In this document: one piece after another, positions 1 to 64,000 of the stretch
How positions within the stretch are numbered: the first letter of the stretch is position 1
How the letters are laid out: the number at the start of each line of letters is the position of its first letter
From: Flavobacterium lipolyticum
GTDB lineage: Bacteria; Bacteroidota; Bacteroidia; Flavobacteriales; Flavobacteriaceae
Direction of reading: 5' to 3'
Length of the DNA stretch: 64,000 nucleotides
Assembly (NCBI RefSeq): GCF_020905335.1
Contig: NZ_JAJJMN010000001.1
Span: 1,736,001 to 1,800,000, forward strand
Notes under the pieces: generated by a model
The model's input: only the letters and a program-made list of their open reading frames with translations
Told to the model about the DNA's origin: nothing
Database searches by the model: none
Program-made: the position numbers and the translations under genes

Positions 1-107
1 AACTCGAAATTGTTCAGGAAGACAATCGCCCCGGAGCAGTTCAGGAAAAACCTCAGGATGAAGAAAACCCAATTTTACAAGCTTTAAAAGCTTTAATCGA
101 ATCGTAA
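1..107 (+). CDS. 3' end of an unidentified gene (N-terminus outside window)
   Basis: The frame starting at base 3 is open from the window edge and ends with TAA at 105-107, giving about 34 residues that finish in LQALKALIES. The tail is acidic and Gln/Glu-rich (EDNRPGAVQEKPQDEENP) followed by a short amphipathic stretch, as in a flexible C-terminus. I do not recognise the family and assign no function. The + strand reading is supported only by the continuous open frame running up to a convergent neighbour. Confidence 0.5.
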   Translation, partial: LEIVQEDNRPGAVQEKPQDEENPILQALKALIES

Positions 108-160
108 AATGAATTTTAAAATAATAAAGGCAAACTTTATATAAAGTTTGCCTTTATCTT

Positions 161-556
161 TTAACAGGCGCATTCCATTCTCAAACCTGTCTGTCCCCCT
201 TTTGTTCCCTCAGTGGCATAACCGTCCAACTTCCACCACTCGATCCCTCCTATTAACTCTTTCACCTTAAAGCCGAGTTTTGTCATATTCAAGGCGCCCT
301 TTGTCGAAGCATTGCAGCCAATTCCATCACAATAAGTTACATACAAAACTTCTTTGTCTAAATGTTGGGTACGCTCCAGCGTCATTTCACGATGCGGAAT
401 ATTGATTGCTGTGGGAATGTGTTCTGCTTCAAAGCCAAAAGCTTTGCGCGCATCAATAGCGATTACTTTCTCTCCATTGTTCAGGGCATCAAATAAATCA
501 GACGGATCTATTTCGAACGCCAGCTTATTCTCATAATGTTTAATTTGTGCTTCCAT
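161..556 (-). CDS. single-domain rhodanese-like sulfurtransferase
   Basis: A 131-residue single rhodanese domain. The IDAR strand-loop is near residues 34-37, and the expected active-site loop reads YCDGIGCNAS with Cys76, followed by Cys81. Family members move sulfane sulfur through a cysteine persulfide; this loop departs from the usual CxxGxR form, so the substrate is open. The C-terminus carries two more cysteines (ECAC), which is unusual and could bind metal or form a disulfide. The protein has no signal peptide and is probably cytoplasmic. The gene is divergent from the LysR gene at 705, which makes that regulator a natural candidate for controlling it (inference). Confidence 0.85.
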   Translation of the reverse strand: MEAQIKHYENKLAFEIDPSDLFDALNNGEKVIAIDARKAFGFEAEHIPTAINIPHREMTLERTQHLDKEVLYVTYCDGIGCNASTKGALNMTKLGFKVKELIGGIEWWKLDGYATEGTKGGQTGLRMECAC

Positions 557-704
557 TTTTTTACAGTTTTACTATTTCAGTTTTTCAAATGTAATGTAAT
601 GGCTCCTTCCATAAAAACGAAAAGAATTCATTCAGTTGATTACTTTTTTTCATAGAAAAGCCATCCTAAAATTTTGTTCCTTTGTACTTCTAATTCCCAA
701 AAAA

Positions 705-1607
705 ATGGAAATACGTCATTTACGATTAATAAAAGCAATTGTTGAAGAAGGAAGCATCACTAAGGCAATTGACAAGTTGCATCTGACACAATCGGCTTTG
801 AGCCATCAGCTTAAAGAAGCCGAGTATCAATTGGGAACCGCCATTTTTCTGCGCAGCAATAAAAAACTGGTTCTAACCAAAGCCGGCGAAAAGATCTACG
901 AACTTGCCAATGAAATTTTGGACAAACTTTTGCAAACCGAATTGCAAATCAAACAAATGGTTTATGGAGAATACGGTGAAATCAGAATTAGCACCGAATG
1001 TTTTTCAAGTTATCATTGGCTGCCATCGGTTTTAAAACAATTTCATTTTTTATATCCAAACGTCGAACTTAAAATTGTAACCGAAGCAACCCATATTCCG
1101 ATACAAAAATTACTGGAAAACACCATCGATATTGCCGTAATAAGCGATCAGATCAAAGACAACAACATTAGATATATTGAGCTTTTTCAGGATGAAATGG
1201 TTATGGCCGTCTCTGAAAACCACGCCTGGGCAACTAAAAAATATGTGGTAGCCAAAGATTTTATCGATGAACATTTACTCATTCACTCCTTTCCGATGGA
1301 AACGGTTACCATACATCAGTTTGTACTGGCCCCCGCCAAGGTAACCCCCAGAAAAATAACTGCCCTGCCGCTTACAGAAGCATCGCTCGAAATGGTCAAG
1401 GCCGATATGGGGGTAATATCAATGGCAAAATGGGCCTTGTTACCTCATTTGAAAAACAATCCGATAAAAGCTGTACAAATTGGAAAAAACGGTTTAAAAA
1501 GAAAACACTTTATTGCTATTCGGGAAAATCAGGAATATCCGGACTACTTTTATCGCTTCATCACTTTTTTACAAAACGAAATCAATCTTCAATGGAATAT
1601 TCAATAA
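705..1607 (+). CDS. LysR-family transcriptional regulator
   Basis: A 300-residue LysR protein. It has an N-terminal winged helix (about residues 5-65, with LTQSALSHQLKEAE as the recognition region) and a C-terminal periplasmic-binding-protein-like effector domain. I start it at ATG 705 (MEIRHL), where LysR proteins normally begin, and not at the upstream in-frame ATG at 636, which would add a 23-residue unrelated leader. The overall look is closest to MetR-type regulators of methionine/one-carbon genes, but the effector cannot be read from sequence. It is divergent from the rhodanese gene, and its last codons overlap the acetyltransferase start at 1592, so those two are probably co-transcribed. 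Confidence 0.88.
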   Translation: MEIRHLRLIKAIVEEGSITKAIDKLHLTQSALSHQLKEAEYQLGTAIFLRSNKKLVLTKAGEKIYELANEILDKLLQTELQIKQMVYGEYGEIRISTECFSSYHWLPSVLKQFHFLYPNVELKIVTEATHIPIQKLLENTIDIAVISDQIKDNNIRYIELFQDEMVMAVSENHAWATKKYVVAKDFIDEHLLIHSFPMETVTIHQFVLAPAKVTPRKITALPLTEASLEMVKADMGVISMAKWALLPHLKNNPIKAVQIGKNGLKRKHFIAIRENQEYPDYFYRFITFLQNEINLQWNIQ

Positions 1608-2041
1608 GAAACTGTGAACCTTCAGACTTACCAAAACTAGTGGTTTTATGCCAAAAACATGCGGAGTATGAAAAAGCTCAGTTTTCTTCGGAAGGAAAAG
1701 AAAATAAGTTAAAAGAAGCTTTGTTTGGCGATCGTCCAAAAGTACATTGTCTGGTGGTTGCAACAAAAGATACGATTGTAGGTTATGCTTCCTTTACTTT
1801 TGACTTCTCCACCTGGAATGCCGCAAATTTTCTTTATATGGACTGTTTGTTTCTCGAAGAAGAGGCCAGAAGTTTTGGTATTGGCGAAATACTGATTGAA
1901 AAGCTAAAACAAATTGGAAAAGAAAACAATTGCGTCAATATGCAATGGCAAACCCCGCAATTTAACGAAAGAGCCATCAAATTCTATCACCGAATGGGCG
2001 CAAAAGGAAAAGACAAAGTGCGATTTACTTTGGATCTCTAA
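1592..2041 (+). CDS. GNAT-family N-acetyltransferase
   Basis: 149 residues with the GNAT fold. The acetyl-CoA loop is RSFGIG (about 93-98), preceded by the beta-strand LYMDCLFLEEEAR, and the C-terminal motif NERAIKFYHRMGA is typical of small-molecule or aminoacyl acetyltransferases. ATG 1592 is chosen because the longer in-frame opening (from 1430) reads through the end of the LysR gene in another frame and has no GNAT character. The 16-bp overlap with LysR suggests translational coupling. The substrate is unknown; spermidine/diamine-type acetyltransferases look similar in length and motif. Confidence 0.85.
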   Translation: MEYSIRNCEPSDLPKLVVLCQKHAEYEKAQFSSEGKENKLKEALFGDRPKVHCLVVATKDTIVGYASFTFDFSTWNAANFLYMDCLFLEEEARSFGIGEILIEKLKQIGKENNCVNMQWQTPQFNERAIKFYHRMGAKGKDKVRFTLDL

Positions 2042-2114
2042 TATTCTAATCCCGCAAAGAGGTAAAAAAATCAGGTAAATACTGGTTTTAATTCTTTCCA
2101 GCTACGAAAGGCTT

Positions 2115-2122
2115 TATCTTTG
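2115..2122 (+). promoter_or_regulatory. Bacteroidota -7 promoter box
   Basis: TATCTTTG matches the TAnnTTTG -7 consensus of the Bacteroidota primary sigma factor. It lies 17 bp before the ATG of the epimerase-like gene, giving a very short leader as is common in this phylum. No clear TTTG -33 box is visible. Confidence 0.5.
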
Positions 2123-2138
2123 CAACTTTAAACGAAAA

Positions 2139-2963
2139 ATGACACAAATCAGTATTTTAGGATGTGGCTGGCTGGGATGGCCTCTGGCGAAAAAGCTAAT
2201 TAAAGAAGGACATTCGGTAAACGGGTCAACGACTTCGGAAAATAAACTTCCGAGTTTAGAAGCATCGGGAATAAAGGCTTTCCTGGTTGCGCTTGAAAGC
2301 GAATATGTTTCAAACAGCATCACTAACTTCCTGGCGGAAAGTGAGATTCTGATTATTGATATACCGCCTAAATTACGAGAAAAAAGCGCCAGTCTTCCGA
2401 CTCCGTCTGAGAGGATATTTGTTCGAAAAATGGAGAATCTGATTCCGTTTATAGAAAAATCAACGGTAAAAAAAGTTCTTTTTGTAAGTTCAACCGCAGT
2501 TTATGGGAATGAGAACGCGACGATCACAGAAGATACACACCCAAATCCGGAAACCGAAAGTGGTAAACAATTGCTTTTAGCGGAAGCTTTGCTTCAAAAG
2601 AATCAAAACTTTGCAGCCACCATATTGCGTTTTGGCGGTCTAATCGGAGAAGATCGTCATCCGGTAAAATTTCTGGCCGGAAAAGAAAACCTTGAAAACC
2701 CTGATGCACCGATAAATCTGATCCATCAAAACGATTGTATCGCCATTATCGAAGCAATCCTAAATCAGGCTAAATGGAACGAGGTCTTTAATGCCGTAGC
2801 ACCTTTTCATCCAACGAGAGAAGAATACTACACTCAAAAAGCAAAAGAATACAATCTGAATCCTCCGAAATTTAGAACTGAAAACTCAAACATTCAAAAG
2901 ATTATTTCAAGTAAAAAAATGGAATCGGTTTTAAATTATCAATTTAGACCTGACAATTATTAA
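2139..2963 (+). CDS. NAD(P)-binding epimerase/dehydratase-like protein (extended SDR, YeeZ-like)
   Basis: 274 residues beginning with a Rossmann glycine motif (ILGCGWLGWPLA, residues 5-16). An SSTAVYG segment follows, where extended SDR enzymes carry the catalytic Ser and the start of the Tyr region. The canonical YxxxK is not obvious (ESGKQLLLAEALL occupies its place), so it may be an atypical SDR that binds nucleotide without classical chemistry, as in the E. coli YeeZ group. It probably acts on a nucleotide-sugar or similar substrate in the cytoplasm, but this cannot be specified. It stands alone behind its own -7 box. Confidence 0.75.
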   Translation: MTQISILGCGWLGWPLAKKLIKEGHSVNGSTTSENKLPSLEASGIKAFLVALESEYVSNSITNFLAESEILIIDIPPKLREKSASLPTPSERIFVRKMENLIPFIEKSTVKKVLFVSSTAVYGNENATITEDTHPNPETESGKQLLLAEALLQKNQNFAATILRFGGLIGEDRHPVKFLAGKENLENPDAPINLIHQNDCIAIIEAILNQAKWNEVFNAVAPFHPTREEYYTQKAKEYNLNPPKFRTENSNIQKIISSKKMESVLNYQFRPDNY

Positions 2964-3142
2964 AAGTTTCCTATCCGACTGAGCGAATTCCAAACCTTTT
3001 TATAAGCCTGTCACTTCGCTCAGGGCAACAATCGTTTGCCAAAACACATAAAACTTAAATTACCGCCATAACTTATATCATTTAAAAAAAACTTTGCGAA
3101 CTTTGCTATAAACCTTTGCGCTAAAACTTTACGTTTAAAACT

Positions 3143-3619
3143 ATGGAAACAGTTTATGTCAATTCACCATTAGGAATTACCAAAATCGTTGGAGATGAAG
3201 ACGGCATTGCTATTGTCTCTGTTTCTGATGTTGGCGATAATGACGTTTCGCAAACCATTCCTAAAGTTTTGGAAAAGGCCGTTTCACAGCTTCAAGAGTA
3301 TTTTGATGGTAAAAGAACCGACTTCGATTTAAAACTAAACCCAAAAGGAACGGACTTCCAGCAAAAAGTATGGAAATCCTTGTTGGAAATTCCGTACGGA
3401 AAAACCATCAGTTACATGGATCAGACCAAGAAACTGGGAGATCTAAAAGCCATTCGGGCTGTTGCGTCGGCAAATGGTAAAAACCCACTGTGGATTGTGG
3501 TTCCCTGTCACCGTGTTATTGGTACCAATGGTTCTTTAACGGGTTACGCCGGTGGTCTTTCCCGTAAGAAATGGCTGTTGGAACATGAGAATCCTAGTAC
3601 GCAGCAGAGTTTGTTTTAG
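3143..3619 (+). CDS. ogt: methylated-DNA--[protein]-cysteine S-methyltransferase
   Basis: 158 residues. The suicide active site PCHRVIG carries the acceptor Cys122. The helix-turn-helix DNA-binding part (DFQQKVWKSLLEIPYGKTISY, residues 71-91) and the N-terminal RNase H-like domain are both present. It removes alkyl groups from O6-alkylguanine (and O4-alkylthymine) by irreversible transfer to its own cysteine. There is no Ada-type regulatory domain, so it is the stand-alone Ogt form. It lies just upstream of a DnaQ-like exonuclease and an AlkZ-like glycosylase on the same strand, forming a small DNA-repair neighbourhood. Confidence 0.93.
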   Translation: METVYVNSPLGITKIVGDEDGIAIVSVSDVGDNDVSQTIPKVLEKAVSQLQEYFDGKRTDFDLKLNPKGTDFQQKVWKSLLEIPYGKTISYMDQTKKLGDLKAIRAVASANGKNPLWIVVPCHRVIGTNGSLTGYAGGLSRKKWLLEHENPSTQQSLF

Positions 3620-3759
3620 CTTTTGAACAAGTCATACCTTTACGAAAGCGGAAGACAAAAAAGTATCAAAATCTTAAAAACATAAGCTATTTCTTATTTT
3701 TAGAATCATTTGCGTACATTTATAAATCTAAATGCCTAAAAATATAAGACGTCACCATA

Positions 3760-4473
3760 ATGATTGAAAAAATTAACCTTAACAACATTCTTTTCCTTGA
3801 TATTGAAACGGTACCGGAAGAGGAGAATTTCAATTCGCTTGACGAAGAAATGAGGTCTCTTTGGGATCAGAAGACACAATACCAGCGTAAAGACGATTTT
3901 ACTCCCGAAGAATTTTATGAACGTGCCGGAATCTGGGCAGAATTCGGTAAGATTGTCTGTATTTCGGTTGGCTATTTTACCATTAAAGGTGATATCAGAA
4001 ATTTTAGAGTAACCTCTTTTTTTGGAGATGAAAAGAAAATCCTGCGCGACTTCAATAATCTGATCAACAATCATTTCAATAAACCGCAGCACCTGCTGTG
4101 CGGACACAATGCCAAAGAATTTGATATTCCGTTTATTGCACGACGTATGATCATCAACCAGATTGCAATTCCGGACAAGCTTAATTTATTTGGGAAAAAA
4201 CCTTGGGAAATACCACATTTAGATACTTTAGAATTATGGAAGTTTGGCGATTACAAGCACTTTACCTCCTTAAAACTATTAACCAAGATCCTGGGAGTTC
4301 CCTCTCCAAAAGGTGATATCGACGGCAGTCAGGTTGCACATGTCTTTTATGTCGAAAAAGACATTGACCGAATTGTAACCTATTGTGAGAAAGACACCAT
4401 AGCTGTAGCTCAGATTTTTCTTCGCCTTCGTCGTGAAGATTTATTAATTGACGATGAAATTATTCATGTGTAA
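3760..4473 (+). CDS. predicted 3'-5' exonuclease (PolB-exonuclease-like, DnaQ fold)
   Basis: 237 residues of RNase H-like DEDD exonuclease. ExoI is FLDIETVP (Asp/Glu near residues 12-14), ExoII is GHNAKEFDIPFIARR with its Asp, and ExoIII is YCEKD. These match the stand-alone family related to the proofreading domain of DNA polymerase B (DNA_pol_B_exo2 type). It probably degrades single-stranded 3' ends in a metal-dependent way. The next gene starts 14 bp after its stop, so it is likely co-transcribed with the AlkZ-like gene. Confidence 0.82.
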   Translation: MIEKINLNNILFLDIETVPEEENFNSLDEEMRSLWDQKTQYQRKDDFTPEEFYERAGIWAEFGKIVCISVGYFTIKGDIRNFRVTSFFGDEKKILRDFNNLINNHFNKPQHLLCGHNAKEFDIPFIARRMIINQIAIPDKLNLFGKKPWEIPHLDTLELWKFGDYKHFTSLKLLTKILGVPSPKGDIDGSQVAHVFYVEKDIDRIVTYCEKDTIAVAQIFLRLRREDLLIDDEIIHV

Positions 4474-4487
4474 TACCGCTTTAAACG

Positions 4488-5558
4488 ATGGATTCAAAAA
4501 TAGCTCAGCTCAGGCTCATCTCTCAAAAACTTCATAAAACGACTCACAATGCACCACAAGAAATTGTGCAGCATTTAGGGGCAATGCAGGCTCAGGACTA
4601 TGCAATGGCAAAATGGGCAGTTGGCTCCCGTTGCGATGCTTCAGAAAAAGCGATTGAAGAAGCTATCAATTCGGCACAAATTATCCGAACTCATATTTTA
4701 CGGCCTACCTGGCATTTTGTTTCTGCCGATGATATTTACTGGATGTTGGATATTTCAGGGCCGCAAGTCAAACGCATTGTAACCTCTTACGTAAAAAAAT
4801 ATGGTTATGATACTAAGAAACTACATCAAACGAATGCCGCTATCCAAAAAATACTTGCAGGAAACAATCATCTCACCCGTGAAGAAATCATGCAGGAACT
4901 TAGCATTACTAAAACTCCTGGCCCTGATCATTTAAGCGGTGCCATTATGATGTATGCTGAACTTGATGGTTTGGTTTGTAACGGAAAAATGAACGGAAAA
5001 CAAATGACGTATGCTTTACTTGAAGAAAGGGTTCCGAAACCACAAGGCAGACTAACCCAAGAGGAAGGTTTGACAAAACTAGCCCTTCGATACTTTGAAA
5101 GCCATGGCCCTGCTAACCTTCTTGACTTTTCATGGTGGTCAGGCTTCTCTCCTACCAGCTGCAAAAACATCATTAATGCAATCGAATTGCAATTAAATAC
5201 TATTACCATTGAGGATCAGAAGTATTGGTTCAAAAATGATATTTCAACTGAGGATAATTTCCGCGAAAGCATCCATTTTCTTCCGGCTTTTGATGAAATC
5301 TTAATTTCGTACAAATCACGTGAAGCATCCATATCACCCGAGCATCAACCAAAGGCTTTTACCAACAATGGCATTTTCAAACCCATAATCCTGGAGAACA
5401 GCAAAGTCATCGGAACCTGGAAACGCACCATCAAAAAAGATCACGCCAAAATAGAAACCCAATTTTTTAACGAGACTGAAAATCATAAAAAGGCAATTCT
5501 TTTTGAAGGCATTAAGCCTTTTGAAAACTATTTAGAAACCAAAATTCAAATCGAATAA
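4488..5558 (+). CDS. winged-helix DNA-glycosylase-like protein (AlkZ/YcaQ family, HTH_42)
   Basis: 356 residues of the tandem winged-helix family once called DUF1006. The N-terminal motif GAMQAQDYAM carries a Q-x-Q triad (Gln34, Gln36), the catalytic signature reported for AlkZ-type glycosylases that unhook interstrand crosslinks or excise bulky alkyl adducts. The closely related YcaQ/AlkX group has QxD instead. The central THILRPTWHFV motif is also typical. It acts on DNA in the cytoplasm. Position beside the methyltransferase and exonuclease genes fits a repair role (inference). The true lesion substrate is unknown. Confidence 0.78.
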   Translation: MDSKIAQLRLISQKLHKTTHNAPQEIVQHLGAMQAQDYAMAKWAVGSRCDASEKAIEEAINSAQIIRTHILRPTWHFVSADDIYWMLDISGPQVKRIVTSYVKKYGYDTKKLHQTNAAIQKILAGNNHLTREEIMQELSITKTPGPDHLSGAIMMYAELDGLVCNGKMNGKQMTYALLEERVPKPQGRLTQEEGLTKLALRYFESHGPANLLDFSWWSGFSPTSCKNIINAIELQLNTITIEDQKYWFKNDISTEDNFRESIHFLPAFDEILISYKSREASISPEHQPKAFTNNGIFKPIILENSKVIGTWKRTIKKDHAKIETQFFNETENHKKAILFEGIKPFENYLETKIQIE

Positions 5559-5668
5559 TTTGAATTTTCACAAAACCGAATTACTTTCAATGAAATACTT
5601 CCTGTTTCCTGTTTAAAATCCTTGCGCGTTTTAGGGTTAAATAATTACATTTACAAAAAAATATAATT

Positions 5669-7108
5669 ATGGTATTGAGCAGATTTTGGTTAGCTATTTT
5701 TGTGTCTTCAATTTTATTTGTGGTAGTGAGTTTGTTTACCGGCAACAGTTATACACTCGATTTTATTTTGAACGGACAAAAAGATGACCCAATTCTGGTT
5801 TCTGAAAAATATCTGGAGCAGATTCCTGCTTTTGTGAGAGACAGCATCGATTTAAAAGAAGATAAAACCATGATTGTAAACAGGGACTTAACAAATCCTG
5901 ATACTACTTATGTTTACAAAAACAAAACGGTAAAAATTTATAGCGGTGTACAAAAATCAGACGGTTTACTGCCTACCTGTAAAAGTACTTTGATCGACAT
6001 TATTATTCCATTAATTGCCTACTTAGCCTTTTTCTGCGGATTAATGGAACTTTTAATCGTTTCCGGAGCTTCCGAAAAACTGGCCAGATTCCTAAGTCCG
6101 ATGTTTACCAAAGTGTTCCCTACGGTACCCAAAAATCATCCTTCGATATCGTATATGACCTTAAATTTTGCAGCAAACTTCCTTGGTTTAGATTCTGCTG
6201 CCACACCATTTGGACTAAAAGCAATGGAGAGTTTACAGGAATTAAATGTCGAAAAAGACAAAGCAAGTGATGCCCAAATCATGTTTATGTGTCTGCATGC
6301 ATCGGGTCTGACCCTGATTCCAACTTCAATTATTGGATATCGCGCCGCAGCAAATGCAGCCAATCCGGCGGATGTTATGCTTCCATGTATCATTACTTCA
6401 TTAATTGGAACTGTCGCAGCATTCCTAATTGTGGGAATCAGACAAAAAATAAATTTCAAAAGTGCTTCATTAGTACTTGCTTTAATGGCCATTATTGCTG
6501 CGATCATAGGATTATTGTTCTACGTTAATCACTTGGATTTAATTGGAAAAAACTATTTTACTTCTAATCTTTCAGGATTGATGTTGGTTGGGATCATTGG
6601 AATTACTCTCATTTTTTCCTTCATTCATGAGAAGAAATTTGTAGCACAAGACACTACAATGTTCGATACTTTTGTTGATGGTGCAAACAATGGTTTAAAA
6701 ACCGGAGTTAAAATCTTCCCTTACGTTTTGGGAATGCTGGTTGCCATTTCCCTTTTTAGAAATAGCGGACTGTTTGAGATTATCAGTAACGGAATCGGAT
6801 TTATCTTTAGCAGTATCGGCGTAAGTTCTGAAATCATAAATGCGTTACCGGTTGCATTACTTAGACCTTTTAGCTCAGGAGGTTCCAGAGGATTCTTACT
6901 GGATTCTATGAGTACTTTCGGAGCAGATTCGCTTACCGGGCGTTTAAGCAGTATTTTCCAATGTAGTGCCGAAACTACTTTTTACGTAATTGCGGTTTAC
7001 TTTGGATCGGTAAACATTAAAAACACCCGATATGCACTTACCACCATGTTATTGGTTGATTTTATATGTGTAATCGCCGCCATTTTTGTAGCCAGCTGGT
7101 TTTTTTAA
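5669..7108 (+). CDS. SpmA/SpmB-type nucleoside-recognition membrane protein (fused form)
   Basis: 479 residues with roughly ten hydrophobic segments. A first GATE/nucleoside-recognition half (about residues 105-270) is followed by a second half (about 330-479), as if spore maturation proteins A and B were fused. The N-terminus has one membrane segment and then a periplasmic loop (about residues 25-100). Conserved-looking parts include NFAANFLGLDSAATPFGL and RPFSSGGSRG. Family members are inner-membrane proteins; the name comes from Bacillus sporulation, but this organism type does not sporulate, so an export or transport role is more likely. The substrate is unknown. Confidence 0.8.
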   Translation: MVLSRFWLAIFVSSILFVVVSLFTGNSYTLDFILNGQKDDPILVSEKYLEQIPAFVRDSIDLKEDKTMIVNRDLTNPDTTYVYKNKTVKIYSGVQKSDGLLPTCKSTLIDIIIPLIAYLAFFCGLMELLIVSGASEKLARFLSPMFTKVFPTVPKNHPSISYMTLNFAANFLGLDSAATPFGLKAMESLQELNVEKDKASDAQIMFMCLHASGLTLIPTSIIGYRAAANAANPADVMLPCIITSLIGTVAAFLIVGIRQKINFKSASLVLALMAIIAAIIGLLFYVNHLDLIGKNYFTSNLSGLMLVGIIGITLIFSFIHEKKFVAQDTTMFDTFVDGANNGLKTGVKIFPYVLGMLVAISLFRNSGLFEIISNGIGFIFSSIGVSSEIINALPVALLRPFSSGGSRGFLLDSMSTFGADSLTGRLSSIFQCSAETTFYVIAVYFGSVNIKNTRYALTTMLLVDFICVIAAIFVASWFF

Positions 7109-7162
7109 AGCTTAATAAAAAATAGTATTTTTCTTATTTTTTTATTAATTACGCATAGAAAT

Positions 7163-7193
7163 ATTTTGTATTATTGCTTCTATAATACAAAAT
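7163..7193 (+). promoter_or_regulatory. perfect hairpin just upstream of the Y1 transposase start
   Basis: ATTTTGTATTAT (7163-7174) and ATAATACAAAAT (7182-7193) are perfect inverted copies separated by 7 nt. The hairpin ends 7 nt before the ATG at 7201, so it covers where a ribosome-binding site would sit. It could be a translational silencer or the left-end recognition hairpin of an IS200-like element (inference). Confidence 0.6.
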
Positions 7194-7200
7194 ACGCAAA

Positions 7201-7662
7201 ATGGCAAACACCTATCATCAAGTTTATATACAGGCCGTTTTTGCTGTCAAATACAGAGAAGCACTTATTAATAGCGAATGGAAATCGAAATTATTAAGTA
7301 TTCTTGGTCATCTGATAAACGAAACAGGATGCAAAACCATAATTGTAAATGGTACCGAAAATCACGTTCATTGCTTTCTGGGTTTAAAACCAAATGTTTC
7401 AATTTCTGAACTAATGAAAACCATAAAAGCAAAATCATCAAAATATATCAATGACCATAAGCTGACAAAATCCAGATTCGAATGGCAGGAAGGTTACGGT
7501 GTTTTCTCCTACAGCCAATCACATGTTGATGCGGTATATAAATATATTCAAAATCAGGAAGAACACCACAAAAAGCAATCTTTCAAAGAAGAGTATTTTA
7601 CATTTTTAGAGAGATTTCAGGTTTCTTATGATGAAAAATATCTATTTAATGATCTTATATGA
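7201..7662 (+). CDS. Y1 HUH transposase (IS200/RAYT-like), linked to a REP array
   Basis: 153 residues of a Y1_Tnp domain. The HUH metal motif is His55-Val-His57 (ENHVHCFLGL) and the nucleophilic tyrosine is probably Tyr115 in YIQNQEEHH, with Gln119 four residues later. That Y-x3-Q spacing is characteristic of IS200/IS605 TnpA. The enzyme class cleaves and rejoins single-stranded DNA at hairpin ends. No TnpB or accessory gene is present. The gene is followed immediately by about 1 kb of palindromic repeats, and the stop codon lies inside the first repeat. Such genes can be domesticated REP-associated transposases and not mobile IS elements. A second, broken relative lies at 59717-60180 (N-termini MANTYHQ and MASTYSQ). 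Confidence 0.88.
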   Translation: MANTYHQVYIQAVFAVKYREALINSEWKSKLLSILGHLINETGCKTIIVNGTENHVHCFLGLKPNVSISELMKTIKAKSSKYINDHKLTKSRFEWQEGYGVFSYSQSHVDAVYKYIQNQEEHHKKQSFKEEYFTFLERFQVSYDEKYLFNDLI

Positions 7663-8715
7663 ACCGATCCGAAGTCTCGTGATCAAAGATTGTAAAATTC
7701 CGTAGGAATGGGGTATTTTGTAGCAACGGATTTCAATCCGTTGATCGATAAAACGACCATAATTCAAAAAGTTCCATAGGAACGAAACATATTAAATGCG
7801 ATCTTTTGCAAAACCTAAAAATATGAACCGATCCGATGGATCTTTAAACCTCGTTGTCGAATATTTTTTAAACCGGATTAAAATCCGGCCCTACAATATT
7901 GGTCGAGCCGAAGGCACTTTCTTAAAGATTACAAATTCCGTAGGAATGACCTCTTTTGTAGCAACGGATTTTAATCCGTTGATCAATAAAAAAACCATAA
8001 TTCAAAAAGTTCCATAGGAACGAAGCATATTAAAATGCGATCTTTTGCAAAATCTAAAAATATAAACCGATCTGATGGATCTTTAAACCTCGTTGTCGAA
8101 TATTTTTAAACCGGATTAAAATCCGGCCCTACAATATTGGTCGAGCCGAAGGTTCTTTCTTAAAGATTACAAATTCCGTAGGAATGACCTCTTTTGTAGC
8201 AACGGATTTTAATCCGTTGATTAATAAAAACAACCATAATTCAAAAAGTTCCATAGAAATGAAACATATTAAAATGCGATTTTTTACAAAACCTAAAAAT
8301 ATAAACCGATCTGATGGATCTTTAAATCCCCTTATCGAATATTTTTAAACCGGATTAAAATCCGGCCCTACAATATTGGTCGAGCCGAAGGCACTTTCTT
8401 AAAAATTACAAATTCCGTAGGAATGACCTCTTTTGTAGCAACGGATTTTAATCCGTTGATCAATGAAAAAACCATAATTCAAAAAGTTCCATAGGAACGA
8501 AACATATTAAATGCGATCTTTCGCAAAACCTAAAAATATAAACCGATCCGATGGATCTTTAAACCCCATTGTCGAATATTTTTAAACCGGATTAAAATCC
8601 GGCCCTACAATATTGGTCGAGCCGAAGGCACTTTCTTAAAAATTAAAAATTCCGTAGGAATGACCTCTTTTGTAGCAACGGATTTTAATCCGTTGATCAA
8701 TAAAAAAACCATATT
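7657..8715. repeat. BIME-like tandem array of REP palindromes, period about 238 bp
   Basis: This stretch without a gene holds a repeated unit. The palindrome AACGGATT-TT/TC-AATCCGTT occurs at 7725, 7963, 8201, 8440 and 8677 (spacing 238, 238, 239, 237), each preceded by GTAG plus one base. A second palindrome, CCGGATT-AA-AATCCGG, occurs at 7873, 8111, 8350 and 8587 and is followed by CC-CTAC, so on the - strand it too is preceded by GTAG. Each unit therefore contains two opposed REP-like hairpins. Each also has 13-nt palindromes: GTTCC-ATA-GGAAC (7771, 8009, a degenerate copy at 8248, 8486), ATTCC-GTA-GGAAT and GATCC-GAT-GGATC. Copies are nearly identical, indicating recent amplification. Confidence 0.92.
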
Positions 8716-8757
8716 AAAATAAGAGCCATTTAATCAAAGCCTAAAAAATAACAAACC

Positions 8758-9489
8758 ATGAAACCACAATACCTTTTCCTTCTCTCTCTTGTAATCGCCT
8801 GTCAAAAACCAAAATCCGAATCGCAGATAGTAGGTGTCCATTCTGAAAACAAAGTTGAAAATGCAATTCCCGCTAAAGAAAAATTCTTGAAAACGGATAC
8901 CATAACAATCAGCGATGAGGAAGAAATCTCAGCAAACAGCTATATTCTTGCGCATCTTATCAGCCAAAAGGCAGATAAAGACAGTATCATAACCGGAAAT
9001 TACCAACTTGATTTTTATCAAAATAAAACCAAAACTGTTTCTTCAAAAATCTCTATTAAAGGAATCGAAAAAGGTTCGGAATGGGGGGCTTCTTTTGGAT
9101 TGACTTCAGCCACGGCTAAAAACTCTCCGTTTGTTCATCTTAGTTTTGGATATCCTGCTTGCGGTTATAGTCAGAACAACTATTTATATTATCTGAAAAA
9201 TAAAAACATACAATTGGTTCACGAATGGTCAAGCATGTCCGATAGTGGCTGGGGCGGCTGGGTTGAATTCGGAAATCCTTCTGCAAAAACGGATCCGGAT
9301 TCCTTCTACTGCAAAACAGTTTTCTTTGAACCCGATGACAATGACGAGAATATGGGAACTGTTAAATACTCCGATTCAACGATTTTTCGCTTGATTGGAA
9401 ATCAGTGGAAAAAGCAGCTACTTACCAAGGAAAACCAAACCTATTTTGAGAAAAAAATGAGTTTTGATGAATTCCACAGTCAAAAATAA
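8758..9489 (+). CDS. hypothetical lipoprotein
   Basis: 243 residues. The signal peptide MKPQYLFLLSLVIAC ends in a lipobox with Cys15, so the mature protein is probably anchored in an outer or inner membrane leaflet. The rest is a soluble domain with WGASFGLTSATAKNS, a Cys in FGYPACGYSQNNYLYY and a Ser/Trp-rich stretch (WSSMSDSGWGGWVEFG). I recognise no family. The gene sits directly after the REP array, and the AACAAACC before its ATG shows no strong ribosome-binding site, as is common in this phylum. Confidence 0.7.
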   Translation: MKPQYLFLLSLVIACQKPKSESQIVGVHSENKVENAIPAKEKFLKTDTITISDEEEISANSYILAHLISQKADKDSIITGNYQLDFYQNKTKTVSSKISIKGIEKGSEWGASFGLTSATAKNSPFVHLSFGYPACGYSQNNYLYYLKNKNIQLVHEWSSMSDSGWGGWVEFGNPSAKTDPDSFYCKTVFFEPDDNDENMGTVKYSDSTIFRLIGNQWKKQLLTKENQTYFEKKMSFDEFHSQK

Positions 9490-9538
9490 AGGATCAAAAA
9501 CGGACCTTATTCAAATTCTTTCTTAGGTAAATAATTTC

Positions 9539-9546
9539 TAACTTTG
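9539..9546 (+). promoter_or_regulatory. Bacteroidota -7 promoter box of fumarase
   Basis: TAACTTTG fits TAnnTTTG and lies 14 bp before the fumarase ATG at 9561, so the transcript leader must be very short. No convincing -33 TTTG is seen at the expected distance. Confidence 0.5.
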
Positions 9547-9560
9547 TAAAAAACAAAACA

Positions 9561-11165
9561 ATGATTGATTTTATATACCAGGACCCTTATCCTATTTTGA
9601 AGGATGATACGCAATACCGCAAAATCACCTCTGATTTTGTAAAAGTAGAGCAATTTGGACAACGTGAAGTTTTAACTGTTGACCCAAAAGGATTAGAATT
9701 ATTGGCTGAAGAAGCCCTTACGGATGTTTCGTTCATGCTTAGAACAACGCATTTACAAAAATTAAGAAATATTCTTGACGATCCAGAAGCTACAGATAAC
9801 GATCGTTTTGTAGCTTATAATTTATTGCAAAATGCATCTGTTGCTGCCGAAGGTCAGTTGCCAAGCTGTCAGGATACCGGAACGGCTATTGTAATGGCAA
9901 AAAAAGGGGAAAGCATTTTTACAGGTGTTGATGATGCTGAATGGTTAAGCAGAGGAATTTTCAATACGTATCAAAAGCGCAACCTTCGTTATTCTCAAAT
10001 TGTTCCGATTTCGATGTTTGAAGAAAAAAATTCAGGCTCAAATCTTCCGGCGCAAATTGATATCTACGCCAAAAAAGGAGCTTCTTATGAGTTTTTATTC
10101 ATGGCAAAAGGTGGCGGCTCTGCGAATAAAACCTACTTGTACCAACAAACAAAATCTTTATTAAATGATAAATCTATGGATGCTTTCATCCGTACGAAAA
10201 TCAAAGATTTAGGAACATCGGCTTGTCCTCCGTATCACCTGGCTTTAGTAATTGGAGGAACTTCTGCGGAAGCAAATCTAAGTGCTGTAAAAAAAGCCTC
10301 TGCCGGTTATTATGACAACCTGCCAACTTCAGGAAATATGGCCGGTCAGGCGTTTCGTGATTTAGAATGGGAAGAGCGTGTTCAGAAAATCTGTCAGGAA
10401 AGTGCTATTGGTGCTCAGTTTGGTGGAAAATATTTCACGCATGACGTTCGTGTAATTCGTTTGCCTCGTCACGCAGCTTCTTGTCCGGTTGGATTGGGAG
10501 TTTCTTGTTCAGCCGACAGAAATATTAAAGGGAAGATTACCAAAGACGGAATCTTCGTGGAACAATTGGAAGTAAATCCAAAGCAATTTTTACCGGAAAC
10601 TGCCCCGCACTTAGAAGCGCCTGTTGAAATTGATTTAGATCAGCCGATGACCGATATTCTGGCCAAATTATCTCAATATCCAATTAAAACCCGTTTAAAA
10701 CTTAACGGAACTGTAATTGTAGCCCGTGATATTGCACATGCCAAAATCATGGAATTATTGGAAGCTGGTAAACCGATGCCGGAGTACTTTAAAAATCATC
10801 CTGTTTATTACGCCGGACCTGCAAAAACACCCGAAGGAATGGCTTCAGGAAGTTTTGGACCGACCACTGCGGGACGTATGGACGTTTATGTAGACGAGTT
10901 TCAAAAACATGGAGGCAGTATGGTCATGCTGGCCAAAGGAAACCGTACCAAACAGGTAACAGATGCCTGTCAAAAATATGGCGGATTCTATCTAGGTTCT
11001 ATTGGAGGTCCTGCCGCTATTTTAGCACAAGACAACATCCTAAAAGTTGAAGTCGTAGATTTTGAAGAATTAGGAATGGAAGCGGTTCGTAAAATTACCG
11101 TTAAAGATTTCCCGGCTTTTATTATTACGGATGATAAAGGAAATGATTTTTTTGAAAATCTGTAG
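9561..11165 (+). CDS. fumarate hydratase, class I (iron-sulfur)
   Basis: 534 residues, the usual length for class I fumarase with fused alpha and beta domains. It converts fumarate and malate in the TCA cycle. Cysteines expected to hold the [4Fe-4S] cluster are visible in [13 protein letters not shown], in [18 protein letters not shown] and further on. The C-terminal beta domain carries [20 protein letters not shown], which is characteristic. Cytoplasmic. It has its own promoter box and is followed by a strong bidirectional terminator, so it is monocistronic. Confidence 0.94.
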
Positions 11166-11314
11166 ACTAAGGTTCTAAGGTACTGAGATACTAAGATTCT
11201 AAGTCTTCTTAAACAATAAAAAACCGCCTTAGGGCGGTTTTGTTTTTACTAAGTATTATCCTTTGAACCTTTGCGTCTCAGTACCTAAGTACCTCAGAAT
11301 CTTAGAACCTTAGT
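11166..11314. repeat. inverted CTAAGGTT-word arrays around a terminator
   Basis: The + strand left arm (11166-11204) is built of degenerate words such as CTAAGGTTCTAAGGTACTGAG. The right arm (about 11274-11314) carries the same words inverted, ending with AGAACCTTAGT. The two arms can pair over about 40 bp around the hairpin at 11220-11241. The arms reach both flanking stop codons: the fumarase TAG at 11163-11165, and the PAS gene stop at 11310-11312, which lies inside the right arm. Confidence 0.8.
11220..11241. terminator. bidirectional intrinsic terminator
   Basis: Perfect 9-bp stem AAAACCGCC / GGCGGTTTT with loop TTAG, followed by T-rich sequence on + and T-rich sequence on - (AATAAAAAACC upstream). 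It separates convergent fumarase and PAS genes. Confidence 0.85.
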
Positions 11315-11807
11315 CCAATTCTTCACTTTCGAAAGCAATGAAATGCGACAACTGTCCTTTTAAATTAAAAACAGGAAGTGCATTGATTTTACATTTATAA
11401 GTTCTGCCATCTTTTCTGTAGTTTTCAATTGTTTTTTCAAAAGGAATTCGTTGCTGAATGGCTTCTTTTATTTCTTTAAGTACTACTTTTGAAGTTGCCG
11501 GTCCCTGAAACATCTTCGGAGTTTTACCCAAAACTTCTTCTTCCTTATAACCTGTCATTTTTCTGATTCCATTTGAAGCAAAAACGATCTTCAAATCCAA
11601 ATCGGTAACCAGAACTACTTCATTTTTTATCCGTTCTTCAATTTCCAGATTTTTAGCGTCCCAGATAAACTGAGTCGAAATTTTATTCACTTTCTTTACA
11701 TCCGTAAGAATCGCTTTTAATTCTTTTAAATGTTCACAATGAAAATCCCAAGCCATAATAGGGACTGAATTACGATGAGAAACTTCTTCAAATTTATTCG
11801 TTTTCAT
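11310..11807 (-). CDS. PAS-domain sensory protein
   Basis: 165 residues dominated by one PAS fold (about residues 50-160): VLVTDLDLKIVFASNGIRKMTGYKEEEVLGKTPKMFQG is the classic PAS core, with the ENYRKDGRTYKCKINALPVF beta-strands of the PAC part. No kinase, GGDEF or helix-turn-helix output domain is attached. It may therefore act through protein-protein contact, or as a sensor whose partner is encoded elsewhere. The opening CEHLKELKAIL segment is helical. The ligand is unknown; LOV photosensor NCRFLQ is not present, so it is not a standard LOV domain. Confidence 0.82.
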   Translation of the reverse strand: MKTNKFEEVSHRNSVPIMAWDFHCEHLKELKAILTDVKKVNKISTQFIWDAKNLEIEERIKNEVVLVTDLDLKIVFASNGIRKMTGYKEEEVLGKTPKMFQGPATSKVVLKEIKEAIQQRIPFEKTIENYRKDGRTYKCKINALPVFNLKGQLSHFIAFESEELD

Positions 11808-11906
11808 TGTGAATGATTCAATGTTAATGTACTGTTACTCTCAAAGGTAGAAAGAAAATTCATCATAAAAGAACAAATTACATGATTTAATTATTCCTTA
11901 ATGCAA

Positions 11907-12989
11907 TTAGAAGGAAAATTTAAGTTGTACTACTACTGCCTTTTTTTCTTCTGTATTTAAATTGTTCAGAGAAATGCCAAGCAATCGAACCGAATCTTTC
12001 ATTCGTTCCTGATACAGAAGCTCCTCTACGGTCTCTAAAATCAAACTTTTATCGGAAATAAAGTATGGCAGCGTTTTACTGCGTGTTTGTTGCGTAAAAT
12101 CGCTGTATTTGATTTTAAGCGTCACGGTCTTACCCGAGATGTTATACTTTTTTAATCGTTTTTCTAAAGATGCTGCAATCTTTTCAAGCTGTTCGAGCAT
12201 AAAAATTTCAGAGGATAAGTTGACATCGAAGGTGTGCTCTGCCGCAACTGACTTAGTTACACGAGACGCTTTTACTTCACTATTATGAATTCCGCGAACC
12301 ACATTGTAATAAAAAGCCCCCGATTTTCCGAAATGTTTCTCCAAAAACGCTACTTCTTTGCTCTTAAGATCTGCTCCTGTAAAGATTCCCAATTGGTACA
12401 TTTTTTCGGTGGTCACTTTTCCAACACCATAAAACTTCCGAATGGGCAGTTCTTCCAAAAAGCTTAAAACCTCGTCCGGATTAACGGTTTTCTGTCCATT
12501 TGGTTTGTTAACATCCGATGCAATTTTCGCTACAAACTTATTAATCGAAATTCCCGCAGAGGCCGTGAGCCCTACTTCATTCAAAATTCGGAGTCTAATT
12601 TCCTGTGCAAGCAAACTTGCGCTTGGGTTGCCTTTCTTGTTTTGTGTCACATCAAGATAAGCTTCGTCCAGCGAAAGAGGTTCAACCAGATCGGTGTAGT
12701 CATGAAATATTTTATGAATTTTATTCGAGATCTCTTTGTAACGCTCAAATCGCGGACGAACGAAAATAATTTCCGGACAATATTTTTTGGCCAGAACACC
12801 ACTTATGGCACTTCGTACACCAAACTTTCGCGCTTCGTAACTCGCAGCCGAGACTACGCCTCTATTCTCCGATCCGCCAACAGCAACAGGTTTTCCGCGC
12901 AAAGCGGGATTATCCATCTGCTCTACTGAAGCATAAAAAGCATCCATATCAATATGAATGATTTTTCGATATGTAGGCGTTTCAGACAT
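11907..12989 (-). CDS. dinB: DNA polymerase IV (Y-family)
   Basis: 360 residues, the normal DinB length. It starts with IIHIDMDAFYASVEQMDNP, holding the first catalytic Asp pair, followed by SYEARKFGVRS and PLSLDEAYLDVT with the second acidic pair. The little-finger domain ends in ISLNNLN and then a short tail (VVVQLKFSF), which could act as a sliding-clamp binding motif. It performs error-prone bypass of damaged DNA templates. It lies on the opposite strand from the metallophosphoesterase; no LexA-type operator was recognised upstream. Confidence 0.94.
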   Translation of the reverse strand: MSETPTYRKIIHIDMDAFYASVEQMDNPALRGKPVAVGGSENRGVVSAASYEARKFGVRSAISGVLAKKYCPEIIFVRPRFERYKEISNKIHKIFHDYTDLVEPLSLDEAYLDVTQNKKGNPSASLLAQEIRLRILNEVGLTASAGISINKFVAKIASDVNKPNGQKTVNPDEVLSFLEELPIRKFYGVGKVTTEKMYQLGIFTGADLKSKEVAFLEKHFGKSGAFYYNVVRGIHNSEVKASRVTKSVAAEHTFDVNLSSEIFMLEQLEKIAASLEKRLKKYNISGKTVTLKIKYSDFTQQTRSKTLPYFISDKSLILETVEELLYQERMKDSVRLLGISLNNLNTEEKKAVVVQLKFSF

Positions 12990-13064
12990 ACTACAAATTT
13001 AAAGAGGAAAGGCACAAAATGCGTCGAAAATAATCATAAAAATAACCCCTTAAAATTCATTCCA

Positions 13065-13140
13065 AATCTCAAATTCCAAATTCCAAATTCCAAATTTCAC
13101 ATTTTACATTCCACATCTCACATTTCACATATAACAATTC
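13065..13140. repeat. AAATTCCAAATTCC / CACATTTCACATT word repeats
   Basis: Low-complexity spacer made of AAATTCC-type words (about 13068-13096) that grade into CACATTTCACATTCC-type words. It lies between the divergent dinB and phosphoesterase genes. It resembles the other word-repeat spacers in this window in design but not in sequence. Confidence 0.65.
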
Positions 13141-13197
13141 AAATCACACCCTTTGTAAAGATTCTCAAGTTAATAGTCTCAAACGAATCCTTTTCGT

Positions 13198-13205
13198 TAT
13201 TTTTG
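13198..13205 (+). promoter_or_regulatory. Bacteroidota -7 box of the phosphoesterase gene
   Basis: TATTTTTG fits TAnnTTTG and lies 23 bp before the ATG at 13229. Confidence 0.4.
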
Positions 13206-13228
13206 TATTTCTACATTAAAGAATTAAA

Positions 13229-13963
13229 ATGCGAACATTTGTTATAGGCGACATACACGGCGGATTACTCGCGCTTGAACAAGTGATGAAAAAAGCCAAA
13301 GTTACCACACAAGATACTCTTATTTTTTTAGGCGATTATGTTGACGGATGGAGCCAATCTCCGCAAGTAATTGAATATTTAATGGACTTAAAAAGTAAGC
13401 AAAATTGCATTTGCATCAGAGGAAATCACGATGAACTGCTTTTGTCCTGGTTTAAAAGCAAAACAGAAGACGTTGACGAAACTTTATGGTTCAAACATGG
13501 TGGTGAAGCGACTGTTCTGGCTTACGAAAAACTGAGTGCGGAAGAAAAACAGACACATATCGCTTTCCTCGAATCATTGGAAGACTATTACCTTGACGAT
13601 CAAAACCGATTATTTGTTCACGCAGGTTTTACCAATCTGAATGGCGTCAAATATGAATATTTTCCAAAATTATTCTATTGGGACAGAACACTTTGGGAAA
13701 CTGCTCTTTCATTAGATCCTACTTTAAAAATCGGTGATGTACTTTATCCTAAGCGTTTTACGTTGTATAAAGAAATCTATATCGGACATACTCCTGTGAC
13801 CCGAATTGGCGAAACAACACCTGTACAAAAAGCAAATATATGGAACGTTGATACTGGTGCCGCTTTTAAAGGCCCGTTGACTATTTTAAACGTCGACACT
13901 AAAGATTTCTGGCAGAGCGAACCGTTAAATGAACTGTATTTCTCTGAAAAAGGTAGGAATTAA
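13229..13963 (+). CDS. calcineurin-like metallophosphoesterase (PPP-type)
   Basis: 244 residues with the full metallophosphoesterase signature: GDIHG (7-11), GDYVDG (35-40) and GNHDE (65-69), then two later His-containing strands (FVHAGF and IYIGHTP). This is the bacterial serine/threonine phosphatase / diadenosine tetraphosphatase (ApaH, PrpA-like) arrangement. It hydrolyses phosphoester bonds using two metal ions in the cytoplasm. Sequence alone cannot decide between a protein phosphatase and a dinucleoside polyphosphate hydrolase. The gene stands alone behind its own -7 box. Confidence 0.85.
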   Translation: MRTFVIGDIHGGLLALEQVMKKAKVTTQDTLIFLGDYVDGWSQSPQVIEYLMDLKSKQNCICIRGNHDELLLSWFKSKTEDVDETLWFKHGGEATVLAYEKLSAEEKQTHIAFLESLEDYYLDDQNRLFVHAGFTNLNGVKYEYFPKLFYWDRTLWETALSLDPTLKIGDVLYPKRFTLYKEIYIGHTPVTRIGETTPVQKANIWNVDTGAAFKGPLTILNVDTKDFWQSEPLNELYFSEKGRN

Positions 13964-13976
13964 CTCCTAAAAATAC

Positions 13977-13984
13977 TATTTTTG
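13977..13984 (+). promoter_or_regulatory. Bacteroidota -7 box of the secreted beta-barrel-like gene
   Basis: TATTTTTG fits TAnnTTTG and lies 30 bp before the ATG at 14015, in the short spacer after the phosphoesterase stop. Confidence 0.45.
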
Positions 13985-14014
13985 CACTTTAAAAAATAAT
14001 TAAAATTTATATTT

Positions 14015-14545
14015 ATGAAAAAGGTAATTACACTTTTGTTTTTAGTATCATTTGGATTCACACAAGCACAAGAGGCTTTTAAAGGAAAAGGAGATATTAA
14101 AGTGAGTGTTGGTGCTAACATACAAAATGGTGGTTCTGGAATTCAGGGTTCGGTAGATTTTGGTCTTGGAGAAAATTTCTCTTTTGGCTTTGTAGCCAAT
14201 TATTTATTAGGAGTAGACAACTTTAATGGTTTCTATCATAACAATCCAACTCCATACACTGATTTAAAACCTGACTTTAGTGACCGTTTTGATGCTAAAG
14301 CCAGAATTAATGCTAACCTAAGCAGTGTCATTGGGGTTAAACAATTGGATGTTTACCCTGGTTTAAGTTTAGGATTGCGCAACTTTGGAGGTCATGTTGG
14401 CGGACGTTATTTCTTTACGGACGGATTTGGTGTTTTCACAGAGATTGGATTTCCAATTGCAAAATACGGAAACAACAAGGATGTATTTGATCATTTAAAC
14501 AATCAGGCAACTTTTAGTTTAGGAGCTTCATTCAATTTACAGTAA
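14015..14545 (+). CDS. secreted outer-membrane-like protein (possibly DUF6646)
   Basis: 176 residues. The N-terminal signal peptide MKKVITLLFLVSFGFTQA ends in a typical AQA cleavage site. The mature part is rich in alternating hydrophobic/aromatic strands (SVDFGLGENFSFGFVANYLL, YPGLSLGLRNFGGHVGGRYFF) and ends in a strand finishing FNLQ, as in small eight-strand beta-barrels. It resembles the Flavobacteria-specific family I remember as DUF6646, but this is not certain. Probable location is the outer membrane. Function unknown. A strong terminator follows at 14626. Confidence 0.72.
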   Translation: MKKVITLLFLVSFGFTQAQEAFKGKGDIKVSVGANIQNGGSGIQGSVDFGLGENFSFGFVANYLLGVDNFNGFYHNNPTPYTDLKPDFSDRFDAKARINANLSSVIGVKQLDVYPGLSLGLRNFGGHVGGRYFFTDGFGVFTEIGFPIAKYGNNKDVFDHLNNQATFSLGASFNLQ

Positions 14546-14625
14546 GCGCAACGGATAAGAAAATACAAGTTTTATTTAAAGCCGTATTTCCTCTGAAATT
14601 GTCCGAGAGCAAAATTTATAAAGTC

Positions 14626-14653
14626 AAAAAACCGCCTAGATGGGCGGTTTTTT
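14626..14653. terminator. bidirectional intrinsic terminator
   Basis: AAAAAACCGCC pairs with GGCGGTTTTTT around a short TAGATG loop. It lies between the convergent beta-barrel-like gene and the SAM-hydrolase-like gene, with T-runs on both strands. Confidence 0.85.
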
Positions 14654-14656
14654 ATT

Positions 14657-15547
14657 TTATCTGCTTAGCAAAATACTCCAATGAGCTCCGCTAAACACTT
14701 TATACTTTTCTGAAAAATTCCCCTGATTGACTGCAAGCGAGAAGTTTAAAAGACTGTTGAAGTAACAAACAGCTGCACCAATTACTGCTTCACCAAATGT
14801 ATTTACTAACTTTAGTTTTCCTTCGTATACTTTTTCAGCACCATTAAAAACCTGAACTCTCACGACATCTCCCGCTTTCAAGCCTAATTTTTCAGCGGTC
14901 TTTTTATCGATATTTGTCCATACATTTCCATATTGAATATCCAAAACCGGAATACCGCCCTTAATAACTCCATTTTCTAAAACCGGTTTCTGATAATCAA
15001 TTTTCACCACTTCATTAGGCAGCTTAGGCCCTACTTCTTCAAATGCAATCGTTTTTGAGGCTAAACGTGCTCCGGTAAAAGCATATACATCGCGTCCATG
15101 AAAGGTATACGATTCATTTGAATTTTGGCGACGGTTTTGTACTTCATCAATTTCGCGAATTTCCTGAATCCCAAGTTGTTCTGCAATTAAAGTCAAGGTT
15201 CCGTTATCGGGAGTCACAAAATAATGTCCTGATTTGGTGAGTAAAACTACAGAATGTCTTGCGGTTCCCACTCCCGGATCACAAACAGATACAAATACAG
15301 TTCCTGCAGGATAGTACTGTGCGGCTTGTGACAAGCGATAAGCGGCCTCCCAAATATTGTATGCCGGAATTTCGTGGGTCAGATCAAATATTTTTAAATC
15401 TGTTGAAACTCCTATTGCCACACCTTTCATTGCTGATACTGCTCCATCTTTCAACCCAAAATCGGACTGAAAAACCAGCACGTTGTTCTGAGAAAAACTA
15501 CTAAAACTAATGGCATACAAAAAAAACAATAAGTACAATTTCATCAT
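14657..15547 (-). CDS. SAM hydroxide adenosyltransferase family protein (DUF62) with signal peptide
   Basis: 296 residues. After an apparent signal peptide (MMKLYLLFFLYAISFSSFSQ), the whole DUF62 / SAM-dependent chlorinase-fluorinase fold follows. Landmarks are VFQSDFGLKDGAVSAMKG, FVSVCDPGVGT, FVTPDNGTLT and FHGRDVYAFTGARLA, then the C-terminal beta-barrel (GNVWTNIDKK). Known members convert SAM with water to adenosine and methionine; fluorinase/chlorinase activity needs an insertion that I do not see. The signal peptide is odd because SAM is a cytoplasmic metabolite. It may be a periplasmic enzyme acting on imported SAM or on something else, or the leader may be a misread. Confidence 0.83.
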   Translation of the reverse strand: MMKLYLLFFLYAISFSSFSQNNVLVFQSDFGLKDGAVSAMKGVAIGVSTDLKIFDLTHEIPAYNIWEAAYRLSQAAQYYPAGTVFVSVCDPGVGTARHSVVLLTKSGHYFVTPDNGTLTLIAEQLGIQEIREIDEVQNRRQNSNESYTFHGRDVYAFTGARLASKTIAFEEVGPKLPNEVVKIDYQKPVLENGVIKGGIPVLDIQYGNVWTNIDKKTAEKLGLKAGDVVRVQVFNGAEKVYEGKLKLVNTFGEAVIGAAVCYFNSLLNFSLAVNQGNFSEKYKVFSGAHWSILLSR

Positions 15548-15637
15548 GATTTTTTTTAGGATTACTGAACAAACAAACTTACAAAAAGCGGTCTAACTGT
15601 GATATACAAAAATTACATTTGAGAACTTCATAAAAAA

Positions 15638-15656
15638 ACCCCGCAAATTGCGGGGT
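15638..15656 (-). terminator. intrinsic terminator of the M4 protease gene
   Basis: ACCCCGCA / TGCGGGGT with a 3-nt loop. On the - strand it is followed by a run of seven T, the correct orientation to end transcription from the protease gene that stops at 15681. Confidence 0.85.
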
Positions 15657-15680
15657 CTTTCGTTCTTTAAATTAACATTT

Positions 15681-18449
15681 TTATTTTTTGGCGAATTTCT
15701 TAACGATTCTTTTAGCACCATTATTCAACTCGATAACATAAAGTCCTGTTTTTAAAGTTCTCACATCAATAGGATTTCCTGAAAGGGCTCCTGAACTCAC
15801 TTGTTGCCCCAATGTATTTGTAATTCTGAAAGTATATCCTGTATTATCTGCCAACGAAATGTTCAATTCATCAACAACCGGATTTGGATACAATGCAAAT
15901 CTTGCCGTTTCATTAGTTTCCACTAATCCTGCTACAATTTCCTGATTTACAATAGCTCCTGAAGCTGTGATATTGATCGAATAATCTTCTACTTGTCCAT
16001 AAGAAAATGATTCACAAGAAGTTGGTATTCCGTTGTATTTCATAGAAACTCTAAGTCTTGTTGTACCAAGTGTTGCAGTAGCCGGAATTGTGATGGTTCC
16101 TGTAGCTGTAGCCGCTGTAGAGGTCGCTTTCGTCCAAACTGTTTCACCTGCATCTGTAAAATCCCCATCTTGGTTGTAATCGATAAAAACAGCATAACCT
16201 TCGCTGTAAATAGTAGAAGTCCAAACTGGAGTGATTGTTATCGTATAGGCTGTTCCTTTGGCAGCATTTGTAGAGATAGCAGTATAGTTTTCATAACCGG
16301 TTGTTCCTGTTGAAGTATTGTTGATGGTACCGAATACCACTTTTCCAATTCTCTCATCTACAGTACTGTTGCCCTGAGAGTTACAATAATTTAAAGAAGC
16401 CGCTGTAGTCGTAACATTTACCACATTACTTGCTGTTGAAACATTTCCTGCTCCGTCTTTGGCTTTTACGCTAAAGCTATATGCCGTCAATGCTGTTAAA
16501 CCTGTTACGGTATAATTGGTTGTAGTAGACGAACCTTTTAGAGTTGTTCCCTGGTAAATATCATACCCAGTAACCCCTACATTATCTGTTGAAGCAGTCC
16601 ATGTTAAATTAGTTGTTGACCCCGTTGTTCCGGAAGCAGCAAGATTTGTTGGCGCTGTTGGCGCAGTTGTATCATTTGAGTCCACATACGCAGCTCCAAC
16701 ACCTACAGCATAAAATGCATTGGTGGTAGCAATAACTTCCGGTGAACCGGCACCATACAAATCAATAGCCGATTGTATTCCTGAAGTTCTTGCATTGGCA
16801 AAAGTAGAATTTGCTGTTAAATAGACGCTTTCCAAACGGTACGCAATTTTAGCCGCTTTATCAATTGTAATCCCCGTTACGTTATAGGCATTTCCAATAT
16901 CATTTGTACCTGATTTACCCACAGACAGAATGTAAAACCAATGGTTCAATACACCGGAGTTGGTATGCACACCGCAATAATCGTTACTGCTTGTTGGTGT
17001 ACAATTTGGATTGATCCAATAGGTTCCGCCATAAGTGTCCGGCTGACCTTCAGAATTTGGATCACTCATTGAGCGCAAAGAAAGGTGCCCTGATCTTCTT
17101 TCGATATCTTCACCAATTAACCAGATCGATTTTGTTGGTGCTGCTGCATATTCAATACAGGCTCCCCAAATATCAGAGAACGCCTCGTTCATCGCTCCGG
17201 ATTCTTTTTGATACGCCAGGTTGGCTGTATAAGTACAAACAGCATGTCCTATTTCGTGTCCTGCAACATCAATAGCAGTCAGGATATCGAAATAAGTTCC
17301 GCTTCCGTCACCGTAAGTCATTACACTACCGTTCCAGTAAGCGTTATCGTAGGCATTGCTGTAATGTACGTAGCTTTTTATAATTGCTCCTGCGTTATCA
17401 AAGCTGTTTCTGCCATGCACTGTTGACCAGTAATCGTATGTTTTTTCAGCTCCCCAATGTGCATCCAAAGCTCCATTATCTTTGTTCGCATTGTTATACT
17501 CAGCAGCGGTCCAGTTATTATCGGCATCCGTAAAATTTACGGCTGCTGTATAACTGGTTCCCTTTTTCATATTGTAGGTGTTGATTCCCAAACCTCTTGT
17601 CGCATCAGCAAGTATATAGGACGCTCCGCTTAAGGTAGTTTGTATTACCTGCGTTCCGCTGTAACGTGTCGCGGCATTGGCTGCAACAAAAGCTTTTTTT
17701 GCAGTCGCATCCTCTTTTTGATGTATTGCTTTGGCGGTTTTTACTTTATTTCCGTGGCTGTATTCACCAAGGTGTTTTATGGTAGCGTTATAAAACAGGA
17801 CTTTTCCGGTTTCTGCATCGATATAAAGATCTCCGCGACTTACCGGATTAGTGGCATAAATATCAAATTTATAAGCCAGCCTCACCTTATCTGACTTTCT
17901 GGTTTCCCCCTGTTCTTCCATTGCCGGCAATAAAACCAATTCGCCTTTTGGCTTCTCATAGTTCATTGCTGCAGCATCTTGCAGGTTTTCCCACAGATAT
18001 TGTTTTGCTCCTGTATAAGCAACCGCTCTATCGAAAGCTGCTTTATTGGATAATTTTGGGGTTGTTTTTACATTTTGAAGAGCATAAAACTCTCCATTCA
18101 TGGAAACTAGTTTTCCGTCTTTCGAATGTAAAGTGTAATTGGCAAATTCTACTTTAATACCCTGCTCGTACAATTGAAATTTTTCATGTGTAAAACCTTC
18201 TCTATCAGATTCGATCTTAATTTTAGAAAAGGATTGATTGTCTTTTAAACCTAATTGTTCTTTAAAGACAGTGTTGTAATCGGTTCCTCTGTAAGTAGAT
18301 TTATCACTAAAAGTGATTAAGCTTGGTTGTCCATTTTCGGATACATTCTTCTGGCTTACCCGTTTGTCTGTGTTTTGGGCAAATCCTGATACTGAAAATG
18401 TAAGAATAACAACGGCTGACGCCATGCTTTTTGGTAATTTTCTGTTCAT
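15681..18449 (-). CDS. secreted M4 (thermolysin-like) metalloprotease with FN3, GEVED and T9SS sorting domain
   Basis: 922 residues. Order of parts: signal peptide (1-24), FTP/PepSY propeptide (about 50-225), M4 catalytic domain (about 270-595), FN3 (about 597-685), GEVED domain (about 700-835, with YNQDGDFTDAGETVW) and a T9SS type A C-terminal domain (about 850-922). The zinc motif is HEIGH at 398-402, and the third-ligand segment is GAMNEAFSDIWG. The C-terminus has LYPNP, GLYVIE and a basic KFAKK end. The protein should be exported by Sec, then across the outer membrane by the type IX system, and cleaved to an active extracellular endopeptidase. The gene is monocistronic with its own terminator. 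Confidence 0.94.
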   Translation of the reverse strand: MNRKLPKSMASAVVILTFSVSGFAQNTDKRVSQKNVSENGQPSLITFSDKSTYRGTDYNTVFKEQLGLKDNQSFSKIKIESDREGFTHEKFQLYEQGIKVEFANYTLHSKDGKLVSMNGEFYALQNVKTTPKLSNKAAFDRAVAYTGAKQYLWENLQDAAAMNYEKPKGELVLLPAMEEQGETRKSDKVRLAYKFDIYATNPVSRGDLYIDAETGKVLFYNATIKHLGEYSHGNKVKTAKAIHQKEDATAKKAFVAANAATRYSGTQVIQTTLSGASYILADATRGLGINTYNMKKGTSYTAAVNFTDADNNWTAAEYNNANKDNGALDAHWGAEKTYDYWSTVHGRNSFDNAGAIIKSYVHYSNAYDNAYWNGSVMTYGDGSGTYFDILTAIDVAGHEIGHAVCTYTANLAYQKESGAMNEAFSDIWGACIEYAAAPTKSIWLIGEDIERRSGHLSLRSMSDPNSEGQPDTYGGTYWINPNCTPTSSNDYCGVHTNSGVLNHWFYILSVGKSGTNDIGNAYNVTGITIDKAAKIAYRLESVYLTANSTFANARTSGIQSAIDLYGAGSPEVIATTNAFYAVGVGAAYVDSNDTTAPTAPTNLAASGTTGSTTNLTWTASTDNVGVTGYDIYQGTTLKGSSTTTNYTVTGLTALTAYSFSVKAKDGAGNVSTASNVVNVTTTAASLNYCNSQGNSTVDERIGKVVFGTINNTSTGTTGYENYTAISTNAAKGTAYTITITPVWTSTIYSEGYAVFIDYNQDGDFTDAGETVWTKATSTAATATGTITIPATATLGTTRLRVSMKYNGIPTSCESFSYGQVEDYSINITASGAIVNQEIVAGLVETNETARFALYPNPVVDELNISLADNTGYTFRITNTLGQQVSSGALSGNPIDVRTLKTGLYVIELNNGAKRIVKKFAKK

Positions 18450-18815
18450 AATAATGTGGTATTTAGTTTGGTTAAATGGATTACAAATAAAATATTAAAC
18501 GTAAGTAAATACTCTATTTTAAAATAAAAGTATTTCATTTTAGTTAAATAATCGATGAAATTTGCCGTTAATCGATTAAATACAACGTTTTTTACTTTAA
18601 ATTTACTTTTATTTAACAAACTGTGATGATTTCACAAAAAACAGGCCTAAAAAATAATTATTCTACTGATAACTAATACATTAACACACAAAAGTCAGCA
18701 AATACAAGGCTTTTAGAAAAAAGCAAACCCGGTGCCTCTTCTTTAATTTTTTCCTACAAAAAAGGCCAGCCCTTTTAAAAGCTAGCCTTCATGCGAATTT
18801 ATCTTAATTACAGAA
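18450..18815. other. intergenic region upstream of the M4 protease gene
   Basis: 366 bp, very AT-rich, without an open frame. It contains the promoter side of the protease gene. Two ATCGAT palindromes (18551-18556 and 18571-18576) are spaced exactly 20 bp, about two helical turns, in similar flanks (AATAATCGATG and GTTAATCGATT). They are a possible regulator site. The right part holds the terminator of the CoA-transferase genes. Confidence 0.5.
18762..18789 (-). terminator. intrinsic terminator after the CoA-transferase genes
   Basis: AAGGCCAGC and GCTAGCCTT form an imperfect stem around an AT loop (CCTTTTAAAA). On the - strand it is followed by a T-run, so it fits the end of the subunit B transcript. 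Confidence 0.7.
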
Positions 18816-19472
18816 TTATCTGATATCCATTTCCGGAATTTCACCTTCAATGATCAAATCAGCTTCGGTTGATGCGATGATGTGCTCAACAGAAACACCC
18901 GGTGCTCTTTCTAGTAGCTTAAAACCTTTATCAGTTACTTCCAGAACCGCAAGCTCGGTGACTACTTTTTTAACACAGCCCACACCAGTTAAGGGTAAAG
19001 AGCATTTTTTTAGTATTTTAGATTCACCTGCTTTATTAACGTGCATCATGGCAACAATAATGTTTTCGGCAGAAGCTACCAAATCCATTGCACCTCCCAT
19101 TCCTTTTACCATCTTACCCGGAATTTTCCAATTGGCAATATCTCCATTTTCAGAAACCTCCATAGCACCTAAAATGGTCAAATCTACCTTTTGGCTTCGG
19201 ATCATCCCGAAACTAAAGGCCGAATCAAAGAAACTGGCTCCCGGAAGTGTTGTAATAGTTTGCTTTCCGGCATTGATAATATCTGCATCTTCTTCTCCGG
19301 CAAAAGGGAAAGGTCCCATGCCAAGAACACCGTTCTCACTTTGAAACTCCACAGCAATATCTTCTCTCACATAATTTGCTACCAGAGTTGGAATACCAAT
19401 TCCAAGGTTCACAAAATAGCGGTCTTTTACTTCTTTTGCAATACGTCTTGCAATATCTTCTTTTGTTAACAT
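18816..19472 (-). CDS. scoB: 3-oxoacid CoA-transferase subunit B
   Basis: 218 residues. Characteristic parts are NLGIGIPTLVANY near the N-terminus and SENGVLGMGPFP, holding the catalytic glutamate of the family (ENG) that forms the glutamyl-CoA thioester. FDSAFSFGMIRSQKVDLTILGAMEV follows. Together with subunit A it transfers CoA from succinyl-CoA (or another acyl-CoA) to acetoacetate or a related 3-oxoacid. The gene lies 99 bp downstream of subunit A on the same strand; the spacer contains inverted word repeats. Donor specificity cannot be read from sequence. Confidence 0.92.
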   Translation of the reverse strand: MLTKEDIARRIAKEVKDRYFVNLGIGIPTLVANYVREDIAVEFQSENGVLGMGPFPFAGEEDADIINAGKQTITTLPGASFFDSAFSFGMIRSQKVDLTILGAMEVSENGDIANWKIPGKMVKGMGGAMDLVASAENIIVAMMHVNKAGESKILKKCSLPLTGVGCVKKVVTELAVLEVTDKGFKLLERAPGVSVEHIIASTEADLIIEGEIPEMDIR

Positions 19473-19487
19473 AGTTTTAATGTGTCA

Positions 19488-19568
19488 ATTTGGAAATTAG
19501 ATAATTAGATAATGCAAAATAGGTACGCAATCCAAATAATTATCCAATTATCACATTTTCTAATTCTC
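19488..19568. repeat. inverted AATTAGATAATT word repeats inside the CoA-transferase operon
   Basis: Left words (GGAAATTAGATAATTAGATA) and right words in inverted sense (CCAATTATC...CTAATTCTCTAATTA) occupy most of the 99-bp spacer between subunits A and B. They could fold as an imperfect stem in the mRNA. Confidence 0.65.
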
Positions 19569-19571
19569 TAA

Positions 19572-20273
19572 TTATGCTCTTTGTCTTACCGTTCTCTGCT
19601 CGATTCTTTTCTCAAACTTTTCTCCCTGAAAGATCCGTTGCACCATAATTCCCGGAATGTGTATTTGATTTGGATCTAATGTTCCTACCGGAACTAATTC
19701 TTCCACTTCGGCGATGGTAATTTTACCTGCACCTGCCATACAAGCGTTGAAATTTCTGGCTGTTCCTTTAAAAATCAGGTTTCCTGCTTCATCACCTTTC
19801 CAGGCTTTAACAATAGCAAACTCCGCATTGAAAGCCTGTTCCATGATGTGCATTTTTCCATTGAACTCCCGTACTTCTTTGCCTTCGGCAACTTCAGTTC
19901 CGTAACCTGCAGGTGTAAAGAACGCAGGAATTCCGGCCTGAGCCGCACGACAACGTTCGGCTAAAGTACCTTGCGGAGTCAATTCGACTTCCAGTTCTCC
20001 TGAAAGCATCTGACGCTCAAACTCGGCATTCTCCCCCACATAAGAGGAAATCATCTTTTTAATTTGCTTCTTTTGCAAAAGCAATCCCAAACCAAAATCA
20101 TCCACTCCCGCATTATTCGAAATACAGGTTAAATCTGAAATGGAAGTATTTACCAATGCTGCAATTGTATTTTCAGGAATTCCGCATAGACCGAAACCTC
20201 CGAACATTATAGTCATTCCGCTTTCAATTCCTTCGATAGCCTCCTGAACGTTATTTACTTTTTTTGTAATCAT
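19572..20273 (-). CDS. scoA: 3-oxoacid CoA-transferase subunit A
   Basis: 233 residues. The subunit A signature [15 protein letters not shown] (about residues 22-36) and [16 protein letters not shown] are clear. Further typical parts are [25 protein letters not shown] and [26 protein letters not shown]. It pairs with subunit B downstream to give the heterodimeric or heterotetrameric CoA-transferase of ketone-body or branched-chain acid breakdown in the cytoplasm. It is probably first in a two-gene operon. No operator was recognised in the upstream AT-rich spacer. Confidence 0.93.
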
Positions 20274-20427
20274 AACAAACTGTCTTTATTACTGTATATT
20301 TTTGATAAAAATAAGATTTTTAGATTAAATTATAACGATTTCGTAAAAAATAAAATGACTGATTTTATTCTTTGAAAACGAACTGCTCGCATGCCTGCTG
20401 AGCGGCAGACTACATCATTAAAAAAAG

Positions 20428-20472
20428 AAATCCTTTCGTAATCTTCTGTTTCAGAAGATCACAAAAGGATTT
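20428..20472 (-). terminator. long intrinsic terminator after the PBP1A gene
   Basis: An outer stem AAATCCTTT / AAAGGATTT encloses a second stem ATCTTCTG-TTT-CAGAAGAT. On the - strand it is followed by a T-rich tract. It closes the ricT-gldH-PBP1A transcript. Confidence 0.8.
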
Positions 20473-20493
20473 ACTATTCTAAAAGAACTAAAC

Positions 20494-22800
20494 CTACAGT
20501 TCGAATTCGTCTGTATTTTGGTCCGTTTGTGTCGTATCTTTTACCACTGCCGGTCTGCTGTAGCAATCTACCTTTATAGAAAGGTTTGCCGGACGCTCGA
20601 ACTCGGATTTTGAGACCTGTAATCCCGGGTCGGCATAACACAATTTCATGAAATACCCCCAAATTGGTAATGCGGCTGTAGCTCCTTGTCCGTAAGTCAA
20701 ACTTTTAAAACGTGCTGAACGGTCTTCACAACCTACCCAAACTCCGGTGACAAGATTTGGCACCATTCCCATAAACCAACCGTCTGACTGATTTTGAGTG
20801 GTTCCGGTTTTACCGGCAATAGGGTTTCTGAACATGTACGGGTATCCGGTCCAACGATTGTCACCGCTTCCTCCGCCTTCTGTACGCAAACGTGCACCTG
20901 AACCAGTTTCTGTAACTCCTTCTAATAATTTAATTACAGCAAAGGCAATATCTTTGTTTAAAACGTCATGAGATTCCGGAATTGGCTCATAGATCACCTC
21001 TCCGCTTTTGTTCTCTATACGGCTTAAAAATTGCGGTTTTACATATACTCCCTGATTGGCGAATGTACTGTAGGCAGCCACCATATCTTCCACCGTAATA
21101 TCTACGGCACCAAGTGCAATAGAGGGCTGAGCAGGGATTTCGGTTTTTACACCCAATTTGTGTGTTAACTCTACTACAGCTTCAGGACCTGTTCTGTCAA
21201 TTAACTTAGCCGATACGGTATTGATCGAATTGGCAAGACCTTGTTTTAGAGTTACCATTCCACGGTATCTGTTATCAGAGTTTCTTGGTTCCCAGTCAGC
21301 AGTAACATTGTGACGCCCTTTGTGAATCATAAAAGGTCCGTCTAGAATAGAATCGCAAGGAGACATGTTTAATTGCTCAATAGCGGTTGCATAAACAAAC
21401 GGTTTGAATGTAGATCCTACCTGTCGTGCTCCCTGCCCTACGTGATCGTATTGGAAATATTTATAATTAATTCCACCTACCCATGCTTTAATGTTTCCGG
21501 TTTGAGGTTCCATCGCCATTAAACCAGATTGCAGGAAGTGTTTGAAATAACGAATAGAATCAAGTGGTGTCATCACGGTATCACGTTCTCCTTTCCAGGT
21601 AAATACACGCATTTTGGTCTTCACTTTAAACGAAGCAATAATGTCTTCATCACTTTTATCCATCTCTTTCATCAGAGCCCAACGCGTCGAATTTTTCATC
21701 GCCTGCATTATGATACGATCTGTTTCAGCTTGGGTAATGTTCAGGAAGGGTGCGTTTTTATTGGTTTTCATTTCAATAAAAAATTGCTCCTGCAAATTTT
21801 TCATATGTTCCGAAACTGCTTCTTCTGCATGAAGCTGCATTCTTGAATCGATGGTAGTGTAAATTTTTAAACCGTCTTTGTAAATATCGTAATCGGTACC
21901 GTCCGGTTTTTTATTCTCAGCCACCCATTTTTTCATGTAATCACGAAGGTACTCTCTAAAGTAAGTAGCGGTTCCTTCACGGTGACTTTCTAATTTGAAT
22001 TTTAAAGCGATTGGCAATGCCTGATATTTCTCTTTTTGAGACTTCGTTATCATCTTGGCTTTTACCATTTGTCCCAGTACAACATCACGACGGTTTTTTA
22101 CCCCAACAGGGTTACGCAAAGGATTATAAAGAGATGAATTGTTAAACATACCAACTAAAATTGCCGATTCGTCAATAGTTAAGTCTTTAGGGTCTTTGGA
22201 AAAATAAGTCTGAGCTGCCGAACTTACCCCAACAGCATAATTTCCGAAATCATAAACGTTGCAGTACATCGCTAAAATCTCATTTTTGGTATATTGTCTT
22301 TCCAGACGAATGGCAATAATCCATTCTTTTATTTTTTGCACTATCCTAAAGGGTAAAAAGCTAGATCCACCACGATGAAATAACTGTTTTGCCAATTGCT
22401 GTGTTATGGTACTGGCTCCTCCATTTGTCCCCAAAGAAAAAGCAGCACGTAAAGTCCCTCGACCGTCAATTCCGGAATGCTCATAAAAACGGGCATCTTC
22501 TGTTGCCACTAAAGCATCTACCAGATTTTTTGGCAAATCAGAATATTTAAGCTGCGATCTGTTGGTTTTAAAGTACTTACCTATTACCACTCCGTCGGAC
22601 GAAATGATTTCGGTGGCCAAATTAGAATCCGGATTCTCCAAATCTTCAAAAGAAGGCATTGAACCGAATAAGCCCCATGAGGCAAATAAAAAGAAGGCGA
22701 GAACTCCTAATAAACTATAGGCAAAAATTCTCCAGAACTTCTTTTTGTAGTAATTAATATCTTTAACGCTATTGGATTGATTGTTTTTCTTAGCAGCCAT
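20494..22800 (-). CDS. mrcA: penicillin-binding protein 1A (bifunctional glycosyltransferase/transpeptidase)
   Basis: 768 residues. One N-terminal membrane anchor (about 23-42) is followed by a GT51 glycosyltransferase domain, with catalytic Glu101 in ATEDARFYEHSG, and STITQQLAKQLF. The penicillin-binding transpeptidase domain has SxxK at Ser463 (GSTFKPF), the SIN motif, and KTGTT at Lys664. It polymerises lipid II and crosslinks peptidoglycan in the periplasm. The C-terminus is short and polar (DTTQTDQNTDEFEL). It begins 10 bp after gldH, so it is the third gene of a ricT-gldH-PBP1A operon. Confidence 0.94.
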   Translation of the reverse strand: MAAKKNNQSNSVKDINYYKKKFWRIFAYSLLGVLAFFLFASWGLFGSMPSFEDLENPDSNLATEIISSDGVVIGKYFKTNRSQLKYSDLPKNLVDALVATEDARFYEHSGIDGRGTLRAAFSLGTNGGASTITQQLAKQLFHRGGSSFLPFRIVQKIKEWIIAIRLERQYTKNEILAMYCNVYDFGNYAVGVSSAAQTYFSKDPKDLTIDESAILVGMFNNSSLYNPLRNPVGVKNRRDVVLGQMVKAKMITKSQKEKYQALPIALKFKLESHREGTATYFREYLRDYMKKWVAENKKPDGTDYDIYKDGLKIYTTIDSRMQLHAEEAVSEHMKNLQEQFFIEMKTNKNAPFLNITQAETDRIIMQAMKNSTRWALMKEMDKSDEDIIASFKVKTKMRVFTWKGERDTVMTPLDSIRYFKHFLQSGLMAMEPQTGNIKAWVGGINYKYFQYDHVGQGARQVGSTFKPFVYATAIEQLNMSPCDSILDGPFMIHKGRHNVTADWEPRNSDNRYRGMVTLKQGLANSINTVSAKLIDRTGPEAVVELTHKLGVKTEIPAQPSIALGAVDITVEDMVAAYSTFANQGVYVKPQFLSRIENKSGEVIYEPIPESHDVLNKDIAFAVIKLLEGVTETGSGARLRTEGGGSGDNRWTGYPYMFRNPIAGKTGTTQNQSDGWFMGMVPNLVTGVWVGCEDRSARFKSLTYGQGATAALPIWGYFMKLCYADPGLQVSKSEFERPANLSIKVDCYSRPAVVKDTTQTDQNTDEFEL

Positions 22801-22810
22801 AACTATTTTT

Positions 22811-23290
22811 CTAATCTTTTTGTTCTATTCTAAAACCAACATCTGTAATACCTTCTAAAGTCTGAACTCCCGGAATTTTCCCTGATTCTCTGACTGCTTG
22901 TTTGATATGTACTTTGTATTTCCCTCTAAACTTTACGTTTTCTTTGTAAAACAGCTTACTTTCTTTAATGTCTGTAAAGCCATTCCCCATCAGGCTACCG
23001 TCGGGATTTGCCATTTGATATTCTAAAGTATCCACTTTGGTAAAACCGCTTGGTGTTTCGATAGCTACGATCAAAAACAAATTATTGAACGGATAATTGT
23101 TGTTGTCTCTCAAATTTACAAACAGGTTGTATCTTTTGGTCGAATCTAAAACCGGTAAATCAAAGGTTACAATACTGTCTTTGTTCCAGGCACTTCCAAC
23201 AGATTTGTATTCGTCGAATACTCTTTTTTTATCGCAGGAAAAAAGGAGTATTGCTGACAAAAGAAGAATTCCACTACTTTTTATTCTCAT
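22811..23290 (-). CDS. gldH: gliding motility lipoprotein GldH
   Basis: 159 residues. The signal peptide MRIKSSGILLLSAILLFSC gives a lipobox with Cys19, so the mature protein is a lipoprotein. The mature part (KRVFDEYKSVGSAWNKDSIV, FVNLRDNNNYPFNNLFLIV) matches GldH, which is required for gliding and for T9SS function in Flavobacterium. It fits the T9SS cargo seen elsewhere in this window. Its 5' end overlaps the end of ricT by 17 bp, suggesting coupled translation. Confidence 0.92.
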   Translation of the reverse strand: MRIKSSGILLLSAILLFSCDKKRVFDEYKSVGSAWNKDSIVTFDLPVLDSTKRYNLFVNLRDNNNYPFNNLFLIVAIETPSGFTKVDTLEYQMANPDGSLMGNGFTDIKESKLFYKENVKFRGKYKVHIKQAVRESGKIPGVQTLEGITDVGFRIEQKD

Positions 23291-24608
23291 TTTTAGTAAT
23301 AATTATAGGTTTTCTTGGCTCGGCTGGCTTTTTATCGTTCGAATTTTTGGGTTTGTTCGATTGATTTTGTTTGTTTTGTGGTTTATTCGATTTATTCGGA
23401 TTGCCACCAGCCGGCTTGTTTGTATTATTATTGGCTTGCTGCGGTTTGTTCGGAGCAGCCACAACTGCATTCTCCGCATTTGGTTTGCGTTTACGACTTG
23501 GCTTTTTCTTTCTTTTTGGCTGATCAAAACGGGTTAAACTCTCCTGCCCCATTGCATTGTTAAAGTCTTTCTCAGGTTCAGAAGTTACCTCAATAGCAAA
23601 ATCTTCCAATGAAGAAACTTTGTTTTTTTGTTTGTTTTCGGCAATAATTTCTTTTACCTGATCGATTTTTAAAACATGCCAGTTCGCAAAATTATTGGTA
23701 TACGCAAACCACATCAGACCTTTAAAAATATCTTGTTTCTGGCAAATAGCATCTCCTTTTTCGGTTACCAATTTGGTATCGTAATCCGGAAAGTCTTTTA
23801 GCGCATCCATGTAAGTATCTAACTCATAGTTCAAACAGCATTTTAGTTTTCCGCATTGTCCGGCCAACTTTTGAGGATTCAGTGAAAGCTGTTGGTAACG
23901 TGCTGCCGAAGTATTCACACTTCTAAAATCGGTTAACCAGGTTGAACAGCAGAGTTCACGTCCGCAAGAACCAATTCCTCCCAAACGGGCTGCCTCCTGA
24001 CGGAAACCAACCTGTTTCATTTCGACTCTGGTACTGAATTCTTTAGCAAAATCTTTAATCAAAAGTCTGAAATCGACTCTGTCATTTGCCGTGTAATAAA
24101 ACGTAGCTTTCGACCCGTCTCCCTGGAATTCAATGTCAGAAATTTTCATTTCCAGTTTATGCTGAATAGCCAATTCACGTGCACGAACTTTCATTGGTTC
24201 TTCACGATCACGTGCTACAGACCAGATATCGATATCTTTCTGTGAAGCTTTTCTGTAAATTTTAGGAACTTCATTGCTTTCAGGATTTACTCCTTTTTTC
24301 TTCATTTGAATTTTTACCAATTCTCCTGTCAAAGTTACAATTCCAATATCATGTCCCGGTGAAGCAACAGTTGCTACAATATCACCAATACTTAACGTTA
24401 ATTTTTCTGAATTTCTAAAGAATTCTTTGCGTCCGTTTTTAAAACGAACCTCAACACAATCAAAAATCGCCTCTCCATTGGACGGACTCATGTTTGCGAG
24501 CCAGTCAAAAACCGTCAATTTATTGCAGCTATCGGTGCCGCAAGTCCCATTATTTTTACAACCCTTTGGTGCACCACCATCTGAGGTTGAACAACTTGTA
24601 CATGCCAT
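23274..24608 (-). CDS. ricT: PSP1-domain protein, RicT/YaaT homologue
   Basis: 444 residues. A cysteine-rich N-terminus (MACTSCSTSDGGAPKGCKNN) is followed by a PSP1 domain (about 60-320) with the cysteine cluster GSCGRELCCSTWL and GQCGKLKCCLNYE, as in RicT, whose complex binds iron-sulfur clusters in Bacillus and affects mRNA processing. A C-terminal tail (about 340-444) is long, basic and low-complexity (Lys, Asn, Pro, Gln), suggesting RNA or protein contact. That tail region is typical of Bacteroidota members. It heads the operon with gldH and PBP1A. Confidence 0.88.
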   Translation of the reverse strand: MACTSCSTSDGGAPKGCKNNGTCGTDSCNKLTVFDWLANMSPSNGEAIFDCVEVRFKNGRKEFFRNSEKLTLSIGDIVATVASPGHDIGIVTLTGELVKIQMKKKGVNPESNEVPKIYRKASQKDIDIWSVARDREEPMKVRARELAIQHKLEMKISDIEFQGDGSKATFYYTANDRVDFRLLIKDFAKEFSTRVEMKQVGFRQEAARLGGIGSCGRELCCSTWLTDFRSVNTSAARYQQLSLNPQKLAGQCGKLKCCLNYELDTYMDALKDFPDYDTKLVTEKGDAICQKQDIFKGLMWFAYTNNFANWHVLKIDQVKEIIAENKQKNKVSSLEDFAIEVTSEPEKDFNNAMGQESLTRFDQPKRKKKPSRKRKPNAENAVVAAPNKPQQANNNTNKPAGGNPNKSNKPQNKQNQSNKPKNSNDKKPAEPRKPIIITKNENKK

Positions 24609-24919
24609 AATTATATATGTAGTGTCGCAAAAATGCGACTTAAGTTCATAAACGTTTGATCGGTAAAGATAGTATTTTTTTTAGTTTGCTTTTTATGCAT
24701 TAAAACTAAAGGGATGTTAAATGAACAAATGTCTCATTTTTAATCAAAAACACATTTTTTAGTCTCTTAAATCCATCTTTTCTAACTCATTTCACGCCAC
24801 TTTTAGAGGCTTTTCCCTACAATTTTATTCTTTAAATATCAAATCATATATTTTTTCTTATAAAAAAACTTCTAAATACTTTTGCTTTAAATTTATTCAG
24901 TTTTAATAAAAATAATATA
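24609..24919. other. AT-rich intergenic region between divergent ricT and the HEIIH lipoprotein gene
   Basis: 311 bp with no gene or notable repeat. It holds the promoters of ricT (- strand) and of the lipoprotein gene at 24920 (+ strand). Confidence 0.5.
24877..24884 (+). promoter_or_regulatory. Bacteroidota -7 box of the HEIIH lipoprotein gene
   Basis: TACTTTTG fits TAnnTTTG and lies 35 bp before the ATG at 24920. Confidence 0.5.
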
Positions 24920-26284
24920 ATGAAAAAACACCCTTACAATCTGTTAACGATTGTTCTGTTATGCTTACTAATCTTCAGCTGTTCTCCTGAAAATGATTAC
25001 ACCAGTATTGAAAAACAGGAATCAGCATTACTTATCCGCTCAAAAGAATGGTTAAACTCAAAACACACTATCAATGAAAAAGATGTACTTTGGAACTCCG
25101 CAACCCTCTATCAACAAAGCGCAGAAAACTCTTTTGTTGCCATAATTCCGGTAAAATCTTCCAACTCTTTTCTTTTACAAAAAATTATTTTGGACATCAA
25201 TGATTATAATATTACAGGAAAATTATGGAGCTTTGATTTTAAAGATTCACAAGAAATAGAGGATCTGCAAAAAATAGCCACACACAAAATACTAGAATCG
25301 TTTACCGGTGAGTTAAGAATTACTAACTTAGAGACCATGGATACGAGAAAAGATAATTATAAACAAGGGATAGCCAATGGTAATAATCTCTTTTCGAAAT
25401 CAAGTGGAGCGGGTGTTTGCAATAACTGCCACGGAGACGAAGGCGCTATTAAACTAAACGAGGTAGTTGTAACAGGTCCTGGAGGCAGTCCCTGGCCCAA
25501 CCCTATTACAAATCCTGTAAATCCTCCAATAGTACCAATCGGTGGTGGTTCTAGTGGCGGATCGGCAAATTGGAATAGGGTGGAACAAATTAAAGACAAC
25601 AATCTGGATCCTTGCGGAAAATCAGCTCTTGAAAAACTAAAAAATTTAAAACAAAATGACATTACCAAGATGTTACAACGTTTTGGAGGTCCAATCTCTC
25701 CTTATGATGTTACTATGCAAAAAGGACCAGTATTAGGAGGTCCATCCGTTTTTGGGCAAACTATCAAATTGTCTGATAACAATTATCAAATTACAATTAA
25801 TCAGGATTATCTAAATGGAGTTATAGACTCAGAACCAAACTCACCTCCAACGGATTTATCAGTAGCAACAACACTAATTCACGAAATAATACATGCTTAT
25901 TTTTTAAGTATTATCGATCAACAAAAATCAACCGGAAATTCTTCGTTATCCGATTTTCCAACTTTATTTGAAGCTTATGTACGAAGTACTAATCCCGGAT
26001 CTCCGTCAAATGACATGGCTGATGCACATCATGCTGAAATTGCAAATCGCTATGTTGACATAATGGCTTCTGCCTTACAGGAATTTAACACCGGAACACC
26101 TGTTGCCTCAGGTGCAGCTCAACAAATGTACAAAGACTTAGCATGGGGTAGCTTGCAAGGCACTCCAATTTATAACGCTAAACTATCAACTGCTGATAAG
26201 GACAGAATTGCGCAACGTAAAACGGTAGAAGCCAGAAACAAATCCAGAGGAAACCAAAATCCCCAAGGAAAACCATGTAATTAG
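24920..26284 (+). CDS. lipoprotein with a C-terminal zincin-like HEIIH domain (possible secreted toxin or protease)
   Basis: 454 residues. The signal peptide ends in a lipobox with Cys21 (LIFSCSPEND). Residues 25-165 form an uncharacterised domain. A CNNCH motif at 167-171 is followed by a KLNEVVVTGPGGSPWPNP linker rich in Pro and Gly (to about residue 220). The C-terminal domain has HEIIH at 321-325 and a second histidine cluster, DAHHAEIANRY (His370/371), consistent with a zinc metalloprotease fold. The N-terminal anchor, linker and compact C-terminal enzyme domain are how polymorphic toxins of Bacteroidota are often built. A small lipoprotein gene follows 9 bp later and could be its partner (inference). 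No named family is recognised. Confidence 0.72.
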   Translation: MKKHPYNLLTIVLLCLLIFSCSPENDYTSIEKQESALLIRSKEWLNSKHTINEKDVLWNSATLYQQSAENSFVAIIPVKSSNSFLLQKIILDINDYNITGKLWSFDFKDSQEIEDLQKIATHKILESFTGELRITNLETMDTRKDNYKQGIANGNNLFSKSSGAGVCNNCHGDEGAIKLNEVVVTGPGGSPWPNPITNPVNPPIVPIGGGSSGGSANWNRVEQIKDNNLDPCGKSALEKLKNLKQNDITKMLQRFGGPISPYDVTMQKGPVLGGPSVFGQTIKLSDNNYQITINQDYLNGVIDSEPNSPPTDLSVATTLIHEIIHAYFLSIIDQQKSTGNSSLSDFPTLFEAYVRSTNPGSPSNDMADAHHAEIANRYVDIMASALQEFNTGTPVASGAAQQMYKDLAWGSLQGTPIYNAKLSTADKDRIAQRKTVEARNKSRGNQNPQGKPCN

Positions 26285-26293
26285 AAAACAATT

Positions 26294-26866
26294 ATGAAAA
26301 GAAAGATCTTAATTTTAATAGTATTCCAGGCATTACTACTTTCATGCTCATCTATTAACCATAGCAGGTACGAATCAATTAATACTTTCCTTAAAACAAA
26401 AATTACAAATAATGAAAGCATAATTATCATAAAAGACAAAGCAGATCTTCGCAATGCTTTACGCATATTTTATGGTGGGGACAAAACGGCTGAAGTCCAG
26501 AAAAACTACAGAAGTTCATTATTTGATCAAAAAAGTTATGACATTATGCTTGAAACTTATTCCAATGACACCATTAAAAAATACTGGAAACCAAAAGATT
26601 TTCCTGGATTTGATTTTATTTTTGAAAATAGATTGGGAATGTGGAACACAAAATTTCTGGATAAGTATGAAAACAAACCAGGACTTGTATTCTCAATATC
26701 TGACCCTGTTTTTTATAAAAACAAAAAATATGTTTTGTTTTACTTTTCACGTGGATCAACTGCTGATATAGAAGGTCTCATTCATGAAAACAAAACTATA
26801 ATCATGCAGAAAGTGAAAGGAAAATGGCAGGTCTACGACCAGGTCGAAGACTACATATTCCATTAA
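26294..26866 (+). CDS. small hypothetical lipoprotein, partner of the preceding gene
   Basis: 190 residues. The lipobox is ALLLSC with Cys18. The mature protein has mixed alpha/beta character, with KKYVLFYFSRGSTADIEG and a C-terminal strand KGKWQVYDQVEDYIF, reminiscent of small binding domains, but no family is recognised. It starts 9 bp after the HEIIH lipoprotein gene and shares its transcript, ending at a strong terminator (26873). Codon use is AT-rich, like its neighbour. Possibly an immunity or chaperone-like factor for the upstream protein; this is inference from order only. Confidence 0.68.
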   Translation: MKRKILILIVFQALLLSCSSINHSRYESINTFLKTKITNNESIIIIKDKADLRNALRIFYGGDKTAEVQKNYRSSLFDQKSYDIMLETYSNDTIKKYWKPKDFPGFDFIFENRLGMWNTKFLDKYENKPGLVFSISDPVFYKNKKYVLFYFSRGSTADIEGLIHENKTIIMQKVKGKWQVYDQVEDYIFH

Positions 26867-26872
26867 TAATCA

Positions 26873-26900
26873 ATACCCTGTAATCAAAATTACAGGGTAT
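26873..26900 (+). terminator. intrinsic terminator
   Basis: ATACCCTGTAA / TTACAGGGTAT is a perfect 11-bp stem with a 6-nt loop, followed by TTAATTTT. It closes the two-lipoprotein operon. Confidence 0.85.
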
Positions 26901-27003
26901 TTAATTTTATCGCAACACAATTGCGTTATTTAAGTTCATTCTTTTTAATTAGAAAAACAACCAGAATCCGTTTACCACATAAAAAAATCCTGTTTTATAA
27001 AGT

Positions 27004-27036
27004 AAACCGTACAGGTTTTTGAAACCTGTGCGGTTT
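27004..27036. terminator. long hairpin between convergent genes
   Basis: AAACCGTACAGGTTT / AAACCTGTGCGGTTT pair over 15 positions (one T-G mismatch in DNA, a wobble in RNA) around TTG. It is followed by GTTGTTTT. Likely an additional terminator or a remnant repeat. Confidence 0.6.
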
Positions 27037-27057
27037 GTTGTTTTCGGAGTATAAAAA

Positions 27058-27088
27058 AAACCTAACAGCATTAAAATCTGTTAGGTTT
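27058..27088 (-). terminator. intrinsic terminator of trhO
   Basis: AAACCTAACAG / CTGTTAGGTTT, an 11-bp stem with a 9-nt loop. A T-run follows on the - strand, matching the trhO stop at 27109. Confidence 0.85.
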
Positions 27089-27108
27089 TCTAATAATTAA
27101 GTCAGTGC

Positions 27109-28467
27109 TTAATCCAGAATCTTATATATTTTATCTGACAATCTAACTCTGAAAGGAACTTCAAAAGTAACTTTATCACCCATTTTAGCGATTGAAGTTT
27201 CGGCTCCGTCAACAATCAGTCTTTCTAAAACCAATTCCTGATTACCGGTCGTTGGTCCCGAAATTAAGATTTTATCACCGCTGTTTAACTCTTGGTTTTC
27301 AATCGTAAACTGTGCCACCTGGGCTTTTACATAATAATGCTCTGCTTTTCCAAGAAGTACTTTTTTTACTTTTACTTTCTGACGAATGTCAACAGGTTTT
27401 TCTGCTGCAGCCAAAGCTGTATTGGGTAAATCACCTGAATGTTTGAATTTCAAATTTTCCGATTTTCCTTTTCTGAAAACTTTGTTTCCAACTTGTTTTC
27501 CGGTTCTCAATCGAACCTGATCGACTAAAGGCATGTGGATGATTTCCAGACATTCTGTTGAACAACAATTTTCCATTGCCGATTTACATTCATCACACTG
27601 AATAAACAATAAATGACAGCCGTCATTTTCACAATTGGTATGATTGTCACAAGGTTTTCCACATTGGTGACATTGCGAAATAATATCTTCTGTAATTCTT
27701 TCCCCTAAACGATTATCAAACACAAAGTTTTTTCCGATGAATTTGCTTTCCAGGCCTTCTTCCTCAATTTGTTTAGCGTAATTGATGATACCACCTTCTA
27801 ATTGATAGACATTTTTAAAACCCTGGTGTTTAAAATAGGCACTTGCTTTTTCGCAACGAATTCCTCCGGTACAATACATCACAAGGTTTTTATCTTCTTT
27901 ATGATTTTGAAGCTGTTCGTTGATGATTGGTAAACTTTCTCTAAAAGTTTCAACATCGGGAGTAATTGCATTTTTAAAGTGCCCTACTTCACTTTCGTAG
28001 TGATTTCTAAAATCAACCACAATTGTATCAGGATCGTCAAGAATGGCATTAAATTCTTTGGCTTTCAGGTGAACGCCAATATTGGTTACATCAAAAGTTT
28101 CGTCATTCAAACCATCGGCGACAATTTTGTGACGAACTTTGATGGTTAGTTTTAAAAAGGAATGATCATCATGTTCTACGGCTTCATTCAAACGGATGCC
28201 TTTCATGAAATCGTATACTTCCAGAGTTGTTCTAAAAGCCTCCAAATTTTCGGCAGGAATACTCATTTGAGCATTAATACCTTCATTAGCCACATAAATT
28301 CGGCCTAAAGCATCAAGCTTGTTCCAGGCAATAAATAAATCGTCGCGAAATTTTTTGGGATCTTCAATTTTGGCATACGCATAGAAAGACAACGTTAATC
28401 GTTGTTTACCGGCATCATCGATCATGATAGCTCTTTCTTCTGCGCTCAAAGTGTTATACAGTTGCAT
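27109..28467 (-). CDS. trhO: tRNA uridine-34 hydroxylase TrhO with extra C-terminal EF-Tu/U32-like barrel
   Basis: 452 residues. The N-terminal domain (1-115), a rhodanese domain with catalytic Cys199 in MYCTGGIRC, and a Cys-rich region (266-306, CHQCGKPC...CDEC...CCSTEC) are the TrhO (YceA) plan. The enzyme makes 5-hydroxyuridine at the tRNA wobble position using oxygen. E. coli TrhO is about 350 residues; this one continues with about 90 residues (366-452): LLGKAEHYYVKAQVAQFTI, GDKILISGPTTG, VRLSDKIYKIL. That resembles the translation-factor-like barrel found at the end of U32-family TrhP (YegQ). It would help bind tRNA (inference). Confidence 0.88.
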   Translation of the reverse strand: MQLYNTLSAEERAIMIDDAGKQRLTLSFYAYAKIEDPKKFRDDLFIAWNKLDALGRIYVANEGINAQMSIPAENLEAFRTTLEVYDFMKGIRLNEAVEHDDHSFLKLTIKVRHKIVADGLNDETFDVTNIGVHLKAKEFNAILDDPDTIVVDFRNHYESEVGHFKNAITPDVETFRESLPIINEQLQNHKEDKNLVMYCTGGIRCEKASAYFKHQGFKNVYQLEGGIINYAKQIEEEGLESKFIGKNFVFDNRLGERITEDIISQCHQCGKPCDNHTNCENDGCHLLFIQCDECKSAMENCCSTECLEIIHMPLVDQVRLRTGKQVGNKVFRKGKSENLKFKHSGDLPNTALAAAEKPVDIRQKVKVKKVLLGKAEHYYVKAQVAQFTIENQELNSGDKILISGPTTGNQELVLERLIVDGAETSIAKMGDKVTFEVPFRVRLSDKIYKILD

Positions 28468-28795
28468 GCTATAAACAGTTTTAAGTTAAGAATAAGTTTG
28501 ATTTTTTTTAAATCTAGTGCAAAAGTACCAATTATTTTTAGATTAAAAATGCTATTAACATTTCATCTCATTTTTTCATCTCAGAAAAAAGGCCCAATTT
28601 TATAGATGCTTGTTATTTTATCATTCAAAAGCTCGTCCTGTTTCTGTAAAAGGTTAATCCAAATACCGTCGTATCCAAACAGAGCAGCTGCGGATATTCT
28701 TTTTTTCACTTTTTGCTAAAAAAATGTTAACTTAGCAATGCACATATTTGGTTTCTAGTTAGTTGAATATTAATACATTTTAATATAAATTAAAA
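28468..28795. other. intergenic region upstream of the RND efflux operon
   Basis: 328 bp between divergent trhO and the RND adaptor gene, with no gene. Inverted heptamers TTGCTAA (28713-28719) and TTAGCAA (28732-28738) lie about 60-80 bp before the adaptor ATG and could be an operator. CATATTTG at 28743-28750 is one base off the -7 consensus. No regulator gene is adjacent. Confidence 0.45.
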
Positions 28796-29941
28796 ATGAA
28801 CAAAATTTATCCTTCTGCAATCCTACTCCTTTTCTTTCTTTCAGCCTGTAAAAAAGAAACTCCGCCACCGCCCAAACCTCTTGAAATTTCAGTTCTTACT
28901 GTTTTAAATCAGGATGTAAATGTAGAATCTGAATACACCGGACAGACTTATGGCCTGTCAGACATTCAGATAAATCCTCGTGTTGACGGTATTATTATGA
29001 GTCAAAATTTTAAAGAAGGTGGTTTTGTTACCAAAGGACAAGTATTGTACACTATTGACCCACTTCCTTATAAAACCAAAATGGACGAAGCCGCAGGGGC
29101 ACTGGCAGAATCGCAAGCCAGTTTGGCAAAAACCAAAGCCGATTTAGACATGATAGCGCCATTAGCAAAGATAAATGCTGTTAGTCAAAGAGAGTTAATT
29201 TCGGCTAAATCAGCCTATAGTGCGTCTCAGGCTAAAATTAAAGCGTCTCAGGCTTCTTTGGAAAATTCAAAAATCGAACTGAGCTATTGCCGTATTATCG
29301 CACCAATTTCTGGTTTAATCGGAATATCAAAAGTAAGAGTAGGCGATTATGTGAGACCTGGTGCGGCATCAGTTCTCAATACAATCTCCGACTTAGGTGA
29401 TGTCAGGGTCCGATTTACGATGAGCGAACAGGAATTTCTTCGTTTGTTTAGAGAATTCAACAAACCTAATTCTTCTTTAAAAGGTTCCGGCGCTGTGGTT
29501 TCTCTGAAATTATCCGACGACTCTGTTTATCCTGAAACGGGTAAAGTCAGTTTCGCCGACAGACAGATTGATCCTTCTACGGGCGCGATAACCTTTGAAG
29601 CGGCATTTTCAAATCCTGACAAATTATTACGTCCGGGACAATATGTAAAAATCGGATTGCTTACCGACATTCGTAAAGATGCGATCGTGATTCCGCAACG
29701 TGCTGTTATCGAAGTACAGGGTATTTATCAGGTTTACGTATTAGGCAAAGACAATAAAGTCAACATGCAAATCGTAAAACCGGGACCGGCTGTAAAAGAT
29801 GGTTATGTAATAGAAGACGGCTTAAAACCTGGAGATAAAATAGCCATGGGAGGTACGTCTTTACTAAAGAATGGAAGTGTTATTACACCAAAAGTAATTC
29901 AATGGCAATTAGGTCAGACACAAGCTGCGGCAACTAAATAA
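28796..29941 (+). CDS. RND efflux periplasmic adaptor (membrane fusion protein), lipoprotein
   Basis: 381 residues. The lipobox LSACKK with Cys18 anchors it to the inner-membrane outer face. The body shows a lipoyl/barrel-sandwich (QINPRVDGIIMSQNFKEGGF, then CRIIAPISGLIGISKVRVGDYV), a coiled-coil hairpin (about 90-155, Ala/Lys-rich) and a C-terminal membrane-proximal part. It bridges the RND pump and the outer-membrane channel encoded next. The three genes are in the usual adaptor-pump-channel order. The pump gene starts 17 bp downstream. Confidence 0.93.
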   Translation: MNKIYPSAILLLFFLSACKKETPPPPKPLEISVLTVLNQDVNVESEYTGQTYGLSDIQINPRVDGIIMSQNFKEGGFVTKGQVLYTIDPLPYKTKMDEAAGALAESQASLAKTKADLDMIAPLAKINAVSQRELISAKSAYSASQAKIKASQASLENSKIELSYCRIIAPISGLIGISKVRVGDYVRPGAASVLNTISDLGDVRVRFTMSEQEFLRLFREFNKPNSSLKGSGAVVSLKLSDDSVYPETGKVSFADRQIDPSTGAITFEAAFSNPDKLLRPGQYVKIGLLTDIRKDAIVIPQRAVIEVQGIYQVYVLGKDNKVNMQIVKPGPAVKDGYVIEDGLKPGDKIAMGGTSLLKNGSVITPKVIQWQLGQTQAAATK

Positions 29942-29958
29942 CTTATACACCACGTATC

Positions 29959-32900
29959 ATGGGAGAATTTTTCGTTCGAAGACCAATCGTTGCTATAGTA
30001 ATGAGTATTATTATTGTGATACTCGGGTTACTGGCATTACAAAAAACGCCTATTTCGCAATACCCCGACATTAATCCGCCAGTTGTTAAAATCAATACGA
30101 GTTTTACAGGTGCCAATGCGTTGAATGTTGAACAAGCTGTTGCTACACCTATTGAGCAAAAAGTAAATGGTGTAGAAAATATGCTGTACATGAAATCTAC
30201 CAATACTTCTGATGGTGCCTGTACCATTGAAGTAACTTTTGATGTGGGAACAAATCTGGACAATGCCAATATGCTGACTCAAAACCGGCAAAATCAATCT
30301 TCGCCTTTTATGCCTTCCAGTGTAAAACAACAAGGGGTTGTGGTAAAAAAGTCCTTATCGTTTCCGATGATGCTGTTTACTGTCACCTCAAACAATCCGA
30401 AATATGACGCTAAATTCTTAAACAATTATGCGAGTATCAATATTGTAGATCAGCTGGCTCGTATAAAAGGTGTTGGAGAGGTTGCTCTTTTTGGAGGCAG
30501 TGACTATTCGATGCGTATCTGGTTAAAGGCCGATGTCATGAGCAAACTGGGAGTTACGGTTGATGATGTAAAAAATGCGCTGAACGCCCAAAACATGATT
30601 AGTCCCGGCGGAAAATTCGGGGCTGAACCTGCGCCACCGGGTACTGAGTTTACTTATGGTGTTACGCTTCAGGATCGTCTGGTAACGGAAAAACAATTTG
30701 GAGAAATCGTTGTTCGAAGTAAAAAAGACGGGGCACAGGTTTTACTCAGCGACATTTCCCGAATTGAACTGGGAACCGAGAATTACAGTTCGTCTGCACG
30801 ACGAAACAGTTCGCCAAGTGCGGTAATGGCAGTTTATCAAATGCCCGGAAGTAATGCGCTTGAAGTAGCTGAACTGGCCAAAAAAGCCATGAAAGACCTT
30901 TCTGAAAAATTCCCAAAAGATATCGAATATCAGGAGTCACTCGATACGACTCTTGCCATTACTGCCGGAGTGGAAGATATTGTTCACACCCTCTTTGAAG
31001 CGGTTATACTGGTAATTCTGGTGGTGTTCATCTTTCTGCAAAACTGGCGTGCTACCTTAATCCCTTTAATAACGGTTCCTGTTTCCTTAGTGGGAACCAT
31101 TGCCGTTTTTCCTTTATTAGGATTTTCGATAAACACACTTTCACTCTTAGGATTGGTATTGGCTATTGGTATTGTAGTCGATGATGCTATTGTTGTGGTA
31201 GAAGCCGTTATTCATCATATCGAAAAAGGCAAAAGTCCGCGGGAAGCTACCATTCAGGCAATGAAAGAAGTATCGGGTCCTGTAATTGCCATTGCCTTAA
31301 TTTTGATTGCTGTTTTTGTACCGGTTGCCATGACTCCGGGAATCACGGGTCGTTTTTATCAGCAGTTTGCCATCACTATTGCGGTATCGGTAGCGTTCTC
31401 AGCCCTTAGTGCCTTGTCTTTAAGTCCTGCCTTATGTGCCATGTTATTAAAACCGACCAAACCAATTGAAGAACAAACCGGATGGCTGGCCAAATTTTTC
31501 GCCGGTTTTAACCGAATTTTCGAAAAAGTTACCGGAAGATATCTAACAGGAGCTACTTTTTTTGCCAAAAAATCAATGCGAATTGTAGTCTTACTGGCCG
31601 TAATCATGGCTGCCGTTGTAGTATTAGGCAAAAAAATTCCGTTAGGTTTTATTCCCGAAGAAGATCAGGGTTATGTATTAGTCAATATGTCACTACCTCC
31701 AGCCTCTTCCTTACAGCGTACAGATGAAATATCGCGAAAAGTAGACCGTTTTTTAAAAGAAGAGAAATCCATACTATCCTATACTACGATCAACGGGTTT
31801 AGTATGCTTACCAATTCTTACCAGCCGAACAGTGCCTTTATTTTCATCTCATTAAAACCCTGGGAAGAAAGAGATGAAACTTCTAAACAATTTGTGGACC
31901 GCTTAAACAAAAAATTTGCGACTCAAATCACCACTGCTTCCGTATTCGGATTTGGTCCTCCGGCCATTCAGGGTCTGGGTGCTTCCGCAGGTTTTAGTTT
32001 AATGCTGCAGGACAAAGGGGGTAATACTCCACAATATTTAGCCGAACAGACTCAGGCGTTTATAGCCGCCGCTCAACAGCGTCCGGAAATAAAACGAATC
32101 TATACCACTTTTAATGCCGGTTCTCCACAAATCAAATTGGATATTGATAACGACAAAGCCATGAAACTTGGTGTTCCGGTCTCGAAAGTTACCGAAGCTT
32201 TAGGTGCCTTTTTAGGGGGAAGTTATGTAAATGACTTTAATCGTTTTGGACGTCAATACAAGGTTTTCATACAAGGTGAAGCCGTCAATAGGGTAAAACC
32301 CGAAGATTTAAACCTGATTTATATCAGAAATAATGATGGTGATATGCTTCCTATTTCCACATTGGTAACCGCTTCAAAGGTTATGGGCCCTGATTTTACC
32401 AATCGTCTCAATCTGTTCCGATCTGCCGAAATCGGCGGAAGTCCGAATGACGGTTACAGTAGTGCGCAAGCTTTAGAAGCTTTAGAAGAAGTAGCCAAAC
32501 AAACCCTGCCGGCGGATATGGGTTACGATTACATCAACCTTTCGTATCAGGAAAAACATTCTCCCGGCGGAAGTTCTGTATTTATCATGGCACTCGTATT
32601 TGTATTTCTAATTCTGGCCGCACAGTACGAAAGTTGGAAGTTACCTTTCAGTGTCTTGCTTGGTGCGCCCTTTGCCGTTTTTGGTGCCTTTTTGGGACTG
32701 CTATTAGCCCGAATCGGAAGTGATGCTTATGTCAACAATGTTTTTGCTCAGATTGGGTTAGTGCTCTTAATCGGATTGGTTGCCAAAAATGCGATCCTTA
32801 TTGTCGAATTTGCCAAAGAAGAATACGAAAAAGGAAAACCGCTGTACGAATCGGCTATGGTCGCTGCAAAACTTCGTTTCCGACCGATTCTAATGACGGC

Positions 32901-33124
32901 CTTTGCTTTTATTCTTGGTGTTGTTCCGCTCTTAACGGCTACGGGTGCGGGCTCTCAGGCACGTATTGTAATGGGAATGGCAGTATTTAGCGGTATGTTA
33001 ATCGCCACCGTTTTGGGGGTATTAATTGTACCTGGCTTGTTTGTCATGATTGAAAACATCGGAAAAAAGAAAAAAGATACTATCGCAACGACGGAAAATA
33101 ATAAGGACTCTAATACCACTGGCC

Positions 33125-33135
<11 letters not shown>
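29959..33135 (+). CDS. RND multidrug efflux pump, HAE1 type (AcrB-like)
   Basis: 1058 residues, the standard HAE1 length. It opens with MGEFFVRRPIVAIVMSI and QYPDINPPVVKI, typical of AcrB. The first porter domains are followed by transmembrane segments with the proton-relay Asp pair in GIVVDDAIVVVE, and the second membrane block has GLVAKNAILIVEFA. It exports amphiphilic compounds from the periplasm or membrane, driven by protons. The HAE1 type, and not a heavy-metal HME type, is inferred from overall resemblance. Its C-terminus overlaps the channel gene by 11 bp, showing coupling. Confidence 0.94.
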
Positions 33136-34495
<1,360 letters not shown>

Positions 34496-34656
34496 AGGTT
34501 CTGAGTTACTAAGATTCTAAGGCACTAAGGTTTTAAAACCTTATAAAACAACAAGAAGCACTATGAAAATAGTGCTTCTTGTTATAACTCTTTATACCTC
34601 TGTCACTTTGAGTCTAAAACCTTAGAACCTCAGCAACTCAGAATCTTAGTCCCTTA
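34496..34656. repeat. inverted CTAAGGTT-word arrays around a hairpin (second locus)
   Basis: The left arm begins right after the channel stop codon (AGGTTCTGAGTTACTAAG, to about 34541), and the right arm (about 34610-34656) carries the same words inverted (ACCTTAGAACCTCAG...). Between them is a 15-bp hairpin. Same plan as 11166-11314. Confidence 0.8.
34550..34583. terminator. bidirectional hairpin terminator
   Basis: AACAAGAAGCACTAT / ATAGTGCTTCTTGTT, a perfect 15-bp stem with a GAAA loop. It lies between convergent efflux and bacilliredoxin genes. The T-tract is weak. Confidence 0.7.
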
Positions 34657-34658
34657 AA

Positions 34659-35069
34659 TTAACAAAACTCGTTAAAAGCGTCTCTCAAATTCTCAGCGAT
34701 TAATTCAGCCGGACGACCTTCGATGTGGTGACGCTCTAACATGTGAACTAATTCTCCGTTTTTGAACAAAGCCATAGATGGCGATGATGGAGGAAAAGGG
34801 AACATATGTTGTCTTGCAGCATCAACTGCATCTTTGTCAACACCAGCGAAAACTGTAATTAAGTGATCTGGTTTTTTAGCGCCTTCTAAACTCATTTTTG
34901 CTCCCGGACGTGCATTTCTTGCAGCACAACCACAAACAGAGTTTACAACAACTAAAGTGGTACCTTCAGCTTTGATAGCATTATCTACTGCTTCTGCACT
35001 ATGTAAATCTTGAAAACCAGCAGCTGTTAATTCAGCCTCCATAGGTTTTACCATTTCTTGTGGATACAT
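34659..35069 (-). CDS. BrxA/BrxB-family bacilliredoxin (YphP/YqiW type)
   Basis: 136 residues, the usual length. It has the family CGC motif ([15 protein letters not shown], Cys46 and Cys48) after a thioredoxin-like beta-strand (TTLVVVNS). Members reduce mixed disulfides with low-molecular-weight thiols such as bacillithiol, which some Bacteroidota also make; whether this organism does is unknown. Cytoplasmic. It is monocistronic, and the word-repeat array lies just after its stop. Confidence 0.88.
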
Positions 35070-35214
35070 ATTTCTTATTTTTAAATTTTACTTTTGATTT
35101 GCAAAGTTACAAAGTTTACCCGCAACTACTTAATTTGTGGTATAAAGTTTTGTTATAGTTCAATTGATTTAGTCGAAAGCTGTAAAGCCATAAAAAATAA
35201 ACACCTAAAACAAT

Positions 35215-36015
35215 CTATTGTTTGGTGAATTTCTTCTGATATGGATAAGTCTCATAAATCGTATTGTCTTCATTAAGAGAAAACCCCTTAGCAGCATCAT
35301 CTCTCGCAATGCCAACCAAAGCGACGACTTCTTCTCTTGGTTTACCCTGCTTTAACCAGCAAACCGCTTTATAATATTTCACATCCGAAAATTCAGGATA
35401 TACTTTGAGCGCTTTATCAAAAATAACAAGTGCTTCGTCCCATTTCTTGAGCTCGTATTTGGCAATTCCCTGATAAAAATACGCTGTAGGATGTTCTAAT
35501 TGTTGTCTGTTTTTATAAATGTCATTTACATAATCGTCAAACAGCTTTTCGGCTTTATTGTATTCATTCAATTGCAGATAACAAAGTCCTATATAAAAAC
35601 TATAGGTATGATCCATGACATAACTGTTTCCGTAAAGTTTAATGCATTCTTCAAAATCAACAATCGCACTTTTATACGTTTTCGCAAAAATACATTTTAT
35701 AAAAGCCCGGTACGGAAGCCATTCTTGTTTATTATAACGAACGGCTTTATCCAGAAAAGGCATTCCGACTTCGTATTTCTTGCATTTAAAATACGGCATT
35801 GCTTTTTGTTGCCACAGATAAGCTATTGTGCTATCTTTTTTTAGACCTTCGTCGATGCAATTCTGCCATTCCGCCATTTCAAAAGTATAATTGTACTTAT
35901 AGGCACAACTGTCTAAGTATTTGACCTGAATAGCATCCTGAGCTTTATTTTTGGATACTTGTGCAAAAGAGATAATCGAAAAAAAGAAACTGAATCCTAA
36001 AATAGTGTTTTTCAA
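35215..36015 (-). CDS. secreted TPR-repeat protein
   Basis: 266 residues. The signal peptide MKNTILGFSFFFSIISFAQ is followed by tetratricopeptide-like helical repeats (about 35-250), for example AYFYQGIAKYELKKWDEALVIFDKALKVYP, with the TPR positions Y-G/A-A recognisable, and DVKYYKAVCWLKQGKPREEV. It should be a periplasmic or surface scaffold binding other proteins. It starts 3 bp after the stop of the lycopene cyclase gene and is the last gene of a thioredoxin / cyclase / TPR operon. Partner proteins are unknown. Confidence 0.8.
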   Translation of the reverse strand: MKNTILGFSFFFSIISFAQVSKNKAQDAIQVKYLDSCAYKYNYTFEMAEWQNCIDEGLKKDSTIAYLWQQKAMPYFKCKKYEVGMPFLDKAVRYNKQEWLPYRAFIKCIFAKTYKSAIVDFEECIKLYGNSYVMDHTYSFYIGLCYLQLNEYNKAEKLFDDYVNDIYKNRQQLEHPTAYFYQGIAKYELKKWDEALVIFDKALKVYPEFSDVKYYKAVCWLKQGKPREEVVALVGIARDDAAKGFSLNEDNTIYETYPYQKKFTKQ

Positions 36016-36018
36016 AGG

Positions 36019-37212
36019 TTATTGGTTTAAGTTAAATTTATTTGGCAGAAAAATCACTCTAAATAACGCTTTTATAAATGGCACTTTAGGACACTTTAAA
36101 ATAACTTTAACATCCTCGATCAAAGTAGTTTCTTCGTCTAAGAATTTAAAAATCAAAGACGGATTTCCTTTTTTGAATAATGAGGAAAAAATACCGCTTC
36201 CCAATTCATTATGGCGATACAGAATGTCCAAAAGCAGTAAATCATAAAACCAGAATCGGCTTCTTTTATGAAAGGCGGTCATCCTAATTGATGTCGAAGA
36301 ATAGAGAAACTCCACCAAATCAGCTGATTTTTTATCAGCACTTTTAAAAGTATAACCTGTACTGGCTTTGGTCCACCCTCCGGCAGTTCCAATATTTAGA
36401 ACTCTTTTAGTATTCTTCTTCCAGAACGGATAACAAGTCATCGGGATGCTTCCCTGCTCCTTCTCTACAATATCATACTGCTCAATACCTCGTTTTTCTA
36501 AATAAATCTGAATCTCGTTTTCATAGTCCGTCGTTGAAAGCAAGTTCTCCGAAAATAAAGTATATTCAACCAAAGCTTCGGTTTTAGAAACAGGCAGTAC
36601 ATACATAAATCTAGTGTTCCCTTTTTGTTCCACCGAAAAATCCATGAAAGTAGCCTGTTCCGGATTGAAGACTTCTTTTTCGGTTTTCACATACCAACCT
36701 ACAAAATGCTGTTGCAGAACGGGATATTTCGTTTGACTTAATGCAGTCGATGAGGTATAAATACTATTCAGTAAATAATTACAAGTATACCTATTCTCTT
36801 CTGAACCTACAAAAACATGGGTTTCAAGTTCGTTGATATCAGTTACTTTCTCATTTAAAAAAGTGATATTGGAATGTTTAGACAACTCTTCAAAAACAAA
36901 ATCATAAAAGTCCAATCCCCGAATTTGATTGTATTGATAAGGTTTGAAATTTAAATCACGTTTGAAATTTTCATTGGCAAACAAAGCCGAATCCCATTTT
37001 TTAAGAACAATCGAACTCCAGACTGAATCTCCTTTTTCCCAAAAACACCAGGTTCGGTCATTGGTCTTTTTTACGTCCTGATCCAGTAATAATATCGATT
37101 TATCCGCAAAATTCCCTGACAATACCATTTTGTAAACGGTCATCAAAGCTGCTAAACCCGTTCCGGTAAAAATGTAATCGAAGTGTTTGATTTGCGAAGA
37201 ATTCATCCTCAA
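36019..37212 (-). CDS. crtY: lycopene beta-cyclase
   Basis: 397 residues of the FAD-dependent lycopene cyclase family. A Rossmann start (YIFTGTGLAALMTVYKM) is followed by DRTWCFWEKG (the signature DRTWCFW) and YTVFSENLL-like (YTLFSENLL) and GSIPMT motifs. It closes the ends of lycopene to beta-carotene rings, a step in the yellow/orange zeaxanthin-type pigments of Flavobacterium. It is membrane-associated and uses NAD(P)H. The usual neighbours crtB/crtI/crtZ are not in this window; the gene is instead in an operon with thioredoxin-like and TPR genes, with spacings of 12 and 3 bp. Confidence 0.9.
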   Translation of the reverse strand: MRMNSSQIKHFDYIFTGTGLAALMTVYKMVLSGNFADKSILLLDQDVKKTNDRTWCFWEKGDSVWSSIVLKKWDSALFANENFKRDLNFKPYQYNQIRGLDFYDFVFEELSKHSNITFLNEKVTDINELETHVFVGSEENRYTCNYLLNSIYTSSTALSQTKYPVLQQHFVGWYVKTEKEVFNPEQATFMDFSVEQKGNTRFMYVLPVSKTEALVEYTLFSENLLSTTDYENEIQIYLEKRGIEQYDIVEKEQGSIPMTCYPFWKKNTKRVLNIGTAGGWTKASTGYTFKSADKKSADLVEFLYSSTSIRMTAFHKRSRFWFYDLLLLDILYRHNELGSGIFSSLFKKGNPSLIFKFLDEETTLIEDVKVILKCPKVPFIKALFRVIFLPNKFNLNQ

Positions 37213-37224
37213 AAATAAGAAATT

Positions 37225-37689
37225 TTATTTTTGAAGCTTTTCCAAAAGCAGTTTAAAATCGGTAGGCTTCAAGTAACTGTTATACTGAGCAATAATTTCA
37301 TACTCCTCATTCAAAACACATAAAACCGGATACACAAGCTGTCCGTTTATGGTGCCAAGCTGCAAAGCCAGTTCATGGACACCCACATTGTTTCCTGAAG
37401 GCTTGTATTTAAAAATGTGTTTGTTAAAGGTAATCGCTCTCTTTGCTTCGGCATTCAAATCGATGAAGTAGAAGTCTGAATTGAGTTTTTCATTCACTTC
37501 CTGATTTTTAAACGTCGTATTTTTCATTCTCTGGCAATACTGGCACCAATCGGTGTGAATGAAAACAATGATTTTTCGTTTTTGAAATTGCGCCAAACTA
37601 TCCACCTCCTCAAATGTTCTGCTTTTTAACTGGCAGAAACCGCTTGAAGTTATACCGAAGAAGAAAATAAGTAGAAATAGCTTTTTCAT
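37225..37689 (-). CDS. secreted thioredoxin-fold protein
   Basis: 154 residues from the ATG at 37689 (MKKLFLLIFFF), preferred over the upstream TTG-started frame because a clean signal peptide (MKKLFLLIFFFGITSSGFCQ) results. The thioredoxin motif is TDWCQYCQRM (Cys49, Cys52) with VYPVLCVLNEEYEII after it, and it acts in the periplasm as a disulfide reductase or isomerase. A cis-proline is visible in QLVYPVLC. It heads the operon with crtY and the TPR gene. Its substrates are unknown. Confidence 0.85.
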   Translation of the reverse strand: MKKLFLLIFFFGITSSGFCQLKSRTFEEVDSLAQFQKRKIIVFIHTDWCQYCQRMKNTTFKNQEVNEKLNSDFYFIDLNAEAKRAITFNKHIFKYKPSGNNVGVHELALQLGTINGQLVYPVLCVLNEEYEIIAQYNSYLKPTDFKLLLEKLQK

Positions 37690-37730
37690 TGTTTTGTTTT
37701 TTTTCAACAGAATGTAAAGGATTGCTCTTC

Positions 37731-37798
37731 TGCCACGAATTCACGAATTAAATTGTAAATCTTTATCTAAAAAAAGGGCAATTCGTGAATTCGTGGCA
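37731..37798. repeat. 19-bp perfect inverted repeat (ACGAATTCACGAATT words)
   Basis: TGCCACGAATTCACGAATT (37731-37749) and its exact inverse (37780-37798) are separated by 30 nt. It is one of the inverted word-repeat spacers. It lies between the TonB receptor stop and the thioredoxin gene start, where it could act as a terminator or mRNA end. Confidence 0.85.
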
Positions 37799-37833
37799 AA
37801 TAAAAAACATTTATGAATCTGTGAATCACAAAT

Positions 37834-40095
37834 TTACCTAAAACTGTATCGCAATCCTAAAAACCCTCGAATCGTTTGGTTTTGTCCGTAAACATAAGTG
37901 GTATCAAAAGTTAAACCGTATGGATTATCCGGTGTAACCAATACTTTTCCCGCCGAATCGTACTGTACATTTTTATCAAAAGGATCATTCGTTCTCGAAA
38001 TCAAAAACGGATTATTTTGTTTCGGAGTAAAGTTCAGTAGATTTTTGATTCCCCCGTAAAGTTCAAAATTCTTCCAGCCTGTAAACGTAAACTGAATATT
38101 CTGAATGCTGTACCAAGGTGAATTTGGATTTCTCGGATCGTACTCATTCAACAAGGGCAATTTCATCGGACTGTAAACATTTCCGGTGTAATCCAGCACT
38201 AAATTCCAAGGGTTTATTTTATACGAGACACTCCAGGTTCCGGTAAATCTTTCGGTTAAGAACGGTCGCTGTGAAATTTTGTCCTGAACATTTTTATTGT
38301 CTAAAACGGTTGCTCCTAAAATAAACTTTAAACCATTGGTGAAATTGACATCGATATTCGTACTGATTCCCTGACTGAGAGCATAACCATCGATATTGTC
38401 GTAAATGATTTTATTGGGATCGGTTTCGTAGTCTGAAATGATTTTATTACTGAAACGGGTATAAAAAGCCGTTGTTTCGATTCCGACAAAAACTCCGCTG
38501 TCAAAGTTTATTTTCTGAATATAATTCAAATTAACATTTACTGATTTTTCCGGTTTTAAATCACTTTTAAGCACCACATCTCGTGATCCCGTAAGCGCTG
38601 CATGATCTTCGGTAAACAAATTCACCACTCTAAATCCTGTTCCGGCATTTAACCTGAAAATCGTATTTTCATTTGCCTTAAAACGATACGCAAATCGGGG
38701 TGTAAAAATAGAACCATGAATAGAATTATAATCGTATCGCGCCCCTAACAAAACCTGACTCTTTGGAGAAAACGTTATTTCGTCCTGAACAAAAATTCCC
38801 GGCAACCAGGTTTTTTCGGCAATTTTTGTTGCCGGCGTATTGTCGTCGTAATAGGAATATCGGCTTGCTATTCCGGCAAGGAAATCATTACTGCCAATCT
38901 TTTTATCCCAGGTTAACTGCAGGAACCCTATTTTTTGATTCGCAATATACGATGTTGTTCCGTAACGGCTGTCCTGATAATGTACATTCCCCGAGAACGA
39001 TAGCATCAGTTTTTCTTCAAAAGGCAGTTGGTAACTTCCAATTAATTCTCCCCTTTTCGTATAAATACTTTCACCGTAAATTTCATCACCTCCACGGTAT
39101 TTTCTTTCCCAACGAACATCTCCTCCCCAACGGTCTTCATACATACCACGTGCTGCTATGGTAAAAAGACGGTTGTCGTTTCGATGAAAACTCCATTTAT
39201 TAAAAACCGAAATCCTTTTAGAAAGCGTCACATCGGTGAAATTATCGTTGTCTTTATCGATAATCTGATCGTAATTGAAATAGTTAACTCCTAAAAGTGA
39301 AGTCGCCTTTTTACCGGCATTAAATTTCATTCCCAAATCGAGATTATTTTCTAGATACGTTGTTGTAAAATAATCTGCCGAAAAAACCGGAGCATTCGTT
39401 GGGTTCTTAGTTATAATATTAATTAATCCCCCAACAGCCTCACTTCCGTAAAGAGAAGAAGCCGGACCTTTTACAATCTCAATCCTTTCCACCAGAGAAT
39501 TCGGAATTCCGGACAAGCCATAAACAGTTGAAAGGCTGCTGACAATTGGCATTCCATCGATCAAAACCAAAGTATACGGGCCTTCGAGACCGTTTATATG
39601 AATATCTCCCGTATTACAAACGCCGCAATTCAACTGTGGACGGACGCCGTTTATGTTTTGAAGCGCATCGTAAATACTCGGTGTTGGATTCTTCTTAAAA
39701 AACACAGGGGAATAAACCTCAACCGGAACAGCACTTTCCAAACGTTTAACTGCTTTTAAAGTTCCCGAAACCACTACTTCATTCAATTGATTGTCTGTAT
39801 CGTCCAATTCAAAATCATACGTTTGAACAGCGCCCTTTGTAACGTCGATTTTCTTTTTTGAAGTCCGAAAACCTACCAGTGAAACCTGAAGCGTATAATT
39901 TCCAACCGGTACATTTTCGAAGTTATAATATCCTAAACTATCCGTTACCGATCTGTATTTTGTTCCCAATAAATGTACGTTTGCCAACTGCAATTCATGG
40001 CCATCACCTGAAATAATTCCGGAAACAGAACTGGTTTCCTGAGCAAATGAAAACTGCAGACAAAAGAAAAGCAGCATCAAAAATAGTTTTTTCAT
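37834..40095 (-). CDS. TonB-dependent outer-membrane receptor with carboxypeptidase-like N-terminal domain
   Basis: About 753 residues from the ATG at 40095; eight residues upstream are dropped because the signal peptide then starts cleanly (MKKLFLMLLFFCLQFSFAQ). After it: a carboxypeptidase-regulatory-like domain (about 20-105), a TonB-box-like LNEVVVSGT, a plug domain (about 105-215) with an unusual NCGVCNTGDIHINGLEGPY, and a 22-strand-type barrel ending GLRYSF. It imports a bulky or metal-bound ligand using TonB energy. It lies in the metal region downstream of the CobW and flavoprotein genes (131-bp gap); a metal role is inference. Confidence 0.9.
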   Translation of the reverse strand: MKKLFLMLLFFCLQFSFAQETSSVSGIISGDGHELQLANVHLLGTKYRSVTDSLGYYNFENVPVGNYTLQVSLVGFRTSKKKIDVTKGAVQTYDFELDDTDNQLNEVVVSGTLKAVKRLESAVPVEVYSPVFFKKNPTPSIYDALQNINGVRPQLNCGVCNTGDIHINGLEGPYTLVLIDGMPIVSSLSTVYGLSGIPNSLVERIEIVKGPASSLYGSEAVGGLINIITKNPTNAPVFSADYFTTTYLENNLDLGMKFNAGKKATSLLGVNYFNYDQIIDKDNDNFTDVTLSKRISVFNKWSFHRNDNRLFTIAARGMYEDRWGGDVRWERKYRGGDEIYGESIYTKRGELIGSYQLPFEEKLMLSFSGNVHYQDSRYGTTSYIANQKIGFLQLTWDKKIGSNDFLAGIASRYSYYDDNTPATKIAEKTWLPGIFVQDEITFSPKSQVLLGARYDYNSIHGSIFTPRFAYRFKANENTIFRLNAGTGFRVVNLFTEDHAALTGSRDVVLKSDLKPEKSVNVNLNYIQKINFDSGVFVGIETTAFYTRFSNKIISDYETDPNKIIYDNIDGYALSQGISTNIDVNFTNGLKFILGATVLDNKNVQDKISQRPFLTERFTGTWSVSYKINPWNLVLDYTGNVYSPMKLPLLNEYDPRNPNSPWYSIQNIQFTFTGWKNFELYGGIKNLLNFTPKQNNPFLISRTNDPFDKNVQYDSAGKVLVTPDNPYGLTFDTTYVYGQNQTIRGFLGLRYSFR

Positions 40096-40226
40096 TATTA
40101 TAAAATTAAATTTAGACAAAACTAAAAATTAAATTTGACAAATAGTGTTCCTAACGCAAAAAACTTTGATCTAACTTCAATTCAAGGTTTTGCAGCTATT
40201 TTAATCACATGGAAAGCTTATCCGAT

Positions 40227-41141
40227 TTAACCTAAAAATGACTCATCAATCAGTTCTTTATTAATCGAAGCCCCGGCAAAAGATCCTGAAGAAACAGCCA
40301 TAGCAACAGATCGCGCCTGAATATGACAATCACCACTGGCAAAAACTCCGGGAATTGTTGTTTTTTGAAACGCATCTACTTTCAACAAACCTTGTTCTGT
40401 CAATTCACAGCCTAAAGCTTCCGGAAGTGGGCAATGTTGCTCAAAAGGCGCTCTGAAATAAATAGCTTTTACTTCAATTGTAGCTTGACTTTTGAAAATA
40501 AGCTGCTGAATATTTCCATTTTCCTGTTTTACGGCAGCAATTTCATCTTCCATAACCTTAATTTTATGTTGTAGTAAAATTTGAGATTGCGCTGTGGTAA
40601 AAGCTGATTTTCCGTTCGTTAAGACTCTTAAATCCTCCGTCCAGTTCGAAATGAGTTTAGCATATTCAAACCCTATATCACCATTAGCGATAATCGCTGT
40701 TTTTTCCTTTTTGACTTCATAACCGTGACAATACGGACAATGCAATATCGAAATTCCCCAGCATTCGCTAAAACCTTCCATTTGGGGTAGTAAATCTTTT
40801 ATTCCGGTTGCGAACAATAACTTTTTAGAAATGAACACTTTTCCGGATTCTGTTTTGATTTCAAATCCATCTTTTGTTTGAATTGCCCGAATCGCTAATC
40901 CGTTATAAAAATGAACGGTATCGTAAAAATCAACCTGAATTAAAGCTTTCGCCGAAATAACGGCAGGTTTTTCACCATCCTGTGTGATAAAATTATGCGA
41001 ATAAGGCGTTTGTCGGTTACAGGGCAAACCACTGTCTATCACCAAAACCTGTCGCAAAGAACGCCCCAGACTCATCGCTGCCGAAAGCCCGCTATAACTG
41101 CCGCCAATAATTATAACATCGTATTTATTTTTATCTCTCAC
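40227..41141 (-). CDS. FAD/NAD(P)H oxidoreductase of the thioredoxin-reductase-like family
   Basis: 304 residues. FAD motif YDVIIIGGSYSGLSAAMSL (7-25) and a redox CxxC in LHCPYCHGYEV (Cys135, Cys138), then GVFASGDC near the end (ASGDCHIQARSVAMAVSSGS). It looks like thioredoxin reductase or alkyl hydroperoxide reductase F-core, but other flavoproteins in metal operons have the same shape. The start is GTG at 41139-41141; no in-frame ATG gives an intact FAD motif. It begins 12 bp after the CobW-type gene stop, so it shares that transcript and probably its metal-responsive control (inference). Confidence 0.88.
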   Translation of the reverse strand: MRDKNKYDVIIIGGSYSGLSAAMSLGRSLRQVLVIDSGLPCNRQTPYSHNFITQDGEKPAVISAKALIQVDFYDTVHFYNGLAIRAIQTKDGFEIKTESGKVFISKKLLFATGIKDLLPQMEGFSECWGISILHCPYCHGYEVKKEKTAIIANGDIGFEYAKLISNWTEDLRVLTNGKSAFTTAQSQILLQHKIKVMEDEIAAVKQENGNIQQLIFKSQATIEVKAIYFRAPFEQHCPLPEALGCELTEQGLLKVDAFQKTTIPGVFASGDCHIQARSVAMAVSSGSFAGASINKELIDESFLG

Positions 41142-41153
41142 TATATTCTATTT

Positions 41154-42359
41154 TTAAGAAGTTCTTGGTATGGGAAATAGATCTTTCTTCGGGAAAAATC
41201 CGTCCTGATAATCTACAATTTCATCATTTGTACAAAGGCACTTTTCAAGCTCTTTCAGGATTTCTGTTTCTTTTATTTTCTGACCAATAAAAACAAGTTC
41301 ATTGAGTCTGTCGCCGAAATTAGAAGTCCATCGTTCTTCTATAATATCCTGAAATTCAACAAAATTATTAAAGGTCATTCGTTCGCTTAGCGGCATACTT
41401 GCCCACCAGACTCCGGCTCCTTCGGCTTTCATTGATCCACCGGACTGGCTCCAGTTTATCGCTTGTTCCGGTCGGGATGCCATCCACAGCAGTCCTTTAC
41501 TTCGAATGATGTTGGCGGGAAAATCGGATGTAAAAAAATTCCACAACCGATTGGGATGAAAAGGTCTGGGATCTCGAAATACAAAAGAACTAATTCCATA
41601 TTCTTCAGTTTCAGGTGTATGAATACCTTCTAATTCCCGAATCCAACCCGCTGAATTTTCGGCTTCTTCATAATTGAATAATCCGGTGTTCATAATTTCG
41701 TTTGGATTTACTTTGCCTGAAACCGAAGTGATTATTTTCGCCACAGGATTTAGCTTTTGAATAGAAGCTCTCAAAAATTCTAATGATCTGATACTAACGA
41801 GATCCGTTTTATTCAAAATGATAACATTAGCAAATTCTACCTGATCTACCAGAAGGTTGACGATCGTTCTATTGTCATTTTCAAGATCGGATAAGTTTTC
41901 CTCCCGCAGTGTTTTGGCCGAACCAAAATCTTTAAAAAAGTTAAAACTATCTACAACGGTCACCATGGTATCGATGTAACTGAATCTGGACAAGTCAATA
42001 TTTTCCTCTTCGTTCACAAAAGAGAAAGTCTGGGCTACCGGAATGGGTTCGCTGATACCTGTACTTTCGATAAGCAAATAATCAAACCTGCTTTCTTTGG
42101 CCAGTTTTTCGACTTCAAGCATTAAATCTTCCCGCAAGGTGCAGCAAATACAGCCATTCGTCATTTCAACCAGTTTTTCTTCGGTTCTGGACAAGGTATG
42201 CTCCTTCTTCACGAGCTGCGCGTCTATATTAACTTCACTCATATCATTTACGATAACAGCAACTTTAAGGTTTTCTTTGTTGTGAAGAATATGATTGAGA
42301 AGAGTTGTTTTTCCTGCGCCAAGAAATCCGCTTAAAACGGTTACGGGTAGTTTTTTCAT
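41154..42359 (-). CDS. COG0523 (CobW/ZigA-like) metal-chaperone GTPase
   Basis: 401 residues. Walker A is GFLGAGKTT (11-19), the metal motif is GCICC (Cys70, Cys72, Cys73), and ESTGISEP and NKTDL complete the G domain. The C-terminal domain (about 280-400) carries a substrate domain with [20 protein letters not shown]0523 GTPases deliver zinc (or cobalt, nitrile-hydratase iron) to client enzymes and are typically induced under zinc starvation by Zur. It is preceded 2 bp upstream by the MerC gene and lies behind the Zur-like palindromes at 42729 and 42765. Confidence 0.9.
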
Positions 42360-42361
42360 TA

Positions 42362-42709
42362 CTAAATGTGTTTGTGTTTTTTATAATTTAGAAGATGTCC
42401 GATAATCATTCCGATCCCGCCAATAAAAATCAGATCCAAATGAATATCCAGTATCATTTCACTCAAAATACTGATCCAAATCAGAGATATCGATAAAATC
42501 AAAGTTGTAGCGACTAAAAGACTTGATTTTTTAATAATTTTGAGGATTGCAATTAAACCTATTAAGGCAAAGGTCAAATCGATAAATGGATTATGACTAA
42601 TACCCAAAGGCAAAATAGTAAGTAGCGGAAATATCAGACAATGAACCAGACAAATGGCAGCACTTGAGATTCCTAATATATCGTAAAAAGGCGTCGTTGT
42701 TTTCTTCAT
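42362..42709 (-). CDS. MerC-domain membrane protein
   Basis: 115 residues with four hydrophobic segments. The first carries the MerC motif [14 protein letters not shown] (Cys20, Cys24). MerC-family proteins take up or hold mercuric and other soft metal ions in the inner membrane; in this setting zinc is a better guess than mercury, as no merA or merR is near. It is the first gene of the transcript that continues into the COG0523 GTPase (2-bp spacer). Its promoter region overlaps two TGCAA-N5-TTGCA/G palindromes. Confidence 0.85.
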
Positions 42710-42728
42710 TTTCAGTACATTTGCTTAA

Positions 42729-42743
42729 TGCAATTATGTTGCA
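42729..42743. promoter_or_regulatory. Zur/Fur-like operator 1
   Basis: TGCAA-TTATG-TTGCA is a palindrome with 5-nt centre. It touches the merC -7 box at 42742-42749, so bound repressor would block transcription start. Confidence 0.65.
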
Positions 42744-42749
42744 AATATA
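42742..42749 (-). promoter_or_regulatory. -7 promoter box of the merC operon
   Basis: On the - strand TATATTTG, a full match to TAnnTTTG, 33 bp before the merC start. It abuts operator 1; operator 2 lies near its -33 position. Confidence 0.6.
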
Positions 42750-42764
42750 GAACTTTATTTTTAA

Positions 42765-42779
42765 TGCAACATTGTTGCG
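42765..42779. promoter_or_regulatory. Zur/Fur-like operator 2
   Basis: TGCAA-CATTG-TTGCG, second copy of the palindrome, 36 bp centre-to-centre from operator 1, in an AATGCAA context at both. It sits between merC and the fur gene so could serve both. Confidence 0.65.
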
Positions 42780-42802
42780 TTAATTTTTTTAATGCTTTAA
42801 AA

Positions 42803-43195
42803 ATGAAAACAACAAGAAATACAGCAGCAAAGACAGCGGTTTTAGAGATTTTTGACAAATCTAAAACAGCCTTGTCCCACACCGAAATTCACAAACAGAT
42901 TGATGATTTGTGTGACCGTGTGACCGTTTACAGAATATTAGACCGGTTAGTAAATGAAGATATCGTTCATAAAATTGTGAATCTTGACGGTACCGTAAAG
43001 TATGCCAAATGCCATCATCATGCTCAAAGAGTACACATTCACAACCACGCTCATTTTAGCTGTGAAAAATGTCTCGAGGTCACTTGTCTGGAAAATGTAA
43101 AACCTAGCTACATTATTCCGCACAATTATAAAGTAAATGAGATAAACTTCACCTTGTCAGGATTGTGTCCGAACTGTTTGAATTCAAACAATTAA
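42803..43195 (+). CDS. Fur-family metalloregulator (Zur-like)
   Basis: 130 residues from ATG 42803 (MKTTRNTAAK); the longer opening from 42728 runs through the operator palindromes and is not Fur-like. The winged-helix half (TEIHKQI...DRVTVYRILDRL) precedes the metal half with YAKCHHHAQRVHIHNHAHF and two CxxC pairs (Cys87/90, Cys122/125) for structural zinc. The short form and divergent COG0523 partner suggest a zinc sensor (Zur), though Fur or Per cannot be excluded. It would repress its neighbour through the TGCAA-N5-TTGCA sites and may autoregulate. Confidence 0.87.
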   Translation: MKTTRNTAAKTAVLEIFDKSKTALSHTEIHKQIDDLCDRVTVYRILDRLVNEDIVHKIVNLDGTVKYAKCHHHAQRVHIHNHAHFSCEKCLEVTCLENVKPSYIIPHNYKVNEINFTLSGLCPNCLNSNN

Positions 43196-43196
43196 G

Positions 43197-43214
43197 TTTT
43201 AGACTTGTCTAAAA
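43197..43214. promoter_or_regulatory. MntR/DtxR-type operator of the NRAMP gene
   Basis: TTTTAGAC-TT-GTCTAAAA, a perfect 18-bp palindrome ending 55 bp before the NRAMP ATG and just before the -33 position of its promoter. The DtxR/MntR gene downstream at 45240 is the obvious candidate regulator. Confidence 0.7.
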
Positions 43215-43242
43215 ATATTGTTGTGCAGATATAATTTATCCC

Positions 43243-43250
43243 TATATTTG
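43243..43250 (+). promoter_or_regulatory. -7 promoter box of the NRAMP gene
   Basis: TATATTTG matches TAnnTTTG. ATTG at 43217-43220 could be a partial -33 box at 22-nt spacing. Confidence 0.55.
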
Positions 43251-43269
43251 TTCAAACAACATTTTTACA

Positions 43270-45138
43270 ATGACCAAATCTTTAGAAGAAGTACACCAAT
43301 CGGTTGCTACACAACATAAAAAAAAAGGATTTAGAAAAATATTAGCCTTTTTAGGACCGGCCTACCTGGTAAGTGTCGGTTATATGGACCCCGGAAACTG
43401 GGCGACAGATATTGCCGGCGGAAGTCAGTTTGGGTATTCTTTACTTTGGGTTTTACTAATGAGTAATTTGATGGCGTTGCTGCTTCAAAGCTTAAGTGCA
43501 AGGCTTGGAATTGTGACCCAACGTGACTTGGCTCAGGCATCACGGGAGACTTACTCCAGGTCTATCAATTACATTTTATATTTTTTAGCCGAAATTGCTA
43601 TTGCAGCCTGTGACCTTGCAGAGGTTCTGGGAATGGCGATTGGAATTAATCTTCTTTTCGACATCCCTTTAATCGAAGGAGTTTTAATCACGGTATTGGA
43701 TACTTTCTTATTACTATTCCTGATTAACAAAGGAATCCGAAAAATGGAGGCTTTTATTATTGTATTGGTGGCGATCATTGGATTCTCTTTTATATTTGAA
43801 ATGATTTTTGCAGAACCTGAACTGGATAAAGTTATTTATGGTCTGGTTCCTTCAATTCCAAGTTCTGCCGCTTTGTACATTGCCATCGGAATTATTGGTG
43901 CCACGGTGATGCCTCACAATTTGTATTTACATTCGTCACTCGTACAAACCCGAAAATTCGACAGGACTCCGGCTGGAATCAAACAGGCATTGAAATACAA
44001 CTTTATAGATTCGACCATCGCCTTAAACCTGGCCTTTTTTGTAAATGCGGCCATTCTGATCCTTGCAGCTGCTACCTTTTACAAAAACGGAATGTTTGAA
44101 GTGGCTGAAATTCAGGATGCGCATCAATTTCTCGAACCTTTACTGGGAACTAAATGGGCGCCTATTTTATTTGCGGTGGCTTTAATTGCTGCGGGGCAAA
44201 GCTCAACCGTGACCGGAACTTTAGCGGGTCAGATTGTAATGGAAGGATATTTGAATTTACGCATCCAGCCTTGGGTTCGAAGAATTATAACACGACTAAT
44301 CGCTATTGTACCTGCCGTTGTGGTGATTTTAATTTATGGAGAAAGCGTAACAGGGAAATTATTGATTTTAAGTCAGGTTATCCTGAGCTTACAGCTTGGT
44401 TTCGCGATTATTCCGCTGATTCATTTCGTGAGCGATAAAACCAAAATGAAAGGTTTTCATATTTCAAGAACGACACAGGTCGCCGCATGGATTATTGCTT
44501 CGATTATAGTAACTCTCAATGCAAAGCTGGTGTATGACGAAATCACTTCGTGGCTGCAAAACTCTGATAACCCAACCGTACTCTGGTTGACAGTCGTTCC
44601 GCTCGCCTTCGGATTTCTGACTTTATTGCTGTACATTATTTTCAAGCCTTTTGTCACTAGAATAAAATCAAATATCGAGAATCATTCCCCGCATCATTTA
44701 AAACTGGTCTATACGCCGAAAGAAAGTTATGGCAAGAAAAATATAGCGATTACAGTCGATTTTTCTAAGGCCGATGAAGCTGCACTAAACAATGCCTTTG
44801 AACTGGGCGGAATCGACGCGCAATACACCTTAATTCACATCGTTGAAACTGTTGGAGCTTTGATGTATGGAGGCAATGTCGACGATCATGAAACGACTAT
44901 CGACGAAAAACTATTATCAGAATATAAAGAGATGCTGTCCTCAAAAGGTTTCAAAATCGAAACGGAACTAGGCTTTGGAAAACCCAACAGTGTGATTCCG
45001 GAAATCATCAATCTTGGTAATTTCGACATTTTAGTAATGGGAACCCATGGCCACACCGGACTAAAAGATATTTTGTTTGGCACAACGGTAGACAAATTGA
45101 GACACAAAATTTCTATACCTTTGCTAATTGTTAAATAA
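43270..45138 (+). CDS. mntH: NRAMP Mn2+/Fe2+ transporter fused to a universal stress protein domain
   Basis: 622 residues. The NRAMP part (about 1-460) has eleven or so membrane helices with the metal-binding DPGNW (40-44) of helix 1 and MPHNLYLHS of helix 6. It imports manganese or iron with protons. A UspA domain follows (about 485-622), with the nucleotide signature GTHGHTGLKDILFGTTVDKL fitting G-x2-G-x9-G-(S/T). The Usp tail is probably cytosolic and could gate transport by ATP (inference). Operator-like palindrome upstream and a MntR-type gene downstream support manganese control. Confidence 0.92.
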   Translation: MTKSLEEVHQSVATQHKKKGFRKILAFLGPAYLVSVGYMDPGNWATDIAGGSQFGYSLLWVLLMSNLMALLLQSLSARLGIVTQRDLAQASRETYSRSINYILYFLAEIAIAACDLAEVLGMAIGINLLFDIPLIEGVLITVLDTFLLLFLINKGIRKMEAFIIVLVAIIGFSFIFEMIFAEPELDKVIYGLVPSIPSSAALYIAIGIIGATVMPHNLYLHSSLVQTRKFDRTPAGIKQALKYNFIDSTIALNLAFFVNAAILILAAATFYKNGMFEVAEIQDAHQFLEPLLGTKWAPILFAVALIAAGQSSTVTGTLAGQIVMEGYLNLRIQPWVRRIITRLIAIVPAVVVILIYGESVTGKLLILSQVILSLQLGFAIIPLIHFVSDKTKMKGFHISRTTQVAAWIIASIIVTLNAKLVYDEITSWLQNSDNPTVLWLTVVPLAFGFLTLLLYIIFKPFVTRIKSNIENHSPHHLKLVYTPKESYGKKNIAITVDFSKADEAALNNAFELGGIDAQYTLIHIVETVGALMYGGNVDDHETTIDEKLLSEYKEMLSSKGFKIETELGFGKPNSVIPEIINLGNFDILVMGTHGHTGLKDILFGTTVDKLRHKISIPLLIVK

Positions 45139-45142
45139 AGTG

Positions 45143-45236
45143 GCTAAGGTTCTAAGTCGCTAAGGTCCTCAGGTTTTTAGAGTCCTTTAACTTAGCAACT
45201 CAGAACCTTAGAACCTTAGAACCTTAGAACCTCAAA
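45143..45236. repeat. CTAAGGTT-word array between mntH and the DtxR-type gene
   Basis: Left words (CTAAGGTTCTAAGTCGCTAA...) and right inverted words (ACCTTAGAACCTTAGAACC...) fill almost the whole 101-bp spacer, up to 3 bp before the start codon at 45240. Third locus of this word family; no terminator hairpin in the middle. Confidence 0.8.
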
Positions 45237-45239
45237 AAA

Positions 45240-45893
45240 ATGACTTTTTCAGAAGAAAACTACCTTAAATCCATATACCACCTTACGGCTTCAAACGATG
45301 CTGAAGTGAGCACCAATGCCATTGCCGAAATGATGGAAACCAAAGCTTCATCAGTTACCGATATGCTTAAAAAATTGTCGGAGAAAGATTTAGTGAATTA
45401 CAAAAAGTATCAAGGAGTTTCATTGACTGAAAACGGGAAACTAGCCGCCAAAATGATTGTTAGAAAACATCGCTTATGGGAGGTTTTTTTAGTAGAAAAA
45501 CTCAGCTTTTCCTGGGATGAAGTTCATGATATTGCCGAACAGCTGGAACACATCAAATCGGAACAACTGATTAATCGTCTGGATGATTTTCTGGGAAACC
45601 CTACAGAAGATCCGCACGGAGACCCAATTCCCGATGCCAACGGACGAATCGTCAAAATCGAGAAACAATTGCTTTCAGAATTAACAGAATATCAAACCGG
45701 AGTTTGTGTGGGAGTAAAAGATACTTCCTCGGAGTTTTTAAAGTATCTGGACAAACAAGGAATTGCTTTGGGCTCTAAAATTGATCTTTTATCGAAAGAA
45801 TCGTTTGATTTGTCCGTTAAAATTAAGGTGGATGGACGGGAATTGTCTATTTCGAATAAAATTGCCTCAAACTTGTTTGTAAAGCTGGTTTAG
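45240..45893 (+). CDS. mntR: DtxR/MntR-family metal-dependent repressor
   Basis: 217 residues. N-terminal winged helix with FSEENYLKSIYHL and SVTDMLKKLSEKDLV, the dimerisation/metal helices (VRKHRLWEVFL...EVHDIAEQLEHI; ligands in HRLWEVFL and ADELEH-type helices), then a C-terminal FeoA/SH3-like domain (about 150-217). Such proteins bind Mn2+ or Fe2+ and repress uptake genes. Next to mntH, manganese (MntR) is the likelier cofactor. Word repeats separate it from mntH; whether it has its own promoter is not visible. Confidence 0.88.
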   Translation: MTFSEENYLKSIYHLTASNDAEVSTNAIAEMMETKASSVTDMLKKLSEKDLVNYKKYQGVSLTENGKLAAKMIVRKHRLWEVFLVEKLSFSWDEVHDIAEQLEHIKSEQLINRLDDFLGNPTEDPHGDPIPDANGRIVKIEKQLLSELTEYQTGVCVGVKDTSSEFLKYLDKQGIALGSKIDLLSKESFDLSVKIKVDGRELSISNKIASNLFVKLV

Positions 45894-46275
45894 AGGTTTA
45901 TTATTCGCTATGGATAAAGATTTTTTTAGATCTCCATAAATGGGCCGAGCCTATGGCTCTCAATTCTGTGGGAATTTATCGTTTGGACGGATTAAAATCC
46001 GTCCCTACAAAATTAAAGAACGAGCCTATGGCTCTCTTTTAATCATATCTTCAGAAAATTTCAGAGAAATGATAAATGATGTCGCAATAGATTTTAATTC
46101 GATAATCTGGAAACACACCATACAATTAAAGTTCCAAAGGAACGGAACATATTGTAGCAACGGATTTTAATCCGTTGACCCAAAAAATGCAAAAAAACAA
46201 TATAGTTCCATCGGAACCAGGCCTTTGCTTCAAACCATTTCTCTACAAAATAACCGTAACGATAAATAGTATCCT
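45894..46275. repeat. solo REP/BIME-like cluster without a transposase
   Basis: 382-bp stretch without a real gene. It holds GAGCC-TAT-GGCTC twice (45947, 46022), ATTCT-GTG-GGAAT (45963), GGACGGATT-AA-AATCCGTCC (45985-46004, followed by CTAC), GTTCC-AAA-GGAAC (46131) followed by GGAACATATT-GTAG, then AACGGATT-TT-AATCCGTT (46158-46175), and GTTCC-ATC-GGAAC (about 46205). The same elements as in the 7.7-8.7 kb array, in single, diverged copies. Confidence 0.85.
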
Positions 46276-46674
46276 TTAAACTATCCCTTTCTCGATCATT
46301 TCCAGCATAACCGGAGAAGCGTTTTTAAACGTTGGTGGCTGTTCGATAATACTTCCAGCATTCTTCTTGTTCACCTTAAAAGTCAAATCATTATCTGTGG
46401 TAAACAGTAAAGCTGTTAAAAATGGATTTTTAATATAAGTTCCTAATACCAATAGTGCTTCGTCTAAGGTATGAACGCTTTCAACTTCTTCGGTTTTATA
46501 TCTGGTTGTTAAAGAAATAGAGAAGGTATTATCCTCATTCAAAACTAAACGAAAATAAATATTCTTAATCTCGGTATCGCCCATTGTTTTGGCCAAAGTC
46601 AATTTTGCGAAGGTTCCCGCCTGGATGCTTTCTTTAACTCGTTCACAAAAAAGGGCAAATATTGGTTCGTACAT
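46276..46674 (-). CDS. conserved hypothetical protein
   Basis: 132 residues, no signal peptide, mixed alpha/beta, for example TKGDTEIKNIYFRLVL-like (GDTEIKNIYFRLVL) and VNKKNAGSIIEQPPTFKN. It has no recognisable catalytic motif. The polarity (- strand) and the word-repeat spacer before it separate it from its neighbours. I do not recognise the family and propose no function. The REP cluster lies at its 3' side. Confidence 0.65.
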   Translation of the reverse strand: MYEPIFALFCERVKESIQAGTFAKLTLAKTMGDTEIKNIYFRLVLNEDNTFSISLTTRYKTEEVESVHTLDEALLVLGTYIKNPFLTALLFTTDNDLTFKVNKKNAGSIIEQPPTFKNASPVMLEMIEKGIV

Positions 46675-46679
46675 TTTTT

Positions 46680-46806
46680 TAAGGTTCTAAGATTCTGAGA
46701 TGCTGAGGTTTTTTACCGCAAAGTTCGCTAAGATTTACGCAAAGGGCACAAGGAAAATTAAAAACTTTGCGAACCTTGTGTAAACCCTTGCGGTCTTAGC
46801 GGTTAT
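46680..46806. repeat. CTAAGGTT words and AACTTTGCGAACC inverted words
   Basis: 46680-46712 has AAGGTTCTAAGATTCTGAG words (fourth locus). 46720-46806 has CCGCAAAGTTCGC ... and, inverted, AACTTTGCGAACCTTG ... GCGG. A related, short form of the second family is at 3088-3130. It lies between the orphan gene and the enoyl-CoA hydratase. Confidence 0.7.
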
Positions 46807-46815
46807 GAAAAAAAA

Positions 46816-47598
46816 TTATTTCCCTGTAAATTCAGCTTTACGTTTTTCTAAAAATGCCGTTGTTCCTTCTTTGAAATCCTGAGTCCCGAAACATTTTCCG
46901 AATGATTTGATCTCGGTGTCAAAACCATTTTTACCATCAGCATAGTTCGCATTGATCGCTTTTATGGCTTTAGCGATTGCAAATGGTGCATTTTTAATAA
47001 TTTTCTGAGCGATTCCGGTAGTAAAATCCAAAAGCTCTGCTTGTGGCACTACATGATTCACTAAACCGTATTGTTTGGCCTCTTCTGCACCAATCATAGC
47101 AGCAGTCATAATCATTTCCATCGCACGGCCTTTCCCTACTAATTGTGGCAAACGCTGCGTTCCTCCATAACCAGGAATCAATCCTAAAGTTACTTCCGGC
47201 AAGCCCATTTTAGCATTGTCTGAGGCTACTCTGAAATGACAAGACATTGCCAATTCCAATCCTCCACCAAGAGCAAAACCATTTACAGCCGCAATTACAG
47301 GTTTTTTCAAATTTTCAATAAGATCAAATAAAATTTCCTGTCCTTCAGCCGCTAATTGCGCTCCTTCGATGATGGTATAATTGGCAAATTCCGAAATATC
47401 AGCTCCGGCTACAAATGCCTTCTCCCCGCTTCCGGTGATAATGATAACACGAACATCATCATTTTTGCCCAACAACTTCACTGCTTTGCTTAAGTCACTA
47501 ATTGTAGCTTTGTTTAACGCATTTAATTTGGTAGGCCTATTGATGGTTACGGTCGCAATTTTTTCTTCGATTGAGATTAAAAGATTTTCGTAGTTCAT
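46816..47598 (-). CDS. enoyl-CoA hydratase/isomerase family protein
   Basis: 260 residues of the crotonase family. Oxyanion-hole and acyl-CoA parts AFVAGADISEF (about 62-72) and NGFALGGGLELAMSCHFRVAS are present, with the catalytic Glu positions in ALGGGLELAM and in KMGLPEVTLGLIPGYGGTQRL (LPEVTLG). It hydrates 2-enoyl-CoA to 3-hydroxyacyl-CoA, as in beta-oxidation or butyrate-type metabolism. It is cytoplasmic. The NtrY-type kinase gene ends 10 bp upstream on the same strand, so they might share a transcript by accident of packing. Confidence 0.92.
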   Translation of the reverse strand: MNYENLLISIEEKIATVTINRPTKLNALNKATISDLSKAVKLLGKNDDVRVIIITGSGEKAFVAGADISEFANYTIIEGAQLAAEGQEILFDLIENLKKPVIAAVNGFALGGGLELAMSCHFRVASDNAKMGLPEVTLGLIPGYGGTQRLPQLVGKGRAMEMIMTAAMIGAEEAKQYGLVNHVVPQAELLDFTTGIAQKIIKNAPFAIAKAIKAINANYADGKNGFDTEIKSFGKCFGTQDFKEGTTAFLEKRKAEFTGK

Positions 47599-47608
47599 GA
47601 TGCTAATT

Positions 47609-49081
47609 TTATGAGTTGGTTATCGGTAAAGAAACTCTAAATGTCGTTCCCTTTCCGTAAGTTGATTCAAAGGTAATTGTTCCTTTGTAATTTTCGATGA
47701 TGTTTTTGATAATTCCGAGTCCAAGTCCCATTCCACTTGTTTTTGTGGTAAATTTTGGCTCAAAAATTCTGCTGATATCCTGTTTCTGAATCCCGATACC
47801 GTTGTCTTTTACAGCAATTTCGACATCGTCGTCTATGCGTTTTACAGTAACTACAATCGATTTATGAAATTGACTTTCCGGGATCGCCTGTGTTGCATTT
47901 TTAACAAGATTGGTGATAACCCGTATCAATTGTGTACGATCCATCTTGGAGATAATTTCTTCCTCTTCACTTTCAAAAACGATATAATCTTCATTGAAAA
48001 TATCTAAAGCAAGCTCCACGACCTCAACCACGTTTAAGGTTTCATTTTGTTGTGCCGGCATCGAAGCAAAGTTCGAGAATGCCGAAGCCACCGCTGTCAT
48101 GGTATCAATTTGCTGGATTAAGGTCTCTGAATAATCATTTAGTTTTTGCTTAACGTCCGGCGCAGTTGGGTCAAACTTACGTTGAAAACTCTGCACAGTC
48201 AACCGCATCGGTGTAAGCGGATTTTTGATTTCGTGGGCTACCTGTTTCGCCATTTCGCGCCATGCCTCTTCACGTTCACTTTGGGCTAATTTTATAGCAC
48301 TGGTTTCCAGTTTATCCACCATTCCGTTATAAGCTTTGATTAAGAAATTAACCTCCTTACTGTTGGCTTCTAAAACAATCTTTTCGTTTTTCTGATCTAA
48401 ATTGGTTTCTTCCAGTTTATCGGAAATTGTTTTAAGCGATTTTGTAATATAAGTCGATAAAAAATAAGCCAATCCAAAAGCCACAATCAGCATGAAGGAA
48501 TATACCTGACTTAAGCGAATCAAAAAGGTATTGAGCTCATTATCGTAGTACCCATCGTCTTCTAAATAGGGAAGGTTTAGAATCCCCAGCGGTTTGAACT
48601 TTTCGTCTTTAATCAAACTGTAAGACGATCTGTTTTTAACACCATCAATGGTTTTAATATCTACAAAACGTTTTTCGATAGAAGAGCGCACTAATTTCAG
48701 GATGTATTCGGGAATTGGAGGAGCAACTTTATCAACAGCGAAAGACTCCTTTGAGGACTTCAATAATTTCCCGTCAAGACTGTAAATATTGATTTCGATT
48801 TTATGAATCTGAGCCAGTTCGTGAATTTTATCTTTAAAAATCAAATCCAGGTTGGCGGTTTTTAAAGGATATGTTGTTGTGGAAAGCACATAATTGATGT
48901 GTTCTTTTACGGCATTTTCTTTGCGCTCGAGACGTTCCTGATGGTATTCTTTTGCCTCGTTTTTAAACTGAATAATGGAAATAGAAGCTAATAAAAACGA
49001 TGCCACAACAATCAATACAATCATTGACAGGAAAATCCTGACACGCAGCGAAAGCATTGACATTTTGAAGTTGTTAAACAT
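47609..49081 (-). CDS. sensor histidine kinase, NtrY-like
   Basis: 490 residues. Two membrane helices (about 12-33 and 190-212) frame a periplasmic sensor region. A HAMP-like linker precedes the HisKA domain with phospho-acceptor His283 in AHEIKNPLTPMRLT, followed by N-box (LVKNATQAI), G1 (DNGIGI) and G2 (GMGLGLGI) of the HATPase domain. NtrY-type kinases respond to nitrogen or envelope signals and phosphorylate an NtrX-like regulator; no response regulator is adjacent here. The N-terminal first six residues before the second Met are uncertain. Confidence 0.9.
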   Translation of the reverse strand: MFNNFKMSMLSLRVRIFLSMIVLIVVASFLLASISIIQFKNEAKEYHQERLERKENAVKEHINYVLSTTTYPLKTANLDLIFKDKIHELAQIHKIEINIYSLDGKLLKSSKESFAVDKVAPPIPEYILKLVRSSIEKRFVDIKTIDGVKNRSSYSLIKDEKFKPLGILNLPYLEDDGYYDNELNTFLIRLSQVYSFMLIVAFGLAYFLSTYITKSLKTISDKLEETNLDQKNEKIVLEANSKEVNFLIKAYNGMVDKLETSAIKLAQSEREEAWREMAKQVAHEIKNPLTPMRLTVQSFQRKFDPTAPDVKQKLNDYSETLIQQIDTMTAVASAFSNFASMPAQQNETLNVVEVVELALDIFNEDYIVFESEEEEIISKMDRTQLIRVITNLVKNATQAIPESQFHKSIVVTVKRIDDDVEIAVKDNGIGIQKQDISRIFEPKFTTKTSGMGLGLGIIKNIIENYKGTITFESTYGKGTTFRVSLPITNS

Positions 49082-49082
49082 A

Positions 49083-49155
49083 TTTAGTTATTAGTGAAGA
49101 GTTATTAGTGAAGAGTAAAAGTTTAAAAACTAATTACTAATCACTTTTTACTAAT
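49083..49155. repeat. AGTTATTAGTGAAGAG words between kinase and hemJ
   Basis: AGTTATTAGTGAAGAGTTATTAG words appear on + from 49083, with the inverted form (ACTAATTACTAATCAC) to about 49150. Spacer between hemJ stop and kinase start, another inverted word pair. Confidence 0.65.
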
Positions 49156-49703
49156 TACTTTTTTTCTCTTATTCTTTTATAAAATCTAAATCCCAACATA
49201 ATCAGAACTGAAAATAAAATGATTCCGATCACACCAAAAATCCAGTTGATGGCACTTTTTAAAACTACTAAAAAAACTACTGCAAATAGTATGATGGTAG
49301 CGCCTTCATTCCATAAACGCATGAAGTTGTTGGAATATTTCACCTCATCGTTTTGTAATTGTTTAAAAATCTGATGGCATTTTAGATGATACAGGTAAAG
49401 TAAAAAAACAAAACACAATTTCACATGCATCCAGGGCATTTTAAGCCAGGCATTTCCTAAATCGGTAAAAAGCAGCATCCAAAAAGCAAAAATACTCGCC
49501 AATACTGCTGACGGCCATGTAATAATGTACCACAAACGATAGGCCATTATTTTGTACTGTGCCTGCAAAATTTCTTTCTCGGGAGATGGTTTTTCACTGG
49601 CTTCAATTTGATATACAAACAAACGAACAATGTAAAATAGTCCTGCAAACCAGGTAATCACAAAAATAAGATGCAGTGATTTTAAATAGTTATAGTATTC
49701 CAT
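49155..49703 (-). CDS. hemJ: protoporphyrinogen IX oxidase HemJ
   Basis: 182 residues with four to five membrane helices. The N-terminal SLHLIFVITWFAGLFYIVRLFVY carries the conserved His and the WFAGLFY(I)xRLFVY motif of HemJ. KCHQIFK and YRLWYIITWPS are further typical parts. It oxidises protoporphyrinogen IX to protoporphyrin IX in the inner membrane, the penultimate step of heme synthesis. Its start overlaps the stop of the nuclease gene at 49703 by 1 bp, so translation is coupled to it. HemH, the next enzyme, is upstream in the same operon. Confidence 0.9.
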   Translation of the reverse strand: MEYYNYLKSLHLIFVITWFAGLFYIVRLFVYQIEASEKPSPEKEILQAQYKIMAYRLWYIITWPSAVLASIFAFWMLLFTDLGNAWLKMPWMHVKLCFVFLLYLYHLKCHQIFKQLQNDEVKYSNNFMRLWNEGATIILFAVVFLVVLKSAINWIFGVIGIILFSVLIMLGFRFYKRIREKK

Positions 49704-50722
49704 TATTTATCATCAGTATTAGATTGTAATAATTTTTCAAATTCTTGCTCCGTCGGGAGATATTTCGCTATGTTTTCAGGTAATTGACGATAATTATATG
49801 TTGCCACACCAATTGGTTTATTTGCCATCTCTAAAGCATATTCTACAGTGAGCTTACTTTTAGTTTTACAAAGTAGTATGCCAATACTTTGATTGTCTTC
49901 CGGATATTTAATTGTTTTATCTAACAATTGTAAATACCAATTTAACTGTTGACTATGTTCTGGTTTAAATTCCGACGTTTTAAGTTCAATTGCAATCATC
50001 GACTTTAGTTTTCGATGATAAAAAAGAATATCAATAAAATATTCCTTTTCATCCAATTCCAGTCTAAATTGTTTTCCCATAAAAGCAAAATCATTTCCAA
50101 ACTGTCCTAATGTCCTTGTAATGTTATTCACAATTGCATTCTCTAATTCTCTTTCTGTATGAATATCCTCCAAATTTAAAAAGGAAAGATTATACTCATC
50201 TTTAAATTCTAATCGATAGTCAATTAATTTATTTTCAGCAATCGTACTAGAAAAATTGCTTTGAAAATCATTTGCTTTTGCAAAACTGTCAAATCGTATT
50301 TCTTCTTCTAAAACAGCTCTGCTCCATCCTCTTTCTAGACATTTTTGCAGATAAAAACTTCTCCTTTCAGAGTCTTTCAATTTAGAAAATATAATATTTG
50401 TATGTCCCCAAGGTATTTTGGCCACAGCTTGTGTCCAAATTGAATTACGTTCTATCTCCTCATAAATAAGCTTCATTCTTCTTAAATTTCGCGAGGAGAA
50501 TCCTTTTACACCAGAATATTCAATCTGTAAGTCTTTAGATAAGTTATCCACAATACTTTCACCCCAACCCAATTTCGACCTTTCAGAGAGCACTTTTCCA
50601 AAGTCTAAATACATCAAAATCATCTCTGTATTAACTAAAGATAGACTCTTATACTGAGCCAATTTAATTCTTTCTTTTAGCAGAAGAAGTGTTTCATGGT
50701 AATTAACAGGTAAGTTCTCCAC
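49703..50722 (-). CDS. DUF1016 / YhcG-like PD-(D/E)XK nuclease inside the hem operon
   Basis: 339 residues: an N-terminal DUF1016 helical DNA-binding region (about 1-160, with GFSSRNLRRMKLIYEEI) and a C-terminal PD-(D/E)XK nuclease domain (about 165-339) with YFIDILFYHRKLKSMIAIELK, giving the D...ExK triad (Asp, then Glu-Leu-Lys). Such genes are accessory, often near restriction or repair systems. Here it sits between hemH and hemJ, with an 8-bp gap and a 1-bp overlap, a position that looks like an insertion into a heme operon. Its role is unknown. Confidence 0.88.
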   Translation of the reverse strand: MENLPVNYHETLLLLKERIKLAQYKSLSLVNTEMILMYLDFGKVLSERSKLGWGESIVDNLSKDLQIEYSGVKGFSSRNLRRMKLIYEEIERNSIWTQAVAKIPWGHTNIIFSKLKDSERRSFYLQKCLERGWSRAVLEEEIRFDSFAKANDFQSNFSSTIAENKLIDYRLEFKDEYNLSFLNLEDIHTERELENAIVNNITRTLGQFGNDFAFMGKQFRLELDEKEYFIDILFYHRKLKSMIAIELKTSEFKPEHSQQLNWYLQLLDKTIKYPEDNQSIGILLCKTKSKLTVEYALEMANKPIGVATYNYRQLPENIAKYLPTEQEFEKLLQSNTDDK

Positions 50723-50730
50723 CGATAAAT

Positions 50731-51747
50731 TTATTTAGAAACCCAATCGTTAATCCAGTTACCTACCGTTTGGCACCATTCGTCGTCGTCATTCAAACAA
50801 GGTATTGCCAAAAACTCCTCGCCTCCGTTTGCTTCAAAATCTTCTTTGGCACGCATAGCGATTTCCTCTAAAGTTTCTAAACAATCCGAAACGAAAGCTG
50901 GTGTTACAACGGCTAAATTTTTGATTCCTTTTGCTGGCATCTTATCAATTTCAACATCCGTATAAGGCTCCAGCCATTTGTCTCCCGCCAAACGTGACTG
51001 AAAAGTTAAGCTATACTTATCTTCAGAAAGTCCTAATAACTTTACGACTTGCCTGGTTGTTTCATAACATTGATGACGGTAGCAAAAATCATGCGCCGGT
51101 GAAGGGGTGTTGCAACAAGATCCGTCAATTTTACAGTGTGATTTCGTCACATCGGTTTTACGAATATGACGTTCCGGGATTCCGTGGTACGAGAACAATA
51201 AATGATCGTAATCAAAACCAACCAAATGTTTCTGAATAGAATCGGCCAGATTCTTGATATAATCCGGTTTATTGTAAAACGCAGGAACATCAGTAAAAGT
51301 CATTTGTGGAAATTTCTTTTTACGAATTTCTTCTGCCTTAACTAAAATAGTCAAAGTCGAAGCCATTGCGTATTGTGGGTATAAAGGGAAAAGCAATACC
51401 TCTGTAACACCTTTTTCATATAATTCCTGAAGCCCTTTTTCGATGGTCATACTTCCGTAACGCATTGCTAAAGCAACCGGTACATTTACCAAAGGCTGAA
51501 CCTTTTTTTGCATTCTTTCAGAAAGCACGACCAAAGGAGAACCTTCATCCCACCATATTTTCGCATAAGCATGTGCTGATTCTTCCGGTCTTTTTCTTAA
51601 AATAATCCCTCGAACCAACAAAGCTCTTAACAAATACGGAACATCGATCACGTATTTATCCATTAAAAATTCGTCTAAGTATGGTTTTACATCTTTTGGT
51701 TCCGGGCTTTCCGGAGATCCTAAGTTTACTAATAATACGCCTTTCAT
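50731..51747 (-). CDS. hemH: ferrochelatase
   Basis: 338 residues. The ferrochelatase fold with LLVNLGSPESP at the start, catalytic-His region LLFSYHGIPERHI (His in SxHG), and LTFQSRLAGDKWLEPYTD, then VVTPAFVSDCLETLEEI. It inserts Fe2+ into protoporphyrin IX, the last step of heme b synthesis. It heads the - strand group with the nuclease and hemJ genes, and word repeats (GCTTTAAGCTCTAAGC) lie in its upstream spacer. Its C-terminus is cytoplasmic and lacks a membrane helix. Confidence 0.93.
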   Translation of the reverse strand: MKGVLLVNLGSPESPEPKDVKPYLDEFLMDKYVIDVPYLLRALLVRGIILRKRPEESAHAYAKIWWDEGSPLVVLSERMQKKVQPLVNVPVALAMRYGSMTIEKGLQELYEKGVTEVLLFPLYPQYAMASTLTILVKAEEIRKKKFPQMTFTDVPAFYNKPDYIKNLADSIQKHLVGFDYDHLLFSYHGIPERHIRKTDVTKSHCKIDGSCCNTPSPAHDFCYRHQCYETTRQVVKLLGLSEDKYSLTFQSRLAGDKWLEPYTDVEIDKMPAKGIKNLAVVTPAFVSDCLETLEEIAMRAKEDFEANGGEEFLAIPCLNDDDEWCQTVGNWINDWVSK

Positions 51748-51764
51748 TATGTTTTTTTTGCTTT

Positions 51765-51800
51765 AGGCTTTAAGCTCTAAGCTTTAAGCTTTTAATATGT
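51765..51800. repeat. GCTTTAAGCTCTAAGC words upstream of hemH
   Basis: GCTTTAGGCTTTAAGCTCTAAGC-type words before the hemH start; a larger inverted version of the same words is at 56543-56631 before hemE. Confidence 0.6.
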
Positions 51801-51988
51801 TTGTTTTAAAAAATTTCGTCAAAAGTAGAACTTCAAACTTTTTAGAAATATGATAAATGTTACTTTTTGTTTATTGTCAAATATCAAAAATTGATTCGTT
51901 AGAAATTTTCACGCAGATTTCGCAGATACTTTCAAGTTCATTTCTGAAATTGCCCCGGCACTTTATTATCGTTCCGGTTGTTTAAAAC

Positions 51989-52882
51989 TTAAACATTTGC
52001 ATTAATCGACATCAAATACTTTTTCGGAGTTGTAGCAAACTTCTTTTTAAATGCCGCAATAAAATGACTCCCTGTACTGTAACCAATTTTTAGCCCTACC
52101 TCATTTACGTTATAAGAACCACTGTCGAGTAATTTTCGGGCGAAATCCATTTTGTAATCAAACAAGAATCCATAAACCGTATCGCCATAAATTTGTTTGA
52201 AACCCATTTTAAGTTTCTTAAGATTCAGGCCAATCTCATCCGCCAGTTCCTGCAAACCTGGTGGCTCAGCCATATTAGCAATGATAATTTCTTTGGCTCT
52301 TCTTATTTTCAAAACATTATCTTCATCAATCAAAAACGGACATTGTTCTGCATTTGGATCTTCGGTTCGGTTGAAATACAGACTGAGTAATTCATATCCC
52401 TTTCCCTTATAATAAAGGTTTTTTATGGACGGATGCAGGTTGTAATGAAACAGCTGACTCAACACAATAGCCATAGAGGGACTAATATTTCCTTCGTTAT
52501 AATATTTTTTGTCCTTATTATCAGGACTTAAAAAAGTAATATAATCTGCTTCGGCAGAAAACAACGCGTGAAATTTTTTGATCGATACGATTACCGAAAT
52601 CACCCAGGAATTTGGAGAAAGTTCTAAATTCAATGGTAATTCTTTTTGTGGATTGTACAAAAGGAGCGATTTTTCTTCTTTCAATTCCAGAGCATAAGTT
52701 CCCTGATTGAACAAAAATTTAGCATTGCCTTTTATCCCGAAATGAAACTGTATCAGACCACTACCTACTTCGTGCTGCCCCAAAAAGAGCTCTGAACTGT
52801 CGTTTTGAAAACGGATCAGCGTAAAGTCATCTTCGATTTTAATAATTTCCTGAGAACTCATAGCGATATTTTTTTGAAACAA
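51989..52882 (-). CDS. AraC-family transcriptional regulator, likely controlling heme genes
   Basis: 297 residues. The N-terminal ligand region (1-190) is followed by a C-terminal double helix-turn-helix (about 195-297: LQELADEIGLNLKKLKMGFKQIYGDTVYGFLFDYKM and NVNEVGLKIGYSTGSHFIAAFKKKF). It is divergent from hemA and probably regulates it, since the shared spacer contains direct repeats at 52953 and 53013. The start used is the first ATG (MFQKNIAMSS); Met8 (MSSQEI) is also possible. The signal sensed is unknown. Confidence 0.88.
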   Translation of the reverse strand: MFQKNIAMSSQEIIKIEDDFTLIRFQNDSSELFLGQHEVGSGLIQFHFGIKGNAKFLFNQGTYALELKEEKSLLLYNPQKELPLNLELSPNSWVISVIVSIKKFHALFSAEADYITFLSPDNKDKKYYNEGNISPSMAIVLSQLFHYNLHPSIKNLYYKGKGYELLSLYFNRTEDPNAEQCPFLIDEDNVLKIRRAKEIIIANMAEPPGLQELADEIGLNLKKLKMGFKQIYGDTVYGFLFDYKMDFARKLLDSGSYNVNEVGLKIGYSTGSHFIAAFKKKFATTPKKYLMSINANV

Positions 52883-52952
52883 AAATTAGCGTAAATGCAA
52901 AATGTTATTTAGAATCACTCTAAACAAACCTTTTCTAACAACTTGATTTTGC

Positions 52953-53032
52953 TACAAAAATACTTCTTTTTGCATAAAAACAGCTGTTTAGAAACAAAAA
53001 AACATGTAGCGATACAAAAAGTACTTTTAGCG
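52953..53032. promoter_or_regulatory. direct repeat between AraC gene and hemA
   Basis: TACAAAAATACTTCTTTTTG (52953) and TACAAAAAGTACTTTTAGCG (53013) are similar sequences spaced exactly 60 bp in the same direction. They are candidate AraC-type sites. hemA starts at 53089. Confidence 0.5.
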
Positions 53033-53088
53033 TTATTTTTCTAAACACTATAATGATAATTTTGTTGCACTTTTATGAAAGTGAATTT

Positions 53089-54339
53089 ATGGAAAACAAT
53101 AACGTACCGAAACACCTTTATTTTTATTCAGTTGGTCTGAGTTATAAAAAAGCTGATGCTGAGGTCAGAGGTCAATTTAGTCTGGATGCAGTTGCCAAAA
53201 CACATTTGTTGGAACAGGCTAAAAAAGAGGGAATAGAAAGTTTAATTGTCACTTCGACTTGCAACAGAACCGAGATCTACGGTTTTGCAGAACATCCTTT
53301 TCAATTAATAAAGTTAATTTGCGATAATAGTAACGGATCTGTTGATGCTTTTCAGAAAGTAGGATTCGTTTATAAAAATCAGGAGGCGATCAATCATATG
53401 TTTCGCGTAGGAACCGGCTTAGACAGTCAGATCTTAGGTGATTTTGAAATTATCTCTCAAATCAAAACCAGTTTTACCCATTCGAAATCAATGGGTTTAG
53501 CCAATGCTTTTTTGGAAAGACTGGTAAACGCTGTGATTCAGGCGAGTAAAAAAATCAAGAACGAAACAGAAATCAGTTCAGGAGCTACTTCGGTTTCTTT
53601 TGCGTCGGTACAATACATTATTAAAAATGTAGAAGATATCGGAAACAAAAACATTCTGCTTTTCGGAACCGGAAAAATAGGGAGAAATACCTGCGAGAAT
53701 TTAGTAAAACATACTAAAAACGAACACATCACCTTAATCAACCGTACGAAAGACAAAGCAGAGAAATTAGCCGGAAAACTGAATCTTATCGTTAAGGATT
53801 ACTCCGAATTACATCTTGAGCTTCAAAAAGCCGATGTAGTTGTGGTAGCAACCGGAGCTCAAAACCCAACGGTTGACAAAGCTATCCTCAATCTTAAAAA
53901 ACCTTTATTGATTCTGGATTTATCTATTCCGAAAAACGTTAATGAAAATGTTGAGGAGTTAGAAGGCGTGACCTTGATTCACATGGATTATTTATCACAG
54001 TTGACAGATGAAACGCTGGAAAACAGAAAACTGCATATTCCTGCCGCCGAAGCCATTATTGAGGAAGTTAAAGAAGAGTTTATAACCTGGACTAAAGGCC
54101 GTAAATTTGCTCCTACCATTAATGCTTTGAAAGAAAAACTAAACGCGATTAAAAACTCGGAATTAGATTTTCAAAGCAGAAAAATTGCTGATTTTAATGA
54201 GGAACAAGCTGAGATTATCAGTAACCGAATCATTCAGAAAATCACTACTCATTTTGCCAATCACTTAAAAGACGACGATACCATGGTTGATGAAAGCATC
54301 GAATGGATCGAAAAGGTCTTCAAAATAAAAGCCTCTTAA
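53089..54339 (+). CDS. hemA: glutamyl-tRNA reductase
   Basis: 416 residues from ATG 53089 (MENNNVP). The upstream in-frame ATG at 53053 would add 12 residues of unrelated sequence. Catalytic Cys58 is in TSTCNRTEIYG, the NADPH-binding part is ILLFGTGKIGRNTCENL, and the C-terminal dimerisation helices follow. It reduces glutamyl-tRNA to glutamate-1-semialdehyde, the committed step of tetrapyrrole synthesis. It starts a hemA / GxxExxY / hemC / hemD / hemE / hemF gene order on the + strand. Confidence 0.94.
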   Translation: MENNNVPKHLYFYSVGLSYKKADAEVRGQFSLDAVAKTHLLEQAKKEGIESLIVTSTCNRTEIYGFAEHPFQLIKLICDNSNGSVDAFQKVGFVYKNQEAINHMFRVGTGLDSQILGDFEIISQIKTSFTHSKSMGLANAFLERLVNAVIQASKKIKNETEISSGATSVSFASVQYIIKNVEDIGNKNILLFGTGKIGRNTCENLVKHTKNEHITLINRTKDKAEKLAGKLNLIVKDYSELHLELQKADVVVVATGAQNPTVDKAILNLKKPLLILDLSIPKNVNENVEELEGVTLIHMDYLSQLTDETLENRKLHIPAAEAIIEEVKEEFITWTKGRKFAPTINALKEKLNAIKNSELDFQSRKIADFNEEQAEIISNRIIQKITTHFANHLKDDDTMVDESIEWIEKVFKIKAS

Positions 54340-54945
54340 GGTTTTTACCATTAAGGCATTAAGAGAATTAAGTTTTTACGTAAAAAAATAACCTAAAGAA
54401 TATTAAGGATCTCGCGTTTTTAATTCTAGCTATGACTTAATATCATAATGGTTTACAAACAAAAAGTTCTATGACAAAAAAGGAGGTTACTCAATTGGCT
54501 TACGAAATTACCGGTTTTGCTATAAAAGTGCATAAAGCCTTAGGCCCGGGACTTTTAGAAAGCATTTATGAAAAGTGCCTCAAATATGAATTAGAACAAA
54601 ATGGATACGATGTTAAACAGCAGCTGAGTGTTAAAATAGAATATTATAATCTTGAGTTGGAATCTGATTTAAGAATAGATTTGCTTGTTAATGATTGTGT
54701 AGTTGTTGAACTAAAAGCAATAGAAAATCTATTACCTATTCACGAAGCACAATTATTAACTTATATGAAATTATTACAGAGACCTCAAGGACTATTAATT
54801 AATTTCAACACTTTAAATATAACAAAATCAATAAAACCACTTGTAAATGAATATTTTACAAGGCTAATAGATTAACAGCTTCATTACCTTAAAAAATCAA
54901 CACAAAGCTTAATGAACCTTAATATCTTAATGGTTAAAAAATAAA
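54337..54945. repeat. inverted TTAAGGTTTTTACC-word arms flanking the GxxExxY gene
   Basis: Left arm TTAAGGTTTTTACCATTAAG (54337 on) and the right, inverted words (ACCTTAATATCTTAATGG, to about 54935) lie on either side of the small gene, in the hemA-hemC spacer. Their pairing across the gene suggests an ancestral inverted word pair opened by the gene's arrival (inference). Confidence 0.65.
54471..54875 (+). CDS. GxxExxY protein, PD-(D/E)XK-like, inside the hem cluster
   Basis: 134 residues with the namesake motif G-LL-E-SI-Y (27-33) after HKALGPG, then DLRIDLLVNDCVVVELKAIENL containing D...ExK of a PD-(D/E)XK nuclease fold. The family is small, widespread and frequently mobile; its biochemical function has not been settled, as far as I know. 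It lies between hemA and hemC and is flanked by inverted word repeats. It is AT-rich relative to the hem genes. Confidence 0.82.
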   Translation: MTKKEVTQLAYEITGFAIKVHKALGPGLLESIYEKCLKYELEQNGYDVKQQLSVKIEYYNLELESDLRIDLLVNDCVVVELKAIENLLPIHEAQLLTYMKLLQRPQGLLINFNTLNITKSIKPLVNEYFTRLID

Positions 54946-54946
54946 A

Positions 54947-55870
54947 ATGGCAGAAAAAACAATCAGAATTGGAACCCGCGATAGCGAATTAGCACTTTGG
55001 CAAGCACACACTGTCGAGAAAAAACTAAACGATCTTGGTTATAAAACCGAAATTATTGCAGTAAAATCTACAGGTGATATTATCCTTGACAAACCGCTTT
55101 ACGAGCTTGGCATCACCGGAATCTTCACCAAAACCTTAGATGTTGCTATGATTAATGGTGACGTAGATATTGCCGTTCACTCGATGAAGGATGTACCTAC
55201 AGCTTTACCAAAAGGTATTGTTCAGGCAGCAGTTTTAGAAAGAGCCAATGTTCTTGATATTCTGGTTCATAAAGGAAATCCTGATTTTGCCAATCCAAGT
55301 ACAATAGCGACCGGAAGTTTACGTCGTCAGGCGCAATGGTTCAACAAATACCCCAATCATACTGTTGTTGATTTACGCGGAAATGTAAATACCCGTATGC
55401 AAAAATTACAGGACAATAACTGGGACGGGGCTGTTTTTGCTGCAGCAGGTTTGGAGCGTATCAACTTAAAACCGGAAAATTATATCGATCTGGACTGGAT
55501 GATTCCCGCACCGGCACAAGGGGCCATGGTGGTTGTGGCCATGGAAAACGACAATTATGCCCTTGAAGCTCTATCACAATTAAACGATATTGAAACTGAA
55601 ATCTGCACCTATATCGAACGTCAATTTTTAAGAACTTTGGAAGGAGGCTGTACGGCGCCAATTGGGGCTTTGGTTCGCTATAATGAAGAGGAGGACACAC
55701 TTCACTTTCAGGGCGTTTTACTTTCGGTTGATGGAAAACAAAAACTGGAAATCAACAAGACTGTCGAAATTGGAGAGTGGAAAAAACTAGGATTCTTTGC
55801 TGCTCAGGAAATTCTAAACAACGGCGGAACAGAATTGATGCAAGCCATTAAAGAATCTTTGAAGAAATAA
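54947..55870 (+). CDS. hemC: hydroxymethylbilane synthase (porphobilinogen deaminase)
   Basis: 307 residues. IRIGTRDSELALWQAH at the start is diagnostic; the dipyrromethane cofactor attaches to Cys235 in EGGCTAPIGA. GTGSLRRQAQWFN-type (ATGSLRRQAQW) and DLRGNVNTRMQKL complete the active site. It condenses four porphobilinogens to hydroxymethylbilane in the cytoplasm. Its stop codon overlaps the hemD ATG by 1 bp at 55870, so they are coupled. Confidence 0.95.
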   Translation: MAEKTIRIGTRDSELALWQAHTVEKKLNDLGYKTEIIAVKSTGDIILDKPLYELGITGIFTKTLDVAMINGDVDIAVHSMKDVPTALPKGIVQAAVLERANVLDILVHKGNPDFANPSTIATGSLRRQAQWFNKYPNHTVVDLRGNVNTRMQKLQDNNWDGAVFAAAGLERINLKPENYIDLDWMIPAPAQGAMVVVAMENDNYALEALSQLNDIETEICTYIERQFLRTLEGGCTAPIGALVRYNEEEDTLHFQGVLLSVDGKQKLEINKTVEIGEWKKLGFFAAQEILNNGGTELMQAIKESLKK

Positions 55871-56535
55871 TGAGTAAATCCATTCAAATAGTATCTACAA
55901 AAAAGCTTTCAACTGAACAAAGACAAGCCTTAACAGCCGCTCATCTTGAAGTTGTTGAAGCCGATTTTATTCAAACCGAAAACAAACCTTTCGAAATAAA
56001 AGACCTCAACGATAATTTGATTTTTACAAGTCAGAATGCCGTTCATAGTGTTCTCTCCCATCCCAAATCGGAAGAACTGAAAAGTAAAAATGTATTTTGC
56101 GTTGGCTTAAAAACCAAGATCCTCTTATCAGAAAACGGATTCAATGTAGTAGCTTACACTGGTTATGCTGCCGATTTAGCCGAAATTATCACTTTAATAT
56201 ACCGCAGTGAAAGTTATACTTTTTTCAGCGGAAATCTTCGCCGAGAAACTTTACCCAAAGCCTTAAAAGAAGCGGAGCTAAAATTCAATGAAATTCAGGT
56301 TTATAATACTTCTTTGACCCCTCAGAAAATAAAGACTCCTATTGATGCTATTCTGTTTTTCAGTCCATCAGGTGTACAAAGTTATCTGAAAGAGAATTCG
56401 ATTAAAAAAGAAATCTGCTTTTGCATTGGTGAAACTACTGCGGAAGCTCTAGAAAAAATTACCAAAAATATCGTTATTGCAGATCAGCCTACCGTTGAGG
56501 ATGTGATTGAAGATGTTTTACAAGAATATAAATAA
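55870..56535 (+). CDS. hemD: uroporphyrinogen-III synthase
   Basis: 221 residues, typical for this poorly conserved family. DLNDNLIFTSQNAVHSVLSH near residue 45 and AILFFSPSGVQSYL, followed by CIGETTAEAL, are its standard landmarks of the two-lobed fold. It cyclises hydroxymethylbilane with inversion of ring D to uroporphyrinogen III. Start overlaps hemC. A word-repeat spacer separates it from hemE. Confidence 0.9.
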   Translation: MSKSIQIVSTKKLSTEQRQALTAAHLEVVEADFIQTENKPFEIKDLNDNLIFTSQNAVHSVLSHPKSEELKSKNVFCVGLKTKILLSENGFNVVAYTGYAADLAEIITLIYRSESYTFFSGNLRRETLPKALKEAELKFNEIQVYNTSLTPQKIKTPIDAILFFSPSGVQSYLKENSIKKEICFCIGETTAEALEKITKNIVIADQPTVEDVIEDVLQEYK

Positions 56536-56542
56536 TCGCCGT

Positions 56543-56631
56543 ATGCTTTAAGCTCTAGGCTGCAAGCAAACACAAAAAATAAAAAACAAACATCGCTTAA
56601 AGCCTAAAGCTTAAAGCCTAAAGCAAAAAAA
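56543..56631. repeat. GCTTTAAGC / GCTTAAAGC inverted words between hemD and hemE
   Basis: GCTTTAAGCTCTAGGCTGC on the left and GCTTAAAGCCTAAAGCTTAA on the right are inverted words filling the 98-bp spacer up to 3 bp before the hemE start. Confidence 0.7.
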
Positions 56632-56633
56632 CA

Positions 56634-57659
56634 ATGTTAAAAAACGACCTATTTTTAAAAGCACTAAAAGGAGAAACCGTTCAACGTCCACCTGTTTGGA
56701 TGATGCGTCAGGCTGGGAGATATTTACCTGAATTTAGAGCTTTACGTGATAAATATGATTTTTTCACCAGATGTGAAACTCCGGAACTGGCTGCCGAAAT
56801 TACTGTTCAGCCTATTCGCAGAATTGCTCCTGATGCTGCTATTTTATTCTCGGATATTCTAGTGGTTCCACGTGCAATGGGTATTCATGTAGAATTGAAA
56901 GACAATTTAGGTCCAATTATTCCGGATCCGATTCGTACAATGGAGCAGGTAAATCAGGTTTTTGTGCCGGATGTAAATGAAACTTTAGGATATGTCTTTG
57001 ATGCCATTAAACTGACTAAAGAAATGCTGAACGACGAAGTGCCCTTAATTGGTTTCGCGGGTTCACCCTGGACCATCTTTTGTTATGCTGTTGAAGGAAA
57101 AGGCTCTAAAAGTTTTGATACTGCTAAAGGATTTTGCTTTTCAAACCCGGTTGCAGCACACACTTTATTACAAAAAATTACAGATACGACGATTTTATAC
57201 TTAAAAGAAAAAGTAAAAGCGGGGGTTAATGCCGTTCAGATTTTTGATTCCTGGGGAGGAATGCTTTCTCCGGTTGACTATCAGGAATTCTCCTGGAAAT
57301 ACATCAACCAAATTATCGATGCGTTGGCAGAAGTTACTCCTGTTATTGTGTTCGGAAAAGGATGCTGGTTTGCCTTAGGCGAAATGGGTAAAAGTAAAGC
57401 TTCAGCACTTGGTGTAGACTGGACTTGTACTCCTAGAAATGCTCGTTATTTATCAGGTGGAAATATTACTTTACAAGGTAATTTCGATCCTTCAAGATTA
57501 CTTTCTCCAATTCCAACCATCAAAAAAATGGTTCACGAAATGATCGACGAATTCGGAAAAGACAAATATATCGTAAATTTAGGTCATGGGATTTTACCAA
57601 ATATCCCTGTAGATCATGCTAAAGCGTTTATTGACGCGGTTAAAGAATACGGAAACTAG
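56634..57659 (+). CDS. hemE: uroporphyrinogen decarboxylase
   Basis: 341 residues. Clear signature [20 protein letters not shown] (20-39), then [12 protein letters not shown] and [29 protein letters not shown], and [13 protein letters not shown] near the end. It decarboxylates the four acetate side chains to coproporphyrinogen III. Cytoplasmic. The gene is preceded and followed by different word-repeat spacers, though direction and function put it in one pathway group with hemC, hemD and hemF. Confidence 0.95.
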
Positions 57660-57660
57660 T

Positions 57661-57740
57661 TTTCAGTACGCAGTCTCAGTTTTCAGCTGCCTACCAGCAA
57701 ACTGAAAACTGAGACCGAAAACTGGGACTGAGGCCAAAAA
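57661..57740. repeat. CAGTTTTCAG / CTGAAAACTG inverted words
   Basis: GTCTCAGTTTTCAG and its exact inverse CTGAAAACTGAGAC lie about 18 bp apart in the 89-bp spacer after hemE, with further CAG/CTG words around them. Confidence 0.75.
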
Positions 57741-57748
57741 CTAAAAAA

Positions 57749-58129
57749 ATGCTGAACAAAGGTTTAAGAGACGAAGAAAAAATAAGAATTGATAACGTCC
57801 TCAAGACGTTACGATCACTTGTTTTTGTTCCTTATCCTTTTAGTAATACGGAAAAAGAAAATATTGAAAATCAGCTGAAAGAAATCAGGCTAGACTTTGA
57901 AACTTTATCACATCAAAAAAATGAAGATTTGATCGCATTATTAATGCAGCTTCACTTTGATTGGGAACATTTAGAACAATTCGGGGATATTTTAATCGAA
58001 CTTTCTAAGGCTGAAAATTATAATCTTATCGATAAAGCTTTGGCTATTTATGAATATATCCAACAAGAAAGTAAGGTTTTCTCTTTCGGAATAAATACTA
58101 AAATTGCTTCGGCCAAAAACAGATCCTAA
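57749..58129 (+). CDS. conserved hypothetical protein
   Basis: 126 residues, all-helical by appearance (LRDEEKIRIDNVLKTLRSL, QLKEIRLDFETLSHQ, LMQLHFDWEHLEQFGDILIEL), with no signal peptide or catalytic motif. It lies between hemE and an acetyltransferase gene, whose ATG overlaps its stop by 1 bp (58129), so it belongs to a three-gene run ending with hemF. The family is not recognised. The helical repeat look might reflect an adaptor, but that is a guess. Confidence 0.7.
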   Translation: MLNKGLRDEEKIRIDNVLKTLRSLVFVPYPFSNTEKENIENQLKEIRLDFETLSHQKNEDLIALLMQLHFDWEHLEQFGDILIELSKAENYNLIDKALAIYEYIQQESKVFSFGINTKIASAKNRS

Positions 58130-58680
58130 TGGTTTTTACAGATTGGAAAACAGATACGATTGCCCATATTCTTCCTGAGGAATTTTACCACCTCATCGAA
58201 AAGAATAGAGACCACATTCAAAAAACGTTTCCTGTCACACTTTCTTACTGTCCGGATCTCGAAAAAACAAAGCAGTTTCTTGCTTTTAACCAAGACAAAG
58301 AAAATCATAAAGAAGGATATTTTTTCTATCCGAGAGACAACAAAACCAATGCTTTAATTGGCTATTTGTGCATCAAAAGCATTGACAATCGCATTTCAAA
58401 ATGTGAACTGGGCTATTTTATTGATGAGGATTATCAGGGAAAAGGTATTACTTCAAAAATGGTTTCCGAAACCTTAGATTTTTGCTTCAATACTTTAAAC
58501 ATGAATAAAGTATTCATCTGTACCTCAAAAATCAACAAGGCAAGTCAGCAGATCGCTTTAAAACATCATTTTAAACAAGAAGGAATATTAAGAGACGAAT
58601 TCAAAAACAGCGACGGAACACTGGAGGATGTTGTTTACTTTGGATTACTCAAATCAGAATACAATACCCATGAAAGATAA
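58129..58680 (+). CDS. GNAT acetyltransferase (RimJ/RimL-like)
   Basis: 183 residues. ELGYFIDEDYQGKGITSKMV has the acetyl-CoA Q/R-x-x-G-x-G/A loop (QGKGIT), and NKASQQIALKHHFKQEG is the usual terminal motif. It resembles ribosomal-protein or antibiotic-type acetyltransferases of the RimJ/RimL group; substrate unknown. The start overlaps the preceding gene stop by 1 bp and its end overlaps hemF by 11 bp, so it is co-translated within the hem group. Confidence 0.85.
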   Translation: MVFTDWKTDTIAHILPEEFYHLIEKNRDHIQKTFPVTLSYCPDLEKTKQFLAFNQDKENHKEGYFFYPRDNKTNALIGYLCIKSIDNRISKCELGYFIDEDYQGKGITSKMVSETLDFCFNTLNMNKVFICTSKINKASQQIALKHHFKQEGILRDEFKNSDGTLEDVVYFGLLKSEYNTHER

Positions 58681-59602
58681 ATTTTACGCTTACATACAAC
58701 AATTACAAGATCAGATTTGTGCCGGATTAGAAGCGGTTGACGGAACTGCAAAATTCCGCGAAGATCTTTGGAAACGTCCCGAAGGTGGCGGTGGAAGAAC
58801 ACGTGTAATCGAGAACGGAGCCGTTTTCGAAAAGGGCGGTGTCAATATTTCGGCCGTTCACGGAAAACTGCCGGAGGCCATGCAGAAAATGTTTAATGTA
58901 GACGAAGCCGATTTTTTTGCCTGCGGGTTAAGTCTGGTTCTTCATCCTAAAAACCCAATGGCTCCAACAGTTCATGCGAACTGGCGTTACTTTGAAATGT
59001 ATGATACTTCGTCTTCGTCCAGTACAGGTCCAAGAAAAGTAATTCAGCAGTGGTTTGGCGGCGGACAGGATCTAACTCCTTACTATTTATTTGAAGAAGA
59101 TGCTGTTCACTTTCATCAGACCTGTAAAACGGCTTGTGACAAACATAATCCGGAGTTCTATCCTAAGTATAAGAAACAATGTGATGCCTATTTTTGGAAT
59201 GCTCACCGAAACGAAGCACGAGGTATTGGCGGTTTGTTTTTTGATTATTGCAAAGCAACCGAAACCATGTCAATGGAAGACTGGTACAGTTTTGTAACCG
59301 AAGTGGGGAACAGTTTCCTGGAAGCTTATGTTCCGATTGTAGAAAGAAGAAAAAATCTGGAATACACAGCCGAAAATAGAAATTGGCAGGAAATCCGCCG
59401 TGGTCGTTATGTCGAATTCAATTTAGTTCATGATAAAGGCACCTTGTTTGGTTTGAAAACCAACGGAAGAATTGAAAGCATTTTAATGAGTTTACCTCCA
59501 CATGTGCAGTGGGTTTACGATCATCATGCAGAAGCCGGAAGTGTTGAGGAAAAATTGATTCAGGTGTTAGAGAATCCAGTTGACTGGATTGAATTGCAAT
59601 AG
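58670..59602 (+). CDS. hemF: oxygen-dependent coproporphyrinogen III oxidase
   Basis: 310 residues from ATG 58670 (MKDKFYAYIQ). The frame open from 58628 runs through the acetyltransferase end and is not family-like. Signature: GGGGRTRVIENGAVFEKGGV, then LVLHPKNPMAPTVHANWRYF and WFGGGQDLTPYY. It uses oxygen to convert coproporphyrinogen III to protoporphyrinogen IX. Together with HemJ this is an aerobic-style route. It overlaps the acetyltransferase stop by 11 bp. Confidence 0.94.
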   Translation: MKDKFYAYIQQLQDQICAGLEAVDGTAKFREDLWKRPEGGGGRTRVIENGAVFEKGGVNISAVHGKLPEAMQKMFNVDEADFFACGLSLVLHPKNPMAPTVHANWRYFEMYDTSSSSSTGPRKVIQQWFGGGQDLTPYYLFEEDAVHFHQTCKTACDKHNPEFYPKYKKQCDAYFWNAHRNEARGIGGLFFDYCKATETMSMEDWYSFVTEVGNSFLEAYVPIVERRKNLEYTAENRNWQEIRRGRYVEFNLVHDKGTLFGLKTNGRIESILMSLPPHVQWVYDHHAEAGSVEEKLIQVLENPVDWIELQ

Positions 59603-59656
59603 AGTCTATTTATTTTACTGTAGAAAATTTCTTTCAAAAAATAACATCCCATCAAT

Positions 59657-59710
59657 AGATTTTTGTAGATTTAGTCTTTAAACCCATAAGGACGATATCT
59701 ATAAAAATCT
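59657..59710. repeat. REP-like element upstream of the second Y1 transposase
   Basis: AGATTTTTGTAGAT (59657-59670) and ATCTATAAAAATCT (59697-59710) are inverted with one mismatch. Between them is a degenerate hairpin (AACCC-ATA-AGGAC). The copy ends 6 bp before the transposase ATG. Confidence 0.65.
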
Positions 59711-59716
59711 GTTAGT

Positions 59717-60180
59717 ATGGCAAGCACCTATTCTCAATTATACATTCATATTGTTTTCACCGTTAAAGGCCGGCAAAATCTGATTTCCAAAAATTGGAAA
59801 GACGAACTCTATAAATACATGACCGGTATTATTAGCAATAAAGGTCAAAACTAATTGCTATTAACGGAATGCCGGATCATATTCATATCTTGATTGGATT
59901 AAAACCAGATAAGTCGATATCAGATTTAGTAAGAGATATTAAAGCAAATTCTTCAAAATTCATAAATGACAGGAAGTGGGTAAATGGAAAATTTGAATGG
60001 CAAGCCGGCTTTGGAGCCTTTTCGTACAGTCATTCCCATTTGACAAATGTTATACGATACATTGAAAATCAAGAAGAGCATCACAAAACAAAAACATTCA
60101 AAGAGGAATATATCGGTTTTTTGAAATCGTTTAACGTTGATTTTAAAAACGAATATTTGTTTGACGATGTTAACGAATAA
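59717..60180 (+). pseudogene. second Y1 HUH transposase (IS200/RAYT-like), frameshifted
   Basis: ATG 59717 (MASTYSQLYIHIVF) opens 45 codons and stops at 59852 after SNKGQN. From there the other frame continues LIAINGMPDHIHILIGLKPD... to TAA at 60180. Adding one A to the A-run 59847-59850 restores a 154-residue protein with HIH, FSYSHSHL, YIENQEEHH and a KEEY tail, clearly related to the protein at 7201. A one-base deletion is therefore the simplest reading. It could be a sequencing error in a short homopolymer. Different palindromes flank this copy. Confidence 0.8.
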
Positions 60181-60471
60181 TATATCATTACAAACATACC
60201 GCAATAAATATATCGCTCCTCCGGAGCTTAAAAAATCTAATGCTCATGTTCTATAGATATACTGCTCCTTCGGAGCTCTGTAAAAAATAATGGAATTCTA
60301 AAACTAACACAATACCTCAAAAAAATCTAAACCAATACATATCAGAGTCCCAACGGGACGACATATTTATATATTTTTTTGTAGATTTAGTTTTTAAACC
60401 CCGAAGGGGTGACATATTAAAAAATAGTAATTCCTCTTTGTTAAATTCCAGATAATTGCAATTTTAAACCA
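60181..60471. repeat. REP-like hairpin cluster after the second transposase
   Basis: Intergenic 291 bp. Contains GCTCC-TCC-GGAGC (60215-60227), GCTCC-TTC-GGAGC (60264-60276), GTCCC-AAC-GGGAC (60347-60359) followed by GACATATTTAT, and ACCCC-GAA-GGGGT (60398-60410) followed by GACATATT. Another TTTTTTGTAGATTTAG segment (from about 60375) precedes the last hairpin and matches the one at 59661. Confidence 0.85.
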
Positions 60472-61413
60472 ATGAACTTAAAGCTGATTTATATCGTATT
60501 CCTCGCTAGCTTTTTAGGGTGTTTTGCTCAAAATGATACATCGCACAACCCCTATTTTAAGTCTTATGACGATAAAGTCACCAGCACTGTTTATTATTTA
60601 GACACATCAAACAATTTTCAGATTGGTTCTGATTCCGAAGGAGAAAAAAAATATTTTGAATTAAGTCCCAATCGACGAGAACAACTGGGGATCGGTTTAA
60701 GTTACAAATTTATAGACATCAGTTTTGGCTTTGCACCGAAATTTTTTACTGTAAACAAAGACAATTCAGGCTCCAAGCTGTTCAGTTTCAACACCCGTTT
60801 TTATTTTAAAAAGTGGATGCAATCTTTTACTTTTATCAATCAAAAAGGATTTTATGTCGGTGATGAAAACTTTCAGATCGCCTATCCGCATATGCGCACC
60901 ACCAAAATTGGAGGAGCGACATCTTACATCTTTAATGATAATTTCTCGTATAAAACATTAGTCAACCAAAACGAATGGCAGACCAAAAGCTCCGGAAGTT
61001 TCATTCCGACTTTCTCCTTTTATTATACCAATATCAATCTGAACAATACGCCAGACTCTTCAGATGGCGAAATTTATGTTTTTTCGTTAGCCCCCTCCTA
61101 CTTTTATAATTTTGTGATAAGTGATCACGTTTTAATTGGTGCAGGAATCGCAGTTGGTGCAGGAATTAACAATATCGATAAAGTAACCTCTGCTTTGCTT
61201 GAATTAGACTTTAATTTAAAGCTTGCCTACAATAGGGATCGTTTTTTCGGTTTTGTGAATTTAAACACGGTTAATTTCATTCAGAACAACAATACGGATG
61301 CCCTATTGAATGACAATATTTCAACTTTAAAGCTAAGTATTGGCTATCGTTTTGATCCTCCGAAAAAAGTAAAAGAGGTTTACGAAAAAATAAATCAGAA
61401 AACCGGACTTTAA
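60472..61413 (+). CDS. outer-membrane beta-barrel-like protein (possibly DUF4421)
   Basis: 313 residues. Signal peptide MNLKLIYIVFLASFLGCFAQ, then a barrel-like mature part with strands such as GIGLSYKFIDISFGFAPKFF, IGGATSYIFNDNFSYKTLV and a terminal LKLSIGYRF. The pattern SPNRREQLGIG resembles DUF4421 proteins, which I believe are Bacteroidota outer-membrane proteins of unknown function; the assignment is tentative. It lies just after the REP cluster. No partner gene is evident. Confidence 0.68.
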   Translation: MNLKLIYIVFLASFLGCFAQNDTSHNPYFKSYDDKVTSTVYYLDTSNNFQIGSDSEGEKKYFELSPNRREQLGIGLSYKFIDISFGFAPKFFTVNKDNSGSKLFSFNTRFYFKKWMQSFTFINQKGFYVGDENFQIAYPHMRTTKIGGATSYIFNDNFSYKTLVNQNEWQTKSSGSFIPTFSFYYTNINLNNTPDSSDGEIYVFSLAPSYFYNFVISDHVLIGAGIAVGAGINNIDKVTSALLELDFNLKLAYNRDRFFGFVNLNTVNFIQNNNTDALLNDNISTLKLSIGYRFDPPKKVKEVYEKINQKTGL

Positions 61414-61494
61414 TACGTTCTGAAATTGTCCGGAAAAAACGGCAGCAAAAACACTCAACATAAACTGCATCGGCATAATACGAAAGATTAATTT

Positions 61495-61634
61495 AACACA
61501 TAGAAACATAGATTTTATAGGTTTAAAAAAGAGAACAAAAAAAGAAATCTATTTCTTTCAAATAGACGGATATGTGTATTTAAATGAAGTGTAACGCCTT
61601 TTTTATCGATGCAAAATCTATATTTCTATGTGTT
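61495..61634. repeat. 22-bp inverted repeat (ACATAGAAACATAGATTTT words)
   Basis: AACACATAGAAACATAGATT (61495 to 61516 with TT) and its inverse (61613-61634, one mismatch) are 96 bp apart. It occupies the spacer before the aldolase gene. Another inverted word pair of its own sequence family. Confidence 0.75.
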
Positions 61635-61690
61635 CGAATGAGTTACAACAAACGGATTCAACATAAGTAATTTATCTTAAAATCATTATT

Positions 61691-62596
61691 ATGAAAAAGA
61701 GAGAGGCATTGAATACCACACAATTGAACCGCATGCAGACCGGAAAAGGATTTATTGCTGCATTAGATCAAAGTGGCGGAAGTACACCAAAAGCATTAGC
61801 ACAATACGGTGTACAGGAAAGCAGTTATACAAACGAAGAAGAAATGTACACCCTCGTGCATGAAATGAGAACCCGAATTATTAAAAGTCCTGCCTTTAGC
61901 AGCGAATATATTCTGGGAGCTATTTTGTTCGAAAATACGATGGACCGCAAAATCAACGGGCAATGGACTGCGGATTATTTGTGGGAGCATAAAAATATCG
62001 TTCCTTTTCTAAAAGTAGACAAAGGTCTTGCTGAGCTCGCAAACGGGGTACAACTCATGAAACCCATTTCTAATCTGAACGAATTGTTAACTCGCGCTGT
62101 AGAACGCAATGTTTTCGGAACCAAGATGCGTTCTGTAATCAAAGAAGCCAATGCTACGGGAATTCGCGAAGTCGTTGAACAACAATTTGCAGTAGGACTT
62201 CAAATATTTAACAAAGGCCTTGTTCCAATTATTGAACCGGAGGTTGATATTTATAGCACCGACAAAGAAAAATCAGAAGAAATTCTAAAAGCAGAAATCA
62301 TCAAGCAGCTTAATTTACTGGACAAAGAAGTAAAAGTAATGCTAAAACTTTCGATTCCAACCGTAAATGATTTTTACCAAGAATTAATGTCTGATCCGCA
62401 TGTCTTACGTGTAGTGGCATTGTCCGGAGGTTATGCGCAGGAAGAGGCCAACCAAAAACTGGCTCTAAATCACGGATTGATTGCCAGCTTCTCGCGAGCA
62501 CTTTCTGAGGGATTAACATTTGGCCAGTCTGATGATGAATTTAATACAAAACTTGAAAAATCCATTAAGGGAATTTATGAGGCATCAATCCTTTAA
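61691..62596 (+). CDS. fda: fructose-bisphosphate aldolase, class I
   Basis: 301 residues. [20 protein letters not shown] (residues 14-33) and [15 protein letters not shown] identify the class I (Schiff-base) aldolase of bacteria, Fda type. [13 protein letters not shown] holds the expected catalytic lysine region, and [12 protein letters not shown] the phosphate-binding part. It cleaves or forms fructose 1,6-bisphosphate in glycolysis or gluconeogenesis. No metal ligands of class II enzymes are present. It stands alone with a terminator at 62609. Confidence 0.93.
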
Positions 62597-62608
62597 AATC
62601 AGAATAAA

Positions 62609-62647
62609 AAAATCCCCGAAAAAGATTTGATCTCTTTCGGGGATTTT
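62609..62647. terminator. bidirectional intrinsic terminator
   Basis: AATCCCCGAAA / TTTCGGGGATT stem with flanking A and T runs on both strands, between aldolase (+) and the truncated gene (-). Confidence 0.85.
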
Positions 62648-62668
62648 AGTTTTATAGTAAGCTTTAGA

Positions 62669-64000
62669 TTATTTACTCAATTCTTCTGCTAAGTCCAACG
62701 TTTGCAAGATGATATTTTTATCTGATTTTAAAGCGTTTAATTTCAACTCAAATTTCAATTTGTTATCGATCAGTTTTTTAGGAGACTGCACGGCAATATC
62801 ACTAAACTGCTCTGACAATCGTTTCAATTTTTCTGAATCTTTTCCTTTTGCTTTACCAGAATTCTCATAAGCAAATGATGCCCTTGCAAAATTTAACTTT
62901 CCGGAGATGTAATTTTTCTTTAATTCCTTTTTTGCTTCCTTAACAAAAACTCCTTTTCCGTCATTAAAATAATCTAAAGTATTGGCTATCATAACCACAT
63001 CTTTGTCTTTTTTAATAAAAATAGTTCCATAGTCTTCCGTTCCAAAAATTTCATAAAAATCTCCCTTTTGTTCCAGGAATTTTTTGCGCAGTCCTAATTG
63101 GATTAACTTATCACCAAAAGTAGGATGGGTTGAAGTAAATACCATAGAGAATAACGGAATGTTCTTCTTCACTTTTTCCTCTGTGATCTTCTCTTCATAA
63201 TTTTCATCATACCCATATATTTTCTTAGTTACCTCAACTTCATTTACATGATACAAAAACATACTTAAATCACCATCAAAAAGTGTCGCTGTAGCTTCTT
63301 CGTCCACGATTGTCGAAATTAAATCCGTAATAATGGTCAAGTCTTCTTTTACTAAATACTGACTTTGAAATAAATCTGCCACTAACGTTGGAAATTTTTC
63401 CAGTGCCGCCTTCGTATTGATATGATAAGACATATATCCTAAAGGTTTTTCATCCGGAAAATAATTAAAAATGTTTTTGTTGATTTTTCTGTCCGTCATT
63501 TTTCCCACAATAGCCGCCATTGGTTCAGCATATTCAATCACTTCTTCAATACGGGCGTTGTCATTCTCAAAATAAAAATCCAGATTAATTCCTTTTACCA
63601 TATTTGCCGCATTATTCTGCATGGGTAAAAACTTATTGTAACTGGTGAATTTCGATAAAAGACCATAAGCCGAATTTAAACTGGTCATCGCCGAACTGTA
63701 ATTCAGCCAGGACGAAATATCTGCCGCGGCGTTTACCTTCTCTGAAACCGGAGCCATGAATCCATTTTCGAATAGTGACTTGATAAAAAGGCTTTGCTGT
63801 TCTTTCTGCAAAAGATTAAACTCGGCCTCTGCTTTCTCGTATTCGGCATTAGACACCGCTACAGCTTCTTCTGTTTCTTTTGCAGCACTCGCCGCAGCCT
63901 CTTCAGCCGATTGCGCAGGTTCTGCTGTTGTTTCCGTTGAAGTTTCCTGATAAGGTTCATCTATCGCAATAGAATCCTGCGTTCTGTCTTCCCAATCGTA
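62669..64000 (-). CDS. C-terminal part of a large protein, possibly DUF4836-type lipoprotein (5' end outside window)
   Basis: The frame is open to the window edge: before the first in-window GTG (63856) it continues with an acidic, Ala/Glu-rich linker (EPAQSAEEAAASAAKETEEA...) of low complexity, so the N-terminus is missing. The C-terminal 395 residues contain several repeats of an alpha/beta fold, e.g. AAIVGKMTDRKINKNIFNYF and YMSYHINTKAALEKFPTL. I think of the Bacteroidota DUF4836 family, not verified. The role is unknown. Confidence 0.6.
   Translation of the reverse strand, partial: YDWEDRTQDSIAIDEPYQETSTETTAEPAQSAEEAAASAAKETEEAVAVSNAEYEKAEAEFNLLQKEQQSLFIKSLFENGFMAPVSEKVNAAADISSWLNYSSAMTSLNSAYGLLSKFTSYNKFLPMQNNAANMVKGINLDFYFENDNARIEEVIEYAEPMAAIVGKMTDRKINKNIFNYFPDEKPLGYMSYHINTKAALEKFPTLVADLFQSQYLVKEDLTIITDLISTIVDEEATATLFDGDLSMFLYHVNEVEVTKKIYGYDENYEEKITEEKVKKNIPLFSMVFTSTHPTFGDKLIQLGLRKKFLEQKGDFYEIFGTEDYGTIFIKKDKDVVMIANTLDYFNDGKGVFVKEAKKELKKNYISGKLNFARASFAYENSGKAKGKDSEKLKRLSEQFSDIAVQSPKKLIDNKLKFELKLNALKSDKNIILQTLDLAEELSK

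Follow-up and report, generated by a model that had tools for sequence, protein, structure and literature searches.

A probable REP-transposase system built on an IS200-like HuH enzyme in Flavobacterium lipolyticum

Downstream of a Y1 transposase gene in Flavobacterium lipolyticum lies a tandem array of opposed, GTAG-tagged hairpins, and gene and hairpins probably form a REPtron-type system of transposase and REPs, one that is built on a class-1 (IS200-like, Y-x3-Q) HuH enzyme. On the best reading of the sequences, this system would work like a RAYT with its REP elements, yet its enzyme is no RAYT by sequence. Support comes from the co-occurrence of gene and hairpins, the flanking of the gene, the clade specificity of the hairpins, their tag and spacing, their extragenic dispersal and presence/absence differences, all observed at the level of sequence in the 64,000-nucleotide stretch analysed here (the window), in the genome that holds it and in related genomes.

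The gene occupies positions 7201-7662 of the + strand and encodes a protein of 153 aa with a Pfam Y1_Tnp match of 4.4e-28. Judged by sequence, the catalytic residues of this clade-A protein are intact: the HVH motif (H55 and H57), W95-Q96, Tyr115, Gln119 and H122-H123 are all present, and the Y-x3-Q-x2-HH signature reads YIQNQEEHH. An earlier note, made from the letters of the window, had described a Y1 enzyme of the IS200 type with HVH, Tyr115 and Gln119, which the Pfam match, the residues and a score of 75.6 against the cut-off of 55 of the NCBIfam model transpos_IS200 all bear out. It had begun the stretch at 7163; gene and array do lie there, but the ATG stands 38 bases further on, at 7201. 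Against the NCBIfam model REP_Tyr_transpos the protein reaches 24.8 bits, below the cut-off of 80, and the class-2 RAYT motif Y-x3-N-P is absent, its place being taken by Y115-x3-Q119. In an alignment of 29 relatives Y115, Q119, H122, H123 and the WQ pair are invariant, and at E 0.001 or better all 29 match transpos_IS200 and 26 match the REP model; Y-x3-Q-x2-HH also recurs at 29/29 loci from a phylum-wide search. HVH is preceded by N54, at a position where at least 90% of aligned relatives have D. The genome holds four copies of this enzyme type, namely the window gene and three relatives with identities of 52, 50 (a broken copy) and 37%, so that there is one intact copy of the window gene's own type and no near-identical, IS-like multicopy set. 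The nearest solved structures by sequence are chains of the IS608 transposase (2a6m, 2vhg), followed by 2xm3, which we take to be ISDra2, and the closest proteins among the named records (best 80 of 332) come from Flavobacterium sp. UGB4466 and F. tructae.

The array spans 7695-8713 and comprises 4.3 copies of a 239-bp unit (repeat detection, 94% matches), with a period of 239 and unit-to-unit spacings of 237-239. Five hairpins GTAGCAACGGATTTYAATCCGTTG on the + strand lie at 7720-7743, 7958-7981, 8196-8219, 8435-8458 and 8672-8695, each beginning at the lower coordinate and the first of them with a TC loop. Opposed to them are four hairpins GTAGGGCCGGATTTTAATCCGG on the - strand, at 7873-7894, 8111-8132, 8350-8371 and 8587-8608, which read down from 7894, 8132, 8371 and 8608. 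These positions and this period agree with the five GTAG hairpins, four opposed copies and 237-239 spacing reported before, as does the earlier reading of the second palindrome as a GTAG hairpin on the - strand. At the window locus GTAG hairpins occur on the downstream side only and are absent upstream of the transposase gene. The array hairpins fall within the REP rule, in which GTAG or GTGG precedes, by 0-2 nt, a stem of 7-20 bp closed by a loop of 2-5 nt, the + and - copies having stems of 9 and 7, feet of 0 and 2 and a loop of 2. A stricter demand for at least three G/C among the first four stem bases does not hold for the array overall, the + stem (CAAC) having 2 and the - stem (CCGG) 4.

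A further element accompanies these hairpins. All five + strand GTAG tags are preceded by a mini-hairpin ATTCCGTAGGAAT whose end lies exactly 10 nt from the tag, at 7697-7709, 7935-7947, 8173-8185, 8412-8424 and 8649-8661, all on the + strand; the earlier note had passed over it. The clade-A unit is bipartite and runs, in order, from a mini-hairpin of 5 bp with a 3-nt loop through 10 nt ending in ATnTT to the GTAR tag and the second hairpin. Among 257 near-gene clade-A units the mini-hairpin is present in 209, compared with 3 after shuffling, and its 3' end lies exactly 10 nt from GTAR in 192; the dispersed units of the window genome carry it in 25/27 cases, at 10 nt in 20/27. Four stretches were folded as single-stranded DNA, and both hairpins formed in two of them, each an array unit (z -4.1 and -4.5). 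The fold of 8237-8262 gave no structure, and in that of 8352-8400 (- strand), a fragment two bases short of the hairpin, the expected hairpin was not formed. Counted across clades on both strands and without a shuffled control, a mini-hairpin is followed by GTAG at 10 nt in 77/365 hairpins of clade A, by GTAG at 9 nt in 21/156 of clade B1 and 16/68 of clade B2, and by ATAG at 9 nt in 36/160 of clade B3; the same count showed no mini-hairpin with a [GA]TAG at fixed distance in clades C and D.

Copies of the same hairpin family are dispersed through the genome, and these, too, had been overlooked in the earlier note. One pair lies elsewhere in the window, a - strand hairpin at 45986-46008 opposed to a + strand hairpin at 46154-46177 that is preceded by the mini-hairpin GTTCCAAAGGAAC. 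When up to 3 mismatches are allowed, the pattern GTAGNAACGGATTNNAATCCGTT is matched 81 times in the genome of 5.77 Mb, some of these matches being one palindrome read on both strands, and its reversed control gives 0. The stricter pattern GTAGNNNNGGATTNNAATCC gives 36 (control 0), a number below the more than 100 copies per genome described as usual for REPs (PMC2817692). All 25 dispersed copies that were fetched lie outside long ORFs, whereas of random positions taken from these loci 37% do. An Rfam search returned one match, judged to be due to chance.

The array and the dispersed units both differ between strains. A comparison of array allele lengths, which the earlier note had suggested, finds 9 hairpins in the window genome, 7 in UGB4466 and 4 in F. 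tructae. The array of UGB4466, the nearest strain, is without exactly one 239-bp unit, and such a change in length looks like ordinary gain or loss of a tandem unit, by itself no sign of transposition. For the dispersed units, 13 loci were compared with F. tructae, of which 11 had an orthologous place and two were without a usable partner. Unit numbers here and in F. tructae are 2/0, 3/0 and 1/0 at three loci, 5/2, 3/1 and 3/1 at three more, 2/2 at three and 1/2 at two, a two-way comparison that shows difference rather than the direction of gain or loss. At one locus (L034 against L290) F. tructae has 4 bases where the window genome has 163 that include one bipartite unit, which makes this a clean unit-free site; at another (L026 against L291) F. 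tructae is without about 620 bases that include three units, and at a third (L021 against L298) the sequences between the flanks differ.

Beyond this genome, a GTA[AG]-tagged hairpin lies within 700 bp of the gene at 76/80 named clade-A loci (the best 80 of 332 named relatives) and is absent there from the other 4/80. The records sampled include Flavobacterium, Mucilaginibacter, Algoriphagus, Arcicella, Chitinophagaceae and Prolixibacteraceae. Hairpin density at these loci is 2.44 per kb within 700 bp of the gene and 0.11 per kb at distances above 1.5 kb. When hairpins were oriented by their loops, leaving the tag unused, GTAG (171) or GTAA (85) stood at the expected place in 256/316. The nearest upstream hairpin is on the + strand at 60/69 loci and the nearest downstream hairpin on the - strand at 58/65. 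Hairpins stand on both sides of the gene at 57/77 clade-A loci and on one side only at 20/77, as they do at the window locus; the nearest pair is inverted (+/-) at 45 of the 57, so that RAYT-like inverted flanking is seen at 45/77 clade-A loci with hairpins. The 80 loci fall into about 30 genomic contexts, loci being grouped when they had a neighbour ORF in common (identity of at least 40%), and short contigs may inflate this number; 39 loci share one context and are therefore not independent of each other. The strict unit was found at 75/80 loci. Shared ancestry of a single locus was considered as a source of the association and rejected, since units occur in 27/30 contexts.

These flanks bear on the possibility that gene and hairpins form an ordinary IS200-type insertion sequence, the scattered hairpins being its decayed ends or non-autonomous derivatives. 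The match of the protein and its 29 aligned relatives to transpos_IS200 would fit such an element. So would the mini-hairpin with [GA]TAG at 9-10 nt, which resembles the right end of IS200-type elements such as IS608 in its hairpin-to-tetranucleotide spacing. Other features do not fit: there is one intact copy, the other relatives in the genome being 37-52% identical rather than near-identical; nearly half of the clade-A loci share one context; and the bracketing hairpins are mostly inverted, whereas IS200/IS605 elements are described as being without terminal inverted repeats (PMC2817692). Copy number and inverted flanks thus disfavour an ordinary insertion sequence, an explanation that we regard as unlikely.

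The probable REP-transposase pairing is seen again in the distribution of gene and hairpins across 199 Flavobacterium genomes, which were searched for the window protein and for GTAGNNNNGGATTNNAATCC. Any relative of the window protein is present in 87/199 genomes and GTAGNNNNGGATTNNAATCC hairpins in 54/199. With a clade-A gene called where a relative is near full length and at least 63% identical to the window protein (31 genomes), clade-A hairpins occur in 29/31 genomes with the gene and in 25/168 without it (Fisher 9e-18), these and the following statistics being per-genome counts without tree correction. The earlier note had proposed that hairpin number should follow presence of the transposase and that hairpins just as common without the gene would speak against it; the counts go with the gene. 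Together with the hairpins close to the gene at clade-A loci, this supports its suggestion that an IS200-type enzyme serves REPs, as far as sequence can. The two genomes that have a clade-A gene and no GTAGNNNNGGATTNNAATCC match (G112 and G160) carry, respectively, GTAA-tagged hairpins around the gene and GGACT cores, related hairpins that lie outside the reach of the pattern. Hairpins in genomes without a clade-A gene, most numerous in G183 (17), G136 (16) and G075 (10), could be relics or belong to another enzyme; in two of these 25 genomes (G066 and G121) the clade-A gene is present as a broken copy.

A parallel case is provided by clade D, whose proteins have 31-33% identity to the window protein and whose hairpins are ATAG-tagged and of another sequence. 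Clade-D hairpins occur in 17/17 genomes with a clade-D gene and in 21/182 without (Fisher 2e-14). The crossed pairs are associated as well, A genes with D hairpins in 12/31 against 26/168 (Fisher 0.005) and D genes with A hairpins in 11/17 against 43/182 (Fisher 8e-4) of the 199 genomes, which indicates that genome size or ancestry adds to the co-occurrence signal. These crossed associations are weaker than the matched ones. Among genomes of at least 5 Mb, hairpin counts still track their own gene (MWU 4e-5 for A and 3e-4 for D) and the crossed pairs are unassociated (MWU 0.80 and 0.16), on which grounds genome size as the sole cause was rejected. Simple presence or absence of clade-A hairpins shows no significant association in this size class (15/16 against 14/19, Fisher 0.19, 35 genomes); three genomes with a broken clade-A gene were dropped from the first table of the gene-hairpin comparison and from the two large-genome tables on A hairpins, and kept in the 199-genome figures.

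The hairpin family follows the clade of the enzyme. A further 60 subclass-1.2 loci were taken from the same genomes, and their flanking hairpins differ by clade; 89 of 92 loci were kept, the motif script finding no gene in L083, L088 and L113. With clades read by eye off one FastTree and L081 left out (88 of the 89 loci), a common hairpin core within 700 bp is found in 437/620 pairs of loci of the same clade in different genomes, a value reached by 0/2000 label permutations, in 1/56 pairs of different clades in the same genome, and in 160/3152 pairs that differ in both. At least two hairpins of one core stand at 77/89 gene loci, with no repeated core at 12/89, as against 3/39 same-genome control loci (of 40 control regions chosen, one proved not to exist), a comparison that favours the gene loci since the controls are mostly coding. 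The coarse clade groups used for these core-repeat counts and for the mini-hairpin counts, read by eye off the same tree, merge some clades of the pair test. A generic effect of intergenic DNA was rejected, as the flanking hairpins are clade-specific. At the scale of the phylum, a profile of the subclass proteins matches 165/395 sampled genomes, and the phylum-wide search yielded 29 loci with a repeated core in 20. Eight of the 29 are from Flavobacterium, one being the window's own gene, and the repeated core is seen at 14 of the 21 outside it, where there were no control loci; hairpins outside Flavobacterium were checked at these 21 loci and in the non-Flavobacterium part of the 80 clade-A loci.

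The hairpins might instead be transcription terminators, mRNA stabilisers or other host elements, with the enzyme a bystander or an old insertion sequence. That all 25 copies tested are extragenic agrees with this, and intergenic DNA would be expected to be richer in hairpins than the mostly coding controls. Terminators would not, however, be expected to show a clade-specific sequence, a fixed tag and a fixed 10-nt spacing to a mini-hairpin, nor to bracket many of the genes in inverted orientation, nor to vary in number with the gene, and we consider a host role of this kind quite unlikely. Ownership of the hairpins by a class-2 RAYT of the same genomes, with the Y-x3-Q gene merely lying among them, is very unlikely and was set aside on locality and co-occurrence: the window genome does have two class-2 genes above the REP_Tyr_transpos cut-off, relatives of one of them are present in 92/199 genomes and class-2 presence is weakly tied to hairpins (31/92 against 23/107, Fisher 0.057), but neither of the two Y-x3-NP genes has a GTAG hairpin (stem of at least 7) in the fetched stretches of about 3.2 kb, one (L040) has a palindrome of its own, CGAGCGTCCCGCTCG, in a variant form and in four copies, of which one lies on the opposite strand, hairpins follow the subclass-1.2 clade and not the genome, and they occur in 13/13 genomes with clade A and no class 2, 15/74 with class 2 and no clade A, 16/18 with both and 10/94 with neither. 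That the class-2 genes do not account for the hairpins is in line with the IS200-type owner put forward in the earlier note.

The arrangement shares features with several known systems. By its signature the window protein is a member of TnpA(Y1) subclass 1.2, for which Quentin et al. 2018 (PMC6006769) give Y-x3-Q-x2-HH in what they call a first characterization. The WQ pair, a length of about 150 aa, low copy number and occurrence in Bacteroidetes are likewise shared, and the DH[IV]H of the subclass contrasts with NHVH in the window protein. The larger difference is that table 1 of that paper enters REP as "no", whereas here hairpins adjoin most of the clade-A genes examined and differ by clade. 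In its accessible text, the automatic search required of short hairpins that three of the first four bases of the stem be G/C, and the hairpin search is described for TnpAREP-encoding genomes (PMC6006769). The "no" of 2018 may therefore reflect the scope of that search and CAAC stems that fail the G/C rule, which CCGG stems pass.

With RAYT/TnpAREP enzymes (class 2) and their REPs, BIMEs and REPINs, the system has in common GTAG-tagged hairpins by the gene, which often form an inverted pair, numerous copies outside genes, opposed pairs and one enzyme family per hairpin family. It is set apart by the enzyme, class 1 with Q where class-2 RAYTs have N-P after the tyrosine, by tags other than GTAG (GTAA, and ATAG in clades B3 and D) and by the bipartite clade-A unit with its mini-hairpin 10 nt 5' of the tag. 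To gammaproteobacterial BIMEs the array bears a likeness only, its bipartite unit being absent from the REP rule of Quentin et al. as far as the accessible text goes (PMC6006769). Shared with the IS200/IS605 family (IS608 and ISDra2, class 1.1) are the catalytic core, the closest solved structures by sequence and the logic of hairpin plus tetranucleotide; unlike those elements, no near-identical multicopy element is present here, the flanking hairpins are mostly inverted, and the protein has WQ rather than W[TS], together with an extra HH and a C-terminal tail. The GTAG REP superfamily of Di Nocera et al. 2013 (PMC3733652) similarly has GTAG at one end of a short palindrome; in the accessible main text Bacteroidetes comes up a single time, in connection with CGTC repeats, and words that start with Flavobacter are absent. 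RepRanger (PMC12306157) has two Flavobacterium genomes in its table, and the words transposase and RAYT are absent from the portion available. Within the accessible open-licence literature, papers on Flavobacterium and Bacteroidetes repeats included, we found no link between subclass 1.2 and REPs.

A mechanism for the probable REP-transposase system may be sketched by analogy. A dimer of the enzyme would bind the hairpins as single strands, for instance on the lagging-strand template, as suggested by TnpAREP (PMC8266576) and IS608. For TnpAREP, GTAG guides cleavage at a CT next to the hairpin (PMC8266576); here the GTAR tag would place the enzyme's tyrosine, and the enzyme would cut and rejoin at the edge of the unit, at a place set by the tag. 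Units could thereby be copied or moved into new intergenic sites, the transposase gene itself mostly staying where it is, and the 239-bp array may have grown from one unit by ordinary tandem recombination or slippage.

A more speculative view, which we offer as a possibility less likely to be right than wrong, is that the Bacteroidota class-1 (Y-x3-Q) enzymes represent a second REP-transposase system with an origin separate from that of the class-2 RAYTs. The core unit of mini-hairpin, 9-10 nt and [GA]TAG found in clades A, B1, B2 and B3 would then be an IS200-type right end, a reading taken from the spacing in IS608, which in clade A may have become fused to a GTAG-footed, left-end-like hairpin. 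Every REP would then preserve, or be a copy of, the junction between right end and left end in an ancestral single-strand circle, and, if this is true, the system would be a visible intermediate between an insertion sequence and a domesticated REP system.

REP elements and RAYTs are a leading case of a domesticated bacterial transposase. On the IS200 side of the family, a partnership of the REP kind would offer a second system in which the route from an IS200-like enzyme to a REP enzyme could be tested. It would also offer dozens of enzyme-hairpin pairs with differing tags (GTAG, GTAA and ATAG) and stems, and since these differ among pairs the rules of recognition may be readable by comparison. 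A subclass catalogued without REPs in table 1 of PMC6006769 is thereby seen with hairpin partners in many of the genomes examined. Such partners would provide a role for proteins that are simply called IS200/IS605 transposases under NCBI's model.

The window carries a second subclass-1.2 gene on the + strand (59717-60171), which lies about 52 kb away from the first and is itself broken by internal stops. Its 3' side bears mini-palindromes of its own (CTCC-TTC-GGAG, GTCCC-AAC-GGGAC and CCCC-GAA-GGGG), and the gene together with these palindromes represents a copy, now in decay, of the system of a different clade. The window also contains short tandem repeats of 7 bp and 14 bp, of the ATTCCAA / CATTTCA type (13058-13149).

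Palindromes also accompany enzymes of other clades. Immediately upstream of the clade-B1 gene at locus L002 lies a tandem array (1065-1490) made up of ATTCCGTCAGGAAT mini-hairpins, some of which have TAAATATYGGTAG after them. The clade-C gene of locus L004 (G000:C1:2669704-2670144, in the genome of the window) is flanked on both sides by three palindrome types, GCCCTGAAAGGGC, GGGCTGAAAGCCC and TAGTGC-NNN-GCACTA, one of which is present downstream as a variant form only. At locus L040, CGAGCGTCCCGCTCG occurs four times around the class-2 gene with motif YIHQNP (G000:C1:3624518-3625063), once on the opposite strand, and a variant of it is present too; this arrangement is consistent with the atypical structures that Quentin et al. 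(PMC6006769) report for subclass 2.6. Elsewhere in the same genome, an array with a 71-bp period (G000:C1:3650236-3651392) contains the sequence of the + type hairpin 16 times when the - strand is read, each copy tagged with ATAG or ATGG in place of GTAG.

Another Flavobacterium genome, G057, contains 49 ATAG hairpins of clade-D type without a clade-D gene. Their owner may be a relative at C1:93405, which is 45% identical to the search query, a query that was itself flawed.
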